Below the pieces are notes generated by a model, which did no database searches, was not told the origin of the DNA, and was given only the letters and a program-made list of their open reading frames with translations. From an uncultured Ruminococcus sp. (GTDB lineage Bacteria; Bacillota; Clostridia; Oscillospirales; Acutalibacteraceae), in the NCBI GenBank assembly GCA_902778175.1, contig CACYWT010000025.1, positions 1 to 64,000 of the forward strand: DNA of 64,000 nucleotides, written 5' to 3'. Positions within the stretch are counted from its first letter, which is position 1; each line of letters opens with the position of its first letter. Below are positions 1-64,000 of the stretch, piece after piece. Made by a program: the position numbers and the translations under genes.

Positions 1-100
1 CGCTTGATAACCGTCAGGTTAACTACGCTCGTTTTGCACAATCTGACGAAAAAATAGACGGCGCATCTGCGGCACTATCTTTGTGCGGTATTGCCTAAAC
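1..100. repeat. Partial copy of the MITE-like repeat found at 1441-1627
   Basis: Bases 1-40 and 61-100 match 1546-1585 and about 1586-1627 almost exactly. This copy carries about 20 extra bases (about 41-60) missing from the second copy. It ends with the same right terminus, GCGGTATTGCCTAAAC. The left half lies outside the window, so its full extent is unknown. Confidence 0.75.
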
Positions 101-149
101 AAATTGTTGGAAGTGTGAGCCGATAACTTATTGTTTTACGGAGGCTGCT

Positions 150-485
150 ATGGAGGATCACAGCGTCAAAACGGAATTTACCGTTTATTCTTCGTTTGTT
201 TATTTTTTGTACCTGACCGATCTGCTTATGACAATGCTGATGTCGGGCAGCGGCTTTTCATCGGCGCAGCGGCTCCATCTGTTCCCGTGTACGGCAGAGG
301 GCTTTGTGCTGCGCTGCCTTGCCGCGCTGATCCTGCTTATTGTCATAGGGCTTGCATACCGCGGCTGCAGCGCCGTGCAGAGCATGATACTGCGCAGCCT
401 GATCCTGATATGCGGACTGCTTTGTTTTCTTCGTCTGTGCGTCAGTGTTTTTATCGCAAGCTATGATGTAATGATCTTTTTATAA
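150..485 (+). CDS. Small integral membrane protein, unknown function
   Basis: Encodes 111 residues and is not recognised as a named family. The protein is very hydrophobic, with about three likely membrane segments (residues about 14-32, 52-70 and 78-106) and few charged residues. The start is supported by the purine-rich site ACGGAGG about 7 bases before ATG. An overlapping frame of similar length (131-466) has Arg/Cys-rich, non-protein-like content and was rejected. A small hairpin with a T-run follows the stop. It stands alone between a repeat and an opposing gene. Confidence 0.6.
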   Translation: MEDHSVKTEFTVYSSFVYFLYLTDLLMTMLMSGSGFSSAQRLHLFPCTAEGFVLRCLAALILLIVIGLAYRGCSAVQSMILRSLILICGLLCFLRLCVSVFIASYDVMIFL

Positions 486-497
486 GGCAAAAAAACA

Positions 498-522
498 GCG
501 GCGCAGATGCACCGCCTTTTTT
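498..522 (+). terminator. Probable intrinsic terminator of the small membrane gene
   Basis: GCGG and CCGC arms with an inner GCA/TGC pairing are followed by six T. The stem is short and imperfect. Confidence 0.4.
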
Positions 523-599
523 ATGCTCGTAATTGACTCTGACAACAGATATGGCACAGGACAGCCGCAGCTGTCGTAAGACTTTCAATAATGATAATA

Positions 600-1205
600 T
601 CATGATCCGTTAGCCTGCCGCCAAGCCTGTCTTGATATTTCGAGATATTCCATATTTTCACGGGAATAGCCGAATACAGCATTGGGACAGTACCTTGCAA
701 ATACCGAAAAGATCTTTTCTTCAACCGAAGCATCGCTTTCACTTATGACATCTATCCTGTGGCTGCCTCTTGCAGTTTCAAATACAAGAGCCTTGCCCAC
801 AGTAGCAAAATTAAGCTTATCCTTATCTATATATACAAGGTAAACCTCATTTCTGTATGAAACGGTATCGGGCTTGCCGGAGGCAGATATCATTTTTTCG
901 GATACGGTAAGGTATTCATCATTATATATAACATTCGTGAAATGTTCATCGGACATATCATATATTTCCGGATTTGATCTTATTGTAAAGCTTTTTTCGG
1001 GTGCAATAAGATCATGTATCCCTATCCCTGCCGTGACAAGAGCGATAAGTGAGATTACTGCGCACAGCAATGCAAGGGTCGAAAAATTCCCGTTCAGAAA
1101 ATTATACAGGGCAAAACCGCCTGTTCCGAGAAAACCGACCAGTCCTGCACCGAGCATGATCTTCGCCTGTTTTTTCACTTCGTTGATTATAGTTTCCTTT
1201 CCCAT
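600..1205 (-). CDS. Membrane-anchored protein of unknown function
   Basis: Encodes 201 residues. A short basic N-terminus precedes two closely spaced hydrophobic segments (about residues 17-37 and 42-62), then a soluble alpha/beta-like domain of about 135 residues with no catalytic motif I recognise. The layout suggests a two-pass membrane anchor with a cytosolic domain. The start is supported by GGAAGG upstream and by a promoter-like pair at 1257-1285. It converges on the small membrane gene at 150-485. No function is assigned. Confidence 0.65.
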   Translation of the reverse strand: MGKETIINEVKKQAKIMLGAGLVGFLGTGGFALYNFLNGNFSTLALLCAVISLIALVTAGIGIHDLIAPEKSFTIRSNPEIYDMSDEHFTNVIYNDEYLTVSEKMISASGKPDTVSYRNEVYLVYIDKDKLNFATVGKALVFETARGSHRIDVISESDASVEEKIFSVFARYCPNAVFGYSRENMEYLEISRQAWRQANGS

Positions 1206-1256
1206 GTTTTTCTTTCCTTCCGTAAAATATTTGCCGAAAGTGTGAACACTATTTGT

Positions 1257-1285
1257 ATTGTATCATACACAATTAAATAATTCAA
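1257..1285 (-). promoter_or_regulatory. Promoter candidate for the 600-1205 gene
   Basis: On the minus strand, TTGAAT and TACAAT are separated by 17 bases, about 50 bases before the start codon. Confidence 0.55.
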
Positions 1286-1323
1286 TATTTTTTGTAAAGA
1301 AATTCAGCATTCGCAGGATGGGC

Positions 1324-1346
1324 AAAAAACGGACAGCAGCCGTCCG
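1324..1346 (-). terminator. Intrinsic terminator facing the minus strand
   Basis: On the minus strand CGGAC and GTCCG pair around a 7-base loop and six T follow. It would stop any minus-strand transcript coming from the purL side before it enters the 600-1205 gene. Confidence 0.55.
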
Positions 1347-1440
1347 ATACTGTATACTTTTCGTATTGATCAATATCAGATGCAGGTGTGTGTATATTGC
1401 TCATAAAGCTTTCGTTTCCGTAATGTATCTACACTATACT

Positions 1441-1627
1441 AAAGGCAACACCGCTGGGAGAACGCCTTACGGCTTAGCACCGCATATGTTGCGCCCGAAG
1501 GAAGTGCCCTTGGGGTACTCTTTTTCCGTCATTCTGCACAAAACTCGCTTGATAACCGTCAGGTTAACTACGCTCGTTTTGCACACGGCGCATCTGCGGC
1601 ACTATCTTTGTGCGGTATTGCCTAAAC
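1441..1627. mobile_element. MITE-like non-coding element
   Basis: A roughly 180-bp segment is bounded by imperfect inverted repeats: GGCAACACCGC (1444-1454) on the left and GCGGTATTGCC (1612-1622) on the right. TAAA adjoins both ends and could be part of the target site. There is no convincing coding frame inside. Its right half recurs at 1-100. The left flank TACACTATACT resembles the tandem repeat at 1711-1758, so the element may have inserted near that sequence. It is too small to move by itself; a transposase elsewhere would be needed. Confidence 0.6.
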
Positions 1628-1655
1628 TGAGAATAAGATGATGTTCAAAAAGAGC

Positions 1656-1840
1656 CGCCCCCGTTACGGGTTCGTTACGGGGGCGTTACAGGTTCGTTAC
1701 ATGACCTTATCTACACTACACTATACTACACTATACTATACTACACTATACTACACTAACCTGGGTATACGATAATGTACGAAAACGAGCCGGATCCGTT
1801 ACGGGTTCGTTACATGACCGTAACGGAGTTCTTCCGGCTC
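1656..1840. repeat. Palindromes with GGTTCGTTAC repeats and a TACACTATAC tandem array
   Basis: There are three parts. First, a hairpin with 9-bp arms CGCCCCCGT/ACGGGGGCG (1656-1685). Second, an irregular tandem array of ctacacta/ctatacta units (1711-1758). Third, a nested hairpin (1787-1840) with outer arms GAGCCGGA/TCCGGCTC and inner arms TCCGTTACGG/CCGTAACGGA. GGTTCGTTAC occurs at 1669, 1691 and 1804. The last hairpin lies just downstream of purL on its strand and could help end that transcript, although its T-run is short. Confidence 0.7.
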
Positions 1841-1848
1841 CTGATATT

Positions 1849-1876
1849 CATTATGCATTATGAATTATGCATTATG
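1849..1876. repeat. ATTATGCATTATG repeat, copy 1
   Basis: A 28-base A/T-rich, partly self-complementary sequence built from ATTATGCA and ATTATGAA units. It is identical at 48429-48456. This copy lies just beyond the purL stop codon. Confidence 0.75.
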
Positions 1877-1878
1877 CA

Positions 1879-4800
1879 TTATTTAAAGTATGCTGTGCCG
1901 CTCTCGAAGAGTTTCTGGTCTTTTTCAAACGGTGTGTTGAAATAGAGATTGCTGCCCTTTCTTTCGGAATGACCCATCTTGCCGAGAACACGTCCGTCCG
2001 GACTGGTGATACCTTCAACAGCGCATACGGAACCGTTCGTGTTGAATGTGATATCATCGGAAGGCTTTCCGTCAAGATCAACATACTGTGTTGCTATCTG
2101 TCCGTTCTTTATCAGGGTATCGAGCATTTCTTCGCTTGCAACAAATCTTCCTTCGCCGTGTGAGATCGGGATCGAGAATACATCGCCGGCATTTACTCCG
2201 GAAAGCCACGGGGATTTGACGGAGGTAACTCTTGTATAAGCCATATGTGAAATATGTCTGCCGATAGTATTGAATGTAAGGGTAGCGTCGTCCTCCTTCA
2301 GCTCGCGTATCTCGCCGTAGGGAACAAGACCCAGCTTGATAAGAGCCTGGAAACCGTTGCAGATACCAAGCATGAGTCCGTCACGGTTTTTCAGCAGCTC
2401 GTTTACAGCTTCGCTCACCTTAGGATTGCGGAAGGTCGTCGCTATGAATTTGCCCGAGCCGTCAGGCTCGTCGCCGCCGGAGAATCCGCCGGGGAGCATT
2501 ATCATCTGCGACTCGTTAATGAGCCTTACCATCTCGTCAATAGTTTCCTCTATCGCAGCAGGAGTCAGGTTGCGCACGATAAGCAGCTGAGGATCGGCGC
2601 CTGCCTTTGCAAAGGCTCTTGCACTGTCAACTTCGCAGTTCGTGCCGGGGAATACGGGTATGAATACCTTCGGTCTTGCTGTCTTTATTACGGGAGATGG
2701 TGTGTTCCTTTCGGTATAAAGCGGAATATCGCGGCTCATCTTCGGGCATTTTGCCTTTGACGGGAATACTCCCTCAAGCTTTGCCTCCCAGACGTCAATA
2801 AGCTCGCATATATCAAATTCTGCGCCGTTTACGCTTATTTTTCCGCTGTCGTTTGTAGTGCCCAATTCGTAGAAAAGCACACCCTCAGGCATATCCGCGC
2901 CGTCTGCAAGCTCAAGAATGAGCGAACCCGAAAGCGGAGCATAAAGCTCGTCCTCTGTAAGCTTGTTTGCAAAGGCAAAGCCGATCATATTGCCGAAGGA
3001 CATCTTTGCGGCAGCAGCAGCGGCGCCGCCTTCCTTTACGGTCGAAGCAGCAAGCACCTTGCCGCCGTTTATCATAGCGTATACTGCGCGGTACATTTCC
3101 CTGAGCTTTTCCCAGTCGGGGAGCATAGCCTCCTTATCCTCGGGAACGGGAACGTAAACGACCCTTGAACCGGACTTTTTGAATTCTGCGGATATGGTCT
3201 TTGAAGCCTTTGTCATTGCGACTGCAAAGCTTACAAGCGTCGGGGGAACATCAAGATCCTCGAACGATCCGGACATACTGTCCTTGCCGCCGATCGAGGG
3301 AAGCCCCATCTTTATCTGAGCAACAAGCGAACCGAGCAGAGCTGCGGCAGGCTTGCCCCAGCGTGACGGAACGTCGTGCAGTCTTTCAAAATATTCCTGG
3401 AAGGTAAGCCTTGCGGTCAGCGGATCCGCGCCTATGGCAAGAAGCTTGGACAGGGATTCCGTTACTGCGAAAGCCGCGCCGTGGAAGGGGCTCCACTTTG
3501 CAATGCCGGGGATATAACCGAAGGACATAGCGGTCGCGTCGTCGGTTTCGCCTTCAAGCAGCGGAAGCTTTGCAGCCATTGCCTCTTCGGGAGTGAGCTG
3601 CGTCTTTCCGCCAAAGGGCATCATTACGGTAGCTGCGCCGATGCTTGCGTCGAAACGCTCTGAAAGTCCGCGCTGCGAGCATACCTCAAGTCTGCCGAGG
3701 TTTTCCTTGAAGCTTTCGCTGATATCCTTGCCCCTGAGTACTTCGGGAGCGTGTGTGCGGTAATTGCTGCCGGCATCGGGAGCCTCGATATAAGCCTGAG
3801 CCGTCTGTGTCACGCCGTTGGTATTAAGAAATTCTCTGCTGAGGTCAACGATCGTCTTTCCTCTCCATTTCATCGTAAGGCGGGGATCTTCCGTAACGAC
3901 TGCGACAGCCTTTGCCTCAAGGTTTTCCTTGTCTGCCTCCGCGATAAATGCATCAACGTCCTTTGCCTCAAGTACGACAGCCATTCTCTCCTGAGATTCG
4001 GATATCGCAAGTTCCGTTCCGTCAAGACCGTCATATTTTTTCGTTACCTTATCAAGGTCAACGGTCAGACCGTCTGCAAGTTCACCGATGGCAACGCATA
4101 CGCCGCCTGCGCCGAAATCGTTGCAGCGCTTTATCATTGTGGAAACTTTCTTGTTTCTGAAAAGTCTTTGTATCTTTCTTTCTGTCGGGGGATTGCCTTT
4201 CTGGACCTCGGCTCCGCAGGTTTCTATGGAATCCATTGTATGAGCCTTTGAGGAGCCTGTTGCGCCGCCGCAGCCGTCGCGTCCGGTCCTTCCGCCGAGA
4301 AGGACGATTATATCATCGGGCGACGGAACGCCTCTTACGACATTTTCCTTCGGAGATGCGCCGATGACCGCGCCGATCTCCATTCTCTTTGCGGCATAGC
4401 CGGGATCGTAAAGCTCGACTACCTGACCTGTGGCAAGACCTATCTGGTTGCCGTAGGAGCTGTAGCCCTGAGCCGCGCCGGTAGTGATCTTTCGTGAGGG
4501 GAGTTTGCCCTGCATTGTTTTCTCAAAGGGTACTGTCGGGTCGCCGGAGCCTGTTACACGCATTGCCTGATATACATATGCGCGTCCCGAAAGCGGATCG
4601 CGTATAGCGCCGCCCAGACAGGTAGCCGCACCGCCGAAGGGTTCGATCTCCGTGGGGTGGTTATGGGTTTCATTCTTGAACTGTACGAGCCACTGTTCTG
4701 TTTTGCCGTCTATGGTAACGGGGACCTCGATGGAGCAGGCATTGATCTCGTCGCTCTGGTCAAGGTCGGGGATAAGCCCTTTCTTTTTCAGCAGTTTCAT

Positions 4801-5643
4801 GCCGACAAGAGCCATATCCATAAGAGAAACATCTCTTGTGCTGTCCTTGCCGTAGATCTCCTCACGGCTTTCATAGTAAAGCGCAAGCGCGTCCTCTATT
4901 GTTTTGCTGAGCGCGCCTTTTTCTATTTCGATTTTTTCCAGTCTTGTCAGGAAGGTGGTGTGGCGACAGTGATCCGACCAGTATGTATCTATTACTCTCA
5001 GTTCGGTAACAGTCGGGTCGCGGTGTTCTCCGTCACGGAAATAATCGCGGCAGAATTTCAGATCGGAAAGTGTCATTGCAAATCCCATGCTGTCAAAATA
5101 CTGCTGCATTTTTTCATCATCCCATGAGGTAAAGCCTTCTACAACAGCGACGTCAGCCGGAACGTCCGCTTTCATATCAAGGCTTTCGGGCTTTGTCATA
5201 GCTGCCTCTCTGGATTCGACAGGGTTTATGAGGTAATGCTTTATCTTCTGCATATCGCTTTCGGAAACGCTGCCTTTGATGCCTATGACCTTAGCGGAAA
5301 CGACCTGCGGTCTTTCGCCCTGAGTCAGAAGCTGTACGCACTGAGCGGCGGAATCCGCGCGCTGGTCATACTGTCCGGGAAGATATTCCGTTGCAAAAAA
5401 ACGGTATTCATTATCCTCCGGAAGCTCCTCGTCATATACGAAATCCGCATTTGTTTCGCTGAGGATAGTCTTTTTTGCCTTTTCAAAGCTTTCGCCCTCG
5501 ATACCGCTGATATCGTAGCGATTGATTATCCTTACCTTTTCAACTGCCGTCAGACCGAGATTTTTCTGCAGGTCTGCGGTCAGGTTATCCGCCTCAACGT
5601 CAAAGCCGGGGCGTTTTTCCACAAATATTCTTTTTACTGCCAT
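1879..5643 (-). CDS. purL: Phosphoribosylformylglycinamidine synthase, single-chain (PurL)
   Basis: Encodes 1254 residues. The enzyme converts FGAR, glutamine and ATP to FGAM in the fourth step of purine biosynthesis in the cytosol. The length shows the fused form, in which the synthetase and glutaminase parts that Bacillus splits into PurS, PurL and PurQ are one chain. The synthetase core has FKNETHNHPTEIEPFGGAAT, and a second AIR-synthase-like half has GIAKWSPFHGAAFAVTES. The last 260 or so residues are a class I glutaminase with FPGTNCEVD, the nucleophile Cys in LGICNGFQ and PISHGEGRF. The start is supported by AGGTGG nine bases upstream. No other pur gene adjoins it. Its stop abuts the repeat at 1849-1876. 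Confidence 0.96.
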   Translation of the reverse strand: MAVKRIFVEKRPGFDVEADNLTADLQKNLGLTAVEKVRIINRYDISGIEGESFEKAKKTILSETNADFVYDEELPEDNEYRFFATEYLPGQYDQRADSAAQCVQLLTQGERPQVVSAKVIGIKGSVSESDMQKIKHYLINPVESREAAMTKPESLDMKADVPADVAVVEGFTSWDDEKMQQYFDSMGFAMTLSDLKFCRDYFRDGEHRDPTVTELRVIDTYWSDHCRHTTFLTRLEKIEIEKGALSKTIEDALALYYESREEIYGKDSTRDVSLMDMALVGMKLLKKKGLIPDLDQSDEINACSIEVPVTIDGKTEQWLVQFKNETHNHPTEIEPFGGAATCLGGAIRDPLSGRAYVYQAMRVTGSGDPTVPFEKTMQGKLPSRKITTGAAQGYSSYGNQIGLATGQVVELYDPGYAAKRMEIGAVIGASPKENVVRGVPSPDDIIVLLGGRTGRDGCGGATGSSKAHTMDSIETCGAEVQKGNPPTERKIQRLFRNKKVSTMIKRCNDFGAGGVCVAIGELADGLTVDLDKVTKKYDGLDGTELAISESQERMAVVLEAKDVDAFIAEADKENLEAKAVAVVTEDPRLTMKWRGKTIVDLSREFLNTNGVTQTAQAYIEAPDAGSNYRTHAPEVLRGKDISESFKENLGRLEVCSQRGLSERFDASIGAATVMMPFGGKTQLTPEEAMAAKLPLLEGETDDATAMSFGYIPGIAKWSPFHGAAFAVTESLSKLLAIGADPLTARLTFQEYFERLHDVPSRWGKPAAALLGSLVAQIKMGLPSIGGKDSMSGSFEDLDVPPTLVSFAVAMTKASKTISAEFKKSGSRVVYVPVPEDKEAMLPDWEKLREMYRAVYAMINGGKVLAASTVKEGGAAAAAAKMSFGNMIGFAFANKLTEDELYAPLSGSLILELADGADMPEGVLFYELGTTNDSGKISVNGAEFDICELIDVWEAKLEGVFPSKAKCPKMSRDIPLYTERNTPSPVIKTARPKVFIPVFPGTNCEVDSARAFAKAGADPQLLIVRNLTPAAIEETIDEMVRLINESQMIMLPGGFSGGDEPDGSGKFIATTFRNPKVSEAVNELLKNRDGLMLGICNGFQALIKLGLVPYGEIRELKEDDATLTFNTIGRHISHMAYTRVTSVKSPWLSGVNAGDVFSIPISHGEGRFVASEEMLDTLIKNGQIATQYVDLDGKPSDDITFNTNGSVCAVEGITSPDGRVLGKMGHSERKGSNLYFNTPFEKDQKLFESGTAYFK

Positions 5644-5687
5644 TTTTATCCACCTATCTCCGATTTACTCGGTTATGATACAACATC

Positions 5688-5716
5688 ATTTTACCACAAC
5701 TATCTGTTTTTTTCAA
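5688..5716 (-). promoter_or_regulatory. Promoter of purL
   Basis: On the minus strand, TTGAAA and TAAAAT are separated by 17 bases, about 45 bases upstream of the purL start. It lies between the dispersed repeat and the gene. No purine riboswitch is apparent in the short leader. Confidence 0.65.
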
Positions 5717-5734
5717 CTGCACAAATACAATATA

Positions 5735-5905
5735 ATTAAAAGCTTTGCTTTCAACAAGCAAAGGCAAGCCGTAGGCTTGCTGTCGTTCAGTGGGAGATTT
5801 TTACTCCCACTGAACGGATATATGGCACCCGCCTGGACACCTCTGCGAAGCAGAAGCACCGACCGAGCCGGCAGGCGAGACTCGGGGGACATACTTTGCG
5901 GTTAT
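5735..5905 (-). repeat. Dispersed structured repeat, copy 1 (full)
   Basis: A roughly 170-bp copy, oriented opposite to copies at 11989-12088 and 48097-48267. Read on the minus strand it begins ATAACCGCAAAGTATGTCCCCC and ends near AAGCTTTTAAT. It holds a perfect 12-bp stem GTTCAGTGGGAG/CTCCCACTGAAC (5785-5796 with 5804-5815) and a GCAAGCC/GGCTTGC hairpin. There is no coding frame of note. It sits in the divergent gap between purL and the aroF leader. Confidence 0.85.
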
Positions 5906-5922
5906 AATTGTAAATAGCGTGT

Positions 5923-5972
5923 GGGCGCCTGTTTTTAAATTGATGTAGGGCGCCTGTTTTTAAATTGAAGTA
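5923..5972 (+). repeat. Two tandem 25-mers immediately before the aroF -35 box
   Basis: GGGCGCCTGTTTTTAAATT recurs at 5923 and 5948. The 25-base units differ at one position (TGTA against AGTA at the end). The second unit ends directly at TTGACA. The position suits a regulator-binding site, but no regulator is identified. Confidence 0.7.
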
Positions 5973-6001
5973 TTGACAAAGCAGTTCTTTTATGATAGTA
6001 T
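5973..6001 (+). promoter_or_regulatory. Promoter of the aroF leader transcript
   Basis: TTGACA (5973-5978) and TAGTAT (5996-6001) have a 17-base spacer. The predicted start near 6008 gives a leader of about 260 bases before aroF. Confidence 0.75.
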
Positions 6002-6041
6002 CTTTTCATGATTTTTGAAATCAGATGAAAGGACTGCCGTT

Positions 6042-6167
6042 ATGACAAGGAATTACGCACGATTTAGCGAATATGCCTTTACAGCTGTATGCAAGTTTTT
6101 TTGCATGGGGCATAATTCCGTGCGTTTTCGTGACCGACAGTCTATGTATATGCTGACAGCATCATAG
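6042..6167 (+). CDS. Candidate aromatic-rich leader peptide of aroF
   Basis: A 41-codon ORF with a good ribosome site (AAAGGA, about 9 bases before ATG). It begins MTRNYARFSEYAF and contains eight Phe/Tyr codons (five Phe, three Tyr). Two adjacent Phe codons lie in the loop of a small hairpin, ATGCAA/TTGCAT. It is followed by a strong terminator and then by the first gene of aromatic amino acid synthesis. This arrangement is that of classical ribosome-mediated attenuation, where slow translation of Phe/Tyr codons would prevent the terminator forming. The peptide itself is inferred to be regulatory only. The alternative is a chance ORF in a leader RNA controlled in another way. Confidence 0.6.
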   Translation: MTRNYARFSEYAFTAVCKFFCMGHNSVRFRDRQSMYMLTAS

Positions 6168-6208
6168 AACAGAAGCATTATATTTTTATGCTTTTAATTT
6201 GCCGGATT

Positions 6209-6237
6209 GACGGGATCGTACTGATCCCGTCTTTTTT
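6209..6237 (+). terminator. Attenuator terminator upstream of aroF
   Basis: A perfect 9-bp stem GACGGGATC/GATCCCGTC with a 5-base loop is followed by six T. It lies between the leader ORF stop (6167) and the aroF start (6272), so full-length transcription must read through it. Confidence 0.85.
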
Positions 6238-6271
6238 ATTTTTATTTTATATTTTTCAGGAGGAACAAAAA

Positions 6272-7300
6272 ATGATAATCGTACTTAAACCCGAAGCAAC
6301 AAAGGAACAGCGTATTCTGCTGATAGCGGCACTGGAGGAAAAATACAATGTCACGGTCAACACATGGGTCGGAGTCGGCTCTACGGTCCTCGGACTTATC
6401 GGAGATACCACTCAGGTAGATGAGGACTGGGTAAGCGCGCAGGAAATAGTGGACAGCATAAAGCGTGTTCAGGAGCCGTACAAGAAAGCCAACAGGAAAT
6501 TTCACCCCGGAAACACCGTGATAGAGCTTCCGGGAGGACAAAGGATCGGTGACGGTGAGCTGTGCATAATGGCAGGACCGTGTTCTGTGGAGAGCGAGGA
6601 GCAGATCAATTATGTCGCAAAGCGCGTCAAAGCCGCAGGAGCGTCGTTCCTCCGCGGAGGCGCCTTCAAGCCGCGCACATCGCCCTATTCCTTTCAGGGA
6701 CTTAAAGACGAGGGACTTGATCTCCTCAAGGGCGCAAGAAAGGAGACCGGTCTGCCTATCGTGACCGAGATAATGAGCGCGGCTCATATAGAAATGTTCG
6801 GAAGTGTGGATATAATCCAGGTCGGCGCAAGGAATATGCAGAATTTTGAACTTCTCAGACAGCTTGGAAAGACCGATAAGCCCATACTGCTGAAAAGAGG
6901 GCTTTCGAGTACAATAGAGGAATGGATCATGAGCGCGGAATATATCATGGCAGGCGGCAACGACAGAGTTATCCTGTGCGAGCGCGGTATCCGCACATAC
7001 GAAACCGCCACAAGGAATACGCTGGATCTTTCCGCCGTGCCGATAGTCAAGAAACTCACCCATCTGCCCGTCATTGTTGATCCGAGCCATGCGACCGGAA
7101 AATCATGGCTTGTGGAGCAGATGTCGCTTGCTGCGGTCGCCGCAGGAGCAGACGGGCTTATGATAGAGGTGCATAATGATCCGAAACACGCGCTGTCGGA
7201 CGGAGCGCAGTCTTTGACTCCGGATCAGTTTGACAGGGTAGCCGCAAAAGCGTTTGCGCTCAAAAAAGCATATGACGAAATAGAGAAAAAGATCCTTTAA
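6272..7300 (+). CDS. aroF: 3-deoxy-7-phosphoheptulonate synthase (DAHP synthase, type I beta)
   Basis: Encodes 342 residues. Condenses phosphoenolpyruvate and erythrose 4-phosphate, the first step of the shikimate pathway. The N-terminal 75 or so residues (MIIVLKPEATKEQ...) form the ferredoxin-like domain seen in beta-type enzymes, which often carries feedback control. The barrel has GPCSVES, LRGGAFKPRTSPYSFQG, KPILLKRGLSSTIEEW and VDPSHATGKSWLV. An in-frame ATG at 6188 lies before the attenuator hairpin. The start at 6272 has AGGAGG seven bases upstream and matches the family. It is monocistronic, with about 240 bases before glgB. Confidence 0.96.
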   Translation: MIIVLKPEATKEQRILLIAALEEKYNVTVNTWVGVGSTVLGLIGDTTQVDEDWVSAQEIVDSIKRVQEPYKKANRKFHPGNTVIELPGGQRIGDGELCIMAGPCSVESEEQINYVAKRVKAAGASFLRGGAFKPRTSPYSFQGLKDEGLDLLKGARKETGLPIVTEIMSAAHIEMFGSVDIIQVGARNMQNFELLRQLGKTDKPILLKRGLSSTIEEWIMSAEYIMAGGNDRVILCERGIRTYETATRNTLDLSAVPIVKKLTHLPVIVDPSHATGKSWLVEQMSLAAVAAGADGLMIEVHNDPKHALSDGAQSLTPDQFDRVAAKAFALKKAYDEIEKKIL

Positions 7301-7473
7301 AGTGTACAAAACGACAGGCTGAGGAAAAAAGAACTGTTTTGCTTTACACACAAATACTGACAAATTATTGATAATAAATATGGTAAAATCTGTTATTGCA
7401 GCTGAAAAAATAAGAATGAAAAAAATTTTGATATAATTTTAACGATTTTTCATAAAAAGTAACACAAAAAGAC

Positions 7474-7502
7474 TTGAAATTTGGATAAAATTAAGCTATT
7501 AT
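7474..7502 (+). promoter_or_regulatory. Promoter of the glg cluster
   Basis: TTGAAA and TATTAT with a 17-base spacer, about 43 bases before the glgB start. The rest of the aroF-glgB gap (7301-7473) is A/T-rich and shows no ORF or clear terminator. Confidence 0.65.
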
Positions 7503-7544
7503 ATAAGTAATAAACAGTATTTGGTAAAAAAGGAGTTGTTTTAT

Positions 7545-9617
7545 ATGCAGCTTGCAAACAGCGATCTGAATGATCGTTTTCCTCTTGACCTGTTTCATAT
7601 CGGTGAGAATTACCAGGCCTATAAATATATGGGTGCGCATAAGGCTGTCGTAGACGGCAAGGAAGGCGTCGTGTTCCGTACATGGGCGCCTAATGCTAAG
7701 TCCGTTTCCGTTGTAGGCGACTTCAACGGCTGGGACAGAAACTGGCACAGAATGAACAGAATATCTGACGGCGGCGTATGGGAATGTTTTATCGCAGATG
7801 TGATAGAACCGTATACCATCTATAAATACAGTATCGAAACTTTCGACGATGTGTGTGTGATGAAATCGGATCCCTACGCATATCATTACGAAACACGCCC
7901 GAACAACGCTTCAGTATATGTTGAGCTTGACGGTTTTGAATGGCATGACAAGGATTGGCAGAAGTATAAGCACGACCATGTTTCTTACAGCAGCCCGATG
8001 AATATCTATGAGATCCATGCAGGCTCCTGGAGAAAATACAAGGACGGCAACCACTTCTCCTACAGCAAGCTCGCCGATGAGCTTATCCCCTATGTCAAGG
8101 ATATGGGCTATACCCATATCGAAATGATGCCTCTGACAGAATATCCCTTCGATGCGTCCTGGGGCTATCAGGTAACAGGCTACTATGCAGTCACTTCCCG
8201 TTACGGAAGCCCGAAGGACTTTATGGAATTTGTCGATAAGTGTCACCAGGCAGGTATCTATGTAATTATGGACTGGGTACCGGCTCATTTTCCGCGCGAC
8301 GCTTTCGGTCTTGCGCGCTATGACGGTACTCCCTGCTATGAATATGCCGATCCCCGTAAGGGCGAGCATAAGGACTGGGGTACTCTCGTATTCGATTACG
8401 GCAGGAACGAGGTCGTTTCATTCCTCGTGTCCAGCGCAATATTCTGGATGGATTATTATCATATCGATGGTATCCGCGTTGATGCTGTTGCTTCAATGCT
8501 TTATCTCGACTACAGCCGCAGGGACGGCGAATGGGTCCCCAATAAATTCGGCGGCAAGGAAAACCTTGAGGCTGTAGCTTTCCTGCAGAAACTCAATGAG
8601 GCTGCGTTCAAGTATTATCCCGATGTGCTTATGATCGCTGAGGAATCCACATCATGGCCGATGGTTTCCCGCCCGACATATTCCGGCGGTCTTGGCTTCA
8701 ACTATAAGTGGAATATGGGCTGGATGAACGATATGCTCCACTACATATCGCTCGATCCTCTTTACCGCCCGTTCAACCACGATAACCTTACCTTCTCATT
8801 CTTCTATGCATTCTCGGAGAACTTTATCCTTCCGATCTCTCATGATGAGGTCGTTTACGGTAAAGCTTCGCTTATCAATAAAATGCCCGGATCCTATGAA
8901 CAGAAATTCGCCGGTGACAGGACCTTCGTAGCTTATATGATGGCTCACCCCGGAAAGAAGCTTACCTTCATGGGTACCGAGTTCGGTCAGTTCAAGGAAT
9001 GGGATTATTCGATGGAGCTTGACTGGCTCCTGCTTGAATATCCTGCGCATAATGAACTGAAGAATTTCTACAGGGCAGTCAATAAATTCTACCTTGAGAA
9101 TTCACCGTTCTGGGAGATCGACTATTCATGGGAGGGCTTCTCGTGGATAAGCAATGACGACTATACCCAGAGCGTGATAAGCTTCCGCAGAATAGACAAG
9201 AAAGGCAACGAGATCATCGTAGTCTGCAATTTCCAGCCGGTGCTTCGTGAAAATTACAGCATAGGCGTGCCGGTGGATGGTACATATTCCGAGGTATTCA
9301 ATACCGACGCCAAGGAATTCGGCGGATCGGGCATAACAAACGGTTCCGCTATCGTATCCGACGAGGTTCCGATGCACGGATTTGAACAGTCGATAACACT
9401 GACTCTTCCGCCTATGTCCGTAATGTACTTCAAGTGCGTCCGCAAAAAGCCGAAGAGAAAACCGAAGGCTCTCGCTGACGGCGCCGAAAAGCCGAAGAGA
9501 AAGACCGCTTCAAAAGCAAAAAAGGCTGATCCCGCAGAAAAAGATGATGCAGGAAAACCCGCAAAGAAGGCAGTAAAGCCCAGAGCTAAGAAAGCAGCTG
9601 CCGAAAAAGAAGAGTAA
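7545..9617 (+). CDS. glgB: 1,4-alpha-glucan branching enzyme with basic C-terminal tail
   Basis: Encodes 690 residues. Forms alpha-1,6 branches in glycogen. An N-terminal CBM48-like domain ([20 protein letters not shown]) precedes a GH13 barrel with DWVPAHFP (about 242), the nucleophile Asp in GIRVDAV (about 312), the acid Glu in MIAEEST (about 365) and SHDEV (about 431), then a C-terminal beta domain. From about residue 632 the chain ends in about 59 residues rich in Lys, Ala and Pro, resembling a histone H1-like tail; I know of no such tail in typical GlgB. The start is set by AAGGAG before ATG 7545. An upstream in-frame ATG at 7521 overlaps that site and is rejected. Confidence 0.96.
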
Positions 9618-9659
9618 ATTGTCTGTCACCAAATATTAATAATCAAGGGGGAATACGAA

Positions 9660-10877
9660 ATGTATCCAAAGCAAGAAGTAGTAGCAATGCTGCTGGCAGG
9701 CGGACAGGGCAGCCGTCTTGGCGTTCTGACGCAAAAGCTGGCAAAGCCTGCCGTACCATACGGCGGCAAATACCGTATCATAGATTTTCCGCTTTCAAAC
9801 TGTGTGAATTCCGGTATTGATGCGGTAGGCGTACTGACACAGTATCAGCCTCTCGTTCTTAACGAGTATATCGGCACGGGTCAGCCCTGGGATCTTGACA
9901 GCAACAGCAGCGGCGTAAGCGTTCTTTCTCCGTATCAGCAGGTCAAGGGAGCAGACTGGTACTCCGGTACGGCAAATGCTATCTATCAGAATATCAACTA
10001 CATAGACAGATATAATCCTGATTATGTTGTTATCCTCTCCGGCGACCATATCTATAAAATGGACTATTCCAAGATGATCGCTGACCATAAGAAAAATAAT
10101 GCTGACTGCACTATCGCAGTTATCGACGTTCCGCTTGCAGAGGCTTCACGCTTCGGTATCATGAATACCAATCCCGACGGTTCTATCTATGAATTTGAGG
10201 AGAAGCCGGCTCATCCGAAGAGCACGAACGCATCAATGGGTATCTATGTATTCAGCTACGACAAGCTTCGCAAGTACCTTATTGAAGATGAAGAAACAGA
10301 AGGTTCGTCCCATGACTTCGGCAAGGATATACTTCCGAAAATGCTTGAGGACGGTCTGAGAATGTTCGCATATCAGTTCCAGGGCTACTGGAAGGATGTC
10401 GGGACCATCGACAGCCTCTGGGAGTCAAATATGGATCTTCTCGATCCTAATGTACCGCTCGATCTTACTGATGAATCATGGAAGATCTATTCCAGAAATC
10501 CCGTTGTACCGCCTCAGTATATCTCTGAGGAGGCTCAGGTCCAGAATTCGCTTATCGCAGACGGCTGCTCGATCAGCGGTTCCGTGGATTTCTCGGTGCT
10601 GTTCTCCAACGTAGTTGTAAAGCCCGGAGCAGTTGTACAGGATTCTATCATTATGCCCGGCGCAGTTATCGAAGAGGGAGCAGTTGTACAGTATGCAATA
10701 GTTTCCGAGAATACCGTTATAGGCAAGAATGCAGTTATCGGCGCAAGACCCGAAACGATCGTTGACAAGGATCAGTGGGGCATTGCCGTTATAGGCGATA
10801 ATCTGAAAATAGGTCAGGGAGCGAAGATCGCGCCTAAGGCTATGGTTTCAAAGGATGTAGAGGGGGTTGAGGAATAA
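9660..10877 (+). CDS. glgC: Glucose-1-phosphate adenylyltransferase, catalytic subunit
   Basis: Encodes 405 residues. Makes ADP-glucose from ATP and glucose 1-phosphate, the committed step of glycogen synthesis. The nucleotidyltransferase signature AGGQGSRLG (about 13-21) and [20 protein letters not shown] are intact. [21 protein letters not shown] and a C-terminal left-handed beta-helix of hexapeptide repeats are also present. AAGGGGG lies about 10 bases before ATG. Its stop overlaps the glgD start by one base (TAATG), so the two subunits are translationally coupled and probably made in a fixed ratio. Confidence 0.97.
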
Positions 10878-11989
10878 TGCGCGGCAATAATATTATGGGA
10901 ATTATCTTCGCCAATCTGCATGAGAACCTCATAAGCGAACTTACGGAAGTAAGAATTATGGGTGCGGTTCCTTTTGGCGGCAAATATCGTCTTATAGATT
11001 TCCCGCTTTCCAATATGGTAAATTCGGGTATCAATAAAGTAGGCGTTATCACAAAGAGCAATTATCAGTCCATTATGGATCATGTCGGCAACGGCAAGGC
11101 GTGGGATCTTTCCAGAAAACAGGGCGGTCTTTTCATACTTCCTCCGTTTACGGATAAGAGCGAATACTCCAACCGTATGACTACCCTTAACAGCATACTG
11201 CCTTTCCTGCAGAATTCAACTCAGGAATATGTTGTCATCTCTGACTGCGATACTGTATGCAATATAGATTTCCAGGACGTCTGCAGAAAGCATCTTGAAA
11301 ATGACGCTGATATCACTCTCGTTTATAAGAGAGATCAGGTTCCGGAAAAGCTTCATGACCCGACCGTTCTTTCCTTCGACGCAAAGGGAAGAGTAATAGA
11401 TGTTCTTATCAACGGCGACTTCTCCGGCTCCTGCAGCTACTATATGAATATGCTCTTTATCAAGAGAGAACTCCTGATGGAGCTTGTAAAGAAGTGCATA
11501 AGCAGAAATACCCTTAATTTCAAGCGCGATATCATTCAGGGCGAATATAAGGAACTGAATATCTACGGCTATGAATTCAAGGGCTTCTCACCGCAGATCA
11601 CATCTGTTGCGGATTACTTCAATGCAAACATGGCTCTTATGAAACCTGAGGTCAGAGCAGATCTGTTCAATGCGAACCGCCCGATCTATACAAAGGTAAG
11701 AGATGATATGCCGACAAAATACGGTCTTGGCTCAAAGGTAACAAATTCCCTTATCGCAAACGGCTGCACCATCGAGGGCGAGGTCGAAAACTGCGTACTG
11801 TTCAAGGGCGTACATATCGGCAAGGGAACAAAAGTTTCCAACTGCGTTATCATGCAGGATACAAAGATCGGCGCCGACAGCAGCCTGAATTATGTTATCG
11901 TTGACAAGGACGTAGTTATCAAGAACGAGAGAACGCTGATGGGCTTTTTGTCCTATCCCGTATGCATAAGCAAGGGAAGCGTTGTCTGA
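10877..11989 (+). CDS. glgD: GlgD, regulatory partner of ADP-glucose pyrophosphorylase
   Basis: Encodes 370 residues, a paralogue of GlgC. It keeps VPFGGKYRLIDFPLSNMVNSG and the C-terminal beta-helix. The GGxGxRL nucleotide-binding loop of GlgC is missing: the start of the protein reads IIFANLHENLISELTEVRIM. In Bacillota GlgD forms a heteromer with GlgC and raises its activity; the lost loop fits a non-catalytic role. The start codon overlaps the glgC stop. The TGA stop is the first contact with the dispersed repeat at 11989, whose sequence continues the stop as TGATAACC. Confidence 0.95.
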   Translation: MRGNNIMGIIFANLHENLISELTEVRIMGAVPFGGKYRLIDFPLSNMVNSGINKVGVITKSNYQSIMDHVGNGKAWDLSRKQGGLFILPPFTDKSEYSNRMTTLNSILPFLQNSTQEYVVISDCDTVCNIDFQDVCRKHLENDADITLVYKRDQVPEKLHDPTVLSFDAKGRVIDVLINGDFSGSCSYYMNMLFIKRELLMELVKKCISRNTLNFKRDIIQGEYKELNIYGYEFKGFSPQITSVADYFNANMALMKPEVRADLFNANRPIYTKVRDDMPTKYGLGSKVTNSLIANGCTIEGEVENCVLFKGVHIGKGTKVSNCVIMQDTKIGADSSLNYVIVDKDVVIKNERTLMGFLSYPVCISKGSVV

Positions 11990-12088
11990 TAACCGCAAAG
12001 TATGTCCCCCGCCTCTAAGGCGGCGGGTGCCATATATCCGTTCAGTGGGAGTAAAAATCTCCCACTGAACGACAGCAAGCCTACGGCT
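11989..12088 (+). repeat. Dispersed structured repeat, copy 2 (shortened)
   Basis: Starts at the last base of the glgD stop codon with ATAACCGCAAAGTATGTCCCCC. It keeps the perfect 12-bp stem GTTCAGTGGGAG/CTCCCACTGAAC (12040-12051 with 12059-12070) and ends within AAGCCTACGGCT. Compared with copy 1 it lacks a central segment and the right end. It is transcribed within the glgD-glgA intergenic region. Confidence 0.85.
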
Positions 12089-12098
12089 GAGTAATGAT

Positions 12099-12134
12099 CC
12101 GTTATGCGCTGCGCTAAGGCACGGTGCATAACGG
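12099..12134 (+). other. Hairpin just upstream of glgA
   Basis: CCGTTATGC (12099-12107) and GCATAACGG (12126-12134) pair perfectly around an 18-base loop. There is no T-run, so it is not a terminator. It may stabilise or process the mRNA between glgD and glgA. Confidence 0.55.
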
Positions 12135-12168
12135 AAATCAATAATTATAAAACGGAGGTGCGTAAAAT

Positions 12169-13593
12169 ATGAAGGTATTGTATGTTGCAAGCGAGGCGCA
12201 GCCATTTGCCGCTTCGGGCGGACTTGCAGACGTAGCAGGATCGCTGCCGCACGCACTGCGCAAAAGACTGATCGGCGTTCGTATAGTTATGCCGCTGTAT
12301 GAGGAGATACCTCAGAGTCTGAAGGACGGTATGCGCTTTGTTACAAGCTTTTCCGTGCCGGTATCGTGGAGAAGGCAATACTGCGGTATATTTGAAATGA
12401 GATATAACGGTGTCATTTATTATTTCCTTGACAACCAGTATTATTTCAAGCGTCAGGGGCTTTACGGTCACTATGATGATGCGGAGCGGTTTGCGTTTTT
12501 CTCAAGAGCCGTTCTTGAAATGCTGCCGTATATTGATTTCAAGCCCGATATTATACACTGCAATGACTGGCAGTCAGCACTTGTTCCGACGTATTATAAC
12601 CTGTTTTACGCACAGAACGAATGGTACTGGGGTATCAAGACGATATTCACGATACACAATATACAGTATCAGGGTCAGTACGGCACCGAGTTATATGACG
12701 AGGTAGTAGGAATACCGCCCCACGGCAGGTCCATACTTGACTGCGACGGATGTATCAACTATATGAAGGGCGCGATAGAAACGGCGAACCGTATTACAAC
12801 GGTAAGTCCGAGCTATGCGTGGGAGATACGCGACCCGTGGTTTTCGCATGGACTTGACTGGATACTGAATGCCCGGTCGTGGAAGATAAGGGGTATTCTC
12901 AACGGCATAGATACCGTTTCATATAATCCGGCGACGGATATCCAGCTTTACGAGCATTATTCGGCGGACGATATTTCGGGTAAGGCGGTCAATAAGCAAA
13001 GGCTCCAGGAGAGGCTGGGGCTTGAGCAGAACGCTGATGTGCCGATAATTGCGATGGTAACAAGACTTGTTTCTCACAAGGGGCTTGATCTTGTCAAGAA
13101 TGCGCTGGATCAGCTTATGAGAGAAGAGTATGTTCAGTTCGTAATACTCGGCAGCGGAGATTGGGAGTATGAGAGCTTCTTCCGTTCAATGCACGACAGA
13201 TATCCCGGCAGGCTTTGCGCTTGTCACGGATTCATTCCCGAGCTTTCGAGAAAGATATATGCCGGCGCGGATATTTTCCTGATGCCGTCAAAATCGGAGC
13301 CGTGCGGACTTTCGCAGATGATAGCTCTGCGCTACGGAACCATACCCGTAGTACGCGAGGTCGGCGGTCTGAGAGATTCCATACAGGACAGCGGAACAGG
13401 CGGCGGAAACGGCTTCACCTTTGCGAATTATGACGCAATGGATATGCTTGCCTGCATCAGGCGCGCGATTGCCGGATACTGGCAGCGTGACGGCTGGAAG
13501 ATACTTGTCGAGCGCGCGATGCGCTGCGACAACAGCTGGACGAAATCGGCAACGGAATACATCAATCTTTACAAAGAAGTCATCAATGAATAA
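12169..13593 (+). CDS. glgA: Glycogen synthase (ADP-glucose type, GT5)
   Basis: Encodes 474 residues. Extends alpha-1,4-glucan from ADP-glucose. The N-terminal nucleotide-sugar motif reads ASGGLADVAGSLP instead of the usual KTGGLADV form. The C-terminal Rossmann fold has MVTRLVSHKGLDLV and PSKSEPCGLSQM, which includes the conserved catalytic-domain Glu. GGAGGT lies about nine bases before ATG. It follows glgD after 179 bases filled by a repeat and a hairpin and probably shares the glgB promoter. A strong terminator follows. Confidence 0.96.
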   Translation: MKVLYVASEAQPFAASGGLADVAGSLPHALRKRLIGVRIVMPLYEEIPQSLKDGMRFVTSFSVPVSWRRQYCGIFEMRYNGVIYYFLDNQYYFKRQGLYGHYDDAERFAFFSRAVLEMLPYIDFKPDIIHCNDWQSALVPTYYNLFYAQNEWYWGIKTIFTIHNIQYQGQYGTELYDEVVGIPPHGRSILDCDGCINYMKGAIETANRITTVSPSYAWEIRDPWFSHGLDWILNARSWKIRGILNGIDTVSYNPATDIQLYEHYSADDISGKAVNKQRLQERLGLEQNADVPIIAMVTRLVSHKGLDLVKNALDQLMREEYVQFVILGSGDWEYESFFRSMHDRYPGRLCACHGFIPELSRKIYAGADIFLMPSKSEPCGLSQMIALRYGTIPVVREVGGLRDSIQDSGTGGGNGFTFANYDAMDMLACIRRAIAGYWQRDGWKILVERAMRCDNSWTKSATEYINLYKEVINE

Positions 13594-13600
13594 AAAAATG

Positions 13601-13627
13601 CGGTCTGTTCAGGCAGACCGCTTTTTA
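13601..13627 (+). terminator. Intrinsic terminator of the glg cluster
   Basis: GCGGTCTG and CAGACCGC form a perfect 8-bp stem with a six-base loop, followed by five T. It begins eight bases after the glgA stop. Confidence 0.88.
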
Positions 13628-13630
13628 AAC

Positions 13631-13700
13631 AAGGAGCAAAGCTCCAACAAGCTCGCTTGATTGGAGCGAGCGACGCCGTCAACAGACGTCGGGAGCTTTA
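13631..13700. other. Cluster of small inverted repeats downstream of glgA
   Basis: Short perfect arms follow one another: GGAGC/GCTCC (13634-13646), GCTCGCT/AGCGAGC (13652-13672), and GACG/CGTC-type pairing to about 13691. There is no ORF. The style resembles the other structured repeats of this window, but no second copy is seen here. Confidence 0.4.
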
Positions 13701-13765
13701 GCTCATTGACGTTTGTTATATGTATTGAGCCGCAGAGCATGGCAGAATAAGTTAATAATGAATAG

Positions 13766-13802
13766 ATCCCCCTGTACACAAGTTTTTCGTGTGCAGGGGG
13801 AT
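13766..13802 (-). terminator. Hairpin downstream of the Ser-rich lipoprotein gene
   Basis: ATCCCCCTG (13766-13774) and CAGGGGGAT (13794-13802) pair, extended by CAC/GTG inside. It lies 18 bases beyond the minus-strand gene and probably ends its transcript, although no clean T-run follows. Confidence 0.55.
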
Positions 13803-13820
13803 AATGTATTCTGATAATTA

Positions 13821-14384
13821 TTATTCTACAACAGTTACCTTTTCCGGAAGGACCGTCAGTGCGCGGACATCGTAATCTCCTACGGTCACAACACCGAGAA
13901 GTGTTACCTTTGCGTCCTCGGCAGGATATTCGCTCAGGGCAGGCTGTCCGTCAAGATAATATGTCATGCCGTAGCCCGTTCCTGTGGATTCGTCCTTCTC
14001 CATTACGGTGCAGCTTGACATTCTCTTTTCACTGATGCCTGTTACCTTGATGACCTTGCCGTCGTATTTGCCGGTCTGCATATCCTTCGTTACAGTCTGG
14101 ATAAGCTCGGTATCTCCGAATCCGATCGTTACTGCCGGATTGTCATAATCAGCCGTCTTGAGATCAACGGAGGCTTCTGCTGCGCTTTCTGCGCTTGACT
14201 CCGCCGAACTTTCCGCAGCAGATGATTCGTCAGAAGATTCTTTTCCCTCTGCGCTTGCCGAAGAACTTGCGGAAGAACTTTCTGCTTTGGACGAAGAACT
14301 GCCCTTGTCGCCGCAGCCTGCTGCGCAGCAGACTAAAAGCGCTGCCGTAAGGCATACTGTAATAACGCTTGTAAGCTTTTTCAT
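13821..14384 (-). CDS. Ser-rich lipoprotein of unknown function
   Basis: Encodes 187 residues. The N-terminus is a lipoprotein signal: MKKLTS, a hydrophobic stretch, then the lipobox AAGC with Cys at about 24. Residues about 28-70 form a Ser/Ala/Glu low-complexity linker, probably spanning the cell wall. The C-terminal 110 or so residues form a small beta-rich domain (VIKVTGISEKRMSSCTVM, AKVTLLGVVTVGDYDVRAL) that resembles an OB-like fold, though this is only a visual impression. It has its own promoter and stands alone. Confidence 0.75.
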   Translation of the reverse strand: MKKLTSVITVCLTAALLVCCAAGCGDKGSSSSKAESSSASSSASAEGKESSDESSAAESSAESSAESAAEASVDLKTADYDNPAVTIGFGDTELIQTVTKDMQTGKYDGKVIKVTGISEKRMSSCTVMEKDESTGTGYGMTYYLDGQPALSEYPAEDAKVTLLGVVTVGDYDVRALTVLPEKVTVVE

Positions 14385-14430
14385 AAAATTATCCCCTTTG
14401 TAAGTATTGCCGGAGCAGTCCAGCTTTTAC

Positions 14431-14459
14431 ATTATATCAGACTAAAGTGATAAATTCAA
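14431..14459 (-). promoter_or_regulatory. Promoter of the lipoprotein gene
   Basis: On the minus strand TTGAAT and a perfect TATAAT are separated by 17 bases, about 47 bases before the start codon. Confidence 0.8.
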
Positions 14460-14558
14460 TATTTCCGTATGCTTTTTGTAGGAATATATCATAAACACAA
14501 TATCCTGAAAACAAAAATAATGCATTTGTACAATATTACAAGGGATACCGCTCAGCCT

Positions 14559-14594
14559 ATAGGAACACTCTTACACTCTGCCGTGTGTTCCTAT
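14559..14594. other. Isolated hairpin in the 14.4-15.1 kb gap
   Basis: ATAGGAACAC (14559-14568) and GTGTTCCTAT (14585-14594) form a perfect 10-bp stem. No T-run is present on either strand. It lies between the divergent promoters of the lipoprotein gene and the S10 operon. The surrounding A/T-rich bases hold no ORF. Confidence 0.5.
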
Positions 14595-14715
14595 GGGATA
14601 ATGCACAAAAACAATACCGATGTTTAATTTATATTATGTAGTATTATAAGAAAATTGGTAGCATAATATACAAAAATATCATGCAAATTTCTACTATAAT
14701 TAACAAAGAAAAATC

Positions 14716-14744
14716 TTGCAATCCACTTTTCGGTGTGTTATTAT
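14716..14744 (+). promoter_or_regulatory. Promoter of the S10-spc-alpha supercluster
   Basis: TTGCAA (14716-14721) and TATTAT (14739-14744) with a 17-base spacer. The predicted start near 14751 gives a leader of about 318 bases. Confidence 0.75.
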
Positions 14745-14750
14745 ATATAA

Positions 14751-15057
14751 GCAAGACTGCAACAGATATGCGATGAAGCTGGAGGTTGCGGCAGGTATTG
14801 CCGGTTTTTCCGCAGAGTATGTCCGATTTTAAACCGGGCGAAACGAATATTAAGTCACGTCATGACAGATCTTCCCTATAAGGCTACAGGTGTGTACAAT
14901 AGGGGCGGGCTGTTGTGCGGCTTGAATGGTTTTGTTTTTTCAGACCTCACCCGGATATACAATTATATATTGTTATCCGGTTTTTAAATGGAAACAGGCG
15001 AAACACCCGGTGGGGTGTGAGGAAATGAAAACGCCCGCCAACTCAAATTTTTTAAGG
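14751..15057 (+). ncRNA. S10-operon leader RNA (candidate autoregulatory leader)
   Basis: About 300 bases of structured, non-coding transcript precede rpsJ. It includes GATGAAGCTGGAGGTTGCGG near 14773, AACCGGGCGAAAC near 14833, a terminator-like hairpin at 14951-14985 and an ACACCC/GGGTGT hairpin near 15001-15021. The GCTGGAGGTTGC block is reminiscent of ribosomal-protein leader RNAs upstream of rpsJ in other Bacillota, from memory only. The length and the internal terminator fit control by a ribosomal protein. Confidence 0.55.
14951..14985 (+). terminator. Internal terminator-like hairpin in the S10 leader
   Basis: CCGGATA/TATCCGG arms extended by ACAAT/ATTGT are followed by five T. It lies about 200 bases after the predicted transcription start and 84 bases before rpsJ, as expected of an attenuator. 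Confidence 0.65.
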
Positions 15058-15068
15058 AGGCGATTTTT

Positions 15069-15380
15069 GTGGCAGTCAAGGAAAAAATCAGGATAAGGAT
15101 CAAGGGTTACGATCATCAGCTCGTCGATCAGTCAGCAGAGAAGATCGTGGCAACTGCAAAGCGCACAGGAGCAAGAGTATCAGGTCCCGTACCGCTCCCG
15201 ACAGAGAAGCAGGTAGTAACCATTCTCCGCGCTGTTCATAAGTATAAGGACAGCCGTGAGCAGTTTGAAACAAGAACCCATAAGAGACTTATCGACATTC
15301 TCAGACCTTCAAACAAAACAGTTGAAGCTCTGCAGAGTCTTGAGCTCCCTGCCGGTGTTGAGATAGAGATCAAACTCTGA
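15069..15380 (+). CDS. rpsJ: 30S ribosomal protein S10
   Basis: Encodes 103 residues, the usual size. Sits in the head of the 30S subunit and, as NusE, also joins antitermination complexes. The conserved [20 protein letters not shown] and [11 protein letters not shown] segments are present. The start is GTG with AAGGAGG eight bases upstream. It is the first gene of the supercluster, so the str genes (rpsL, rpsG, fusA, tuf) are elsewhere. Confidence 0.98.
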
Positions 15381-15448
15381 TTCAACCAACAAGCAGCCGG
15401 GGTCATGTCGGAAGATCCGACCAATAACCTATCAAGGAGGAAAATCAA

Positions 15449-16144
15449 ATGCAAAAGGCAATCATCGGTAAGAAGATCGGTATGACACAGATCTTCGATG
15501 AAAAGGGCAAAGTTGTCCCTGTGACCGTTGTAGAGGCTGGTCCCTGCGTAGTGGCTCAGATCAAGACGGTTGAAAACGACGGCTATGAAGCTGTACAGCT
15601 CGGTTTCGGCGACATCAAGCTGAAGATCCAGAACGGCAGCGGCAAGGGTAAGAGAGTTCGCAGCGAGAAGTTCAAGAACGATCCTGTAAACATCACCAAG
15701 CCGATGCTCGGTCACTTCAAGAAGAATGATATCGCTCCCAAGAGCACACTGAAGGAATTCAGGGTAGCTGATATCTCAGCTTATGAGATCGGCGCTATCA
15801 TCAAGGCAGACGCTTTTGCTGAGGGTGACAAGATCGACGTTACCGGTAAGAGCAAAGGTAAGGGATATGCCGGCGTAATCAAGAGATGGAACTTCCACCG
15901 TCTCAAGGAAAGCCACGGTTCGGGTCCTGTTGCCCGCCACGGCGGTTCAATGGGCGCTTGCTCAACTCCGTCAAGAGTATGGAAGGGCAAGAAGATGGCA
16001 GGTCATCTCGGAGCCGAGAAGGTCACAGTACAGAACCTTACAGTTGTAAAGGTTGACGCTGAGAATAATCTTATCGCTATCAAGGGCGCAATTCCCGGTC
16101 CGAACGGCGGTATCGTAGCTATTCGCGACAGCGTTAAGGCGTAA
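15449..16144 (+). CDS. rplC: 50S ribosomal protein L3
   Basis: Encodes 231 residues, somewhat longer than the common 205-215. Early assembly protein of the large subunit whose loop reaches toward the peptidyl transferase centre. It begins [20 protein letters not shown] and has the loop [20 protein letters not shown], where the conserved Gln of many L3 loops would fall in the same basic stretch. AAGGAGG lies upstream of ATG. Sixty-eight bases separate it from rpsJ. Confidence 0.98.
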
Positions 16145-16162
16145 GGGAAGGAGGAATAACGA

Positions 16163-16786
16163 ATGCCTAATATAGATGTTCTCGATATGGCGGGCAAGAA
16201 GGTCGGCGAAGCTGAGCTTTCAGAGTCCGTATTCGGTATCGAACCCAATACAGTTGTTATGCATCAGATGGTTGTAAATTATCTGGCTAATAACCGTCAG
16301 GGCACACAGTCCGCTCTCACTCGTTCAGAAGTAAGCGGCGGCGGCAAAAAGCCCTGGAAGCAGAAGGGCACAGGTCATGCAAGACAGGGCTCAACAAGAG
16401 CTCCCCAGTGGACACACGGCGGTATCGTATTTGCACCGAAGCCCAGAAGCTACCGTTTCACAGTCAACAAGAAGGTAAGAAGACTCGCTATGAAGTCTGC
16501 TTTCTCAAGCAAGCTCAAGGACAGCCAGCTGGTTGTTGTTGACGCAGTAACAGTTGACAATTTCAGCACCAAGACAATAGCAGCAATGCTTAAAGCAATC
16601 GGTGCGGATAACAAGGCACTTATCGTTCTTGATACAGCAGATACAAAGGTAGTAAATTCTGCAAGAAACATTCCCGGTGTAAAGACCGCTCAGGTAAACA
16701 CCCTCAATGTATACGATATCATGAATGCCGATAAGCTCGTTATCGTAAAGAATGCTATCAGCAAGATCGAGGAGGTATACGCATGA
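16163..16786 (+). CDS. rplD: 50S ribosomal protein L4
   Basis: Encodes 207 residues, normal length. Lines the peptide exit tunnel with its extended loop (GGGKKPWKQKGTGHARQGS, about 70-88). In Escherichia coli L4 represses its own operon through the S10 leader; whether it does so here is unknown, but a long leader is present. GGAGG precedes ATG. The 3' end overlaps rplW by four bases (ATGA). Confidence 0.98.
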   Translation: MPNIDVLDMAGKKVGEAELSESVFGIEPNTVVMHQMVVNYLANNRQGTQSALTRSEVSGGGKKPWKQKGTGHARQGSTRAPQWTHGGIVFAPKPRSYRFTVNKKVRRLAMKSAFSSKLKDSQLVVVDAVTVDNFSTKTIAAMLKAIGADNKALIVLDTADTKVVNSARNIPGVKTAQVNTLNVYDIMNADKLVIVKNAISKIEEVYA

Positions 16787-17076
16787 CAGCTCGTGACATC
16801 ATCATCAAGCCGGTCATCACAGAAAAGAGCATGACAGGCGTTGCATCCGAAAAGAAATATACATTCAAGGTTGCAAAGAAGGCTACTAAGATCGACATTG
16901 CAAGGGCAGTTGAAGAGATCTTCGGAGTTAAGGTAACTAAAGTTAATACAGTAAGCGTAAGAGGCCGTCTGCGCCGTCAGGGCAGAACACAGGGCTATAC
17001 GCCTTCATGGAAGAAAGCTTATGTTACTCTTACCGAGGACAGCAAGCCCATCGAGTTCTTTGAAGGCATGATGTAA
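16783..17076 (+). CDS. rplW: 50S ribosomal protein L23
   Basis: Encodes 97 residues. Lies at the tunnel exit and docks trigger factor and SRP. The conserved IIIKPVITEKSM start and a Lys/Arg-rich loop (GRLRRQGRTQGYTPSWKKAYV) are present. It is coupled to rplD by a four-base overlap. Two small hairpins occupy the 74-base gap before rplB. Confidence 0.98.
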   Translation: MTARDIIIKPVITEKSMTGVASEKKYTFKVAKKATKIDIARAVEEIFGVKVTKVNTVSVRGRLRRQGRTQGYTPSWKKAYVTLTEDSKPIEFFEGMM

Positions 17077-17150
17077 GCCTGCCAAAGACAGGCAGAAGGA
17101 ATGGAGAATATGCCGTTCTCCGCAAAGCCATCATGAGGAGAGTGAAATAA

Positions 17151-17981
17151 ATGGCAATTAAGAATTATAAGCCGACTACACCGTCAAGAAGAAATATGTC
17201 GGTTGTAGATTATACGGTGCTTTCCAAGGTAGAGCCGGAAAAGAGCCTGCTCGCACCTAAGAATAAAAAATCCGGCCGTAACAGCTACGGCAGAATTACC
17301 GTTCGTCACAGAGGCGGCGGAAACAGAAAGAAGTACAGACTGATCGACTTCAAGCGCCGCAAGTTCGGCGTTGAGGCTGAGGTCAAGACACTGGAATACG
17401 ATCCGAACAGAACAGCTCATATCGCACTTATCGAGTATACGGACGGAACAAAGAGCTATATCCTTGCTCCTGTAGGACTCAAGGTAGGCGATAAGGTCGT
17501 AAGCGGTCCCGACGCTGATATCAAGCTCGGCAACGCACTTCCGCTTTCAAGCATTCCGGTAGGTACTTTCGTTCATAATGTAGAGCTTTATCCGGGCAAG
17601 GGCGCACAGCTCGCAAGAAGCGCCGGCAATATGGCTCAGCTTATGGCAAGAGAAAACAAAATGGCGCTGCTCAGACTTCCTTCGGGCGAGCTGAGAAACG
17701 TTCCCGAAAGCTGCATGGCTACTATTGGTCAGGTAAGCAATATCGACCACGCTAACGTGAAGATCGGTAAGGCAGGACGTAAGCGCAATATGGGTTGGAG
17801 ACCGACAGTAAGAGGTTCAGTCATGAACCCGAACGACCACCCGCACGGCGGTGGTGAGGGTAAATCCCCCGTTGGCCGTCCCGGTCCTGTTACCCCGTGG
17901 GGTAAGCCTGCTCTCGGCTATAAGACAAGAAAGAACACCCGTTCCGATAAGCTTATCGTAAAGCGCAGAAACGGTAAATAA
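17151..17981 (+). CDS. rplB: 50S ribosomal protein L2
   Basis: Encodes 276 residues, the usual length. Needed for subunit association and peptidyl transfer. The N-terminal RNA-binding domain is followed by the SH3-like core, and the C-terminal basic arm includes [19 protein letters not shown] with the conserved His. AGGAGAG lies about ten bases before ATG. Confidence 0.98.
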
Positions 17982-18009
17982 TATAGGCTACAGAAAGGAG
18001 CTTTGAACA

Positions 18010-18282
18010 ATGAGCAGAAGCGTTAAAAAGGGTCCTTATGTACAGCCTGTGCTGTTAAAAAGGGTTCAGCAGATGAACGAAACCGGCGAGAAGAAGATCC
18101 TCAAGACATGGAGCAGATCTTCAACGATCTTCCCGGAGTTCGTAGGACATACATTTGCGGTTCATGACGGCCGCAAGCACGTACCGGTATATGTAACCGA
18201 GGATATGATAGGCCACAAGCTCGGCGAGTTTGCACCTACCAGAACCTTCAAGGGTCATGCCGGCTCAAAGACATCTAAGTAA
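18010..18282 (+). CDS. rpsS: 30S ribosomal protein S19
   Basis: Encodes 90 residues. Head protein that contacts the A-site tRNA and the S13 bridge. [11 protein letters not shown] at the start and [20 protein letters not shown] in the C-terminal half are typical. AAAGGAG precedes ATG. Confidence 0.98.
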
Positions 18283-18305
18283 TAGCCTGAAAGGAGTGTA
18301 TGAAC

Positions 18306-18641
18306 ATGGAAGCAAGGGCAGAACTTAAATACGCCCGCATTTCACCGAGAAAGGTCAAGATCGTTCTCGACCTTATTCGTAATAAGCCCTGCGATTACGC
18401 AATGGCGGTTCTCAAGCACACACCGAAGGCTGCTTGTGAGGATCTGGAGAAACTTCTCAAATCAGCAATGGCAAATGCTGAGAATAACAATAATATGGAC
18501 GTAAGCAGACTTTATGTAGCTGAGTGCTATGTTGGTCAGGGTCCGATTCTCAAGAGAATTCGCCCGAGAGCACAGGGTCGTGCATACAGGATCGACAAAA
18601 AGACATCGCACATCACACTGGTGCTCAAAGAGAAAGAATAA
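18306..18641 (+). CDS. rplV: 50S ribosomal protein L22
   Basis: Encodes 111 residues. Its beta-hairpin reaches into the exit tunnel near L4 ([18 protein letters not shown], about 81-98). The ATG at 18306 is preferred to an in-frame ATG at 18300, because AAGGAG ends nine bases before 18306 but only three before 18300. The encoded start [16 protein letters not shown] fits the family. Confidence 0.96.
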
Positions 18642-18660
18642 TCGACGAGGAGGGTAACTA

Positions 18661-19326
18661 ATGGGCCAGAAAGTAAATCCGCACGGTCTTCGTGTAGGTG
18701 TTATCAAAAATTGGGACTCACGCTGGTTTGTAAGCGATAAGGACTTCGGCGATACTCTCGTTGAGGACTACAACCTCCGTAAGACCCTCAAAAAGCAGCT
18801 CAACGCTGCAGGCGTTCCTAAGATCGAGATCGAAAGAGACGCAGCTAAGGTCAGAATTCATATTCATTGCGCAAAGCCGGGTATGGTAATCGGCAGAGGC
18901 GGCGCAGAGATCGAAAAGCTCAGAGTACAGTGCGAAAAGATCCTCGGCAAGCCCGTTGCAATCAATATCGTTGAGGTAAAGAACCCCGATGTTAATGCAC
19001 AGCTTATCGCTGAGAACGTAGCACAGCAGCTCGAAAAGAGAATCTCCTATCGCCGCGCTATGAAACAGAGCATCGGCAGAGCAATGAGATTCAATGCAAG
19101 AGGTATCAAGATCATGTGCTCAGGTCGTCTCGGCGGCGCTGAAATCGCAAGATCAGAACAGTATCATGAGGGAACAATTCCGCTTCAGACCCTCAGAGCT
19201 GATATAGATTACGGTTTTGCAGAGGCTAACACAACCTATGGTATCATCGGTATCAAGGTATGGCTCTATAAGGGCGAAGTCCTCAATGATAACCGTAAGC
19301 CTCGCAGGGAAGGAGGCAGCAAATAA
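18661..19326 (+). CDS. rpsC: 30S ribosomal protein S3
   Basis: Encodes 221 residues. Forms part of the mRNA entry pore and its helicase activity. An N-terminal KH type II domain carries [18 protein letters not shown] (about 76-93), and the C-terminal domain has [15 protein letters not shown]. It starts two bases after an AGGAGGG site. Its stop lies one base from the rplP start. Confidence 0.98.
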
Positions 19327-19327
19327 T

Positions 19328-19753
19328 ATGTTAATGCCTAAAAGAGTAAAGTACCGCAGAGTTCACAGAGGTCGTATGACAGGTAAGGCGCTCCGCGGCA
19401 ACAAGGTAACATACGGTGAGTTCGGTCTTCAGGCTCTTGAGCCGGGCTGGATCACTGCAAACCAGATCGAGGCTGCCCGTGTTGCTATGACACGTTACTG
19501 CAAGAGATTTGGTAAAGTATGGATAAAGATTTTCCCGGATAAGCCCGTAACAAAGAAGCCCGCTGAGGTAAGAATGGGTTCCGGTAAAGGTTCACCCGAA
19601 TTCTGGGTAGCAGTAGTTAAGCCCGGCAGAGTAATGTTCGAGCTTGCAGGCGTTCCTGAGGAGACCGCAAGAGAGGCTCTCCGTCTTGCCGCAATGAAGC
19701 TGCCGCTCAAGACAAAGTTTGTAACTAAGGAAGAAACGGAGGTCGCTGAATAA
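19328..19753 (+). CDS. rplP: 50S ribosomal protein L16
   Basis: Encodes 141 residues. Contacts the A-site tRNA and organises the A-site side of the large subunit. [17 protein letters not shown] is the standard start. GGAGGC upstream lies inside rpsC, so translation is coupled. The reading frame is open further upstream, but that part overlaps rpsC and is not coding. The stop overlaps the rpmC start (TAATG). Confidence 0.97.
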
Positions 19754-19959
19754 TGAAAGCTTCAGAACTCAGAGAAATGACAGCAGCGGAGCTGGAAAAC
19801 AAGCTTCAGAGCCTCAAGGAGGAGCTTTTTAACCTCCGCTTCCAGCTTACGATAAATCAGCTCGACAACCCGATGCGTATCAAAGCAGTAAAGAAGGACA
19901 TTGCAAGAGTACAGACTGTAATTCGTCAGAATGAGCTTTCCGAGCGCTCTGACGCATAA
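19753..19959 (+). CDS. rpmC: 50S ribosomal protein L29
   Basis: Encodes 68 residues, two helices as usual. Sits at the tunnel exit next to L23. [20 protein letters not shown] and [18 protein letters not shown] are typical. It is coupled to rplP by a one-base overlap. Confidence 0.97.
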
Positions 19960-19979
19960 GGGGAAGGAGGAGACTTACT

Positions 19980-20234
19980 TTGGAGAGAAACCTTAGAAAA
20001 ACACTTGTCGGTAAGGTAGTAAGCGATAAGATGGATAAGACCGCAGTTGTTGCGATCGAGGACAGCGTAAAGCATCCGCTTTATAACAAGATCATCAAGC
20101 GTACAATAAGACTCAAGGTTCATGATGAGAATAATGAGTGCGGCGTGGGCGACCGTGTAAGAGTAATGGAGACCCGTCCGCTTTCCAAGGACAAGAGATG
20201 GCGCTTAGTAGAGATTATAGAGAAGGCTAAATAA
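19980..20234 (+). CDS. rpsQ: 30S ribosomal protein S17
   Basis: Encodes 84 residues. OB-fold protein that binds 16S rRNA early in assembly. [19 protein letters not shown] and [19 protein letters not shown] are diagnostic. The start codon is TTG, with GGAGGAG about eight bases before it; no in-frame ATG or GTG is better placed. Confidence 0.97.
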
Positions 20235-20263
20235 TTTAGCCTCATGTAAAGGAGGAACGCACT

Positions 20264-20632
20264 GTGATACAGCAGCAGACCTACCTCAAGGTTGCCGATA
20301 ATACCGGCGCAAAGGAGCTCATGTGCATCAGAGTTCTCGGCGGTACAGGCAGGAGGTACGCAAATATAGGTGACGTCGTAGTTGCTTCCGTTAAAAAGGC
20401 AGCACCCGGCGGCGTTGTAAAAAAAGGCGACGTAGTAAAAGCAGTTATCGTGCGCTCAGCTAAGGGCGTGCGCCGTGATGACGGTACATACATCCGTTTC
20501 GACGAGAATGCAGCCGTTATCATCAGAGATGACAAGAACCCGAAGGGTACCCGTATATTCGGCCCGGTAGCAAGAGAGCTTCGCGATCATGACTACATGA
20601 AGATCCTCTCACTCGCTCCCGAGGTACTTTAA
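20264..20632 (+). CDS. rplN: 50S ribosomal protein L14
   Basis: Encodes 122 residues, the exact usual length. Five-stranded barrel at the subunit interface. It starts [19 protein letters not shown] and ends [14 protein letters not shown]. The start is GTG after AAAGGAGG. Confidence 0.98.
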
Positions 20633-20646
20633 TGGAGGTGCGGACA

Positions 20647-20967
20647 ATGAGTAACAAAGTTCATGTTAAAACAGGCGATACAGTCGTTGTTCTCAGCGGC
20701 TCCGAAAAGGGTAAGAAGGGTAAGGTAATGGCAGTTTCCCCCAAGGAGGGCAAGGTCATTATCGAGAAGGTAAACCTGGTATCCAAGCACGTTAAGCCCC
20801 GCAGAATGGGCGAGCAGGGCGGTATCGTTGAGGCAGAGGGCGCAATGTACGCTTCCAAGGTACAGATCGTTTGCCCCGCCTGCAAGAAGCCTACCCGTAT
20901 AGCTCATAAAATTCTGGAGGACGGCACCAAGGAACGCATTTGCAAAAAGTGCGGCGAGGCGCTTTAA
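20647..20967 (+). CDS. rplX: 50S ribosomal protein L24 with zinc-ribbon-like Cys pairs
   Basis: Encodes 106 residues. KOW protein that starts 50S assembly: KVHVKTGDTVVVLSGSEKGK. Two Cys pairs (CPAC and CKKC) near the C-terminus look like a zinc ribbon, a feature of some but not all L24 proteins. An in-frame ATG at 20632 overlaps the rplN stop, but the GGAGGTG site at 20634-20640 lies after it and correctly before 20647. Confidence 0.95.
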   Translation: MSNKVHVKTGDTVVVLSGSEKGKKGKVMAVSPKEGKVIIEKVNLVSKHVKPRRMGEQGGIVEAEGAMYASKVQIVCPACKKPTRIAHKILEDGTKERICKKCGEAL

Positions 20968-20981
20968 GGAGGTAAACATTC

Positions 20982-21521
20982 ATGGCAAGACTTAAAGATT
21001 TCTATACAAAGGAAGCTGCTCCTGCGCTGATGAAGAAGTTCTCCTACAAAAGCGTAATGCAGATCCCGAAGCTTGACAAGATCGTTATCAACGTCGGCGC
21101 CGGAGAAGCAAGAGAAAACTCCAAGGCGATCGACGCGATCAGCGCTGATCTTGCAGCTATTACAGGTCAGAAGCCCGTTGTTTGTAAGGCAAAGAAGTCA
21201 GTTGCTAACTTCAAGCTCAGAGAAGGTATGCCGATCGGCGTTAAGGTAACGCTCCGCGGCGACAAGATGTACGAATTCATGGACAGACTGTTCAATGCAG
21301 CTCTTCCGAGAGTCCGTGACTTCCGCGGAATCAATCCTAATTCCTTTGACGGCAGAGGCAACTATAATATGGGCCTTAAAGAACAGCTTATCTTCCCGGA
21401 GATCGACTTCGATAAGGTCGATAAGGTCCGCGGAATGGATATCTGCTTCGTGACAACAGCAGGCACAGATGAAGAAGCTCGCGAGCTGCTCACACTTATG
21501 GGCGCTCCGTTTGCGAAATAA
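20982..21521 (+). CDS. rplE: 50S ribosomal protein L5
   Basis: Encodes 179 residues. Binds 5S rRNA in the central protuberance. [20 protein letters not shown] and [20 protein letters not shown] are characteristic. AAGGAGG lies nine bases before ATG. Confidence 0.98.
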
Positions 21522-21533
21522 GGAGGGATTACC

Positions 21534-21719
21534 GTGGCAAAGACATCTATGAAAATCAAACAGCAGAGAGAGCCTAAGTTCTCTACAAGAGCATACAACA
21601 GATGCAAGATCTGCGGCAGACCTCATGCTTATCTCCGTAAATTTGGTATTTGCCGTATCTGCTTCAGAGAGCTTGCCTACAAGGGCGAGATCCCGGGCGT
21701 TAAGAAGTCAAGCTGGTAA
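21534..21719 (+). CDS. rpsZ: 30S ribosomal protein S14, zinc-binding type
   Basis: Encodes 61 residues, the short form of S14. CKICGRP and CRICF supply the four zinc-binding Cys. The start is GTG after AGGAGGG. Only this zinc form is seen in the window; a zinc-free paralogue may exist elsewhere. Confidence 0.97.
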
Positions 21720-21744
21720 GGCACGATAAGGAGGTTAACCGAAT

Positions 21745-22143
21745 ATGCAGATTACAGATGCTATCGCAGATCTGCTTACGAGAATTCGTAACGCAAATAC
21801 TGCAAAACATGATACAGTTGAGGTTCCTGCTTCAAATATCAAGAAGGCAATCGTGCAGATCCTTCTCGACGAGGGCTATATCAAGAGCTTCTCAGTCGTT
21901 GATGACGGCAAGCAGGGTATAATCAAGATCGCACTTAAATACGGCGAGGGCAAGACCCCCGTGATCACCGGTCTGAGAAGAGTTTCCAAGCCCGGTCTCC
22001 GTATTTACAGCGACGTAGAAAATATGCCGAAGGTTATGAAGGGTCTCGGCGTCGCAATCATCTCCACTTCAAAGGGCGTTATGACAGACCGTCAGGCGCG
22101 CAAGGAGAACGTAGGCGGCGAGGTTCTCGCATACATCTGGTAA
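21745..22143 (+). CDS. rpsH: 30S ribosomal protein S8
   Basis: Encodes 132 residues. Organises the central domain of 16S rRNA; its homologue regulates the spc operon in Escherichia coli. [16 protein letters not shown] at the start and [20 protein letters not shown] near the end are typical. AAGGAGG precedes ATG. Confidence 0.98.
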
Positions 22144-22156
22144 TGGGGGTGCAGAA

Positions 22157-22702
22157 ATGTCTCGAATTGGAAGAAAACCCGTAAATATTCCCGCTGGTGT
22201 TGAAGTAAAAGTAGACAACGGCGTTATCACGGTAAAGGGCCCGAAGGGTACCCTTACAAAGAACTACCACACAAATATGGACGTTAAGGTAGAGGGCAGC
22301 GAGATCATCGTTTCCCGTCCGAATGACGAAAAGCTTAACCGCTCACTGCACGGTCTTACCCGTACAAATATCCATAACATGATTATCGGTGTTACAGAAG
22401 GCTTCCAGAAGGAGCTTGATGTAAACGGCGTAGGCTACCGTGTGCAGAAGCAGGGCAAGAACCTTGTAATGAACCTCGGTTATTCACACCAGGTGATCGT
22501 ATCCGATACAGAGGATATCACCATTGAGGCGCCGACACCCAACAAGATCATTATCAAGGGTATCGACAAGCAGAAGGTCGGTCAGTTCGCTGCGGAAGTC
22601 AGAGAAAAGCGTCCGCCGGAGCCGTATAAGGGCAAGGGTATCAAGTACGTTAACGAAGTCATCCGCCGCAAGGAAGGTAAAGCCGGCAAGGGTAAGAAGT
22701 AA
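22157..22702 (+). CDS. rplF: 50S ribosomal protein L6
   Basis: Encodes 181 residues. Two-domain protein near the factor-binding site. It starts MSRIGRKPVNIPAGVEVKV and has the conserved KRPPEPYKGKGIKY near the C-terminus. GGGGGTG lies upstream of ATG, 13 bases after rpsH. Confidence 0.98.
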   Translation: MSRIGRKPVNIPAGVEVKVDNGVITVKGPKGTLTKNYHTNMDVKVEGSEIIVSRPNDEKLNRSLHGLTRTNIHNMIIGVTEGFQKELDVNGVGYRVQKQGKNLVMNLGYSHQVIVSDTEDITIEAPTPNKIIIKGIDKQKVGQFAAEVREKRPPEPYKGKGIKYVNEVIRRKEGKAGKGKK

Positions 22703-22720
22703 TAAAGGAGTGAATCAACC

Positions 22721-23080
22721 ATGGTTAAAAAGCCTGATAAGAATAAGGCAAGACTTACTCGTCATAAGAGAGTCAGAGGTAAGGTCAGCGGTACTGCTGA
22801 GCGTCCTCGCCTGAACGTGTTCCGCTCCACCAACAACATCTACGCTCAGCTTATAGATGATGTAAAGGGTGTTACTCTTGCATCAGCTTCCACACTGGAC
22901 AAGGATTTTGAAGGTAATGGCGGCAACAAGGAAGCTGCCCGTAAGGTTGGTGCTCTCATCGCAAAGAGAGCTGCTGATAAGGGCATCACAGACGTAGTTT
23001 TTGACAGAGGCGGATACATTTTCCACGGCCGTGTCAAGGAACTCGCAGAAGGCGCTCGCGAGGGCGGCCTGAAGTTCTAA
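22721..23080 (+). CDS. rplR: 50S ribosomal protein L18
   Basis: Encodes 119 residues. Binds 5S rRNA with L5. [20 protein letters not shown] and the closing [20 protein letters not shown] are diagnostic. AAAGGAG precedes ATG. Confidence 0.98.
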
Positions 23081-23096
23081 GTAAGGAGGAGTAACT

Positions 23097-23594
23097 TTGG
23101 CTACAATCGACGGATCTACTTTAGAGATGAAGGAACACGTTGTTGCCATCAACCGTGTATCCAAAACAGTAAAGGGCGGCCGTATCTATAAATTCGCTGC
23201 ACTCATCGTAGTCGGCGACGGCAACGGCACTGTAGGCTTTGGTATCGGCAAGGCAGGCGAGGTTCCGGATGCTATTCGCAAGGGCATTGAGGACGCTAAG
23301 AAGAATCTTGTAAAGGTTTCTCTTAAGGGTACAACAATTCCTCACGAGGTAACAGGCATCTATGGCGCAGGTAAGGTTCTTATGAAGCCCGCTGCTCCCG
23401 GTACCGGTGTTATCGCAGGCGGTCCGGTTCGTGCCGTGATCGAAGCTGTAGGTATCAAGGATATCAGAACGAAGGCTCTTCGTTCCAACAATCCCTGCAA
23501 TGTTGTCAGAGCAACACTCGCAGGTCTTACAAGCCTCAGAACAGCAGACGAGGTTGCGGCTGTACGCGGCAAGTCTGTTAAGGAAATCTTATAA
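23097..23594 (+). CDS. rpsE: 30S ribosomal protein S5
   Basis: Encodes 165 residues. Affects decoding accuracy and lines the mRNA entry. It has [20 protein letters not shown] and [20 protein letters not shown]. The start is TTG with AAGGAGG about eight bases upstream. Confidence 0.97.
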
Positions 23595-23611
23595 TTGGGA
23601 GGATAAGCAAT

Positions 23612-23791
23612 ATGGCACAGCTTAAAATTACTCTTAAAAAGAGTTTGATCGGCAGACCGAAGGACCAGATCGCTACTGCTCAGTCTCTCGGACTCCATAA
23701 GCCGGGTAATACTGCCCTTCAGCCCGATAACGTACAGACCAGAGGTAAGGTAGCTAAGATCAGCCATCTTATCGAGGTTACAGAAGCTTAA
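23612..23791 (+). CDS. rpmD: 50S ribosomal protein L30
   Basis: Encodes 59 residues, normal for bacterial L30. Translation reads [20 protein letters not shown], then [19 protein letters not shown], as in the family. GGGAGG lies ten bases before ATG. It occupies its conserved place between rpsE and rplO. Confidence 0.96.
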
Positions 23792-23810
23792 TCAGGGGAG
23801 GTGCGATAAA

Positions 23811-24251
23811 ATGAATTTGCACGAACTTTCACCTGCCGAGGGCGCAAACAAGTCCTCCAAGAGAATAGGCAGAGGTCACGGCTCAGGCTGGGGCAAAACC
23901 GCAGGCAAGGGTCACAAAGGTCAGAAGGCACGTTCGGGCGGCTCTATCCGTCCCGGATTTGAAGGCGGTCAGATGCCGCTTCAGAGAAGAATCCCGAAGA
24001 GAGGCTTCAATAACATCTTCGCAAAGAAGATCGTTTCCATTAATGTTTCCGCTCTCGAGGCTTTCGAGGACGGTGCAGAGGTAACAGCACAGGCTCTCGC
24101 TGAGAAGGGTATCGTAAAGAAGGCAAACGACGGTATCAAGATCCTTGGCAACGGCAATCTTACAAAGAAACTCACTGTTAAGGTTGCAGCATATTCGGAG
24201 TCAGCTAAACAGAAGATCGAAGCTGCGGGAGGAAAGGCTGAGGTGATCTGA
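23811..24251 (+). CDS. rplO: 50S ribosomal protein L15
   Basis: Encodes 146 residues. Late assembly protein of the large subunit. The Gly/Lys-rich N-terminus [20 protein letters not shown] is typical. GGGGAGG precedes ATG. The secY ribosome site lies in its last codons, so the two genes are coupled. Confidence 0.98.
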
Positions 24252-24252
24252 T

Positions 24253-25596
24253 TTGCTGAAAACAATCGCTAATGCCTGGAAGGTCCCCGACCTTCGCAAG
24301 AAGATGCTCTTCACCATCTTCATCGTATTCATATTCAGATTCGGTTCCGCTATCCCGGTCCCTTTTCTTGATGTAGAAGCTCTCAGACAGCTCACATCAA
24401 GCTGGAATGAAACAAACAATATGCTTTCATATTTCGATATGTTCTCCGGTGGTGCGTTTTCCAATGCAACGCTGTTCGCAATGTCAGTAACCCCGTACAT
24501 CAACTCTTCAATTATCATGCAGCTCCTTTCAGTCGCGATACCCGCACTTGAAAGACTCAGCAAAGAGGGTACGGAGGGCAGAAAGAAAATCGGTACCATC
24601 ACCCGTTATGTAACTGTCGCTCTCGGTATTATCCAGGGTACAGCTTACTACATCTATCTGCTCCGTTCACAGGTCAAGGCAGAGGACGGTTCTATACACA
24701 ATATCGTTCAGTATCAGGGCTGGAATCTCTCCGGTATCTTCTCTGCAATTACCATCATCATGGTATTTACAGCAGGTACTGCCCTTATGATGTGGCTCGG
24801 TGAGCAGATCAACCAGAATGGTCTCGGAAACGGTATCTCGATCCTCCTGTTCGTAGGTATCATTGCAAGACTCCCGGTAACAATGCTCGTTCTCTGGGAT
24901 AACTTCCAGGTAGGTCTTGCAGGTCAGACAATGAATATCGTTTATACGGTAGCATTTGTAGTGATCTTCCTTATCATCATCTGGGTCATCGTTTTCATGA
25001 ACGATGCAGAACGCAGGATCCCGGTTATGTATGCAAAGCGCGTTGTCGGACGTAAAATGTACGGCGGTCAGAGCTCGTACCTGCCTGTAAAGGTCGGTCT
25101 TTCGGGCGTTATGCCGATCATTTTCGCAAGCTCGATCCTCTCTATTCCCCAGACTATCCTGATGTTTATAGATCAGAACAGTCTTTCGGATTTCTGGAAG
25201 GGCTTCTTCAATATCTTCAGCCCGACAAACTGGGTATATATTATCCTGTATTTCATCATGATCATCGGATTCGGTTATTTCTATGTAACCATTCAGTACA
25301 ATCCGGTGGAAATGTCAAACAATCTTCGTCAGAACAACGGCACTATCCCGGGTATCCGTCCCGGTAAGCCGACGACAGACTTTATCGCAAGGATCATTTC
25401 CCGTATCACACTGATCGGTTCGCTTTTCCTTGCATTCGTAGCAATCGTACCGCTTCTCTTCTCCAAGATCTCGGGTATGTCCGGTCTTATGCTTGGCGGT
25501 ACATCAGTAATCATTCTCGTAGGCGTTGCACTCGAAACAATGAGACAGCTTGAATCTCAGTTAATGATGCGTCATTATAAGGGATTCCTTGATTAA
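24253..25596 (+). CDS. secY: Protein translocase channel subunit SecY
   Basis: Encodes 447 residues. Forms the membrane channel for Sec export and membrane insertion. Ten membrane segments are evident. Cytosolic loops include FVGIIARLP and the SecA/ribosome-contacting region NDAERRIPVMYAKRVVGRKM (about 257-276). NPVEMSNNLRQNNG and IPGIRPGKPT follow further on. The start is TTG (LLKTIANAWKVPDLRKK) with AGGTG inside the rplO end. Confidence 0.97.
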   Translation: MLKTIANAWKVPDLRKKMLFTIFIVFIFRFGSAIPVPFLDVEALRQLTSSWNETNNMLSYFDMFSGGAFSNATLFAMSVTPYINSSIIMQLLSVAIPALERLSKEGTEGRKKIGTITRYVTVALGIIQGTAYYIYLLRSQVKAEDGSIHNIVQYQGWNLSGIFSAITIIMVFTAGTALMMWLGEQINQNGLGNGISILLFVGIIARLPVTMLVLWDNFQVGLAGQTMNIVYTVAFVVIFLIIIWVIVFMNDAERRIPVMYAKRVVGRKMYGGQSSYLPVKVGLSGVMPIIFASSILSIPQTILMFIDQNSLSDFWKGFFNIFSPTNWVYIILYFIMIIGFGYFYVTIQYNPVEMSNNLRQNNGTIPGIRPGKPTTDFIARIISRITLIGSLFLAFVAIVPLLFSKISGMSGLMLGGTSVIILVGVALETMRQLESQLMMRHYKGFLD

Positions 25597-25629
25597 TAAA
25601 AGATCTGACAGACGAAAGGAGCAAATACT

Positions 25630-26248
25630 ATGAACATCATCTTACTCGGCGCACCGGGCGCAGGCAAGGGCACACAGGCAGAGGTTATTTGTGATCGTTT
25701 GAACATTCCCACAATTTCAACCGGAAATATTATCAGAGAAGCGCTGAAAACCGGCACTGAAATGGGTCTTAAGGCTAAGTCCTTCATGGAGGCAGGTCAG
25801 CTCGTTCCCGATGAGGTCGTTATCGGCATCATCAAGGAAAGACTCGCAAAGGATGACTGCCAGAACGGCTTTATCCTTGACGGCTTCCCGAGAACCATTC
25901 CTCAGGCTGAGGCTCTGGACAAAATGGGTATCGCTATCGACAAGGTAATAGATATCGAGGTCACCGATGAGGCGATCGTAAAGAGAATGTCCGGACGCCG
26001 CGTTTGCGAAAAGTGCGGAGCAAGCTATCATCTTGAATACAAGCTTCCTGCAAAGGAAGGAGTTTGCGACAAATGCGCAGGCGCCCTTGTTCAGCGTAAG
26101 GATGACCATCCCGATACAGTAAAAGCTCGTCTTGAGAACCGAACCTCTCAAGGATTACTATGCAGGACAGGGCAAGCTTTCGATAGTTGAGGGACAGGAT
26201 ACAGTAGAGCATACAACGGCTCTTATCCTCAAGGCTATTGAAGCATAA
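25630..26248 (+). pseudogene. adk: Adenylate kinase, reading frame broken near its 3' end
   Basis: Interconverts ATP + AMP and 2 ADP; normally essential. The first 169 codons are intact: P-loop GAPGAGKGT, NMP-binding region, ILDGFPRTIPQAEALD and a Cys4 zinc LID (CEKCG, CDKCA). After VKARLE (26136) the frame runs into an unrelated tail and stops at 26190 (186 residues). The true C-terminus continues in another frame from 26138: TEPLKDYYAGQGKLSIVEGQ, ending in ALILKAIEA with stop TAA at 26246-26248. Family proteins have about five residues (VYHEQ-like) at the junction, so about 14 bases seem to be missing. Either a real deletion or an assembly or sequence error. Confidence 0.88.
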
Positions 26249-26252
26249 GTTT

Positions 26253-27005
26253 ATGGTGATCCTGAAAACCGCCCGTGAGATCGCAGCAATGCGTCAGGCG
26301 GGCAGAATTTCAGCCGGAGCTTTGCGTGAAGCAGGTAAGGCTGTCGAACCGGGAGTTTCTACTCTTGAGATCGACACTATAATCCGCAGCTATATCGAGA
26401 AGCAGGGGGCAGTCCCCTCGTTTCTCGGATACGGCGGTTTTCCTGCAAGCGCTTGTATCTCGGTAAATAATGTAGTCATCCACGGCATACCGAGCGCAAA
26501 GGAGATACTAAAAGAAGGCGATATCGTCAGTATCGACGTCGGAGCTTATTTCGGCGGATATCACGGCGATAATGCCTGTACCTTCCCCTGCGGTGATATC
26601 TCACCGGAGGCGAGGAATCTTCTTGATACAACAAGGGAAGCGCTTTACCAGGGTATTCAACAGGCTGTTGCAGGCAACAGGCTTGGGGATATCGGAAGTA
26701 CGGTCCAAAGGTATGTCGAGGCGCGCAGTTACTCGGTGGTAAGAGATTTCGTCGGCCACGGAGTAGGTGCGAAGCTGCATGAAGATCCCCGCGTACCTAA
26801 TTACGGCACACCGGGGCGCGGTGTGCGTTTGCTGCCGGGTATGACGATTGCAATAGAGCCTATGGTCACGCAGGGAACACACAAGGTCAGGATCCTCCCG
26901 GATAAATGGACAACGGTTACTGCCGACGGAAAACTCGCCGCTCATTTTGAGCATACGGTTGCGGTTACGAGCAGCGGTCCGCTTATCCTGACTTTGCCGG
27001 ACTGA
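26253..27005 (+). CDS. map: Methionine aminopeptidase, type I
   Basis: Encodes 250 residues. Removes initiator Met from nascent proteins with two metal ions. Metal ligands are seen in SIDVGAYFGGYHGDNACTF (two Asp), FVGHGVGAKLHEDP (His), MTIAIEPM (Glu) and FEHTVAV (Glu). MVILKTAREIAAMRQAGRIS suits an ATG start at 26253, four bases after the adk stop. No strong ribosome site is visible, suggesting coupling to adk translation. An in-frame TTG at 26238 inside adk is a less likely start. Confidence 0.95.
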   Translation: MVILKTAREIAAMRQAGRISAGALREAGKAVEPGVSTLEIDTIIRSYIEKQGAVPSFLGYGGFPASACISVNNVVIHGIPSAKEILKEGDIVSIDVGAYFGGYHGDNACTFPCGDISPEARNLLDTTREALYQGIQQAVAGNRLGDIGSTVQRYVEARSYSVVRDFVGHGVGAKLHEDPRVPNYGTPGRGVRLLPGMTIAIEPMVTQGTHKVRILPDKWTTVTADGKLAAHFEHTVAVTSSGPLILTLPD

Positions 27006-27022
27006 CGGCAGGAGGAGATAAA

Positions 27023-27298
27023 ATGAACTTTGTTACAGGTTCGGTCGTGCGCTCTAAGGCAGGACATGATAAGGGCAGCTTTTATGCGGTGTTGAGCATA
27101 GATGACGATTCGGCTTTCGTTGCTGACGGAGGAAACCGCAGGGTATCTTCTCCGAAAAGAAAAAAGCTGATACATCTTGCTTTTACACGCACTGTTCTGA
27201 GTGAACAGATCTTGAATGATGACAGTAAGCTTAGTGAAGCGCTTGCGCCCTTCAATGAAGGAGTGCGGGCATTCCGGGGAGGTAATTCTATTGTCTAA
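27023..27298 (+). CDS. KOW-domain RNA-binding protein (L14e-like)
   Basis: Encodes 91 residues. It begins [21 protein letters not shown], a KOW-type motif, and has a basic patch PKRKKLIHL. Proteins of this size between map and infA are common in Bacillota and are thought to bind RNA or ribosomes; the exact role is unknown. AGGAGGA lies before ATG. It overlaps infA by eight bases. Confidence 0.85.
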
Positions 27299-27509
27299 GG
27301 AAGACGTAATTGAGGTAGAGGGCATCGTTAAAGAGGCTCTTCCTAATGCACAGTTTAAAGTAGAGCTTCAGAACGGACATATTATCCTTGCTCACATTTC
27401 GGGAAAGCTCAGGATGAATTTCATCCGTATTCTTCCCGGTGACAAGGTTACAGTAGAAATGTCACCGTACGATCTGACAAAGGGTCGTATCACATGGCGC
27501 AGTAAGTAA
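27291..27509 (+). CDS. infA: Translation initiation factor IF-1
   Basis: Encodes 72 residues, the usual size. OB-fold factor that occupies the A site during initiation. [38 protein letters not shown] and a final GRITWRSK are diagnostic. The start is TTG ([10 protein letters not shown]) after GGGAGGT. The frame is open further upstream inside the KOW gene, but that is not coding. Confidence 0.96.
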
Positions 27510-27544
27510 TAACCCCTAAAGGGCACGAAAGGAATGATAACACA

Positions 27545-27658
27545 ATGAAAGTCAGACCTTCTGTAAAGAAAATTTGCGAAAAGTGTAAGGTTATAAAGCG
27601 CAAGGGCAAAATCATGGTTATCTGTGAAAACCCGAAGCATAAGCAGCGTCAGGGCTAA
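27545..27658 (+). CDS. rpmJ: 50S ribosomal protein L36, zinc type
   Basis: Encodes 37 residues. It begins [17 protein letters not shown] and ends [11 protein letters not shown]. The CxxC, Cys and His zinc ligands are all present. GAAAGGA lies upstream. Standard position between infA and rpsM. Confidence 0.96.
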
Positions 27659-27693
27659 TGACGCATAAATACCAACGGAGGTGCAAAAATTAA

Positions 27694-28062
27694 ATGGCAC
27701 GTATTGCAGGTGTAGATTTACCCAGAGATAAGAGAGTCGAGATCGGACTTACTTATATATTCGGTATCGGCCGTAAGACATCCAACGATATCCTTGCTGC
27801 AACAGGCGTTAACCCCGACACCCGCGTAAGAGATCTTACCGAGGACGATATCGCCAAGATCAAGGAATATATCGACCATAACTGCAGAGTAGAGGGTGAC
27901 CTCAGAAGAGATATCGCATTCGATATCAAAAGACTGATCGAGATCGGTTGCTACAGAGGAATCCGTCACCGCACAAATCTTCCCGTTCGCGGACAGCGTT
28001 CAAAGACAAACGCCCGCACAAGAAAGGGTAAGAGAAAGACAATGGCTAACAAGAAGAAGTAA
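27694..28062 (+). CDS. rpsM: 30S ribosomal protein S13
   Basis: Encodes 122 residues. Head protein that bridges to the 50S subunit and touches P-site t[23 protein letters not shown] and the basic C-terminus ([17 protein letters not shown]) are typical. CGGAGGTG precedes ATG. Confidence 0.98.
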
Positions 28063-28079
28063 TCAGGGAGGAATAACTG

Positions 28080-28484
28080 ATGGCAGTTCAGAAAGGTGCT
28101 AAGAAGGCTACTGTACGCAGACGCCGTGAACGTAAAAATATCGAAAAGGGCGCAGCGCACATTCAGTCTACATTCAATAATACAATAGTTACAATATCTG
28201 ATGTTCAGGGAAATGCAATTTCCTGGGCAAGCGCAGGTGAGCTCGGCTTCAGAGGTTCAAGAAAGTCCACTCCGTTCGCAGCGCAGTCAGCAGCCGAGAC
28301 CGCAGCCAAGGCTGCTATGGAGCACGGCATGAAGAGCGTTGAGGTTTACGTTAAGGGTCCGGGCGCAGGACGTGAAGCAGCGATCCGCGCTCTTCAGTCA
28401 GCAGGACTCGAGGTCAGCATGATCAAAGATGTTACCCCGATCCCCCACAACGGTTGCCGTCCTCCCAAGAGAAGACGTGTATAA
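28080..28484 (+). CDS. rpsK: 30S ribosomal protein S11
   Basis: Encodes 134 residues. Platform protein near the E site. [20 protein letters not shown] and [16 protein letters not shown] are diagnostic. GGGAGG lies nine bases before ATG. Confidence 0.98.
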
Positions 28485-28505
28485 CAAAAACGGAGGTGCA
28501 TTAAC

Positions 28506-29102
28506 ATGGCAGTAAACAGAGATCCTATTCTCAAAAGATGCAGATATCTGGGCATCAGCCCGGCAGTAGTCGGCATTGATAAATCATCAAAGAGAAATCC
28601 TAACGCTAATACCAGACGCAAGGTTTCAGAATATGGTATGCAGCTTAAAGAGAAGCAGAAGCTCAAGTTCATCTACGGTGTTCTTGAAAAACCCTTCTAT
28701 CATTATTTCGAGATCGCTTCAAAGATGGAGGGTCAGGCAGGTAACAACCTGATCACTATCCTTGAATCCAGACTTGATAATATCGCTTTCAGAATGGGTC
28801 TGGCTCTTACAAGAAGAGAAGCAAGACAGCTCGTAACACACGGTCATTTCCTCGTAAATGGTCAGAGAGTTGATATTCCCTCCTACAGAGTAAAGACAGG
28901 CGACGTTATTACTCTCAGAGATAAGAGCAAGAGCAGCTCCAAGTTCAAGGCAGTTGCTGAGCAGACAGCAGGCAGAGTAACTCCTGTATGGCTTGAAGTC
29001 AACAAGGAGCAGTTCTCAGCTAAGATCGTCAGAATGCCTCAGATCGAGGATATCGACTATGAGGTAGCTCCGCATCTCATCGTTGAGTTGTACTCCAAGT
29101 AA
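28506..29102 (+). CDS. rpsD: 30S ribosomal protein S4
   Basis: Encodes 198 residues. Starts 16S rRNA assembly. The S4 RNA-binding domain is at LESRLDNIAFRMGLALTRRE onward. The N-terminal zinc cysteines of some S4 proteins are absent. S4 represses the alpha operon in Escherichia coli. CGGAGGTG precedes ATG. Confidence 0.97.
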   Translation: MAVNRDPILKRCRYLGISPAVVGIDKSSKRNPNANTRRKVSEYGMQLKEKQKLKFIYGVLEKPFYHYFEIASKMEGQAGNNLITILESRLDNIAFRMGLALTRREARQLVTHGHFLVNGQRVDIPSYRVKTGDVITLRDKSKSSSKFKAVAEQTAGRVTPVWLEVNKEQFSAKIVRMPQIEDIDYEVAPHLIVELYSK

Positions 29103-29168
29103 TCCGATTGATATTTACAGGTTACACATCATGGCGGCATGACCGCCTAATGTCAAGGAGGTTAGCTG

Positions 29169-30128
29169 ATGTTCGAATTTCAAAAGCCAAGAATAGAAAC
29201 CACAGAATTATCCGAGGACGGCAGATTCGGCAGATTTGTCGTTGAGCCGCTTGAAAGAGGCTTTGGCAATACTCTCGGAAACAGCCTGCGCAGAGTTCTG
29301 CTTTCGTCGCTTGAGGGCGTGGCAGTAACGTCCATCAAGATCGACGGCGTCCTGCATGAATTCTCCACGATCCCCGGCGTAAAAGAAGACGTAACTGCGA
29401 TCGTTCTTAACATGAAAGGGCTTATCGCTAAGCTTAACTGTGATGGCCCCAAGACTGTCGAGATCAGTGCGGAGGGTCCGTGTGTAGTAACGGCGGATTC
29501 CATTAAGAAGGATGCGGATGTTGAGATCCTCAATCCTGAAATGCACATTGCCACTCTTGGTGAAGGCGCTAAGCTCTATATGGAAATCACGCTCAGCAAG
29601 GGCAGAGGATATATCTCCGCTGAGCGCAATAAAGAGGAGATCGCAAAGACCGCCAGCGTTATCGGCGTTCTTCCGATCGACTCCATTTATACACCCGTAC
29701 TCAAGGTCAACTACAATATTGACAACACCCGTGTAGGTCAGATCACAGACTATGACAAGCTTACGCTTGATGTATGGACAAACGGCGTCATCAATGCTCA
29801 GGAGGCTGTTTCTCTTGCAGCAAAGGTGCTTACCGAGCATCTGAACCTTTTCGTAAATCTCTCCGACAAGGGTACAAATACCGAGGTCATGGTTGAGAAG
29901 AACGATCAGGGTAAGGAAAAGGCGCTTGAAATGACAATTGAAGAGCTGGATCTTTCAGTTCGTTCCTTCAACTGTCTGAAGAGAGCAAATATCAATACCG
30001 TAGAGGATCTTACCAATAAGACAGAGGACGAGATGATGAAGGTAAGAAATCTTGGCCGCAAGTCGCTGGACGAAGTAATTGACAAGCTGACAAAGCTTGG
30101 ATTCTCACTTCGTACTAATGAAGAATAA
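29169..30128 (+). CDS. rpoA: RNA polymerase alpha subunit
   Basis: Encodes 319 residues. The dimer nucleates RNA polymerase assembly. The N-terminal domain has [20 protein letters not shown]. The C-terminal domain, which binds UP elements and activators, has [19 protein letters not shown] and [22 protein letters not shown] lies before ATG. A small GGCGG/CCGCC hairpin lies in the 66-base gap after rpsD. Confidence 0.98.
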
Positions 30129-30159
30129 TTCCCATTTCATATAAAGGAGTGAATATCGA

Positions 30160-30501
30160 ATGCCGGGAACAAGAAAACTGGGCAGAGAAACTGCTCACAG
30201 AACAGCAATGCTGAGAGCAATGGTTACATTCCTGCTCGAAAACGGCAAAATCGAGACCACTGTATCTCGTGCAAAGGAAGTCAGCGCGCTTACAGAGAAA
30301 TTTATCACAATGGCAAAGAACGAGACTCTTGCAAACAAGCGCAACGCTATGGCTTTCATCACAAAGGAAGATGTAGTAAAGAAGCTCTTCACAGAGATCG
30401 CGCCGAAGTATGCTGACAGAAACGGCGGCTACACAAGGATCACAAAGATCGGTCCCCGCCGCGGCGATGCTGCCGAGATGGCTGTTATCGAGCTTATCTG
30501 A
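30160..30501 (+). CDS. rplQ: 50S ribosomal protein L17
   Basis: Encodes 113 residues. Tunnel-exit protein and last gene of the supercluster. [20 protein letters not shown] and [20 protein letters not shown] are typical. AAAGGAG lies upstream; a strong terminator follows within 15 bases. Confidence 0.98.
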
Positions 30502-30513
30502 TCGGATAAAATT

Positions 30514-30543
30514 TTCCCCTGCCGGAAGGCGGGGGATTTTTTT
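30514..30543 (+). terminator. Terminator of the ribosomal supercluster
   Basis: TCCCCTGCC and GGCGGGGGA pair around a short loop (one T-G pair), followed by seven or more T. Confidence 0.85.
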
Positions 30544-30577
30544 ATGCATTTTTAACCTTAAAGGCGAACAGGGCGCA

Positions 30578-30613
30578 AAAAAAATCCCCGGCAGATCTCT
30601 GCCGGAGTTTTTT
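30578..30613 (-). terminator. Terminator of the symporter gene, probably bidirectional
   Basis: The palindrome CCGGCAGA/TCTGCCGG (30588-30605) has an A-run on its left and a T-run on its right, so it can act on both strands. It lies about 30 bases beyond the minus-strand symporter stop. Confidence 0.75.
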
Positions 30614-30642
30614 GTTTGGTTGTTTTTATTATTCAGAACGAT

Positions 30643-32265
30643 TCAGCGTTTCTTGTTGCGCTTTCTTTTTTTGGAAGCAGTTTTGCTCAGAGGCTTTTTA
30701 ATAACAACTGCAGCGCCGTCGAGAGGATTGGAAATGCCGTTTTCCCATGACACTTCGTCCTCAGCATAGGTTTTGTCATGCTTTTTCCTGTAATTTACGA
30801 ATATTCTTGCGATGAAGCCGCTCAGGAATACAAGAGCCGATACTATCCAGCCGGCAAGTACCTGCGACCAGATCGGATATCCGCCGTAGGATCCGCCCTT
30901 GCTGCCGAACAGGTCGATCATGTTCCATACGAACAGAGCTGCAAGCAGCAGCGGCGAAACGACCTTGATCGAGGACGCTACCCACCAGTAGGGAGCCTTG
31001 AATCTGTTTGTGTTGCGGTTGATCTCATGATGTACCTTGTGCAGATCAAATGCCCAGCCGACTGCAAGACATTCAAGTATACCGATAAGAATAAGGTTGA
31101 TCTGGTTTGTCCAGTTGTCAACGATATCGAGCCATGCAAGACCGGCCTGAGTTGCGAATATCAGCGAAATAAATCCGCAGACAGCGCATACCGCAATGGT
31201 GACTTTTTTCGGTTTGATATGGAATTTGTCGGCAACGGCAGCCGAAACACCCTCAACGATAGAGAATGCGGAGTCGATAGCAAGAGTAATGAGCATCAGA
31301 TAGAATATTGCTCCGAAGCCTGCATTCAGCCAGCCTATATCCGTCAGGTTTACGATAGCCTGGGGATATACAATAAATGCTGTTGCAACACCGCTTGATG
31401 TGATCTTGTCGAGCATACCGGTACCGCCCATTGTTGAGAACATAACAATACCGGAAAGAACGCTGATCGCCATATCGGAGAAAGCAATGATGACAGCGTC
31501 CGCAGCAACATCAGCGTCGTCGCCTACATATGAACCGTATGCGAACATAATTGCCATCATAATTGAAAGGCTGTAGAATACCTGACCGATAGCATCGACC
31601 CATAGAGTAGGATCGGCAAACGCCTGAAAATCAGGAACGAAGAGGATCTTCAGACCTTCAGCTGCCCCGTTCATCGTGCAGCCCTTGACAGCCATTATTA
31701 CAAGAAGAATAACAGGCGCAAATACGGTGAATTTGACTACCTTGCCTACCGAGTTAGCGCCGTTGCGGATACAGAAGAAGATAAGTCCCCATGCGACGAT
31801 CAGGCAAAGCAGAACTTCGCCGGGAATGATCGTTCCCTCGATAGCGCCGGTCGTCATGGTCAGGTCGAAGAACAGACCGGACGCTTTTTCCGAATTTCCG
31901 GTCATTCCGGCAAACTGCCATGAATTTGCGAACATGAGTATTACCCATGCGAATACAACGGCATAGTAACAGACGATCACGAATGCGTTCGAGGTCGCTG
32001 CCCAGCCTATGAATTCAAATTTCTTGCCAATACCGCGCATTGATTCGATTGCGCCCTTACGGAATTTTCTGGAGATAGAGATCTCCATCATAAGAAGCGG
32101 AATACCCATTACCAACATAGCAAGAAGATAAACTACGAGGAAGGTACCGCCGCCATGCTTTGCTGCGAGTCCGGGGAAACGCCAGGCATTGCCGAGACCG
32201 ACTGCCGAACCGATAGCAGCAAGGATAAACGTGAAGCGAGAGCTCCATTGACTACGTTTTTCCAT
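30643..32265 (-). CDS. Sodium:neurotransmitter-symporter family transporter
   Basis: Encodes 540 residues with about 12 membrane segments. Bacterial members of this family (LeuT, TnaT, MhsT type) import amino acids or similar compounds with sodium. The first membrane segment has the signature AAIGSAVGLGNAWRFPGLAA, which carries sodium and substrate ligands. The substrate cannot be told from sequence. The C-terminus is basic (KKRKRNKKR). AAGGAG lies 10 bases before ATG, and a good promoter is at 32324-32352. It stands alone, converging on rplQ. Confidence 0.93.
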   Translation of the reverse strand: MEKRSQWSSRFTFILAAIGSAVGLGNAWRFPGLAAKHGGGTFLVVYLLAMLVMGIPLLMMEISISRKFRKGAIESMRGIGKKFEFIGWAATSNAFVIVCYYAVVFAWVILMFANSWQFAGMTGNSEKASGLFFDLTMTTGAIEGTIIPGEVLLCLIVAWGLIFFCIRNGANSVGKVVKFTVFAPVILLVIMAVKGCTMNGAAEGLKILFVPDFQAFADPTLWVDAIGQVFYSLSIMMAIMFAYGSYVGDDADVAADAVIIAFSDMAISVLSGIVMFSTMGGTGMLDKITSSGVATAFIVYPQAIVNLTDIGWLNAGFGAIFYLMLITLAIDSAFSIVEGVSAAVADKFHIKPKKVTIAVCAVCGFISLIFATQAGLAWLDIVDNWTNQINLILIGILECLAVGWAFDLHKVHHEINRNTNRFKAPYWWVASSIKVVSPLLLAALFVWNMIDLFGSKGGSYGGYPIWSQVLAGWIVSALVFLSGFIARIFVNYRKKHDKTYAEDEVSWENGISNPLDGAAVVIKKPLSKTASKKRKRNKKR

Positions 32266-32323
32266 GTTATTAGCTCCTTTATGATTTGATAAAAAAATAT
32301 TGCTTTCGGCAAAAGCTCCTTAT

Positions 32324-32352
32324 ATTATACAATTGTTTTAATAATATTGCAA
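32324..32352 (-). promoter_or_regulatory. Promoter of the symporter gene
   Basis: On the minus strand TTGCAA and a perfect TATAAT are separated by 17 bases, about 58 bases before the start. Confidence 0.82.
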
Positions 32353-32413
32353 GTATTTTTATGTTATTTATACTGATAATGAATATCTGAAATATAAATT
32401 GTTTTTTTCTCTA

Positions 32414-32442
32414 TGGACTAAATGCGAAATAGCTGATATAAT
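32414..32442 (+). promoter_or_regulatory. Promoter of the RlmI-type methyltransferase gene
   Basis: TGGACT and a perfect TATAAT with a 17-base spacer, about 27 bases upstream of the start codon. Confidence 0.6.
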
Positions 32443-32468
32443 TAAGTATCTGTATATTTGGGGGAAGA

Positions 32469-33698
32469 ATGATGTCGTTTAAAAAGAGAGGATATATAGT
32501 TGCGCAGGTGAGCAGAAAGGGCGAGCTTAGTCTGCAGAAGGGACACCCGTGGATCTATGATGCAGAGGTCGTGTCGCTCGACGGAGAGCCTGAGGACGGA
32601 GAGATAGTTGATGTCGTTACGGGAAAGGGACGCTTTATCGGATCCGGATTCTATAACAGTAATTCAAAGATACGCATACGTCTTATTTCCCGGAATGCCA
32701 ATGATAAATTTGACGAGGCTTTTTTCGGGAGAAGGATACGCTATGCATGGGAATACCGCAAGACAGTAATGGGGGACGATCTTGACTGCTGCCGTATAAT
32801 TTTCGGTGAGGCTGATACCTTTCCGGGTCTGACGGTGGATAAATTCCATGATATCCTCGTTACGCAGACTCTTTGTCTTGGAATAGAACAGCGCAAGGAT
32901 ATTATCTTTCCGCTGCTGTACAAGGTGCTGAATGAGGACGGTCAGAATATCAGGGGGATATTCGAGCGCAATGACGTGAGAGTGCGTGAGCTTGAGGGAC
33001 TTACTCAGAATAAGGGCTTCTATCCGCTTGAGGGCGTACCCGTCCCGGACAGCACAAGCGTTGTTATAGAAGAAAACGGCATTAAATATAATGTTGATTT
33101 TGAAAACGGACAGAAAACGGGATTTTTTCTCGATCAGAAATATAACCGCCGCGCCGCCGCGAAGATCGCAAAGGGCAAAAAAGTGCTTGACTGCTTTACC
33201 CATACCGGATCATTTGCGCTGAACGCCGCGGCAGGGGGAGCAGATCTTGTTTGCGCGGTGGATATTTCTCAGGACGCAGTTGATATGGCGCGCAGAAATG
33301 CCGTATTAAACGGACTTGAGGGAAAGATGGATTTCGTCTGCGCGAATGTATTTGATCTTCTGTCGGAGATGACAGGCAGTGAAGGCTATGATTTTATTAT
33401 ACTTGATCCTCCGGCATTCACAAAATCACGCCAGACTGTTGAAAGCGCGATGCGCGGATATAAGGAGATCAATCTCCGCGCAATGAAACTTCTTCCGCAC
33501 GGAGGATATCTTGCGACCTGCTCCTGCTCGCACTTTATGACCGAGCGGCTGTTTGAGGAGATGCTTCATTCTGCCGCACATGACGCGCACGTTTCCCTGC
33601 GCAGGATAGAATACCGCCAGCAGGCGCCGGATCACCCTGTATTGTATAATGTTCCGGAAACGGAATACCTGAAATTCTATCTTTTCCAGGTGGTATGA
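32469..33698 (+). CDS. Class I SAM-dependent rRNA methyltransferase, RlmI type
   Basis: Encodes 409 residues. Family members methylate C5 of a cytosine in 23S rRNA. An N-terminal PUA domain (KGELSLQKGHPWIYDAEV) and a central domain precede the Rossmann fold, with KTGFFLDQKYNRRAA, LDCFTHTGSFALNAA (SAM-binding) and IILDPPAFTKS. Later CSCSHFM supplies candidate catalytic Cys. The exact target base is inferred from the family. ATG 32469 or 32472 could start; GGGGGAAG favours 32472 slightly. It has its own promoter. Confidence 0.88.
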   Translation: MMSFKKRGYIVAQVSRKGELSLQKGHPWIYDAEVVSLDGEPEDGEIVDVVTGKGRFIGSGFYNSNSKIRIRLISRNANDKFDEAFFGRRIRYAWEYRKTVMGDDLDCCRIIFGEADTFPGLTVDKFHDILVTQTLCLGIEQRKDIIFPLLYKVLNEDGQNIRGIFERNDVRVRELEGLTQNKGFYPLEGVPVPDSTSVVIEENGIKYNVDFENGQKTGFFLDQKYNRRAAAKIAKGKKVLDCFTHTGSFALNAAAGGADLVCAVDISQDAVDMARRNAVLNGLEGKMDFVCANVFDLLSEMTGSEGYDFIILDPPAFTKSRQTVESAMRGYKEINLRAMKLLPHGGYLATCSCSHFMTERLFEEMLHSAAHDAHVSLRRIEYRQQAPDHPVLYNVPETEYLKFYLFQVV

Positions 33699-33736
33699 AC
33701 CGGAATCGGAACGGCGTAATTTTTTTTCAAAATCCC

Positions 33737-33765
33737 TTGCAATTTGTGCCGATATATGTTATAAT
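33737..33765 (+). promoter_or_regulatory. Promoter of rpmE
   Basis: TTGCAA (33737-33742) and TATAAT (33760-33765) with a 17-base spacer, about 40 bases before rpmE. Confidence 0.82.
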
Positions 33766-33806
33766 TCGTTTGTTGCATATGCAGAAGGAGAAAGAGGTGA
33801 ATTCAA

Positions 33807-34010
33807 ATGAAGGAGAATATTCATCCGAACTATAACCAGACAACAATTACCTGCGCTTGCGGTAATGTTATCGAAACTGGTTCTACAAAGAAGGATATCC
33901 GTGTTGAAATTTGCTCAAAGTGCCATCCTTTCTTCACAGGAAGACAGAAGCTCGTTGATACCGGCGGACGTGCTGACAGATTCAATAAGCGTTACGGCAT
34001 TACGAAATAA
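33807..34010 (+). CDS. rpmE: 50S ribosomal protein L31, zinc type
   Basis: Encodes 67 residues. It begins [20 protein letters not shown] and has [20 protein letters not shown]. The four Cys (CxC and CxxC) mark the zinc-bearing form. AGGTGAA lies before ATG. Confidence 0.97.
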
Positions 34011-34079
34011 TTTATTATGCGGTTATTGGCGGTACATTTCAGAATGTGCCGCCTTTTTCTGCCCGGAGGAGGATTCGGC

Positions 34080-34706
34080 ATGGAACAGGCTTATAAAACA
34101 ATAGCAAAAAAGGCGCAGGACGAATTTACGGAACAGCGTTCGCGTTTTATAGGGTACGTTTCCCCGGTAAGTACGGAGCAGGAGGCGCTGCGTTTTATCG
34201 AGGAAAAGAAAAAACAGCATTGGGACGCAAAGCATAATGTCTATGCCTATGTTCTGCGCGGCGGGATACAGAGGTGCAGCGATGACGGCGAGCCTCACGG
34301 AACGGCAGGCGTCCCGACGCTTGACGTCCTTCTGAAATCGGGCGTGACAGATACCGCGGTCGTTGTTACCCGGTATTTCGGAGGAATACTGCTCGGAGCA
34401 GGCGGACTTGTCCGCGCCTATACAAAGGGGGCGCGTATTGCCCTCGAAGCCGGCGGCATTGTTACAATGCGAAACTGCAATATATGTACGCTGACGGCAG
34501 GATACGATCAGTACGGAAAGCTGTCGGGGCTGATACCCTCCTGCGGTGGAGTGCTGGACGATACTCAGTTCGGAGAAGGCGTTACTCTTGGATTCCATAT
34601 TCCGCCCGAAAAGATGGGGGCATTTTTAAAGACGCTTGCCGACGCGACCTGCGGAAGCGTACAGCCGGAAATAACCGGAGAAAAATTCTTTCAGATGAGC
34701 GAATGA
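34080..34706 (+). CDS. IMPACT/YigZ family protein
   Basis: Encodes 208 residues. The N-terminal UPF0029 domain has QRSRFIGYVSPV, DDGEPHGTAGVPTLDVLL and VVTRYFGGILLGAGGLVRAY. A small C-terminal domain follows. The family is linked to translation or stress regulation, but its bacterial role is not settled. The start at 34080 has GGAGGA eight bases upstream; an in-frame ATG at 34017 has no such site. It follows rpmE by 69 bases. Confidence 0.92.
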   Translation: MEQAYKTIAKKAQDEFTEQRSRFIGYVSPVSTEQEALRFIEEKKKQHWDAKHNVYAYVLRGGIQRCSDDGEPHGTAGVPTLDVLLKSGVTDTAVVVTRYFGGILLGAGGLVRAYTKGARIALEAGGIVTMRNCNICTLTAGYDQYGKLSGLIPSCGGVLDDTQFGEGVTLGFHIPPEKMGAFLKTLADATCGSVQPEITGEKFFQMSE

Positions 34707-34802
34707 AAATGCGCTCTGTTGTTATGAAAAAAATAAAGGTATTTCCTGTTTTTCTGCGTATATAATAAACAGATGGATATTTACGGGAACGGAGGCGCTG
34801 CA

Positions 34803-35810
34803 ATGACTATAAGAGAACGGTATGAGGAAACGGAAAAAGCTATTCTTTCTCCCGATGCCTGCCTTTCCGCCAATACAAAGGGGCGTCTGAATGAAGAAGA
34901 AAAATGCCCTGTCCGCACCGATTTCCAGCGCGACAGGGACAGGGTTATCCACTGCAAATCCTTCCGCAGACTGAAACATAAGACGCAGGTCTTTCTTTCT
35001 CCGGAGGGTGACCACTACCGCACCCGTCTTACTCATACGCTTGAGGTTGCTCAGATAGCAAGGACTGTCGCAAGGGCGCTCCGGCTGAACGAGGATCTGA
35101 CAGAGGCTATATCTCTTGCGCACGATCTGGGACATACGCCGTTCGGTCACGCCGGCGAACGCGCGCTTGACAGTCTTTATCCCGGCGGTTTCCGTCATTA
35201 TGAGCAAAGCCTGAGAGTGGTGGACAGGCTTGAAAAAAACGGCAGGGGACTCAATCTTACATATGAAACACGCAACGGCATATTATGTCATACGACCGGT
35301 ACGCAGGCTGATACTGCCGAGGGCAGGATCGTCCGGATCGCAGACCGTATAGCCTATATAAATCATGATATTGACGATGCTCTCAGGGCAGGGGTGCTCT
35401 CCGAAAGGGCTTTGCCGACCGAGGCTGTGGAGCTTCTCGGACGAAGCACATCGGAAAGGATAAATACTCTTGTGATAGCTCTGATAGAAAACTCGGACGG
35501 AAACGAGCTTTCTCTGGGCGAAGAAATACAGGGTGTTTTTGACCGTCTGCACCGTTTTATGTTCGCAAGCGTATACCGTAATGACAGCGCAAAGCATGAG
35601 GAAAACAAGGTCCCCGATCTTATGGCGTTTCTTTATGAATATTTCAATAAGCACCCCGAGCGTCTGCCTGATGAGAACAAGCTCACAGCCTCACTCGAGG
35701 GAAAGGAAAGGGCAGTGTGCGATTATCTTGCCGGCATGACAGACCGCTATGCCGTCGAGCAGTTCAAATCACTGTTCATACCTGATTCATGGGTCGGATA
35801 CAGAATGTAA
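34803..35810 (+). CDS. dgt: dGTP triphosphohydrolase-like HD protein
   Basis: Encodes 335 residues. Members remove triphosphate from dNTPs. HD-domain metal ligands are in RTRLTHTLEVAQIARTVARA and SLAHDLGHTPFGHAGE, with a later IADRIAYINHDIDDAL. GGAGGCGC before ATG 34803 favours that start over ATG 34773. It opens the dgt-dnaG-rpoD operon, an order common in Clostridia. A TATAAT near 34759 may be its -10 box, but the -35 is weak. Confidence 0.93.
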   Translation: MTIRERYEETEKAILSPDACLSANTKGRLNEEEKCPVRTDFQRDRDRVIHCKSFRRLKHKTQVFLSPEGDHYRTRLTHTLEVAQIARTVARALRLNEDLTEAISLAHDLGHTPFGHAGERALDSLYPGGFRHYEQSLRVVDRLEKNGRGLNLTYETRNGILCHTTGTQADTAEGRIVRIADRIAYINHDIDDALRAGVLSERALPTEAVELLGRSTSERINTLVIALIENSDGNELSLGEEIQGVFDRLHRFMFASVYRNDSAKHEENKVPDLMAFLYEYFNKHPERLPDENKLTASLEGKERAVCDYLAGMTDRYAVEQFKSLFIPDSWVGYRM

Positions 35811-35868
35811 TACATATTTCGGAACTGTCAGAGTTCGTATTGACAGCATATTTACGGGAGGTGAGATA

Positions 35869-37635
35869 TTGACGATACCCGATGAATTTATACAGGAACT
35901 GAAAGCAAGGACGGATATAGCCGATGTCGTCGGCAGTTATGTAACGCTTAAACGCAGCGGAAGATCAATGATGGGGCTTTGCCCTTTTCATAATGAAAAA
36001 TCCCCGTCGTTCAGCGTATCGAGGGAAAACGGATTCTTTTACTGCTTCGGCTGCGGCGCAGGCGGCGATGTCATAACCTTTATAAGAAAAATAGAAAACC
36101 TTGATTATGTCGAAGCAATAAAGCTTCTTGCAGGCAGGGCAGGAATGACTGTCCCGGAAAACGGCAGAGATGACGGCATGGGTAAGCTGAAAGCCCGTAT
36201 CTGTGAGGCTAACCGCGAGGCGGCAAGGTTTTATCACAAACAGCTTTATTCTCCTCAGGGACGTCAGGCTCTTGAATATCTGAGGGGCAGGGGGCTGACC
36301 GAAAAAACAATAATTCATTTCGGACTTGGCTATTCCCCGTCGGAGAGATTTGAGCTTGTTAATTATCTGAAAGGCAAGGGCTTTTCGCAGGAGGAGCTTT
36401 TTGCGGCAAATCTTGCGAATCAGTCAAAAAGAGGCTATGCATTCGACCGCTTTTCGGACAGGGTAATGTTCCCGATAATCGACCTCCGGGGAAATGTGAT
36501 AGCCTTCGGCGGAAGGATAATGTCGGATATAAAGCCGAAATATCTCAATACCTCGGATACTCCGGTATTCAATAAAAGCAGGAACCTTTTTGCGATGCAG
36601 TTTGCAAAAAACAAGGCGAACGGTCAGCTTATACTTGCGGAAGGGTATATGGATGTAATAGCTCTGCATCAGGCAGGCTTTGAAAATGCCGTGGCAACGC
36701 TCGGCACAGCTCTGACAAACGAGCAGGCTATGCTCATCAAGCGTTACTGCGACGAGATCGTAATATGCTATGACGCTGACGAGGCAGGACAGAAGGCTAC
36801 CCAGAGGGCAATAGATATTCTCCGCCCGACGGGACTTAATATAAGAGTTCTTACCGTACCGAACGGAAAGGATCCGGACGAATTTATAAGATCCCACGGC
36901 AATCAGGGAAGCGCGCGTTTCCGTATGCTTCTCGACAAGTCGGGTAATGATATAGAATACAGGCTTGCAAAGCTGAGAACGGGATATAATCTGAATATCA
37001 GCGCGCAGAAGGTGGAATTTCTGACAAAAGCGGCGTCGCTTATTGCAGGAATAGAAAACCCGGTGGAACAGGATGTGTATATAACTTCGCTTTCCGGGGA
37101 GCTTGATGTGCGGAAGGACGCTTTTTCCCGTCTTGTGGAAAAGGACAGCGGCAAAAGGAACAGGCAGATGAAAAAGGAACAGCAGAAGAAGATCTACGGT
37201 GATCTTTCCGCGGTGAATGACAGGCTCAATACCGAAAAGCATCTGAATCTCCGCGCGGCGAATGCCGAAGAAGCGCTGCTGTCGCTTATGATACTCAATC
37301 CCGATACAGCGCTGCGCCTGAAGGACAGTCTTGAACCGGAGGTCTTTATGACACGGTTTGACCGCAATATATATGAGGTCCTCAGAAAAAGGCTTATGGA
37401 AGGTCAGGAGATATCAATGTCGGATATTTCCGGTTCGTTCTCGACAGATGAAATGAGCCGCATAGCCCGTATGCTCGCGTCGCATCCGCGTGAAAACGAT
37501 CCTGATGCCGCGGCTGAGGAATATATATCTGTCCTGAGGGAAGAGGCTCAGCGACTTACTCCGGAACAGGCGGCAAGCGCCGATAATGATACAATAATGG
37601 AACAACTCAGAAAATTGAAGGATAAGAAACGATAA
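35869..37635 (+). CDS. dnaG: DNA primase
   Basis: Encodes 588 residues. Makes RNA primers at the replication fork. The N-terminal zinc ribbon is CPFHNEKSPSF...FYCFGCGAGGD. The TOPRIM core has LAEGYMDVIALHQAGFENAV (catalytic Glu) and CYDADEAGQKA (Asp pair). A C-terminal helicase-binding part follows. The start is TTG at 35869 (MTIPDEFIQELKARTDI) after GGGAGGTG; no other start fits, since upstream bases overlap dgt. Fifteen bases separate it from the first rpoD. Confidence 0.96.
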   Translation: MTIPDEFIQELKARTDIADVVGSYVTLKRSGRSMMGLCPFHNEKSPSFSVSRENGFFYCFGCGAGGDVITFIRKIENLDYVEAIKLLAGRAGMTVPENGRDDGMGKLKARICEANREAARFYHKQLYSPQGRQALEYLRGRGLTEKTIIHFGLGYSPSERFELVNYLKGKGFSQEELFAANLANQSKRGYAFDRFSDRVMFPIIDLRGNVIAFGGRIMSDIKPKYLNTSDTPVFNKSRNLFAMQFAKNKANGQLILAEGYMDVIALHQAGFENAVATLGTALTNEQAMLIKRYCDEIVICYDADEAGQKATQRAIDILRPTGLNIRVLTVPNGKDPDEFIRSHGNQGSARFRMLLDKSGNDIEYRLAKLRTGYNLNISAQKVEFLTKAASLIAGIENPVEQDVYITSLSGELDVRKDAFSRLVEKDSGKRNRQMKKEQQKKIYGDLSAVNDRLNTEKHLNLRAANAEEALLSLMILNPDTALRLKDSLEPEVFMTRFDRNIYEVLRKRLMEGQEISMSDISGSFSTDEMSRIARMLASHPRENDPDAAAEEYISVLREEAQRLTPEQAASADNDTIMEQLRKLKDKKR

Positions 37636-37650
37636 CGAGGAGGTACTTAT

Positions 37651-38736
37651 ATGAGCAATCAGCAGAATGACAAGAAAAACGTACTTAACGATCTTATTGA
37701 GATCGGCAAAGCAAAGGGTCAGCTTACCAATAAGGAAATATTTGACGCAACCGGTGAAATGGATATTGACCCTGAGGTGATGGAGCATTTCTATGATCTT
37801 CTTGAATCGAGCGGAGTAGAGATCGTCGAAAACCTTGACGACCTTATCATAGATGACGAGGAACTTGCCGATATTTCCGAGGACGAGGAAAAAGCATCAT
37901 CTGTCAGCGATACGGTAGTTACCACAGACGACCCGGTCCGTATTTATCTGAAGGAGATAGGCAGGGTCCCGCTGCTTACTCCCGAAGAGGAAAGCGAGCT
38001 TGCCGAGCGCATACTCAACGGCGACGAGGACGCAAGCCGCCGTCTTGTTGAAGCAAACCTTCGTCTTGTTGTAAGTATCGCAAAAAGATATCTCGGCAGA
38101 GGTATGCAGTTCCTCGATCTTATCCAGGAGGGCAACCTCGGTCTTATGAAGGCGGTCGAAAAATTCGACCATACCAAGGGTTTCAAATTCTCGACCTATG
38201 CGACATGGTGGATCCGTCAGGCAATAACGAGAGCTATTGCAGATCAGGCAAGAACGATCCGTATCCCCGTTCATATGGGTGAAACTATAAATAAAATAAA
38301 GAAGGCTTCGGGTCAGCTTCTTCATAAAAACGGACATGAGCCTACTCTTGAGGAAATTGCCGATTACCTCGGTACCCCGATAGACAAGATCAGGGAGGCG
38401 ATAAGGGCTTCTCAGGAGCCTGTTTCGCTTGAGACCCCGATAGGCGAGGAAGAGGACAGCCATCTCGGTGATTTTATTCCCGATGAATCTGCGCTCACTC
38501 CGCAGGAGGCTGCTTCGCAGGCATTGCTGAAAGAACAGCTCAATTCGGTTCTTTCGACCCTTACTCCGAGAGAAGAAAAGGTAATAAGGCTGCGCTTTGG
38601 TCTTGACGACGGCAGACCCCGTACACTTGAGGAGGTCGGTGACGAATTTGAGGTTACAAGAGAGCGTATCCGCCAGATAGAGGCGAAGGCTCTGCGTAAG
38701 CTTCGCCATCCCAGCAGAAGCAAAAAGCTTAAATGA
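37651..38736 (+). CDS. rpoD: Primary sigma-70 factor, copy 1
   Basis: Encodes 361 residues. Directs RNA polymerase to housekeeping promoters. An N-terminal region 1.1-like module (about 8-60) precedes [16 protein letters not shown] (region 1.2, about 94), [20 protein letters not shown] (core binding, 2.2), [17 protein letters not shown] (2.3-2.4, with the promoter-melting Trp pair at 186-187), [13 protein letters not shown] (3.2 finger) and [20 protein letters not shown] (4.2). It ends at KKLK, without the DFLE of copy 2. GAGGAGG precedes ATG. Confidence 0.96.
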
Positions 38737-38779
38737 TGTATATGACTTGATGCATTGAAGGAAAAGGAAAGATAATAAA

Positions 38780-39799
38780 ATGAAATTCGATTCAAATGAA
38801 TATATGTCGGCTCTGCTGGCGTCAGCGCGTGACTCCGGGACAGTCCATACGGGTGAGATTACGGAGCTTGCAATAAACGGCGGTCTGACCGGGGAGCAGA
38901 TAGAGGTATTTCTTGATGAACTCAGGGAAAGTCGGGCGGATGTTGTTCCGGAGGAAAAATTTATTCCCGGAAAGCAGCAGCTGCGCGCCCTGCTCAGGGA
39001 AATAAGGGAATGTCCGCTTGAAAAGGAAGCCTTTGCCGGAAGGACAAAAAGTGAGGATCCGATAAAGCTGTATTTTGACGATCTTGCGCAGACCGGCGGC
39101 GGTGATCCGCGTCTGGAAACTGATCTTATGTATGAGGCGGCTGACGGCAATGATGAAGCGACCGGCAGACTTATAGAGCTTTGTATGTACATACCGGTCA
39201 TAGCGGCATATAAGCTTATCGGGAAAAACGCTTTGTTTTCCGATCTTGTCCAGGAGGGAAATATGGAGCTGATGGCTGCCGCAGACGAATTTGATTTTGC
39301 CGGCGGCAGGAGCTTTTCCGCCTATGCGGCGCTTCGCATCGGAAAACAGCTTGCTATGCTTACCGCGGACGAGCCTGAAACGGTAAAGCTGCCGACGGGA
39401 CTTGCCGAGGATATCGTGAAGATCCTGCGCCGCAAAAGCCTGATGAAGGGCGGCAGAAATGAAATTACTGCTGCTGCGATAGCCGCGGCGGAGGGGATCT
39501 CTGAGGAACGTGTGAATAAGGCGCTGGACGCGCTCAGAGCTGCCGGCGGAGAGGATATTGGATCCGGTCCGGAGGAAAACGAAACCGTTTTGCAGAAAAG
39601 CAATGCCGAACAGCAGCTTTCGGCTCAGGTATCGCAGCTGCTTGCGGCTTTGCCGGAGGATCAGGCGAAGGTCCTTACTCTGCGCTACGGAATAGGCGGC
39701 AAGGCTCTTTCGGAAGAGGAAACAGCCGAAAGACTCGGCAAAAGCACAGAGGAGATCAAAAAGCTTGAGGAATTGGCGATAAGCCGCCTCGGAAGCTGA
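38780..39799 (+). CDS. Divergent sigma-70 paralogue, probably unable to read promoters
   Basis: Encodes 339 residues and aligns with its two neighbours end to end. Retained: a 1.1-like N-terminus, [14 protein letters not shown] (about 91-104), [20 protein letters not shown] (about 152-171) and a region 4 core [20 protein letters not shown]. Changed: the [10 protein letters not shown] promoter-melting and -10 helix reads [10 protein letters not shown]; region 3.2 [10 protein letters not shown] is replaced by [10 protein letters not shown]; and the region 4.2 recognition helix [20 protein letters not shown] has become [17 protein letters not shown]. This suggests core binding without promoter use. 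It shares the operon, 43 bases after copy 1 and 29 before copy 2. Function unknown. Confidence 0.85.
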
Positions 39800-39828
39800 A
39801 TATAAAGAAATACCGGGAGGAAAAGGAA

Positions 39829-40938
39829 ATGGCAAATGCAGCGCAGCCCGATAAGAAAACCGTACTGAAAGAGCTTACGGAGCTTGGAAAATCAAAGGGT
39901 CAGCTTACAAATAAAGAAATACTTGACGCCATAGGCGAAATGGATATTGATGCGGAGCAGATGGAAAAATTCTATGATCTGCTCGAAACCAACGGCATTG
40001 AAATAGTAGAAACTCTTGATGATATCATGCTCGATGACAACGAGCTGACATCAATAAATATTGATATAGATAGTGACGGTACAACGGATACGGAAATATC
40101 AGATTCGGTGACTATTGATGATCCGGTGAAGATCTATCTTAAAGAAATAGGCAGGGTACCGCTCCTGACAAATGAAGAGGAAACAGATATCGCAATAAGG
40201 ATCTCGAACGGAGATGAGGCGGCAAAGCAGCGTCTGTCGGAGGCAAACCTTCGGCTTGTTGTAAGCATTGCGAAGAGATATCTCGGCAGAGGTATGCAGT
40301 TCCTTGATCTTATACAGGAGGGCAACCTCGGTCTTATCAAAGCAGTGGATAAATTCGATCATACCAAGGGCTTCAAATTCTCCACCTATGCGACATGGTG
40401 GATCCGTCAGGCAATAACGAGGGCTATTGCGGATCAGGCGAGAACTATCCGTATCCCTGTACATATGGTCGAAACCATCAATAAGGTGAAGAAGGCGTCA
40501 AGCCAGCTTCTGCACATAACCGGTCATGAGCCGAGCGCGGAGGAAATTGCTGATTATCTCGGTATGCCCGCCGAGCGTGTAAGGGAAATAATGCGCGTGT
40601 CGCAGGAGCCTGTTTCTCTTGAAACACCTATCGGTGAGGAGGAGGACAGTCATCTCGGTGATTTCATTCCCGATGACTATGCGCCTGCTCCCCAGGATGC
40701 GGCTTCGACAACATTGCTCAGGGAACAGCTTTCGGCAGTGCTTGATACTCTGACTCCCAGGGAATCGAAGGTGCTTCGTCTGCGTTTCGGTCTTGAGGAC
40801 GGCAGACCGCGTACACTGGAGGAGGTCGGTGAGGAATTCAACGTCACCCGTGAGCGTATTCGTCAGATAGAGGCGAAGGCGCTGCGCAAGCTGCGCCACC
40901 CGAGCCGCAGCAAAAAATTAAAAGATTTCCTTGAATAA
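39829..40938 (+). CDS. rpoD: Primary sigma-70 factor, copy 2
   Basis: Encodes 369 residues with the full primary-sigma layout and the canonical ending SKKLKDFLE. Regions 2.2-2.4 and 4.2 are nearly identical to copy 1, so both should read the same promoters. Differences lie in region 1.1, the acidic linker ([17 protein letters not shown]) and regions 3.0-3.1. This copy is likely the canonical SigA, and copy 1 a duplicate. GGGAGG lies before ATG. Confidence 0.96.
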
Positions 40939-40956
40939 GAGAAAGGATATTCCGAT

Positions 40957-41472
40957 ATGAAGAAACAGTTCTTAGAGGCAGGAAAGATCGTCGGTACCCA
41001 CGGTCTGAAGGGCGAAGTGAGGATAGAACCGTGGTGCGACAGCCCGGAATTTCTTGCGCGTTTCAAAAGGGTATATGATAAGGACGGAAAAGAGATCAGG
41101 GTAAGATCCGCAAGACCTCATAAGAATATAACGATCGCTCTGTTTGAGGGGGTCGGTTCGATCGAACAGGCTGACCTTCTCAGGGGCAGGATCATATATA
41201 TTAACAGAGATGATGTGCGTCTGCCGGACGGAGTATATTTTGTACAGGATCTTATCGGTCTGAGAGCCGAGGACGCTGACAGCGGAGAATTTTACGGTAC
41301 GATCTCAGAAGTCATCAGTACGGGAGCGAATGATGTCTACCGCATAACAAAGGACGGAAAGGATCATCTTATCCCGAAAATTCCCGATGTTGTTTCAGCG
41401 GTCGATATCGACGGCGGAAAGGTACTTATCAATACAAAAATAATAAGCGGGTTGTTTGATGATGAGGATTGA
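40957..41472 (+). CDS. rimM: 16S rRNA processing protein RimM
   Basis: Encodes 171 residues. Assists maturation of the 30S head with S19. The N-terminal domain has EAGKIVGTHGLKGEVRI, and the PRC-barrel C-terminus has GVYFVQDLIGL and DGKDHLIPKIPDVV. AAAGGA lies before ATG. It directly follows the second rpoD, whereas in many Bacillota it follows rpsP; rpsP is not here. Confidence 0.96.
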   Translation: MKKQFLEAGKIVGTHGLKGEVRIEPWCDSPEFLARFKRVYDKDGKEIRVRSARPHKNITIALFEGVGSIEQADLLRGRIIYINRDDVRLPDGVYFVQDLIGLRAEDADSGEFYGTISEVISTGANDVYRITKDGKDHLIPKIPDVVSAVDIDGGKVLINTKIISGLFDDED

Positions 41473-42205
41473 TATAATTACACTGTTTCCGGAAATGTGC
41501 GAGGCTGTTATGAGCGAAAGCATAATCGGACGGGCAAGAAAAAAAGGCGCGATAGAGGTCGTTTGCCACCAGCTGAGGGATTTTGCCTTTGATAAGCATA
41601 AGCGTGTAGATGATACTACATATGGCGGCGGTATGGGTATGCTGATGATGGCAGAGCCTATCGCCCTTTGCTTTGAGGATATTTGCCGCACACTCGGGAA
41701 ACGTCCTTATTTTGTATATATGTCGCCCAAGGGAAAAACTCTCGATCAGGATTCTGTACGCCGCTATGCCGGGTATGACGCAATGACGATACTCTGCGGT
41801 CATTACGAGGGTGTGGATCAGAGGCTGATCGACGAATATATAGACGAAGAGATCTCAATAGGAGATTATGTTCTGACAGGAGGAGAGCTTCCGGCTCTTA
41901 TTCTTGCCGACGCGGTCAGCAGAATGGTCCCGGGGGTGCTTTCAGATGATCTGTGCTTTGAAGAAGAAAGCCATTACAGCGGCTTGCTTGAATATCCGCA
42001 GTATACAAAGCCTGCGGTATGGAGAAACAGAGAGGTCCCGCAGGTGCTTCTCAGCGGACACCATGCTAATATCGAAAAATGGCGCAGACAGAAGTCGATA
42101 GAGGAAACTTGGCGCCGGCGTCCGGAAATGCTCGGAAATGCGGAGCTTACCGAAAAGGAACGATCGTTTCTTGAGGAACTGAGATCGGGCGAAGAAAACA
42201 GTTAA
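41462..42205 (+). CDS. trmD: tRNA (guanine-37-N1)-methyltransferase TrmD
   Basis: Encodes 247 residues. Methylates G37 of tRNAs to keep the reading frame. Knot-fold motifs include MRIDIITLFPEM, DDTTYGGGMGML, LCGHYEGVDQRLID, IGDYVLTGGELPALIL and LEYPQYTKP. Tandem ATGs at 41459 and 41462 overlap the rimM stop; the latter gives the family start. rplS, its usual neighbour, does not follow; an A/T-rich gap does. Confidence 0.96.
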   Translation: MRIDIITLFPEMCEAVMSESIIGRARKKGAIEVVCHQLRDFAFDKHKRVDDTTYGGGMGMLMMAEPIALCFEDICRTLGKRPYFVYMSPKGKTLDQDSVRRYAGYDAMTILCGHYEGVDQRLIDEYIDEEISIGDYVLTGGELPALILADAVSRMVPGVLSDDLCFEEESHYSGLLEYPQYTKPAVWRNREVPQVLLSGHHANIEKWRRQKSIEETWRRRPEMLGNAELTEKERSFLEELRSGEENS

Positions 42206-42702
42206 AATGACATGAAAGATATTATAGTGCTAAAATCCGTGCTTGATTATTATGATTTTAGTATATATCCACCAATCCGCCTATAGTCAAAATCAACATC
42301 AGTATTGATAATTATTGGTAATTATATCCAAAATAATAATCGAAAAATGTGATAAAAGGTCGATTGATTGAATAAATGAATGAAAAAAATCGGAACTTAG
42401 AGGAATCAATACAAAAATCCGGAAAAATCCATTCGCAAAATAAACGAATTTCAACAGCAAAAAGTGAGATTCTTACATTATTAATACAAACTTTGACGAA
42501 AAGACGGCTTTTTTGAGATTTCAAATATTTGTGGACGGAATAATATTCACTATTCGATGAATATTCATTCATTTATTGCCTGAAAAAAGGTTTTGCTGAG
42601 TATAAAATCATAAATTTTTTTAACTTTATTGTCATATTGCACAAAAACAGATGATTCATAGCATTTTGAAATCGTACAAAGTTCAAAACTTTTTGAAAAC
42701 AG
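42206..42702. other. Long A/T-rich intergenic region before ptsH
   Basis: About 500 bases of A/T-rich sequence with no supported gene. An inverted repeat CTAAAATC/GATTTTAG lies near 42230-42260, just after trmD, but lacks a T-run. A 46-codon ATG ORF at 42376-42516 has no ribosome site. The ptsH promoter closes the region. Confidence 0.5.
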
Positions 42703-42730
42703 TTGACCGGAGTTAAAATTGTGCTATAAT
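42703..42730 (+). promoter_or_regulatory. Promoter of ptsH
   Basis: TTGACC and a perfect TATAAT with a 16-base spacer; the leader to ptsH is about 85 bases. Confidence 0.8.
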
Positions 42731-42820
42731 TACAATATAGGAAACGGCATAGTATATATCATATTATGCTGCCTGTAAAGTATATGTTATGGGGTAGAAT
42801 TTTTAGAGGAGGATTTTATC

Positions 42821-43084
42821 ATGTATGTCAAGGAAGTAATGGTTCAGAACCAGGTTGGACTTCACGCACGCCCGGCAACTTTCTTTATCCAGAAGGCTAA
42901 CGAATTCAAGTCTTCTATCTGGGTTGAAAAAGAAGAGAGAAGAGTTAATGCAAAGAGCCTGCTCGGTGTACTTTCACTTGGTATCGTAGGCGGTACTACC
43001 ATAAAGGTAATGGCTGACGGTGCTGATGAGGAAGCTGCTGTTGAGAGCCTTGTAAAGCTTGTACAGTCCGGATTCTCAGAATAA
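42821..43084 (+). CDS. ptsH: Phosphocarrier protein HPr
   Basis: Encodes 87 residues. Transfers phosphate from enzyme I to sugar-specific EII proteins. The active-site His is in GLHARPA (about 12-18), so it is HPr rather than the Crh form with Gln. NAKSLLGVLSLGI includes the regulatory Ser used by HPr kinase for catabolite control. AGAGGAGG lies before ATG. Monocistronic: strong promoter and terminator. ptsI is not adjacent. Confidence 0.96.
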   Translation: MYVKEVMVQNQVGLHARPATFFIQKANEFKSSIWVEKEERRVNAKSLLGVLSLGIVGGTTIKVMADGADEEAAVESLVKLVQSGFSE

Positions 43085-43101
43085 GATAATTCAAACAAAG
43101 C

Positions 43102-43137
43102 GGAGGTGTATAGGAAATACACCTCCATCTTTTTTTA
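43102..43137 (+). terminator. Intrinsic terminator of ptsH
   Basis: A perfect 10-bp stem GGAGGTGTAT/ATACACCTCC with a five-base loop is followed by seven T. Confidence 0.92.
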
Positions 43138-43153
43138 TGCGGAGAGTGAGAGT

Positions 43154-45016
43154 ATGGATATGATCCAGCTGCGTGATAAGGCGATGCGCCTGCCGCTCAG
43201 TCCGGGCGTTTATATAATGAAAAACAAAAGGGAAGAAATAATATATATAGGTAAGGCGAAGGCTCTGAAAAACAGGGTGAGCCAGTATTTCGGATCGGAT
43301 AAGAACCACCCCGAAAAGGTCAGGCGCATGGTTGAAAATGTGGATCATTTCGATTATATAATATGCAAAAGCGAATTTGAGGCTCTCGTTCTCGAATGCA
43401 GCCTGATAAAACAGCATAAGCCCAAATATAATATCCTGCTGAAGGACGACAAGGGCTACTGCTATATCCGTATCTCAGATGACAAGTGGCGCAGAATAAG
43501 CTTTGAGATGCAGCAGAAGAATGACGGCGCAAAATATCTCGGACCGTATATGAGCGCATGGTATGCGAAAAATGCTGTTGATGAGGCTCTGAAAATATTC
43601 GGTCTTCCGTCATGCAGCAAGGTATTTCCGCGTGATATCGGAAAGGGGCGTCCGTGCCTTAATTATCATATCAGGCAATGCTCCGCTCCGTGCAGCGGCA
43701 GGATATCCCTTGAGGATTATAACGAAAGAGTCGATTCTGCGATAAGCTTTCTGAAGTCGGGAGATGCGGACTGTATCCGTATTATGACCGAAAAGATGAA
43801 CGAGGCTGCCGAAAACCTGGAATTTGAGCTTGCCGCAAAGCTCCGCGACAGGATAGGAGCTATAAAGAGAATAACGGAAAAACAGAATGTCGTTGCCGCA
43901 AATGTAAAGGAGCAGGACGCTGTTGCAGTAGTTACCGAGGGAGAGGAAGCCTGCTTTGCGGTCATACGTTTCCGTGACGGAAGACTTTACGACAAGGAGG
44001 ATTTTCTTATTCGTGACGCCGGTGAAAATCCCGATCTTCCTGCAATGCGCAGCGAATTTCTGCAGCAGTATTATTCTATGAGGGATAATATCCCTCCCGT
44101 GATCGCTCTCGACGGAGAGGCGGAGGATGAAGAGCTGCTTTCTCAGTGGCTGGGCGAAAAACGCGGAAAAACAGTACGCATTTCCCACCCTCAGAGAGGA
44201 GATAATCTGCGGATCGTGGAAATGAGCCGTGATAATGCGGCTGAGCGTCTTGCGCAGAGCCACGGACATCTGGGGCATGAGCTTACGGCGCTTGATGAGC
44301 TTGCAAAGCTTCTGGGACTTCCAAAGGCTCCGGAATATATTGAGTCATACGATATTTCCCATCATGCCGGCAGCGATAATGTTGCGGGAATGGTCGTATT
44401 CCGCAGCGGCAGACCGTATAAAAAAGCTTACCGCCGTTTCCGGATAAAGAGCTTTTCGGGACAGGACGATTACGGTTCTATGAGAGAGGTGCTGACGCGC
44501 CGTTTTGAGGAATATATGAGATCTCCCGAAAGCGGAAGCGGTTTCGGACAGCTCCCGGATCTGATCCTCCTTGACGGCGGCAGGGGTCAGGTATCTGCGG
44601 TCCGTTCAGTGCTCGAAAAATTCGGACTGGATATTCCGCTTTTCGGTATGGTAAAGGACAATCATCACCGCACCAGAGCGATAACCGACGAGGGAAAGGA
44701 GATAGCGATACAGTCTAAACGCAGCGCTTTTACGCTTGTATCAAAAATACAGGACGAGGTTCACCGTTTTGCAATAGGCTATCACCGCAGCAGACACAGC
44801 AAAAGAAGCTTTTCTTCTTCCCTTACTGAAATAGAGGGCATAGGTGAGACCCGCGCAAAGGCTCTGCTGTCCGCATTCAGGACGATAAGCAGGATAAAAC
44901 AGGCGGATATAGAGGAGCTTATGCAGGTAAAAGGGATAAACCGTCCAGCTGCGGAAGCGGTCTATTCGTATTTTCACGGTGAAAATGTAAATGTTGAATA
45001 CAAAGCTGATGAATAA
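43154..45016 (+). CDS. uvrC: Excinuclease ABC subunit C
   Basis: Encodes 620 residues. Makes both incisions in nucleotide excision repair with UvrB. The N-terminal GIY-YIG nuclease (LSPGVYIMKNKREEIIYIGK) is followed by a Cys-bearing segment, a UVR helix (MNEAAENLEFELAAKLRDRI), an RNase H-like nuclease (SYDISHHAGSDNVAGMVVF, ILLDGGRGQVSAV) and tandem helix-hairpin-helix motifs (IEGIGETRAKALL, LMQVKGINRPAAEAV). The start at 43154 follows GGAGAG. It lies immediately after the ptsH terminator, with no clear promoter of its own. Confidence 0.96.
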   Translation: MDMIQLRDKAMRLPLSPGVYIMKNKREEIIYIGKAKALKNRVSQYFGSDKNHPEKVRRMVENVDHFDYIICKSEFEALVLECSLIKQHKPKYNILLKDDKGYCYIRISDDKWRRISFEMQQKNDGAKYLGPYMSAWYAKNAVDEALKIFGLPSCSKVFPRDIGKGRPCLNYHIRQCSAPCSGRISLEDYNERVDSAISFLKSGDADCIRIMTEKMNEAAENLEFELAAKLRDRIGAIKRITEKQNVVAANVKEQDAVAVVTEGEEACFAVIRFRDGRLYDKEDFLIRDAGENPDLPAMRSEFLQQYYSMRDNIPPVIALDGEAEDEELLSQWLGEKRGKTVRISHPQRGDNLRIVEMSRDNAAERLAQSHGHLGHELTALDELAKLLGLPKAPEYIESYDISHHAGSDNVAGMVVFRSGRPYKKAYRRFRIKSFSGQDDYGSMREVLTRRFEEYMRSPESGSGFGQLPDLILLDGGRGQVSAVRSVLEKFGLDIPLFGMVKDNHHRTRAITDEGKEIAIQSKRSAFTLVSKIQDEVHRFAIGYHRSRHSKRSFSSSLTEIEGIGETRAKALLSAFRTISRIKQADIEELMQVKGINRPAAEAVYSYFHGENVNVEYKADE

Positions 45017-45042
45017 TTTTTTAAAGATATGCAAAAAAGCTA

Positions 45043-45071
45043 TTGACTTTTTTTGGTATTTTGCCGATAAT
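45043..45071 (+). promoter_or_regulatory. Promoter of rsmD-coaD genes
   Basis: TTGACT and GATAAT with a 17-base spacer, about 50 bases before rsmD. Confidence 0.6.
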
Positions 45072-45121
45072 ATTATTGGTATATGCCATAGCTGCTATTA
45101 ATTGTAAAGGATAATCCGTAT

Positions 45122-45667
45122 ATGAGAGTTATAACCGGCTCTGCAAGGGGCAGAAGGCTGGAAACCCTGTCGGGCAATGATGTTCGTCCTACCACTGATG
45201 TGGTCAAGGAAGCGGTTTTCAGCATAATTCAGTTTTATATAGAGGGCAGAGTGTTCCTTGACGCCTTCGCAGGCTCGGGACAAATGGGTATCGAGGCTAT
45301 CAGCCGCGGTGCTCAGATGGCTTATTTTATCGACAGCAGCAGGCGTTCCATGAATGTTATAAAAAAGAATATAGAATTATGCGGATTTGCGGATAAAGCA
45401 GAAACGATTAATGCTGATACGATTTCCTTCCTGAATTCTGCCGGGCAGCGGTTTGATACGGTATTTCTCGATCCGCCGTATAAAACAGGACTTCTGCAGC
45501 AGGCGCTGCTTGCTGCTCCTGCCGTAATGAGACCCGGAGGTTTTATTATATGCGAGCATCCGGCGGAGGAAAAGCTTCCGGAAATGTCGGGTGATTTTGC
45601 ATTGAAGAAAAGCTACCGCTACGGCAGGATAATGATAAGCGTATATACAGAAAAGGAAAAAGACTGA
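45122..45667 (+). CDS. rsmD: 16S rRNA m2G966 methyltransferase RsmD
   Basis: Encodes 181 residues. Motifs are MRVITGSARGRRLETL, RPTTDVVKEAVFSII, FLDAFAGSGQMGIEAISRGA (SAM site) and the catalytic DPPY in VFLDPPYKTG. Family pairing with coaD downstream is conserved in Bacillota. No strong Shine-Dalgarno is obvious (AAAGGA at 45107-45112). Confidence 0.94.
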   Translation: MRVITGSARGRRLETLSGNDVRPTTDVVKEAVFSIIQFYIEGRVFLDAFAGSGQMGIEAISRGAQMAYFIDSSRRSMNVIKKNIELCGFADKAETINADTISFLNSAGQRFDTVFLDPPYKTGLLQQALLAAPAVMRPGGFIICEHPAEEKLPEMSGDFALKKSYRYGRIMISVYTEKEKD

Positions 45668-45681
45668 AGGAAGTGAACATA

Positions 45682-46176
45682 TTGGCAACAGCGATTTGTC
45701 CGGGAAGCTTTGATCCCGTTACCCACGGCCATATAGATATCATAAGAAGGGCGGCAAAGATCTTTGACAAGGTCATAGTGGCTGTACTTGTGAATATGGA
45801 AAAAAAGCCGTGGTTCACATTAGAGGAAAGAATGGATCTGCTGAGAAAATCGACCGAGGATATCCCGAATGTGGAGATAGCAGGCTTTGAGGGGCTGCTG
45901 GTCGATTTCGCCGCCGCTAATAACGCAAGCGTCATAGTAAAGGGTCTGAGGGCGGTATCGGACTTTGAATATGAATTTCAGATGGCGCTTACGAACAGCC
46001 GCCTTAATCATAAAATAGAAACAATGTTCCTGACGACAAGCGCGGAAAATATGTATCTCAGCTCCAGCATAGTAAAACAGGTCGGTCTGCTGGGAGGAGA
46101 TATTTCTCCCTTCGTTCCGGAATGTGTGAGAGATGAGATCCTGATGAGAATAAAACAAAGGAGTAACCGGAAATGA
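45682..46176 (+). CDS. coaD: Phosphopantetheine adenylyltransferase
   Basis: Encodes 164 residues from a TTG start. Fourth step of coenzyme A synthesis. CPGSFDPVTHGHIDIIRRAA carries the nucleotidyl-transfer TxGH motif, followed by VKGLRAVSDFEYEFQMALTN and YLSSSIVKQV. AAGGAAG suits TTG 45682 (MATAICPGSFD). A GTG at 45673 is too near that site. Its stop overlaps the next gene by four bases. Confidence 0.95.
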   Translation: MATAICPGSFDPVTHGHIDIIRRAAKIFDKVIVAVLVNMEKKPWFTLEERMDLLRKSTEDIPNVEIAGFEGLLVDFAAANNASVIVKGLRAVSDFEYEFQMALTNSRLNHKIETMFLTTSAENMYLSSSIVKQVGLLGGDISPFVPECVRDEILMRIKQRSNRK

Positions 46177-46667
46177 AAATGGAAATGCTTATAGATGATC
46201 TTCAGACACTTATTGACGAGGCTTTTACCGTACCGCTCAGCGGCGGCAAGACAGTCGTGAATACTGAAAGACTCAAGGAAATAATCGACGAGATGCGCTC
46301 AAATCTTCCTGTTGAGATCAGACAGGCAAAGAGCATTGCAGCCGACAGAACAAATATACTCAATAATTCCAGGAACGAGGCTGAAAAGATCGTTCTCGCA
46401 GCAGAGGAAAGAGCAAGAACAATGGTCCAGCAGAGCGAGATCGTAAAGCAGGCTCAGCAGAAGGCAAACGAGATAATATTCAATGCCAATCAGCAGGCTG
46501 CCCAGATCAAGAATGCGGCAAATACCTATGTCGAAGGTCTTATGAAAAAATCCGACGACGAGCTTTCAAAGAATCTTGCAGAACTGAAAAAGACCCGTTC
46601 CGGACTGAAGGCGTATATGCAGCAGAACAGCGATAAAAAGGGCGGCAAGGATAAAAAAAATAACTGA
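46173..46667 (+). CDS. Coiled-coil protein following coaD, unknown function
   Basis: Encodes 164 residues. Residues about 25-150 are predicted helical and coiled, rich in Ala, Glu, Lys and Gln (EAEKIVLAAEERARTMVQQS), reminiscent of ATP synthase b-subunit or DivIVA-like coiled coils, but with no membrane anchor. The C-terminus is Lys-rich. ATG overlaps the coaD stop (ATGA), with AAGGAG nine bases upstream. The coaD link suggests a conserved clostridial gene; I cannot give a function. Confidence 0.85.
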   Translation: MKMEMLIDDLQTLIDEAFTVPLSGGKTVVNTERLKEIIDEMRSNLPVEIRQAKSIAADRTNILNNSRNEAEKIVLAAEERARTMVQQSEIVKQAQQKANEIIFNANQQAAQIKNAANTYVEGLMKKSDDELSKNLAELKKTRSGLKAYMQQNSDKKGGKDKKNN

Positions 46668-46675
46668 TCCAAAAA

Positions 46676-46714
46676 GGCGGACGGACAGGATCGGTTCCTG
46701 TCTTTGTCTGCCGA
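46676..46714 (+). other. Long hairpin between the coiled-coil and transglutaminase genes
   Basis: Inner arms GACAGGA/TCCTGTC and outer arms GGCGGAC/GTCTGCC pair, separated by a TTT bulge. The absence of a closing T-run argues against a standard terminator. Confidence 0.4.
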
Positions 46715-46759
46715 TGTGAATATATTGCGGAATTTTTGTGCATGAGAGGGGGCGGCAGC

Positions 46760-48097
46760 GTGAGAAAAAATTTATCCCGTATTCTGGTAACGATTTTTTT
46801 CGGTTTTACGCTGACGCTTATTGTTTCCTGCATACTTCTTATAATAAATTCTGTCGGTATCAGTGACGGAACAAAGCTTGAAGCAGTAAGCATTGATCCC
46901 GATTCCGATTCAAGCTCCGTATACAGGAAAATAGAAGAGGTATCCGTTGAGGTTTCCGATATAGAGCCTCCGACGCCGACATTCGATTTTGATTTCAGTT
47001 TCGGCTACAGTACCCTTACGGATACGAATGAGAAATATCTTTATCATAGATTCAAGAGAAATCTTTATTATATCACGGATCAGAAGGACGACAACGGATA
47101 TTACAAGGCGGAAAGGATAACTGTTTCGCGCTGCGAGCTGACCGAAGATTCTATCCGCCATGCTCTGAATGCGTATATTGCCGATAATCCGCAGGTGTTC
47201 TGGGTAAGCAATCTTTTCGGCTATGCCTACAGTGATGGAAATACGATAATTGAATGTTACAGCATGGTTCCCGCCGATAAGATACGGGAAATGTCGGATA
47301 CCCTTTCCGAAAAGATAACTCATATGCTGGAGGATATTGATCCGAAAAATGACGAATATCATCTGGAGCGTTATGTTCATGACACTCTTCTGAAAAACTG
47401 CACCTATGCAAATGATGTAAAATCCGTCAGCGACGGCTGGGAATATTTCACCTCCTACGGCGCGATAGTAAACGGCAGCGCGGTATGCGAAGGCTATTCC
47501 AAGGCTATGCAGATGCTTCTGAGCATTACGGGTATTCCCTCCTATATCATCAGGGGAGAAGCCGACGGAGTAAAGCATATGTGGAATCTGGTCAAGCTGG
47601 GCGAAGAATGGTATCATCTTGATTCGACATGGAACGACAGTGAGGGCGGCATAAGCTATGAATACTTCAATGTCCCGACGGCGATAATAGAGGATAATCA
47701 TACTATAGGCGCGCTGATCGGTACCGGAAATGATGAATCCGACCGCACAGGACCGAATTTTTTCATACCGGAATGTAATTCCATGGATATGAATTTCTAC
47801 GTTGTGGACGGCTTTACGATAAACCGCTTTGATAATGAAACGGATCAGAATATGGTTGCATTTATTGTCAACGTAGTGAATAACGACGAGGCGTATCTGC
47901 ATATCAATGTCGGATCTGATATAACCTATGAGGAATGTATCAATACCTTGTTCAATGCTCCGGGTCACCGGATATATCATTATATTGATCTTGCAAACGA
48001 GCTTCTCGGCAGCAGCCGTCAGCTCAGCCGCAGCGGAATGAAGCTGCTCAAGCATGAGGACAGGAACCAGCTGCGCATAAGGCTTAGCTATATCTGA
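46760..48097 (+). CDS. Membrane-anchored transglutaminase-like protein
   Basis: Encodes 445 residues. One N-terminal membrane segment (about 7-30) should leave the rest outside the cell. The transglutaminase-like core has the Cys-His-Asp set: GSAVCEGYSKAMQMLL (Cys about 243), GVKHMWNLVKL (His about 273) and WYHLDSTWND (Asp about 288). Members act as proteases, amidases or crosslinkers of proteins or wall; the substrate is unknown. GTG 46760 with AGGGGG seven bases upstream is favoured over ATG 46742. The TGA stop abuts repeat copy 3. Confidence 0.88.
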   Translation: MRKNLSRILVTIFFGFTLTLIVSCILLIINSVGISDGTKLEAVSIDPDSDSSSVYRKIEEVSVEVSDIEPPTPTFDFDFSFGYSTLTDTNEKYLYHRFKRNLYYITDQKDDNGYYKAERITVSRCELTEDSIRHALNAYIADNPQVFWVSNLFGYAYSDGNTIIECYSMVPADKIREMSDTLSEKITHMLEDIDPKNDEYHLERYVHDTLLKNCTYANDVKSVSDGWEYFTSYGAIVNGSAVCEGYSKAMQMLLSITGIPSYIIRGEADGVKHMWNLVKLGEEWYHLDSTWNDSEGGISYEYFNVPTAIIEDNHTIGALIGTGNDESDRTGPNFFIPECNSMDMNFYVVDGFTINRFDNETDQNMVAFIVNVVNNDEAYLHINVGSDITYEECINTLFNAPGHRIYHYIDLANELLGSSRQLSRSGMKLLKHEDRNQLRIRLSYI

Positions 48098-48267
48098 TAA
48101 CCGCAAAGTATGTCCCCCGAGTCTCGCCTGCCGGCTCGGTCGGTGCTTCTGCCTTTCAGAGGTGTCCACTGGACACCCGCACCCTCTAAGGCGGCAGTAA
48201 AAATCTCCCACTGAACGACAAGCAAGCCTACGGCTTGCCTTTGCTTGTTGAAAGCAAAGCTTTTAAT
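48097..48267 (+). repeat. Dispersed structured repeat, copy 3
   Basis: Begins at the last base of the transglutaminase stop codon with ATAACCGCAAAGTATGTCCCCC and runs to AAGCTTTTAAT. It matches copy 1 at both ends, but the left arm of the 12-bp stem is replaced by CTCTAAGGCGGCAG, a block shared with copy 2. It also carries a GTGTCC/GGACAC hairpin. The copies look mosaic. Confidence 0.85.
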
Positions 48268-48270
48268 ATG

Positions 48271-48307
48271 CCCGGAAACAGGAAGTCTGTTTCCGGGTTT
48301 GTTTTTT
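48271..48307 (+). terminator. Intrinsic terminator after the transglutaminase gene
   Basis: A perfect 11-bp stem CCCGGAAACAG/CTGTTTCCGGG with a five-base loop is followed by TTTGTTTTTT. Confidence 0.9.
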
Positions 48308-48339
48308 GACGGAAACGATAAAAATATTTATCTCACTGA

Positions 48340-48368
48340 TTGAAATAATAGTGAAAAAGTGTTAAAAT
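48340..48368 (+). promoter_or_regulatory. Promoter of nnr
   Basis: TTGAAA and TAAAAT with a 17-base spacer, about 115 bases before the nnr start. Confidence 0.6.
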
Positions 48369-48428
48369 AAAAACAATACTTAATTATCATTTTCCCTGCT
48401 TTTATGAAGGAACTAATATTTTTCAGAT

Positions 48429-48456
48429 CATTATGCATTATGAATTATGCATTATG
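48429..48456. repeat. ATTATGCATTATG repeat, copy 2
   Basis: Identical over 28 bases to 1849-1876. It lies in the nnr leader, 27 bases before the start codon. Confidence 0.75.
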
Positions 48457-48483
48457 AATTATTTTGTATGGGGTGGATTTTCT

Positions 48484-50007
48484 ATGATCGTTGTAGAAAG
48501 CAATGAAATGCTCAATCTCGAAAGAACTGCGGCGCGCAGCGGAATATCTCTTTCAAATCTGATGGAGCAGGCAGGAGCGGCGGTTGCCGAGCTTGCTGCA
48601 AAAATCATTACTCAGAAAAAAATAAAGAAAATCACCGTCCTTTGCGGAAAGGGCAATAACGGCGGCGACGGATTCGTTATCGCGCGTTTCCTTTCGCTTA
48701 TGGCTGAGGTCAGTGTGATACTCGTAAATGAATATCCGGCTGCGGATCTTGCAAAGATGAATTTCAATCTGATCCCGGATAAGGTCGGGATCATCAATCT
48801 TTATGATCAGATAGAGGAAACGGCAAAGGCTGTTGACGAGGCTGAAATGATCATTGACGCAATATACGGCATAGGCTTCAAGGACGTTCTTGATCCCGGC
48901 AGCGCACAGGCGATAGACCTTGCGAACAGGAATAAAACCGCGGTGAAAATAGCGGTCGATACCCCCAGCGGAATAATCTGCAATACAGGCGAGATCCCGG
49001 GCGAATGTTTCAATGCTGATTATACAGTTACCTTTACCGCATTAAAACCGCTGCACGTTCTCTATCCCTCGATGGATCACTGCGGCAAGGTCAGCGTTGC
49101 AAAAATAGGTATACCGCAGGATCTTATAGATATGTGTACCTATGCGATGCGCACGACAGATGAATATATAGAAAAGCATCCCCTTGCGGTACGTCAGAAA
49201 TCTGCCCATAAGGGAACAAACGGAACACTTCTTTCTATCTGCGGAAGCTACGGAATGGCAGGGGCTGCCGTACTTTCCGGTGAAGCTGCTCTTCGCAGCG
49301 GCGTAGGCTTGCTCAAATCCGCAGTTCCCCAGTCGATATACCCGATAGTTGCCTCAAAGCTCACGGAAGCGGTTTTTCTTCCGCTGAGAGAGGACGGAAA
49401 AGGAAAGATCAGCTCGGGAGAATTTGAGATTCTCCAGGAAGAACTGCTCGGCAGGACAGACGCTGTGCTTATCGGCTGCGGTCTTGGAACGAGTATGGAA
49501 ATGACCGAGCTGGTGTCCGCTGTTATCGCAAGCGCGTCAAAGCCGGTCGTTCTTGACGCGGACGGAATAAATTCTATAATACCGAATATAGATGTATTAA
49601 GACAGGCAATGGCGCCCGTGATAATTACTCCTCATCCCGGAGAAATGGCAAGGCTTACGGGTACCGATATTATGACGGTTCAGAAAAACAGATATCTTAC
49701 CGCAAGGAATTTTGCATCTGATTACGGTGTGACGGTAGTGCTGAAGGGAGCAAATACGATCATAGCCTTCCCTGACGGAAATGTATATGTAAACATGACC
49801 GGCAATAACGGAATGGCTAAGGGCGGCAGCGGAGATATCCTTGCAGGAATTATGGCGTCATTCCTTGCGCAGGGCATGAGCTATGATGATGCGGCGGTCA
49901 ATGCCGTATATTATCACGGACTTGCAGGGGATAAATGCGCAGAGCATTTTTCGCCGCGCACAATGCTGCCGAGAGATATACTGAATGAGCTTGTCAATGT
50001 TTTCTGA
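48484..50007 (+). CDS. nnr: Bifunctional NAD(P)H-hydrate repair enzyme
   Basis: Encodes 507 residues. The N-terminal epimerase (YjeF_N) has VLCGKGNNGGDGFVIARFL, AIYGIGFKD and VDTPSGI. The C-terminal ADP-dependent dehydratase has SICGSYGMAGAAVLSGEAAL, VLDADGIN, ITPHPGEMARLTG and NGMAKGGSGDILAGIMASFL. It restores damaged NADH and NADPH hydrates. GGGGTGG before ATG 48484 sets the start; an in-frame ATG at 48433 lies in the repeat. Confidence 0.96.
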   Translation: MIVVESNEMLNLERTAARSGISLSNLMEQAGAAVAELAAKIITQKKIKKITVLCGKGNNGGDGFVIARFLSLMAEVSVILVNEYPAADLAKMNFNLIPDKVGIINLYDQIEETAKAVDEAEMIIDAIYGIGFKDVLDPGSAQAIDLANRNKTAVKIAVDTPSGIICNTGEIPGECFNADYTVTFTALKPLHVLYPSMDHCGKVSVAKIGIPQDLIDMCTYAMRTTDEYIEKHPLAVRQKSAHKGTNGTLLSICGSYGMAGAAVLSGEAALRSGVGLLKSAVPQSIYPIVASKLTEAVFLPLREDGKGKISSGEFEILQEELLGRTDAVLIGCGLGTSMEMTELVSAVIASASKPVVLDADGINSIIPNIDVLRQAMAPVIITPHPGEMARLTGTDIMTVQKNRYLTARNFASDYGVTVVLKGANTIIAFPDGNVYVNMTGNNGMAKGGSGDILAGIMASFLAQGMSYDDAAVNAVYYHGLAGDKCAEHFSPRTMLPRDILNELVNVF

Positions 50008-50033
50008 TCCGTCGGTGAAAGGCGGTCGGCAGC

Positions 50034-50495
50034 TTGAAAAAAGCGGCAGTATCAGCAGCGGTCATTATGATAATGCTAACGGCAGGGTGTACGGGACAGA
50101 ATACTGCGCCGAAGCTTAAATTCGGCAGCAGTGTGGATTGCAGCATAAGCTGTGGCGGCAGGGATTACAGGTGTAAGCTGTCGCTTGTGAGCGATGATAC
50201 GGAAAAGATAACGATGACATATCCGCAGTCTGTCGAGGGAGTGACCTTCGGCAGAAGCGGCGGAAACAACACTGTTTCGATGGATTCCCTTCTTTGCCGG
50301 AGCGAGGGCAGCTTTCTTCCCGATGATTCCGTACCTGTCAGGGCGGAGGAGATCATTCGCTATCTGAAAAAGAACAGGGAAGAGATAAAGCTTTTTCCTG
50401 ACGGTGACGGATACGGAAACGATGATCTGCCGGGAATGAAGATCAGGACTGATGAAAACGGAACGCTCGCTGAGGTAACAGCGTCAGGAAAATAA
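50034..50495 (+). CDS. Small lipoprotein of unknown function
   Basis: Encodes 153 residues. The TTG start gives MKKAAVSAAVIMIMLTAGC, a lipoprotein signal with lipobox TAGC (Cys about 19). The mature part is polar and beta-rich, with a Cys pair in VDCSISCGGRDY; no family is recognised. AAAGGCGG lies about eight bases before TTG. It follows nnr by 26 bases and probably shares its transcript. Confidence 0.78.
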   Translation: MKKAAVSAAVIMIMLTAGCTGQNTAPKLKFGSSVDCSISCGGRDYRCKLSLVSDDTEKITMTYPQSVEGVTFGRSGGNNTVSMDSLLCRSEGSFLPDDSVPVRAEEIIRYLKKNREEIKLFPDGDGYGNDDLPGMKIRTDENGTLAEVTASGK

Positions 50496-50508
50496 TTTGC
50501 TCTATGTA

Positions 50509-50537
50509 TTGACATTTGCATCAAAAAAATATAAAAT
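50509..50537 (+). promoter_or_regulatory. Promoter of tRNA-Ser
   Basis: A consensus TTGACA and TAAAAT with a 17-base spacer, 35 bases upstream of the mature tRNA. Confidence 0.82.
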
Positions 50538-50572
50538 AATATTGTTGCCTGTTTCAGGGGTAAACAATATCA

Positions 50573-50658
50573 GGAGACGTATCGAAGTGGTCATAACGGG
50601 ACTGACTCGAAATCAGTTGTACCTCCGGGTACCGTGGGTTCGAATCCCACCGTCTCCG
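50573..50658 (+). tRNA. tRNA-Ser (anticodon CGA)
   Basis: An 86-base class II tRNA. The acceptor stem GGAGACG/CGTCTCC is perfect, with G as discriminator, as in Ser tRNAs. The anticodon stem ACTGA/TCAGT encloses loop CTCGAAA, so the anticodon is CGA (50608-50610), reading UCG. A long variable arm follows, then the T arm GTGGGTTCGAATCCCAC. CCA is not encoded. Confidence 0.95.
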
Positions 50659-50669
50659 CTCAGTGTTTT

Positions 50670-50698
50670 GCGTCCGGCTTTTGTCGGGCGCTTTTTTT
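50670..50698 (+). terminator. Terminator of tRNA-Ser
   Basis: GCGTCCGG and TCGGGCGC pair with two G-T pairs around CTTTTG, followed by seven T. Confidence 0.82.
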
Positions 50699-50801
50699 GC
50701 ATCAGAAAACTGTTCTGAAAAATAACAGGCAGCCTTTGAGAACAGTTCTCCAATGAATGAAAAGTGCGTTATCAATTGTACAAAAAATATCATATTTATT
50801 C

Positions 50802-50830
50802 TTTACAAAGCATTGTATTTCGATTATAAT
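50802..50830 (+). promoter_or_regulatory. Promoter of prfB
   Basis: TTTACA and a perfect TATAAT with a 17-base spacer, about 45 bases before the start. Confidence 0.82.
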
Positions 50831-50875
50831 ATATTCGTAGTAATATAAAGAATAAAACGGGAAATGGTGAAGAAT

Positions 50876-52012
50876 ATGGTTCAGTTTGAAGAATTGAGAT
50901 TAGAGCTTGAGGGTATGGAATCGGATATCCGAGATCTTGCAAATGCCCTCGGTCTTGATAAGATCAAAATGGAAATAGAACAGCTTGAACAGCGCGCTTC
51001 ACAGCCGGGTTTCTGGGATGATGTTGAAAATTCACAGAAGATTCTCCAGAAAACAGGCGCGCTTAAAAATAAGGCTGCTCAGTATGACGCGCTTACTGCG
51101 GCATATGACGACACTCTTGCGCTGATAGAGCTTGCTGATGAGGAGGAGGACCTTTCTCTGCTTGAGGAGGCTCAGAATGAGGTCGCAAAAGTACGCGAAA
51201 GCCTTGAAACACAGCGCCTGCAGACACTTCTGACAGGTGAGTACGATTCCAAGAATGCGATCCTTACGTTCCATGCGGGCGCAGGCGGAACAGAGGCTCA
51301 GGACTGGGCAATGATGCTCTACAGAATGTATATGCGCTGGGCGGAAAGACATAATTTCAAGGTCAAGGAGGTAGACTATCTTGACGGCGAAGAAGCCGGA
51401 CTCAAGAGCGCGGTTCTTCTTATAGAGGGAGAAAATGCATACGGCTATCTCAAAAGCGAATCGGGCGTTCACCGTCTTGTAAGGGTATCGCCGTTCGATT
51501 CATCGGGAAGAAGACATACTTCATTTGCATCTCTTGAGGTAATGCCGGAAATAGACAATACCATAGAAGTAGAGATCCGTCCCGAGGATATCAAAATGGA
51601 TGTTTACCGTGCGAGCGGCGCCGGCGGACAGAAGGTCAACAAGACCTCTTCGGCAGTACGTCTTACCCATATCCCGACGGGTATCGTGGTTGCCAGCCAG
51701 GTCGAGCGCAGCCAGTACCAGAACAGAGATGTCGCAATGACAATGCTCAAATCCAAGCTTATCGAGATCAAGGAGCGCGAGCATCTTGACAAGATAGAGG
51801 ATATCAAGGGTGTGCAGAAGGAGATAGCATGGGGCGCTCAGATACGTTCCTATGTATTCATGCCATATACAATGGTCAAGGATCACAGAACGAACTTTGA
51901 AACGGGCAATGTCAATGCCGTTATGGACGGAGATCTTGACGGCTTTATCAACGCATACCTCAAAGCTGCGAGCCTTAACCAGCTCAGTGAGGATTTTGAA
52001 GAAGAAGTCTGA
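50876..52012 (+). CDS. prfB: Peptide chain release factor 2
   Basis: Encodes 378 residues. Ends translation at UGA and UAA. The stop-reading tripeptide SPF is in VRVSPFDSSGRRHTSF, marking RF2 rather than RF1, and GGQ in YRASGAGGQKVNKT triggers peptide release. The frame is continuous: the programmed +1 shift at an in-frame UGA near codon 25, used by many bacteria for RF2 autoregulation, is absent. ATG 50876 (MVQFEELRLELEGMES) fits the family; ATG 50864 is possible. Confidence 0.95.
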   Translation: MVQFEELRLELEGMESDIRDLANALGLDKIKMEIEQLEQRASQPGFWDDVENSQKILQKTGALKNKAAQYDALTAAYDDTLALIELADEEEDLSLLEEAQNEVAKVRESLETQRLQTLLTGEYDSKNAILTFHAGAGGTEAQDWAMMLYRMYMRWAERHNFKVKEVDYLDGEEAGLKSAVLLIEGENAYGYLKSESGVHRLVRVSPFDSSGRRHTSFASLEVMPEIDNTIEVEIRPEDIKMDVYRASGAGGQKVNKTSSAVRLTHIPTGIVVASQVERSQYQNRDVAMTMLKSKLIEIKEREHLDKIEDIKGVQKEIAWGAQIRSYVFMPYTMVKDHRTNFETGNVNAVMDGDLDGFINAYLKAASLNQLSEDFEEEV

Positions 52013-52022
52013 TAAAAAAACA

Positions 52023-52050
52023 AGCGGCGCATTTGCGGCGCTGTTTTTTT
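52023..52050 (+). terminator. Terminator of prfB
   Basis: AGCGGCGC and GCGGCGCT pair with one mismatch around ATTT and are followed by seven T. Confidence 0.75.
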
Positions 52051-52147
52051 CCTGATATATGCAAAAAAGCTGATCCTGACGATCATACTATCATAGAAAC
52101 AAAGCTGTGATCCTGATATTTTCTCTGTATATTGTATGCAATATGAA

Positions 52148-52186
52148 AAATCCCCCCGATCCGTCTGTGACAGGATGGGGGGATTT
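52148..52186 (-). terminator. Terminator of the CBM21-like gene
   Basis: AAATCCCCCC and GGGGGGATTT form the base of a hairpin extended by ATCC/GGAT. The minus-strand side is followed by a short run of T. It lies eight bases beyond the gene. Confidence 0.75.
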
Positions 52187-52193
52187 AACAGTA

Positions 52194-52952
52194 TCAGTGA
52201 TGTATGCTGTAGTTTATATCATAGTTTTTGCCGAAACGGTTAGCCCAGTACTCATTGCCGTTTACCTGATAGCATACAGCATATTCAAAGCCGGAGTAAT
52301 TGTAGTTGTTTGCAATAATGCTGCTGATATCAATTTTGGTTGTCCATGTTTCAGTACCGTTGCTGTTTGTATTGCTGTAGGAGAGAGATGCATCGTTATA
52401 AGTGTTCCAGCCGTCTGTTGTGTATCTTACAAATACGTTCTTGTTGTAAGCGTAGTTCTGAAGAACAACATCGATCTGATAGTTTTCGAGGTCATAGTAA
52501 AAGCCTGAGCGTCTTTTTACTTCAACAGGAGCAGAAACGATCGTTTCTGTACCGTTGTAGTTGCTGCCGTTGTTGTTATCCCAATATGTTGCGCCGTCTG
52601 CAACATACTTGATAGCGTACTGGCAGTTATAGCTTGAAAGGTAAGCCCTCCAGATCTTTGAACCGTCGTTGAGAGTAGTTACATACTCAGCCTCTGTATC
52701 TGCCCAGTCAAGAGAATCCATGTAGAAATAGTGAATATATACTTCCTGGTCATTTGCATTGTCCTTTGTCTGTACGAATATCTCATATGTCTTAGCGCCG
52801 TATTTTTCAAAAGTTACGTCAGAAGAATAAAGGCTTACTTTGTCTGTTGCCGCAACCGATGTTGCAGAGCCTGCAATGCTGAATACACTGAGCATAACAG
52901 CAATAGCTGCGATCATAGATGCTATACTTATCTTTTTTCTTGATTTTGTCAT
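52194..52952 (-). CDS. Secreted protein with two CBM21-like starch-binding modules
   Basis: Encodes 252 residues. A signal peptide (1-35, basic start, hydrophobic core, SVAA cleavage site) precedes two repeats. Module 1 (about 36-140) has EVYIHYFYMDSLDW and YAIKYVADGATYWDNNNGSN. Module 2 (about 143-252) has NVFVRYTTDGWNTYND and FEYAVCYQVNGNEYWANRFG. VRYTTDGW and YWDNNNG-type signatures are those I associate with CBM21. There is no catalytic or anchoring domain, so it may bind starch or glycogen outside the cell. CGGAGGAG precedes ATG. Confidence 0.8.
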   Translation of the reverse strand: MTKSRKKISIASMIAAIAVMLSVFSIAGSATSVAATDKVSLYSSDVTFEKYGAKTYEIFVQTKDNANDQEVYIHYFYMDSLDWADTEAEYVTTLNDGSKIWRAYLSSYNCQYAIKYVADGATYWDNNNGSNYNGTETIVSAPVEVKRRSGFYYDLENYQIDVVLQNYAYNKNVFVRYTTDGWNTYNDASLSYSNTNSNGTETWTTKIDISSIIANNYNYSGFEYAVCYQVNGNEYWANRFGKNYDINYSIHH

Positions 52953-53054
52953 TTTGATTTCTCCTCCGGTTTTTGTTTTATTTTTCTTTACTTACTCAGG
53001 TCAATGCTGCAAACGGATCTGACCGGTGTGATTCGTTTTCCTGAGCGCAAAGTA

Positions 53055-53083
53055 ATACTAACAGATAGCAAACAAAAATGCAA
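53055..53083 (-). promoter_or_regulatory. Promoter of the CBM21-like gene
   Basis: On the minus strand, TTGCAT and TAGTAT with a 17-base spacer, about 103 bases before the start. The rest of the 52953-53260 gap is A/T-rich; a weaker TTGCGA/TATAAC pair near 53197-53224 could serve addB. Confidence 0.55.
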
Positions 53084-53260
53084 GAGTTTTTTCGTTTTCT
53101 GACTTCGATTCTATTTCTCGGTCGTTTTCAACTAAATAATATTATATTTTTTATGCAATATGCTAATAGTGTTGTTAAAGTGTTTAAAAAATAACGATTG
53201 CGATTGTTTATATAAACTATATAACTTAAAATATTCACATTCTGAAAAAGAGGTGGTCTT

Positions 53261-56200
53261 ATGGTAAAGCTGATAACCGGCAGAAGCGGCAGCGGCAAGA
53301 CGGGAAAGCTTTTTGAGTACATAAGGAGCAATTCCGGACAGGGCAGAGCCGTGCTGATAGTACCTGAGCAAAGCTCATTCTATAACGAAAAAAGAATACT
53401 TGATGAATTGGGCGAAAGAGACGCCGCTGATATTGAAGTGCTGAGTTTCCGCAGACTTTGCAGCAGGATATTTGAAGAATACAAGGGTATTGCGGAAGAA
53501 CGTATTGACGACGGCGTAAAGGCTGTGCTTATGAGCATGGCAATAGAAAACGCGCCTGCCGAGGGCGGCGGACAGGAGCTTTACGGAGCAGAGCCGGGCA
53601 AAAAGCGCAGGATCAGCGATCTTGTTGAACCCATGCTCGTTGCGGTAAACGAATACAAGCTCTGCATGATAACTCCTGAAATGCTGATGCGTACTGCAAA
53701 ATCGGTCGGCGGCGGGGTGCTTGCGGCAAAGCTCAGGGACAGCGCAAGGATATATGCCGCATATAACGCATTGCTCGAAAATACATATGCCGACCCTGAT
53801 GACGATCTTACGAGATTGTATGATATCCTCGGAGAACATGATTATTTTTCCGGTATGAGGGTATATATAGATTCTTTCAGCGGATTCTCGGCTCAGGAGC
53901 TGAAAATAACCGAGCGTATAATGACTCAGTGTAAGGAGCTGTATATTACCGTCTGCTGCGACAGGGAAAGCCTCGGAATAAATGATTCGGTATTCTATGA
54001 GCCTGCCCTGACCTACCGCAGCCTTATCCGCTGCGCTTCCCGTACAGGTGTGAAGTGCATTGTTGAGGAAATGCCTGGAACGGGTCTGCGATTCAGAAGC
54101 GGAAATATCCGCGCAATAGAGGAGAATATTTTTTCCTCCTACCGCGCAGCATTGTCCGGAGCAGGGAGCGTTTCCTCTGACGGGAGCGTTCGTCTGTATG
54201 AGGCGTCGGATATATATGACGAGGTGCGTCATATTGCGGTGTCAATATTCCGTATGGTACGCGACGAGGGCTACCGCTATAACGAAATAGAGATAATCGG
54301 CAGACAGCCGGATCTATATAAAAGCATCATTGCCGGAGAATTTCCGAAATATGATATCCCGTTTTTTATTTCGGATCCGGTTCCGCTTGAACAGAAACCG
54401 CTTATACGGATGATGCTGTCAGTATTCGAGGCTGTTCATTCGGGCTTTGATACCGAGGCGGTGATAAGGCTTGCAAAGACGGGAATGACATCTTTGAAAG
54501 AGGAAGAGGTATTCCGTCTGGAAAATTACTGCTATGTCTGGAATATCCGCGGCAAACGCTGGAGAGAGCCTTTTACCATGTCGCCGGAGGGAATTAGGAC
54601 GAATGACGCGGAGCAAAGCAGGGATACGCAGCTGACTGAGGATATCCGAAAAAGGCTTATTGAGCCGCTGACGGAATTTGAATCCGGCATACGCGGAGCA
54701 AAGACAGGCAGTGAGATATGCGAAAGGCTGTATGCTCTTATGGAGGAATACGGCACGAGGGATAAATTCCGCAGCCTTATACACAGGCTTTCGGAAAGCT
54801 GCTCTGAAACTGCTCTCAGCAGGGAGGCGTCCGTCTGGGATATCGCAATTGATATTCTCGAAAAGCTGCATCATGTAATGACTGACAAGCCTGTTGACAG
54901 CCGCAGCTTTGAATCGCTTCTCAGGCTTTATATCAGGAAAAGACCGATCTCGGATATCCCCGAAACGATAAACAGCGTTTCTGTCGGACAGGCAGGAACT
55001 GTTCGCAGCCGCGCTCCGCGCGCTGTATTCGTGATAGGCGCTGCGGAAGGAGTATTTCCTGCTCAGCCGGGAGCTGTCGGGATTTTCACCGACAGCGAAA
55101 GAAGGATCCTGAGGGAAGGACAGCCCGAGGAGCTTAATCTGCCGCTGTACGACAGCATATACGGCGCTTCGCTCAAAGAGAAAATGAATGTATATACAAC
55201 TCTTTGCGCGCCGTCGGAACGGCTTTATGTCAGCTTTTACCGTCAAAGTCCGTCGGGAGCGCCCTGTGAGCCTTCGGTCATTGTTCATGAGATAAAGAAA
55301 ATTATCCCCGATGTTCCGGTCGATGAGCCGGAGGATATCTCTTCCTATTCTCCGTCTGATGACAGTCTGGTATGTACCGAAAGACAATGCTTTGACGTCT
55401 GCGCGCAGCTCTGGAATACCGACAGCCCCAGAAGCGAAACACTGAAAAGCTATTATCTTTCGTCGGAAAAATACAGCGACAGGGCAAAGGCAATAAAAAG
55501 GGCGTCGCGCAGAGAGGCGTTCAGCCTGAAAAATAAAGAAAATGCGCGTCGTCTGTTCGGCGCGCCGCTGAGATTGTCAAGCACTAAGATAGATAAGTTT
55601 TCCGGGTGCAAATTCTCATATTTCTGCTGTTTCGGACTTGACGCCCAGCCGCTGAGGAAGGCTTCTATGGACAGCGGACTTTACGGCACAGCAATGCACT
55701 ATATCTTTGAGAAACTTCTCAGGGATACGGGAATAGACGAGCTTATCAAAAAAGATGAAACACAGCTTAAAATGCTCATTGCCCAGGCTCTGGACTGCTG
55801 TCTTGATGAGCTTGGTGACAAGGGCGAGCGCAGCAGCCGCTTTAATGCTGTATGCAGGAAGATAAGGCGCAATGCTTTCAGGGTGCTTTTGAGAATGTGC
55901 CGTCAGTTTGAGGGCGACAGCTTCCGTCCCGAGGATTTCGAGCTGCATATCGGCGGCAGGGACGAAGAGAACAATATCCCTGCATATGAGATAATTCTTC
56001 CGACCGGGGACAGAGTCGTTGTCAGCGGCTTTGTTGACAGGGTAGATACCGCGCTGATAGACGGGAAAAAATATATCAGGATAATAGATTATAAAACCGG
56101 ACAGGAGCCGTTTGAACTGGGTAATATCGCAAACGGGATAAAGCTTCAGATGCTGCTGTATCTTTCGGCTATACTTAAAAACGGTACAGATAAATACGGC

Positions 56201-56704
56201 GACGGACAAAAGCTCCTCCCGGCAGGAGTGCTGTATGTTCCTGCGACCTCCAGAAGCACTGCCGGAGCGTCAAGCCTTCCTCAGACAGCTGATATGAAGC
56301 TTGCCGAGCAGGAAAACAATTTCCGCATGAAGGGTTTGCTGATAAAGGACAAGAATGTCCTGTCATATATGGAGCAGGGACCGCAGGGAAAATTCATTCC
56401 TGCCGCTATAAGCAAAAAACCGCCGTATGACCTTAATTCACGCAGCAGCGTTGTCACCGATGAGGAATTTGACGAAATATTCAGATATATTGATATATGC
56501 ATAAAGCGCATGGGTGTGGAGCTTTATTCGGGCAATATCTCGGCGGCTCCGTCAAAGAACGCCTGCAAATACTGTCCCTATGCATCGGTATGCCGCTTTG
56601 AAAAGGGCAGCAGGACGGTAAAGTTTCCGAAATATGATAAAAACGCTGCGCTTGACCATATCAGGGAAGAACTGAGGAAGGAGGAAAACGAAAATGACGG
56701 ATAA
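53261..56704 (+). CDS. addB: ATP-dependent helicase/nuclease subunit B
   Basis: Encodes 1147 residues. With AddA it processes double-strand breaks for RecA. The N-terminal inactive-helicase half keeps a Walker A, TGRSGSGKTGKLFEYI. The C-terminal nuclease has IIDYKTGQEPFELG. Four Cys for an iron-sulfur cluster are split between SGCKFSYFCCFG (about 782) and NACKYCPYASVC (about 1107-1118), as in the family. GAGGTGG precedes ATG. It overlaps addA by 11 bases. Confidence 0.96.
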   Translation: MVKLITGRSGSGKTGKLFEYIRSNSGQGRAVLIVPEQSSFYNEKRILDELGERDAADIEVLSFRRLCSRIFEEYKGIAEERIDDGVKAVLMSMAIENAPAEGGGQELYGAEPGKKRRISDLVEPMLVAVNEYKLCMITPEMLMRTAKSVGGGVLAAKLRDSARIYAAYNALLENTYADPDDDLTRLYDILGEHDYFSGMRVYIDSFSGFSAQELKITERIMTQCKELYITVCCDRESLGINDSVFYEPALTYRSLIRCASRTGVKCIVEEMPGTGLRFRSGNIRAIEENIFSSYRAALSGAGSVSSDGSVRLYEASDIYDEVRHIAVSIFRMVRDEGYRYNEIEIIGRQPDLYKSIIAGEFPKYDIPFFISDPVPLEQKPLIRMMLSVFEAVHSGFDTEAVIRLAKTGMTSLKEEEVFRLENYCYVWNIRGKRWREPFTMSPEGIRTNDAEQSRDTQLTEDIRKRLIEPLTEFESGIRGAKTGSEICERLYALMEEYGTRDKFRSLIHRLSESCSETALSREASVWDIAIDILEKLHHVMTDKPVDSRSFESLLRLYIRKRPISDIPETINSVSVGQAGTVRSRAPRAVFVIGAAEGVFPAQPGAVGIFTDSERRILREGQPEELNLPLYDSIYGASLKEKMNVYTTLCAPSERLYVSFYRQSPSGAPCEPSVIVHEIKKIIPDVPVDEPEDISSYSPSDDSLVCTERQCFDVCAQLWNTDSPRSETLKSYYLSSEKYSDRAKAIKRASRREAFSLKNKENARRLFGAPLRLSSTKIDKFSGCKFSYFCCFGLDAQPLRKASMDSGLYGTAMHYIFEKLLRDTGIDELIKKDETQLKMLIAQALDCCLDELGDKGERSSRFNAVCRKIRRNAFRVLLRMCRQFEGDSFRPEDFELHIGGRDEENNIPAYEIILPTGDRVVVSGFVDRVDTALIDGKKYIRIIDYKTGQEPFELGNIANGIKLQMLLYLSAILKNGTDKYGDGQKLLPAGVLYVPATSRSTAGASSLPQTADMKLAEQENNFRMKGLLIKDKNVLSYMEQGPQGKFIPAAISKKPPYDLNSRSSVVTDEEFDEIFRYIDICIKRMGVELYSGNISAAPSKNACKYCPYASVCRFEKGSRTVKFPKYDKNAALDHIREELRKEENENDG

Positions 56705-59700
56705 GAAAGGCTTTGAACCGACCCCGGCGCAGAAAAACGCCATAAATGCCCAGGGCGGCGGAATAACGGTATCGGCTGCGGCAGGATCGGGAAAGACAAG
56801 GGTATTGGTGCAGAGAGTGATACGTCTTCTTACCGGTGATGATCCGGTGCCGGCGGACAGACTGCTTATTCTTACATTTACCAATACAGCCGCCGCGGAA
56901 ATGAAGAGCCGTATTTCCAAGGCGATCGACGAGCTTATCGTACAATATCCCGAAAACCGTTTTTACCGCCGTCAGCAGCTTCTTCTCGGCAGCGCGGATA
57001 TATGCACAATCGACAGCTTTTGCAGCAAGACAGTCAGAGAAAATTTCTTCCGTCTTGGAGTGAGCAGGGATTTCCGGATAGGAAGCAATTCCGAGCTTCT
57101 CGAAATAAGGCGCAGGGTAATGTCCGATCTTATCGAGGAATATTATACCCTGCCCGACAGATCGGACGAAAATTATGAGCAGAAAAGTCAGCTCAGCGAA
57201 AGCTTTTCCGTACTGAGTATGATAATGACTGATGCAAAGCTTGATACCGATCTGGAAAACGAGCTGCTCAGAGCCTATGACAAATATGTTTCCCATGCAT
57301 TCCCCGATGAATGGATAGACCGCTGCGTTGGAGCCTATGATCCGGAAGGCGGCGGAAAGGAAGCGGGAAAGGCTGTTATGGAGCTTTTGCAGCCGGCAGC
57401 GGAAAAGCTGCGCAGTATTTATGACGATGCTTTGCAGTACCGCGATGAGCTTGAACAGACAAGGATAACAAAGCAGGCGGCAAAAAAACCAAAGGATCAG
57501 GGAAAGAAAAATGCCTATGATACGATCGCAGACGTATATGACAGCTACGGATATTTCCTTGAGGAGATCGAAGACATATTCTCCGAGGGGGAAAGCATTT
57601 CACGCGCCTCCGGGATCATATCGGAATTTGAAAAGATAACCGTGCGCTACGGCGCGTCAAAGGACGAAACGATAAAGACGGCGTCAGCTCTTCTGGGAGA
57701 ATTTGCCGATACCGTTATAAAGGAGCTTGCTCCCTGCGCCTGCTTTACCGATGAAGTTATAGACGACAACAACCGCGCTCTTTTCCCCGTGATGAAATGT
57801 CTGCGCAGTATACTGACGGATTTTTCGGAAAGATTCTTTGAGGCAAAAAGGGAGAAGGGAATACTCGATTTCCATGATCTTGAAAGTCTTGTGCTGAAAC
57901 TGCTTTACGAAAAGACTGACAGCGGCTATGTCATAACGGATTTTGCAAGGGAAACTGCCGCTCAGTATGACGAGATAATGGTTGACGAATATCAGGATAC
58001 AAATGATATTCAGGAAAATATCTTCCGCGCAATATCGAGAAATGAAGAAAATCTTTTCGTTGTCGGAGATATAAAGCAGAGCATATTCCGTTTCCGTGAG
58101 GCTAAACCGGTTCTTTTCAGGAACAGATGCTCGGCTGCTTCGCTGTATGACGAGGCTGAAAGGAAATTTCCTGCACTTATCGTGCTGGATATGAATTTCC
58201 GCAGCCGCAGCGGGATCATTGACAGCGTAAACTATATTTTTTCTTTGCTCATGTCTGAAAAGACAGGAGATATCGAATACGATGAAAACCAGCGGCTTAC
58301 TGCCGGAGCGCAGTATCCTCCGTCGGACAGCGTGAGTACGGAGCTGCATATGGTCGAATTCAGGACAAAAAATACCGCAGACGACGATGATCAGTCAGAC
58401 GAAGAAGATGCCGACAAAACAAGGACTGAAGCCGATTACTGCGCAAGGCTCATCAGGGATATGATAAGCTCGGGAGAACAGGTATATGATCCCGAACAAA
58501 AGCGTATGCGTCATATCAGATACGGCGATATATGCATACTGCTCAGGGCGGTGAAAAACCGCGCCCATGTATATTCTTCATCGCTTGAACGTGCAGGGAT
58601 ATCATCATATACCGATACGGAATTTGATCTGCTGGAGAGATACGAGGTCAGGGCTGCGCTTTCCTATCTGAAAGTGCTTGACAACCCTCTTTCGGATATT
58701 GACCTTACGGCGGCAATGATGTGTCCTGTGTCGGGATTTACTCCGGACGAGCTTGCGCAGATAAAAACCGCGTCCGGAAAAAGCTTCTATAAAAAGCTGA
58801 TATTTCTTTCATCGGATAAGGCGGAGCCTTCGCCGCTTGCGGAAAAGATCAGGAGCTTTATGCAGCAGATGAGGAATTTCCGCAGTCTTGCCGTCACGAT
58901 GCCGACGGACAGGCTTTTGTGGGATTTCTTTGAAAAGACAGCATTTGTATCGGTCATGAGGGCTATGCCGGACGGAGAATTCCGCGCCGAAAATCTCAAA
59001 CGGCTCCTGAATTATATCAGCGAATACGAAAACGGCACAGGCGGAGGACTTACGGGCTTTGTGCGTCATATACGCTATCTTGAAGAAACGGGCAGCGGCA
59101 TCCGCGTTTCCGACAGCGCGCCGATGAATTCCGTGCGCATTATGACTATACACCATTCCAAGGGACTTGAATTTCCGGTCTGTATACTTGCCTCCTCAAA
59201 CAGCCGCGGTCTGGAGGAGCATCCGAGGGTGAATTATCACAGTGAGCTTGGCGTCGGACTGAGGGCTGTTGATACTGAAAAGCTTCTGCAGTTCAATACA
59301 GTACAGTATACCGCAATAAAAATGCTTTCCGCTGCCGAGGAAAAAAGCGAGCTTTTGCGTCTTTTGTATGTCGCCCTTACAAGACCGAAGGAGAAACTGA
59401 TTGTTCTTTCAACCGTTACGGTAAAGGAAGATCCCGATCCGTCAAAGCCGGACGATTACCGCAAATATCTGAACGATCTTGCGCGGCGCATAAGATTTGA
59501 TCCTGAAAGCGGCAGTCTTTCACCGTCGTGCGTACTTTCGTGCAGGACGTTTTCGGACTGGATATTCACCTGCGCTTTGCTAAGCGGAGAACTTCATGAG
59601 CTGAGGAGAGATGCAGGCATAATCAGCGACAGTGACGGAAGCTTTCCCGGCGGGGAGGTCGATCTGCCGGTACTTTGTACGGGAAGTCCGTGGAAATATG

Positions 59701-60464
59701 TTCATGTAACGGACAGTGAAACTGTATATGCGAAGAACGGAAAGGATCATGCGGAAGATAATGACGGTACTTTGCTTTCGCTGATGAAAAAGAGATTCTC
59801 GGAGAAAAGGAGAGATTACACTACAGTCATTCCGTCAAAGGTATCCGCATCTGCTCTGGCGCACAGGGGGAAGGTGACGGATTTCACAGCGGTTTCCGTC
59901 CCTTCGTTTGCAAGGAAGGACAGGATCTCACCGACCCGGCGCGGAACGGCGACCCACAATTTCCTGCAGTATGCTGATCTCGGAAGGCTTTATGAGGAGA
60001 TCAGCTCGACCGGAGATTTTTCGGGGGAGAGAAACAGGGTAGTGACCGGGCAGCTTATGACGGAAGAGCAGACAGGACTTATCGAACGCAGCAGCATAAC
60101 CCGGTTCGTAAAAAGCGCATTATTCGGGCGTATGCTGAAAGCGGATAAGGTATACAGGGAATACCGCTTTACGGTAAATATACCTGCGGCTCTGGCGTCG
60201 CCGGGAATTATTCCAGAGGGTGAAGATGACGGCGGAGCTACTTCCGTACTTCAGGGCGCGATAGACTGCATCATAGAGGAAAATAACGGGCTTGTCATTG
60301 TTGATTACAAGACGGACAGGGTAAAGTCGGCGGAGATCCTTGCGGAAACATACGGAACCCAGCTCAGGTTATACCGCGAGGCGGCGCAGAAGCTTTTCGG
60401 AAAACCGGTCAAGGAGTGTGTGATATACTCACTGCACTGCGGAGAAGAAGCCATTATCCATTAA
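56694..60464 (+). CDS. addA: ATP-dependent helicase/nuclease subunit A
   Basis: Encodes 1256 residues. UvrD-like helicase with a C-terminal RecB-type nuclease. Motifs include TPAQKNAI (Q motif), AAAGSGKTRVLVQRV (Walker A), IMVDEYQDTNDIQ (motif II), VVGDIKQSIFRFREA, IMTIHHSKGLEFPV, LLYVALTRPKEKLIVLS and the nuclease VIVDYKTDRV. AAGGAGGA inside addB precedes ATG. Some AddA features (Lys- and Glu-rich insertion near 255-270) vary in the family. Confidence 0.96.
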   Translation: MTDKKGFEPTPAQKNAINAQGGGITVSAAAGSGKTRVLVQRVIRLLTGDDPVPADRLLILTFTNTAAAEMKSRISKAIDELIVQYPENRFYRRQQLLLGSADICTIDSFCSKTVRENFFRLGVSRDFRIGSNSELLEIRRRVMSDLIEEYYTLPDRSDENYEQKSQLSESFSVLSMIMTDAKLDTDLENELLRAYDKYVSHAFPDEWIDRCVGAYDPEGGGKEAGKAVMELLQPAAEKLRSIYDDALQYRDELEQTRITKQAAKKPKDQGKKNAYDTIADVYDSYGYFLEEIEDIFSEGESISRASGIISEFEKITVRYGASKDETIKTASALLGEFADTVIKELAPCACFTDEVIDDNNRALFPVMKCLRSILTDFSERFFEAKREKGILDFHDLESLVLKLLYEKTDSGYVITDFARETAAQYDEIMVDEYQDTNDIQENIFRAISRNEENLFVVGDIKQSIFRFREAKPVLFRNRCSAASLYDEAERKFPALIVLDMNFRSRSGIIDSVNYIFSLLMSEKTGDIEYDENQRLTAGAQYPPSDSVSTELHMVEFRTKNTADDDDQSDEEDADKTRTEADYCARLIRDMISSGEQVYDPEQKRMRHIRYGDICILLRAVKNRAHVYSSSLERAGISSYTDTEFDLLERYEVRAALSYLKVLDNPLSDIDLTAAMMCPVSGFTPDELAQIKTASGKSFYKKLIFLSSDKAEPSPLAEKIRSFMQQMRNFRSLAVTMPTDRLLWDFFEKTAFVSVMRAMPDGEFRAENLKRLLNYISEYENGTGGGLTGFVRHIRYLEETGSGIRVSDSAPMNSVRIMTIHHSKGLEFPVCILASSNSRGLEEHPRVNYHSELGVGLRAVDTEKLLQFNTVQYTAIKMLSAAEEKSELLRLLYVALTRPKEKLIVLSTVTVKEDPDPSKPDDYRKYLNDLARRIRFDPESGSLSPSCVLSCRTFSDWIFTCALLSGELHELRRDAGIISDSDGSFPGGEVDLPVLCTGSPWKYVHVTDSETVYAKNGKDHAEDNDGTLLSLMKKRFSEKRRDYTTVIPSKVSASALAHRGKVTDFTAVSVPSFARKDRISPTRRGTATHNFLQYADLGRLYEEISSTGDFSGERNRVVTGQLMTEEQTGLIERSSITRFVKSALFGRMLKADKVYREYRFTVNIPAALASPGIIPEGEDDGGATSVLQGAIDCIIEENNGLVIVDYKTDRVKSAEILAETYGTQLRLYREAAQKLFGKPVKECVIYSLHCGEEAIIH

Positions 60465-60481
60465 TGTACCCAATAAAAAAA

Positions 60482-60510
60482 GCAGCGGACTCAGATCCGC
60501 TGCCTTTTTA
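60482..60510. terminator. Bidirectional terminator between addA and the HD-GYP gene
   Basis: The perfect 8-bp stem GCAGCGGA/TCCGCTGC has T on its right and A on its left, so it can end both converging transcripts. Confidence 0.85.
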
Positions 60511-60517
60511 TTTTCGG

Positions 60518-63500
60518 TCAATATTTGTTTCCGTCGTTCAGTCTTTTGGTATTCATTATGTTTCTGTCAAATACCAGATCTTCTGAAATATTGTGCTTTG
60601 CATAATAGAGCGATTTCATTGCGGTCGAATACAGCTCCTCATATGACCGTCCGCCCGACGGGTACATACTTACTCCGAGCTTTCCGAATACGCTTATTTC
60701 TCCGTCGGCTGTGTCGAATTTGCGGCGCATGATGGAGCATATTGCCTCCGCCTTTTCGGTGATCTTGTCAATATTGCTCATGCCCTTGACGAAGATCACA
60801 AACTGCGCTCCGCTTATTCTTCCGATGATATCCGAATCGCGGAACAGCTCGCGCACATTGTCGGCTGTTTCTTTGAGAATGGCATTGGCGAAGGATTTTC
60901 CGAGGGCTTCCTCTACAGAATCAAAATTGCATATTTCCGCAACTATCAGAGCGTGGATACCTGCGGCTCCGTCGTCATAGAGATAATTCTTGATCTTGTT
61001 TTCAGTCGCTGTGCGGTTGTAAAGATTTGTGATATAATCGGTCCTGTCGCGTCTTGCGTCGGTATTTTCGCTGTCCTCGTTTTCGCCGGAAACATCAGCG
61101 CATACAGCCATGATCTTTACGGGAACGCCTGCCGCATTGCGTACAGCGACAAAATGGACGCGGTTCCAGATATGTTCATCTGTTATCATATTGTATATCC
61201 TGACAAGACATTCGGAATCCGCTCCCTCGGAACGCGCAAAATTCATCTTCTCAAGGAATCTCTTGATATCGTCGGGATGAACCATCGGATTGCTGCGGAT
61301 ATTTTTGATGAAGTCGTAGGTTTCGGGATTGTAGCCGTAAAGCTTTTCAAATGATCCGGAGAATTTAACGCTGTCAAGTCTTGGCGACCACTCGAATATG
61401 AAGGATTTCGTCTGTTCGAGGATCTCGTCATAAAGCCTGTCGTTGAGGACAAGGGAGCTTTTTTCATGACCGAGAACGGGAATATCGGTCCTTGCGCCCT
61501 CTTTTCTGGCGATCTCACGGAATGTAAATTCATCGCAGAGATCGGTGCTGTGTATGCCGAATACGATATCCGTCTTCATTCTGAGCTGACGGATAATATC
61601 CTCGTCGGCATTCATCGGCATATAGTTCTTTGCTCCCAGTTCAGTGAAGCAGTCTATGAGGTATACAAGAATATCTATGGGGATTATTCCGCTGCTGATC
61701 TCGTCAAGGAAATCATTCGCAAAGGTTATGCGGTCAAACATACGGTTCGTAAAGCATTTTGTATTGATGCTGTCAAGTCCGACATTGTATACGCCGATCT
61801 CAAAGCCCTTGCCCTTGAGATAATCGGTAAATTCTGTTATCTGTCGCATATCCATATCGCGGAGCATATCATGTGTGATATCAATACAGATATTGCTGCA
61901 TTTTACGGGATAGCGGACAAGGATCTCGTCTATTGCCCTCATAATGACATTGCAGTCTTTGCCCTTGAATATGGTGACTATCGAGATATCCGGGAGCTCC
62001 AGCCCGTCTTTTTCCATATTATGTATTACCGAAAATACCCTGTGCAGGCTGTCAAGGCTGAATGCGGTGATATTGCTGTTACGGGACATTGCGGTATACA
62101 TTTCGTCAAAATTGAATTCCTTGCCGAAATGTTCGGAGCTTTCGATGACCTCGTAGGATACGACCTTTTCCGCTGCCGAATCGAGAACGGGAGCAAAATA
62201 GCTTCCGTATCTGATAAGATCCTTTCTCGGATCGGCAAGCTCGTTTTTGACGCTGCTGATCTCCCAGCTTGTGCGCATATTGCTGTTGTAGAAAAGATAC
62301 ATATCCTTTCCGTTGATCTTGGCGATATCCACAGCCTTTGATGAATTGAAGAAAAGCTCGTCAAAGGTCTTGCCGTTGGCAGGATATGCAGTTACGCCTA
62401 TGCAGGCGGAAATTTCGGGATAGGTTCTTCCGTTGAATGAATATATCTTATGCAGGCTGCGGAATACCTTGTCCACAATAGCGAGGTTTTCATCGCGGTC
62501 GGGGCTGTCCTTGAGGAATACGATGAAATTATCGTCCTCAACGCGCCCGATGATATTGTTGTCGGTAAACTGACTTCTGAGTATATTTGCAATATCTTTA
62601 AGTATTTCATTGCCGAAACGGTAGCCTGTCTGACGGTTGATAGTGCGGAAGCCGTCTATATCAATGAGTATGAGCAAATGCTTTCCGTTTTTGCCGGCAT
62701 GGGAGAGATAGTCGTCTGTTTCTATGCGCAGACCGCTGAAATTGAGCAGTCCGGTCATTGAATCCCTGTTGGTAACGGTTTCGTCGCTGTTCATTGCGTT
62801 TCCGCCGTAAACGAGTCTTTGTATGCTTATGAATATACTTGTGATATCGTCGTCCTCACATACGGGGACGATCGTACAGCGGACGGGAGAATATGCGCTT
62901 CCGTCGAGCTTCAGGGGACATTCGAGAACTACCTTTTCATTGTCCTTGAGGATCTCGCTGTAAAGATTCTCCAATCTCATTGTACGGGCTGTTTTGCTTT
63001 GATAATCGTCGGGGCTTAATCCGGCAAAGAGAGTGACCGCCTCGTTATAGTTTTTGGGAACATATCCGAAAATATCTTTGAACGAGCCTTTTCTTTCTTC
63101 TGCAAGATCCTTTTTCAGATCAAATTCAAATACGAAATCGGACACACGGTTGAGTATCTCGTTATCTCTTCTGCGGGTTTCGCGCATTTCGGTTTTTTGC
63201 TGTTCTATGGTACGGATCAGATCGCTCCTGTCCATTTTGCGGTAGAGATCCTGCGTGGTATCCTGCTCATCTTCGGATAGCTTATGATCGCTGCCTTTTT
63301 CGACGGAGCTGTCCGCATGATTGACGTCGGCATATTCAAGCGCAAGCTTTTTGAATTCGGGAAGGACTTCGCTGAAACAGTCCATCATTTCATCGGAGAA
63401 TTTGCCGCAGGCGCCTGTCCTTATCATCTGCACAGCCTGTTCATGGGAGAAAGCCGCCTTATAGGGACGTTCGCTCGTCAGCGCGTCATAACAGTCTGCG

Positions 63501-64000
63501 ACCGATACGACCTGAGCCCATATCGGGATCTGATTCCCGGCAAGACCGTCCGGATAGCCCTTGCCGTCGAATTTTTCGTGATGATAACGGCAGATGTCAT
63601 AGCAGTATGTGAAATATTCGTTTCTCTCAACGCTGTCAAGCTGGTTCAGAAGATCGCAGCCCTTGACCGTATGCTCCTTCATGATATTGAATTCTTCATA
63701 AGTCAGGCGGCGCGGACTGAGCAGTATCGAATCCGGTATTGCTATCTTTCCGATATCGTGCAGTGACGAGGCGGAGGCGATAAGGTTTATTTTCTCCTCC
63801 GTCATATTATATTTGGGATATTTTACAGCCAGAGCTCTCAGCATTACCTCTGTGAATTTCTTGATACGGTGGATATGCCGTCCGGATTCAACATCACGGT
63901 ATTCGATAACGGTGCTGAGCGTATCGAGCATATCGTTATTTATTGTATTGATCTTTCTCTGCTGGAGTTTCAGAGCCTTGTTCTGCGCGAGGATCTTTGC
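60518..64000 (-). CDS. Large HD-GYP signalling protein with PAS, GGDEF-like and EAL-like parts (5' end outside)
   Basis: At least 1160 residues; the frame is still open at the window edge, with a helical AKILAQNKALKLQQRK upstream of MLDTLSTVIEYRD. That linker often follows a receiver domain. Order: HD-GYP with all metal ligands (RHIHRIKK, LHDIGKIAIPD, MKEHTVKG, YHHEKFDGKGYPDGL, ADCYDAL); a PAS-like segment; a GGDEF-fold domain with GRVEDDNF at the active site; an EAL-like fold without the EAL signature; a PAS domain; a second GGDEF fold with GRISGAQF. The last three catalytic folds look inactive, so HD-GYP phosphodiesterase of cyclic dinucleotides is the likely activity. Confidence 0.85.
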   Translation of the reverse strand, partial: AKILAQNKALKLQQRKINTINNDMLDTLSTVIEYRDVESGRHIHRIKKFTEVMLRALAVKYPKYNMTEEKINLIASASSLHDIGKIAIPDSILLSPRRLTYEEFNIMKEHTVKGCDLLNQLDSVERNEYFTYCYDICRYHHEKFDGKGYPDGLAGNQIPIWAQVVSVADCYDALTSERPYKAAFSHEQAVQMIRTGACGKFSDEMMDCFSEVLPEFKKLALEYADVNHADSSVEKGSDHKLSEDEQDTTQDLYRKMDRSDLIRTIEQQKTEMRETRRRDNEILNRVSDFVFEFDLKKDLAEERKGSFKDIFGYVPKNYNEAVTLFAGLSPDDYQSKTARTMRLENLYSEILKDNEKVVLECPLKLDGSAYSPVRCTIVPVCEDDDITSIFISIQRLVYGGNAMNSDETVTNRDSMTGLLNFSGLRIETDDYLSHAGKNGKHLLILIDIDGFRTINRQTGYRFGNEILKDIANILRSQFTDNNIIGRVEDDNFIVFLKDSPDRDENLAIVDKVFRSLHKIYSFNGRTYPEISACIGVTAYPANGKTFDELFFNSSKAVDIAKINGKDMYLFYNSNMRTSWEISSVKNELADPRKDLIRYGSYFAPVLDSAAEKVVSYEVIESSEHFGKEFNFDEMYTAMSRNSNITAFSLDSLHRVFSVIHNMEKDGLELPDISIVTIFKGKDCNVIMRAIDEILVRYPVKCSNICIDITHDMLRDMDMRQITEFTDYLKGKGFEIGVYNVGLDSINTKCFTNRMFDRITFANDFLDEISSGIIPIDILVYLIDCFTELGAKNYMPMNADEDIIRQLRMKTDIVFGIHSTDLCDEFTFREIARKEGARTDIPVLGHEKSSLVLNDRLYDEILEQTKSFIFEWSPRLDSVKFSGSFEKLYGYNPETYDFIKNIRSNPMVHPDDIKRFLEKMNFARSEGADSECLVRIYNMITDEHIWNRVHFVAVRNAAGVPVKIMAVCADVSGENEDSENTDARRDRTDYITNLYNRTATENKIKNYLYDDGAAGIHALIVAEICNFDSVEEALGKSFANAILKETADNVRELFRDSDIIGRISGAQFVIFVKGMSNIDKITEKAEAICSIMRRKFDTADGEISVFGKLGVSMYPSGGRSYEELYSTAMKSLYYAKHNISEDLVFDRNIMNTKRLNDGNKY

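Follow-up and report, generated by a model that had tools for sequence, protein, structure and literature searches.

A probable ribosome-mediated attenuator ahead of aroF in an uncultured Ruminococcus, and Phe/Tyr-rich aroF leaders in other Clostridia

Organization of the aroF leader

The DNA analysed here (the window) is a stretch of 64,000 nucleotides from contig CACYWT010000025.1 of an uncultured Ruminococcus sp., and contains near its start a gene for DAHP synthase (aroF) that is separated from its promoter by a short open reading frame and an intrinsic terminator. An earlier note on this DNA had described a promoter, a Shine-Dalgarno (SD) sequence and a 41-codon ORF with eight Phe or Tyr codons, followed by a perfect terminator with six T residues and then by the DAHP synthase gene; the sequence contains every one of these parts as described, and Pfam and NCBIfam matches bear out the identity of the gene. 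The features of the locus, with the evidence for each, are as follows.

5973-6001, forward strand: sigma-70-type promoter, TTGACA-17-TAGTAT with extended TG (consensus scan, 10/12 matches)
5973-5978, forward strand: -35 hexamer TTGACA
5996-6001, forward strand: -10 hexamer TAGTAT, after a 17-nt spacer and with TG ahead of it
6028-6033, forward strand: SD sequence AAAGGA of the leader ORF (from sequence; an SD also precedes the leader ORF in relatives)
6031-6045, forward strand: 5' arm, GGACTG-C-GTTATGA, of the outer stem P0; the arm takes in the start codon and pairs with 6128-6143 (MFE fold; coevolution of the corresponding region)
6042-6167, forward strand: leader ORF, ATG at 6042 to TAG, 41 codons, MTRNYARFSEYAFTAVCKFFCMGHNSVRFRDRQSMYMLTAS, with 3 Tyr and 5 Phe
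6055-6061, forward strand: segment 1, ACGCACG (codons Tyr-Ala-Arg), the 5' arm of P1, pairing with 6119-6125 (helix conserved and coevolving)
6062-6083, forward strand: first Phe/Tyr codon cluster (Phe8, Tyr11, Phe13), where stalling masks segment 1 in ribosome-masking folds and codon exchanges keep Phe/Tyr
6088-6107, forward strand: P2 hairpin, TATGCAAG (6088-6095) with TTTGCATG (6100-6107), enclosing the Phe19-Phe20 codons (99% of cells paired across relatives)
6115-6121, forward strand: ATTCCGT, an alternative antiterminator register overlapping segment 2
6119-6131, forward strand: segment 2, in which CGTGCGT pairs with segment 1, and GTGCG (6120-6124) and TTTCGT (6126-6131) would pair with segment 3 as the antiterminator (register predicted)
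6209-6231, forward strand: terminator, GACGGGATC-GTACT-GATCCCGTC, 9 perfect pairs, then T6 at 6232-6237
6209-6222, forward strand: segment 3, the 5' arm and loop of the terminator (GACGGGATCGTACT)
6223-6237, forward strand: segment 4, the 3' arm of the terminator (GATCCCGTC) with T6
6259-6265, forward strand: ribosome site of aroF, GGAGGAA
6272-7300, forward strand: aroF, coding for a DAHP synthase (P0001, 342 aa) that carries a ferredoxin-like regulatory domain, by matches in Pfam, NCBIfam and the PDB

The SD sequence AAAGGA is separated from the leader ATG by 8 nt. The product of aroF matches the Pfam families DAHP_synth_1 (1e-79) and DAHP_snth_FXD (6e-17) and the NCBIfam entry PRK08673, and has relatives in the PDB (4grs, and the DAHP synthases 1rzm and 3pg9). 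The predicted fold energy of the leader region is better than that of all 200 of 200 dinucleotide shuffles (z -4.0). The window contains six equally Phe/Tyr-rich, SD-led small ORFs, two of which start with ATG; a promoter, a terminator and a biosynthesis gene were assigned for the aroF leader, the one ORF of these whose surroundings were studied.

Other elements were observed in the window. An S10-Clostridia ribosomal protein leader (RF03136, 43 bits) lies at 14765-14841 on the forward strand, and a dispersed repeat of about 67 bp, AGCCGTAGGCTTGCTGTCGTTCAGTGGGAGATTTTTACTCCCACTGAACGGATATATGGCACCCGC, is found at approximately 5767-5833 (forward strand) and 12022-12088 (reverse strand). The repeat contains a perfect 13-bp inverted repeat, and beyond it, past a variable stretch, comes GGGGGACATACTTTGCGGTTAT; its 25-bp palindrome has 54 copies in the genome, with a spacer that is identical in all of them even though the search pattern left most of the spacer free.

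Conservation within the genus

The leaders of relatives were located by anchoring on the aroF protein, since DNA searches of those genomes gave mostly short, AT-rich chance matches. Matches to aroF were found in 55 of 64 genomes of the same genus, which include rumen MAGs named uncultured Ruminococcus sp. (Anaeromassilibacillus, a named member of the wider group, belongs to the Acutalibacteraceae, class Clostridia), and 50 upstream regions were read. A search for a conserved leader ORF, which the earlier note had proposed, found one with the core ARFxEYF at 42 of these 50 loci (for example, MAKTVYARFNEYFYAYSCEFFAWVISSCVPKAVQSV, MKTLDARFFEYFYSFSCFFFAWKNHSSC... and VKTLSARFFNSFRSWFFTWASHLC...), in MAG sequences that may contain errors and with ORF starts set by rule; a stricter automatic criterion was satisfied at 35 of 49 loci, as compared to 1.65 in shuffles. 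No leader ORF was found at L035 (where the terminator is kept), L037, L038, L052 and L058, and candidates at L051 and L080 were weak or divergent, while one further locus (L069) is cut off by the end of its contig. At L061 (genome G033) the leader RNA is conserved and the reading frame is apparently broken by a one-base change, which may represent either real decay or an assembly error.

A covariance model of the leader (R1) matched 47 of the 64 genomes, once each at confident scores, with the match at the aroF position in every genome whose aroF had been located; an extra match in G020 (E 0.08) was at the level of chance.

Paired segments and their coevolution

The alignment of these leaders shows three clear helices: (i) P1, in which the Ala-Arg codons pair with a downstream stretch (GCACGA/TCGTGC); (ii) P2, which forms around the second Phe cluster (CATGC/GCATG), and whose outermost pair is of five types (UA, GC, AU, GU and CG) and is paired in 40 of 40 sequences; and (iii) the terminator stem, which is 99% paired, with both sides changed at 7 of its 9 pairs. 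Across all three, 96.7% of cells are paired and both sides have changed in 11 of 22 pairs, a result equalled by 0 of 500 shuffles, and pairing drops to 30-46% when the partner is slid by one to three columns.

When applied to the whole alignment, RNAalifold recovered P2 and the terminator only, since the position of segment 2 differs from clade to clade. The test for the antiterminator accordingly compared the mean duplex energies of cognate segment pairs with those of partners swapped among 42 species. The cognate energies were lower for 1:2 (-10.5 versus -9.5 swapped, sd 0.24), for 2:3, the antiterminator (-14.4 versus -12.7, sd 0.30), and for 3:4, the terminator (-16.7 versus -13.3, sd 0.34), with 0 of 5000 permutations as good in each case and with kinship uncorrected apart from the negative controls. 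Those control pairings (1:3, upstream:3, ORF loop:3 and spacer:3) showed no effect in the same 42 species, and this null behaviour also serves as a control for relatedness. A pairing of the upstream region (SD and start codon) with segment 2, also included among the controls, gave a positive result (-20.3 versus -16.2), and is read as the outer stem P0, corresponding in the window to 6031-6045 with 6128-6143.

The 2:3 comparison, together with its negative controls, indicates that an antiterminator which excludes the terminator has been kept by compensatory change. In many species the terminator loop (CCGCAG, CCGCAC or CCGCCG) matches segment 2 (CTGCG, GTGCG or CGGCGG), and the antiterminator therefore takes in the loop as well as the stem. 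In the window, the homologous structure would be GTGCG 6120-6124 with CGTAC 6217-6221 and TTTCGT 6126-6131 with ACGGGA 6210-6215; the alternative register is ATTCCGT 6115-6121 with ACGGGAT 6210-6216.

These results bear on several structural claims of the earlier note. The hairpin ATGCAA/TTGCAT around a Phe-Phe codon pair is indeed present at 6088-6107, as P2. Both of the paired elements that it had placed at the two ends of the ORF are also present, and one of them, CGCACG 6056-6061 with CGTGCG 6119-6124, is a conserved helix; the other, GGAATTA 6049-6055 with TAATTCC 6113-6119, was checked against the alignment as a candidate conserved switch and is not kept in relatives. The decisive alternative is not between those two pairs, as had been suggested, but instead involves segment 2 with the 5' arm and loop of the terminator, as indicated by the swap test and the masked folds described below. 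Folding and covariation across relatives, which the earlier note had recommended, revealed coevolution of helices 1:2, 2:3 and 3:4, and the pattern that it had named as contrary to its reading (a structure kept while the leader ORF is not) was the opposite of what was found, with both being conserved.

Codon use and the predicted effect of ribosome position

The frequency of Phe or Tyr at core codons 2, 5, 6 and 7, directly 3' of segment 1, is 1.00, 0.85, 0.88 and 0.66, and a second peak occurs within P2 at core codon 13 (0.71). The codons that form P1 are frozen (GCA in 32 of 41 sequences, CGA in 38 and TTT in 40), and core codons 5-7 exchange TAC with TAT, TTT with TTC, and Phe with Tyr, with the aromatic residue kept. 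It would seem that selection maintains aromatic residues at codons whose bases are free of constraint from P1; because the codons vary and yet the aromatic residue is kept outside of P1, the pattern points to the decoding of Phe and Tyr, rather than the peptide sequence, as the likely signal. A change in the length of P2 shifts the downstream frame in some clades (L074 as compared to L043), with the leader retained.

The effect of ribosome position was modelled by masking the ribosome footprint and folding the RNA as far as the end of segment 3, which is a crude equilibrium calculation. In the window, segment 3 paired with the segment 2 zone at a mean of 0.23 when no ribosome was present, and at 0.73-0.78 when the A site was placed on any one of codons 2-15 (a range that covers Tyr5, Phe8, Tyr11 and Phe13). 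The value was about 0.2-0.3 with the ribosome at Phe19 or Phe20, and 0.23 at the stop codon; this modelled profile is that of a classical attenuator. Across 41 species the profile was the same but flatter (approximately 0.5 at the first Phe/Tyr cluster, 0.33 for free RNA, and 0.10-0.20 past segment 2), antiterminator pairing over all codons was 0.41 for Phe/Tyr versus 0.35 for others, and the effect was weak in some species, such as L034 and L068. Stalling in silico thus masks segment 1 and favours the antiterminator, clearly in the window and moderately on average.

Distribution across the family, order and class

Loci beyond the genus were judged by a strict criterion (an SD, 12-60 codons, at least 6 Phe/Tyr and at least 17%), or by a near-identical one for the rest of the class; these thresholds were set after examples from the genus had been seen, and were applied unchanged to the shuffles and to other pairs of amino acids. 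The other genera of the family have recognisable relatives of the leader, such as MNAAICTTRFTSFGYPRYFMAWDFSAC..., and 34 of their 87 loci satisfied the strict criterion. In the other families of the order, Phe/Tyr leaders were found in 16 of 17 families and at 59 of 76 loci (for example, MKNLMFAAFEYFYFYFYFYFTSK... and MFTANKKGYYYYGGRYYYAVFSSC...), whereas dinucleotide shuffles gave 1.35 and the reverse strand gave 0, and the Phe/Tyr pair outdid all other amino acid pairs that were tried. The corresponding numbers for the rest of the class were 33 of 60 loci and 25 of 38 families, with 2.65 in shuffles and 2 on the reverse strand. A leader of this kind, at first regarded as unexpected in a single Ruminococcus-like organism, is instead common across the order and the class Clostridia.

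In the order and class sets, a terminator-like site lies behind 84 of 92 leaders, and a ribosome on Phe/Tyr codons leaves segment 3 more paired with upstream sequence than does a ribosome at the stop in 68 of 84 (Wilcoxon P 4e-10). The leaders of these other families have just the Phe/Tyr-rich ORF and the terminator in common. It is reasonably likely that the first aromatic gene is controlled throughout the class Clostridia mainly by Phe/Tyr ribosome-mediated attenuation, which may be the ancestral state, that leader peptides and RNA structures have turned over many times with the principle kept, and that these leaders form a large, overlooked set of attenuators in the supposed home lineage of the T-box.

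Several further observations were made in the course of this survey. A second, unrelated aroF leader peptide family, with the consensus NNFSFTFSFTVFTSGRVNLLC and an almost invariant C-terminal Gly-Arg-Val-Asn/Asp-Leu-Leu-Cys, occurs in other rumen Ruminococcus (L141, L144, L151, L164, L167, L169, L170 and L171). Many aroF genes in the other genera of the family (L115, L117-L119, L121-L135 and similar loci) are without a Phe/Tyr leader, and 20 such leader-less loci, checked for known riboswitches, gave no Rfam match. With the same test, no Phe/Tyr leader was detected ahead of pheA in the genome that contains the window, where pheA lies in line with another aromatic gene. A T-box occupies the aroF position in two other Clostridia (L266, 175-427, reverse strand; L352, 103-392, forward strand), which is an exchange of the sensing system at the same gene.

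Proposed mechanism and alternative explanations

A conserved, translatable and SD-led ORF lies between the promoter and the gene, it is enriched in Phe/Tyr codons (8 of 41), and a terminator lies between it and aroF. Together with the coevolving segments, these features make it very probable (approximately 0.9) that the leader is a transcription attenuator worked by ribosome stalling, and the Phe/Tyr reading of the earlier note is supported by the conservation of ORF, codons and structures alike. With an ample supply of charged Phe-tRNA and Tyr-tRNA, the leading ribosome would reach the stop codon and disturb or cover segment 2, such that the 3:4 terminator forms and transcription ends before aroF. 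A shortage of amino acid on either tRNA would instead stall the ribosome at codons 5-13, where it would cover segment 1 (GCACG) and leave segment 2 free to pair with segment 3; the terminator would then not form, and aroF would be transcribed. If the leader were not translated at all, 1:2 would form, as would the outer stem P0 at the start codon, and termination would be the default. DAHP synthase makes the common precursor of both of the amino acids that would be sensed, and the Thermotoga DAHP synthase of the same type is under feedback control by Tyr and Phe.

Searches of Rfam at gathering and relaxed thresholds, including Phe_leader and other leader families, found nothing at the leader locus except weak hits attributable to chance. 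The T-box model (RF00230) likewise gave no match at the aroF leader, and gave eight matches elsewhere in the genome, five of them over the cut-off; for seven of the eight the genes, as read from translations, are cysE, tyrS, leuA, ilvB, a trpB-like gene, trpE and thrS. These matches bear on the explanation that the leader RNA is itself a tRNA- or metabolite-binding element (a T-box or riboswitch) and the ORF incidental, which is very unlikely: the structure is strong and conserved, and T-boxes do occur at tyrS, trpE, leuA and ilvB of this genome and at aroF in the sampled relatives L266 and L352, but the leader is without an Rfam match, a reading frame that is itself conserved, SD-led and Phe/Tyr-rich is interwoven with its conserved structure, and the leaders of other families share only such an ORF and a terminator.

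It is still less probable that the nascent peptide is the sensor, as an arrest peptide that binds Phe or Tyr in the manner of TnaC. While the core ARFxEYF (and TRFTSFGYPRYFMAW in other genera) is conserved beyond plain runs of Phe and Tyr, the conservation of Ala-Arg-Phe is accounted for by base pairing (the frozen GCA CGA TTT), Phe and Tyr swap elsewhere in the peptide, the peptide varies toward its C terminus, where in some clades the reading frame is shifted with respect to the RNA (L074 versus L043), and families with unrelated peptides have Phe/Tyr richness alone in common. Least probable of all is that the ORF is translated to allow reinitiation, or to make a functional small protein, with a constitutive terminator; leader ORFs are frequent ahead of operons (PMC4833913) and trans-acting leader peptides exist in other bacteria (PMC7298713), but a strong terminator stands within the roughly 100 nt that separate the stop codon from aroF, and the coevolution of segments 2 and 3 would be left unexplained.

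Significance and comparison with known systems

Accounts of how Bacillota control their amino acid genes usually centre on T-boxes and proteins. The genome described here has T-boxes for tyrS, trpE, leuA and ilvB and yet a leader peptide for aroF; with T-boxes at tyrS and trpE, the two systems therefore divide the aromatic genes between them. The aroF leaders in about 40 sampled families of Clostridia represent a series of naturally occurring attenuators, all at a single gene, suited to the study of how such switches evolve, and annotators gain a set of small ORFs that are currently missed. Close coupling of transcription and translation in Gram-positive bacteria is debated, and a leader of this type implies such coupling in these organisms.

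No description of aroF attenuation in Clostridia was found in the accessible papers searched; the lineage and the target appear to be undescribed in those papers, and no claim to a first description is made. T-box leaders (RF00230) resemble the aroF leader in that amino acid genes are controlled through tRNA charging and a terminator, and differ from it in binding tRNA directly, without translation. Among Bacillota, leader peptide attenuation is exemplified by hisZ/hisS* in bacilli, with His leader peptides, for which the authors stated that they knew of no earlier demonstration outside Proteobacteria and Actinobacteria (PMC2965389), and by the Leu-rich ilv leader of Staphylococcus aureus (PMC5794164); these two concern another amino acid, another gene and the class Bacilli.

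The nearest published case is the uORFC-13-1 motif, found in the aroF leader of Acholeplasma and proposed by its authors to act by attenuation, which is described as a uORF with one or more Phe codons directly ahead of a terminator and aroF; unlike the leaders reported here, it is described from Acholeplasma and environmental sequence only (24 representatives, at least one Phe codon) and is not reported in Clostridia (PMC8632094).

The closest parallel in mechanism is provided by the trp- and phe-type attenuators of Proteobacteria (trpL, pheL and the pheST leader), which likewise combine a short ORF rich in codons for the end product with alternative 1:2, 2:3 and 3:4 helices and an intrinsic terminator before the first gene. 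The aroF leader differs from them in having no match to an Rfam leader family, in mixing Phe and Tyr codons, in its target (aroF) and its lineage (Clostridia), and in an antiterminator that in many species is joined by the terminator loop; the mechanism itself is attenuation of the Yanofsky type, which is already known.

Follow-up and report, generated by a model that had tools for sequence, protein, structure and literature searches.

At the edge of a stretch of 64,000 nucleotides from an uncultured Ruminococcus sp. (the window) lies a gene whose product combines folds of all three c-di-GMP enzyme classes, which raises the question of what such a chain does when only its HD-GYP domain appears to have an intact site. 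The first-pass annotation saw this gene cut off by the window edge and called for its 5' end. The window is the first 64,000 bases of a 97,800-base contig (C25), and on reading beyond it we found that the gene spans 60518-64420 on the minus strand and encodes 1300 aa, with 420 bases outside the window. The gene starts with the ATG at 64420 of the contig, and a GGAG lies four bases 5' of this codon. The upstream part adds a receiver-like domain, giving the N- to C-terminal order receiver-like, HD-GYP, PAS, GGDEF1, EAL-like, PAS, GGDEF2 (Table 1).

Table 1. Location of the gene and of its domains, in window positions and in residues of the 1300-aa protein.
Feature	Coordinates	Strand	Residues	Remarks
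In-window part of gene	60518..64000	-	141-1300 + stop	frame open at window edge
Part beyond window edge			1-140	receiver-like domain and start of long helix
Helical linker receiver/HD-GYP, in-window part	63929..64000	-	141-164	predicted helix 112-175
HD-GYP	63371..63928	-	165-350	HDIGK and HHEKFDGKGYP intact; predicted active phosphodiesterase
First PAS-like	62801..63190	-	411-540	predicted fold, relatives, weak profile match
GGDEF1, degenerate	62291..62770	-	551-710	EDDNF at 62525-62539; no I-site
EAL-like	61526..62263	-	720-965	catalytic positions replaced
Second PAS	61076..61453	-	990-1115	Pfam PAS_3
GGDEF2, degenerate	60572..61042	-	1127-1283	SGAQF at 60800-60814; RDSD I-site motif at 60830-60841

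The domains that had been read from the letters (HD-GYP, two PAS, two GGDEF and one EAL-like) are all present, in the order just given. Pfam matched HD_5 with 98.6 bits (cut-off 27.2), the two GGDEF stretches with 155.3 bits summed, above cut-off, PAS_3 at the second PAS with 35.2 bits (cut-off 25.6), and EAL with 39.1-43.0 bits (cut-off 31.3). Structure models were built from 50 orthologues. The model of residues 540-1290 has a mean pLDDT of 81.8 and resembles GGDEF-EAL structures in a fold search (5m3c_B), and its EAL part aligns with EAL structures at Z 21-22 (3n3t_B at Z 22.1, rmsd 3.4, 238 residues aligned), which together with the Pfam score bears out the claim that the central region is EAL-like. 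The model of residues 1-540 has a mean pLDDT of 78.2, with parts of the HD-GYP at lower confidence. Pfam has no match at the first PAS in the window protein itself; its assignment is based on a PAS-like order of strands and helices in the predicted structure, on a profile comparison in which it weakly resembles the second PAS (44% probability, E 0.00023) and on PAS_3 matches at this position in relatives. A fold search with the first half of the protein returned HD-GYP and receiver structures with no recognised PAS among the best 50 rows, which leaves this assignment less certain. An NCBIfam scan gave domain-level matches only, none near a whole-protein cut-off except for a general GGDEF model.

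An orthologue matches at E<=1e-60 in 59 of the 64 genomes of the genus and in 24 of its 26 good-quality genomes; the five with no match at this threshold include one rated 100% complete (G043). In 50 of the 59 the frame has 1260 aa or more, most of the others being contig-end pieces. Site counts given below refer to 50 full-length rows, after 13 of 63 aligned rows under 1200 aa were dropped (contig-end pieces, a split frame in G020, and G008, which lacks GGDEF1). The full-length orthologues occur across the genus at 47-82% identity, which demonstrates that the domain pattern is not a product of chance. We also rejected assembly error as the source of the dead sites, as orthologues from separate assemblies carry the same sites. 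The frame in G020 (L089, G020:C82) is split in two near residue 760-781, by either a real break or an assembly error.

Only the HD-GYP domain shows the signs of a working site. It fits both HDxGK and HHExxDGxGYP and, with a mean pairwise identity of 0.82, it is the best conserved of all domains. D183, E185 and H189 of PmGH (4mcw) align with D176, E178 and H182 of the window protein. All eight metal ligands of PmGH, as named in PMC4159591, are present in the window protein and in 50/50 orthologues; E178, H182, H221, D222, H250, H280, H281, D309 and K225 are each found in 50/50. Where the equivalents of E185 and H189 are lost, as they are in RpfG, that paper reads the loss as indicating a binuclear centre. 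Because both equivalents are kept here, the metal centre would be trinuclear. Motif conservation thus points to the HD-GYP as the sole part predicted to be catalytic, and the earlier statement that it alone is intact agrees with the invariant ligands and with the loss of signatures in the other folds.

The HD-GYP resembles PmGH and PA4781 (4r8z) in its fold, its two motifs and the eight PmGH ligands. Unlike in those proteins, it lies close to the N-terminus and is followed by about 950 residues, and to our knowledge neither PmGH nor PA4781 has an EAL-like part or a twin GGDEF array. Five PDB sequences match at E<=1e-10. They include the cGAMP-specific HD-GYP 5z7c which, along with the changed guanine-reading Asp in both GGDEF domains described below, might suggest that the enzyme acts on 3',3'-cGAMP instead of c-di-GMP. 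We regard this as improbable, as 5z7c is outranked by 4r8z and 4mcw, titled cyclic di-GMP phosphodiesterase and metal dependent phosphohydrolase.

The EAL-like fold was said to be without its signature, and alignment with six EAL domains that are intact in this genome confirms this: where those have the catalytic EAL, N, E, DD, K and E, the window protein has EVI, V, D, YN, T and P. The sole catalytic position partly kept is that of the EAL motif's Glu; of the 50 orthologues, 33 have D and 15 have E at position 757. The ExLxR binding motif expected of LapD-like receptors reads E-V-I-E-S, with the Arg absent. The EAL model is matched in 48/50 orthologues at E<=0.01, and this is the most variable domain of the protein (mean pairwise identity 0.40, with 14/241 columns at 95% or more). 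With neither the ExLxR motif nor the metal ligands left, and with the domain being the most variable, a c-di-GMP role for it is unlikely; it may instead be a structural or partner-binding piece. The catalytic positions are lost in 7/7 aligned relatives from genera g85 and g58, so the site would have been lost before these two genera and that of the window parted. The genome also encodes a stand-alone 258-aa EAL-like protein that likewise lacks the EAL signature (L061, G000:C5:36820-37482).

To set the register of the GGDEF motifs we aligned both domains with GGDEF domains that are intact elsewhere in the genome. The first-pass annotation was right that the two GGDEF folds have non-consensus sites, but the motifs that it gave (VEDDN and ISGAQ) begin one residue early, the signatures being EDDNF (residues 628-632) and SGAQF (1203-1207). 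Neither fits the diguanylate cyclase signature GG(D/E)EF, whereas eight stretches of the same genome show GGDEF. We take the roles of the mapped positions (metal, guanine-reading Asp, Asn, Lys) to follow PleD. GGDEF1 keeps D587, N595 and D630 in 50/50, K701 in 49/50 and K705 in 48/50, and its EDDNF is nearly invariant (E628 48/50, D629 49/50, D630 50/50, N631 45/50). Its I-site positions have drifted and RxxD is absent. The position mapped to the guanine-reading Asp is N604, an N in 46/50. With this Asp, both glycines and the fourth signature Glu missing, GTP binding may be gone, and we consider it doubtful that GTP is bound at GGDEF1.

GGDEF2 shows a different pattern of retention. Within SGAQF, G1204 is found in 50/50 and the F in 49/50, the third and fourth positions being variable; the first metal position is E in 47/50 and the guanine Asp is N in 47/50. 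Its I-site combines RxxD with a dead signature in the manner of PopA, R1194 being kept in 44/50 and D1197 in 50/50. The Arg is missing in 6/50 orthologues and in one of three g85 relatives, where a C replaces it. In PopA and PelD (PMC10333796) and in CdgI (PMC5635695), c-di-GMP is bound by a degenerate GGDEF that keeps RxxD, and on this precedent GGDEF2 is a putative receptor. RxxD by itself is no proof of c-di-GMP binding, and we treat binding at this site as possible without presuming it. We know of no HD-GYP in the chains of PopA, PelD or CdgI. Neither GGDEF1 nor GGDEF2 is indispensable, as relatives from g58 lack GGDEF2 and the G008 orthologue lacks GGDEF1. The latter is a natural form of 1142 aa with a single GGDEF and the rest in frame (L092, G008:C34, 2565-5990).

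Are the dead domains still in use? Mean pairwise identity is 0.58 for GGDEF2, 0.58 for the second PAS, 0.58 for GGDEF1, 0.51 for the receiver and 0.44 for the first PAS (n=50), while residues 126-164 of the linker reach 0.66. In every domain dN/dS stays at or below 0.19 wherever dS is finite (14 closest pairs; these values are rough as dS often exceeds 1 and is saturated in several cases). The low dN/dS in every domain indicates that all of them, including the dead ones, are under purifying selection, and that the losses are old and selected with no decay. The variability of the EAL-like domain and the loss of GGDEF1 in one genus genome could be read as functionless relics in slow decay. We find this reading highly improbable given the near-invariant EDDNF, the I-site kept in GGDEF2 and not in GGDEF1, the low dN/dS throughout, and the long frame kept by most matching genomes, the remainder being mostly contig-end pieces. 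The suggestion that the degenerate domains serve as sensors or effectors fits this conservation, which would suit either role.

The receiver-like domain has no Pfam match in the window protein. In its predicted fold it resembles receivers (3n53_A, TM-score 0.78 normalised by target length), and the same protein end in a g85 relative (L155) is matched by Response_reg with 66.3 bits. The phospho-acceptor Asp site is N55 in the window protein (N in 37/50, D in 2/50) and the conserved Lys site is S108 (S in 48/50, L in 1/50, C in 1/50). The residues of a phosphorylated response regulator are thus absent from the window protein, in contrast to the g85 relatives, which have them. These residues suggest that in the window's genus the domain is a pseudo-receiver that would no longer take phosphate, its site having probably been lost after the genus parted from g85. 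Pseudo-receivers are known in c-di-GMP signalling (PMC10333796). With this fourth degenerate domain found and the losses conserved, the finding is a little stronger than first stated.

Over receiver and HD-GYP the window protein is 42-44% identical to receiver-HD-GYP response regulators from its order, which have 365-424 aa or, in the case of L166 with a GGDEF, 710 aa, and which lack its PAS-GGDEF-EAL-PAS-GGDEF array. L166 is the only one scanned, and its receiver is canonical. We picture the window protein, in a reading that we favor with some reserve, as a single active HD-GYP with regulatory pseudo-domains. It would be a soluble phosphodiesterase of the HD-GYP class whose ancestor was a receiver-HD-GYP response regulator that gained the array. 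Control would have passed from phosphorylation of the receiver to the C-terminal array, with nucleotide sensing by the dead GGDEF domains. The metal, Asn and Lys positions that GGDEF1 keeps would probably let it bind a nucleotide, GTP being the simplest candidate, and its signal would run along the linker and PAS to the HD-GYP, in the way that EAL phosphodiesterases are controlled by GGDEF domains that bind GTP. GGDEF2 would probably bind c-di-GMP at the kept RxxD I-site, letting the enzyme sense its own substrate.

The regulatory principle has precedents: inactive GTP-binding GGDEF domains regulate the phosphodiesterase in CC3396 (PdeA), RbdA, RmcA and PdeB, according to PMC9061725 and PMC4823724. 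These proteins share with the window protein an inactive GGDEF in a phosphodiesterase chain and the order PAS-GGDEF-EAL. They differ in having an active EAL and a fuller GGDEF motif, whereas in the window protein the EAL is dead and the HD-GYP is the sole intact enzyme. The architecture is new, while its parts and its principle are already known.

Two other accounts of the array deserve mention. The whole protein could be an effector or scaffold, in which the HD-GYP binds or slowly turns over c-di-GMP as a trigger enzyme and the array docks partners, a part in protein interactions that inactive GGDEF and EAL domains also play elsewhere. Several domains without catalytic residues under purifying selection, and an EAL-like domain conserved as a fold and not at its site, are consistent with such a role, as are GGDEF-GGDEF and GGDEF-partner contacts (PMC5635695) and the PdeB-HubP contact (PMC9061725). 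We judge it rather unlikely, since HD-GYP metal ligands invariant in 50/50 go beyond the needs of a binding role. Alternatively, hydrolysis might need two nucleotides, GGDEF2 reading c-di-GMP and GGDEF1 having a new site, fixed in the genus, for a nucleotide other than GTP; the candidate site is EDDNF, together with the change of the guanine-reading Asp to Asn. This elaboration seems to us quite unlikely.

Less is understood about the control of HD-GYP enzymes than about that of EAL enzymes. For our preferred reading of an active HD-GYP under pseudo-domain control, the natural variants G008 (without GGDEF1), g58 (no GGDEF2 shown) and g85 (canonical receiver) form a ready comparison set, which could show how pseudo-enzymes take control over from phosphorylation. 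By its named genome records (59 loci) the genus belongs to the uncultured Ruminococcaceae and Clostridia, and the isolate labels of many of its genomes presumably point to rumen and rabbit gut. The protein would add signalling detail for uncultured Clostridia of these habitats.

A c-di-GMP pool is likely in this genome (G000), which has 16 GGDEF, 8 EAL and 7 HD-GYP matches, because GGDEF itself appears in 8 of these GGDEF stretches and 6 of the EAL stretches are intact. Neither PilZ nor flagellin was found in the genome in searches with positive controls, so no output for the messenger can be named. A search of the genome for the c-di-GMP-I riboswitch gave zero matches, as did its control.

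Full-protein matches at E<=1e-90 occur in 15 of 398 genomes of the family: six from the same genus, three from g85, four from g58 and two covering receiver-HD-GYP only. The g85 proteins (38-40% identity) have the whole architecture with a canonical receiver and GGDEF motifs off consensus (GSDSF, GSDNF, DSDGF; GRDQF). Those of g58 (about 30% identity) are a shorter form without GGDEF2, the first GGDEF being non-canonical. Two genera of one family thus have the full architecture, and a third has the shorter form. Beyond the family, matches were limited to receiver-HD-GYP parts (6/394 at E<=1e-90, with up to two candidates scored per genome), and a profile from GGDEF1 to GGDEF2 matched only the window's genus among 295 genomes of the order (E<=1e-60, up to three candidates scored per genome). 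Among the matches listed from 196 genomes of the class, nine HD-GYP frames have 900 aa or more; seven of them include a GGDEF and none an EAL. The claim that chains with folds of all three classes are rare thus stands within this limited sample. Judged by position, one of the seven HD-GYP matches in the genome shares its chain with matches to GGDEF and EAL. Literature searches for chains with the three domains, mostly in papers outside subscription, turned up no description of the window protein, and none of an HD-GYP phosphodiesterase run by pseudo-enzymes of both other c-di-GMP classes.

The surroundings of the gene were also inspected. No Rfam family matched upstream of it up to E 1 (L008 6200-8100), and a riboswitch or other RNA at this place was therefore rejected. 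Elsewhere in the window, Rfam matched an S10-Clostridia ribosomal protein leader at 14765-14841 (+) (RF03136, 43.2 bits). A 291-aa open frame at 61466-62341 (+), antisense to the EAL and GGDEF1 region, is taken as a coding-strand shadow. Two convergent genes lie downstream, which from their sequence appearance we take to be AddA and AddB. Upstream and divergent is a MecA-family gene (L008 6868-7419 (+), contig 64867-65418; Pfam 42.0 bits, cut-off 22.5). Of 58 related loci, of which 37 extend 2.5 kb or more upstream, 30 have such a mecA-like gene in this position; we did not adopt a functional link. In 22 loci a different gene family lies directly upstream of the target on the same strand.
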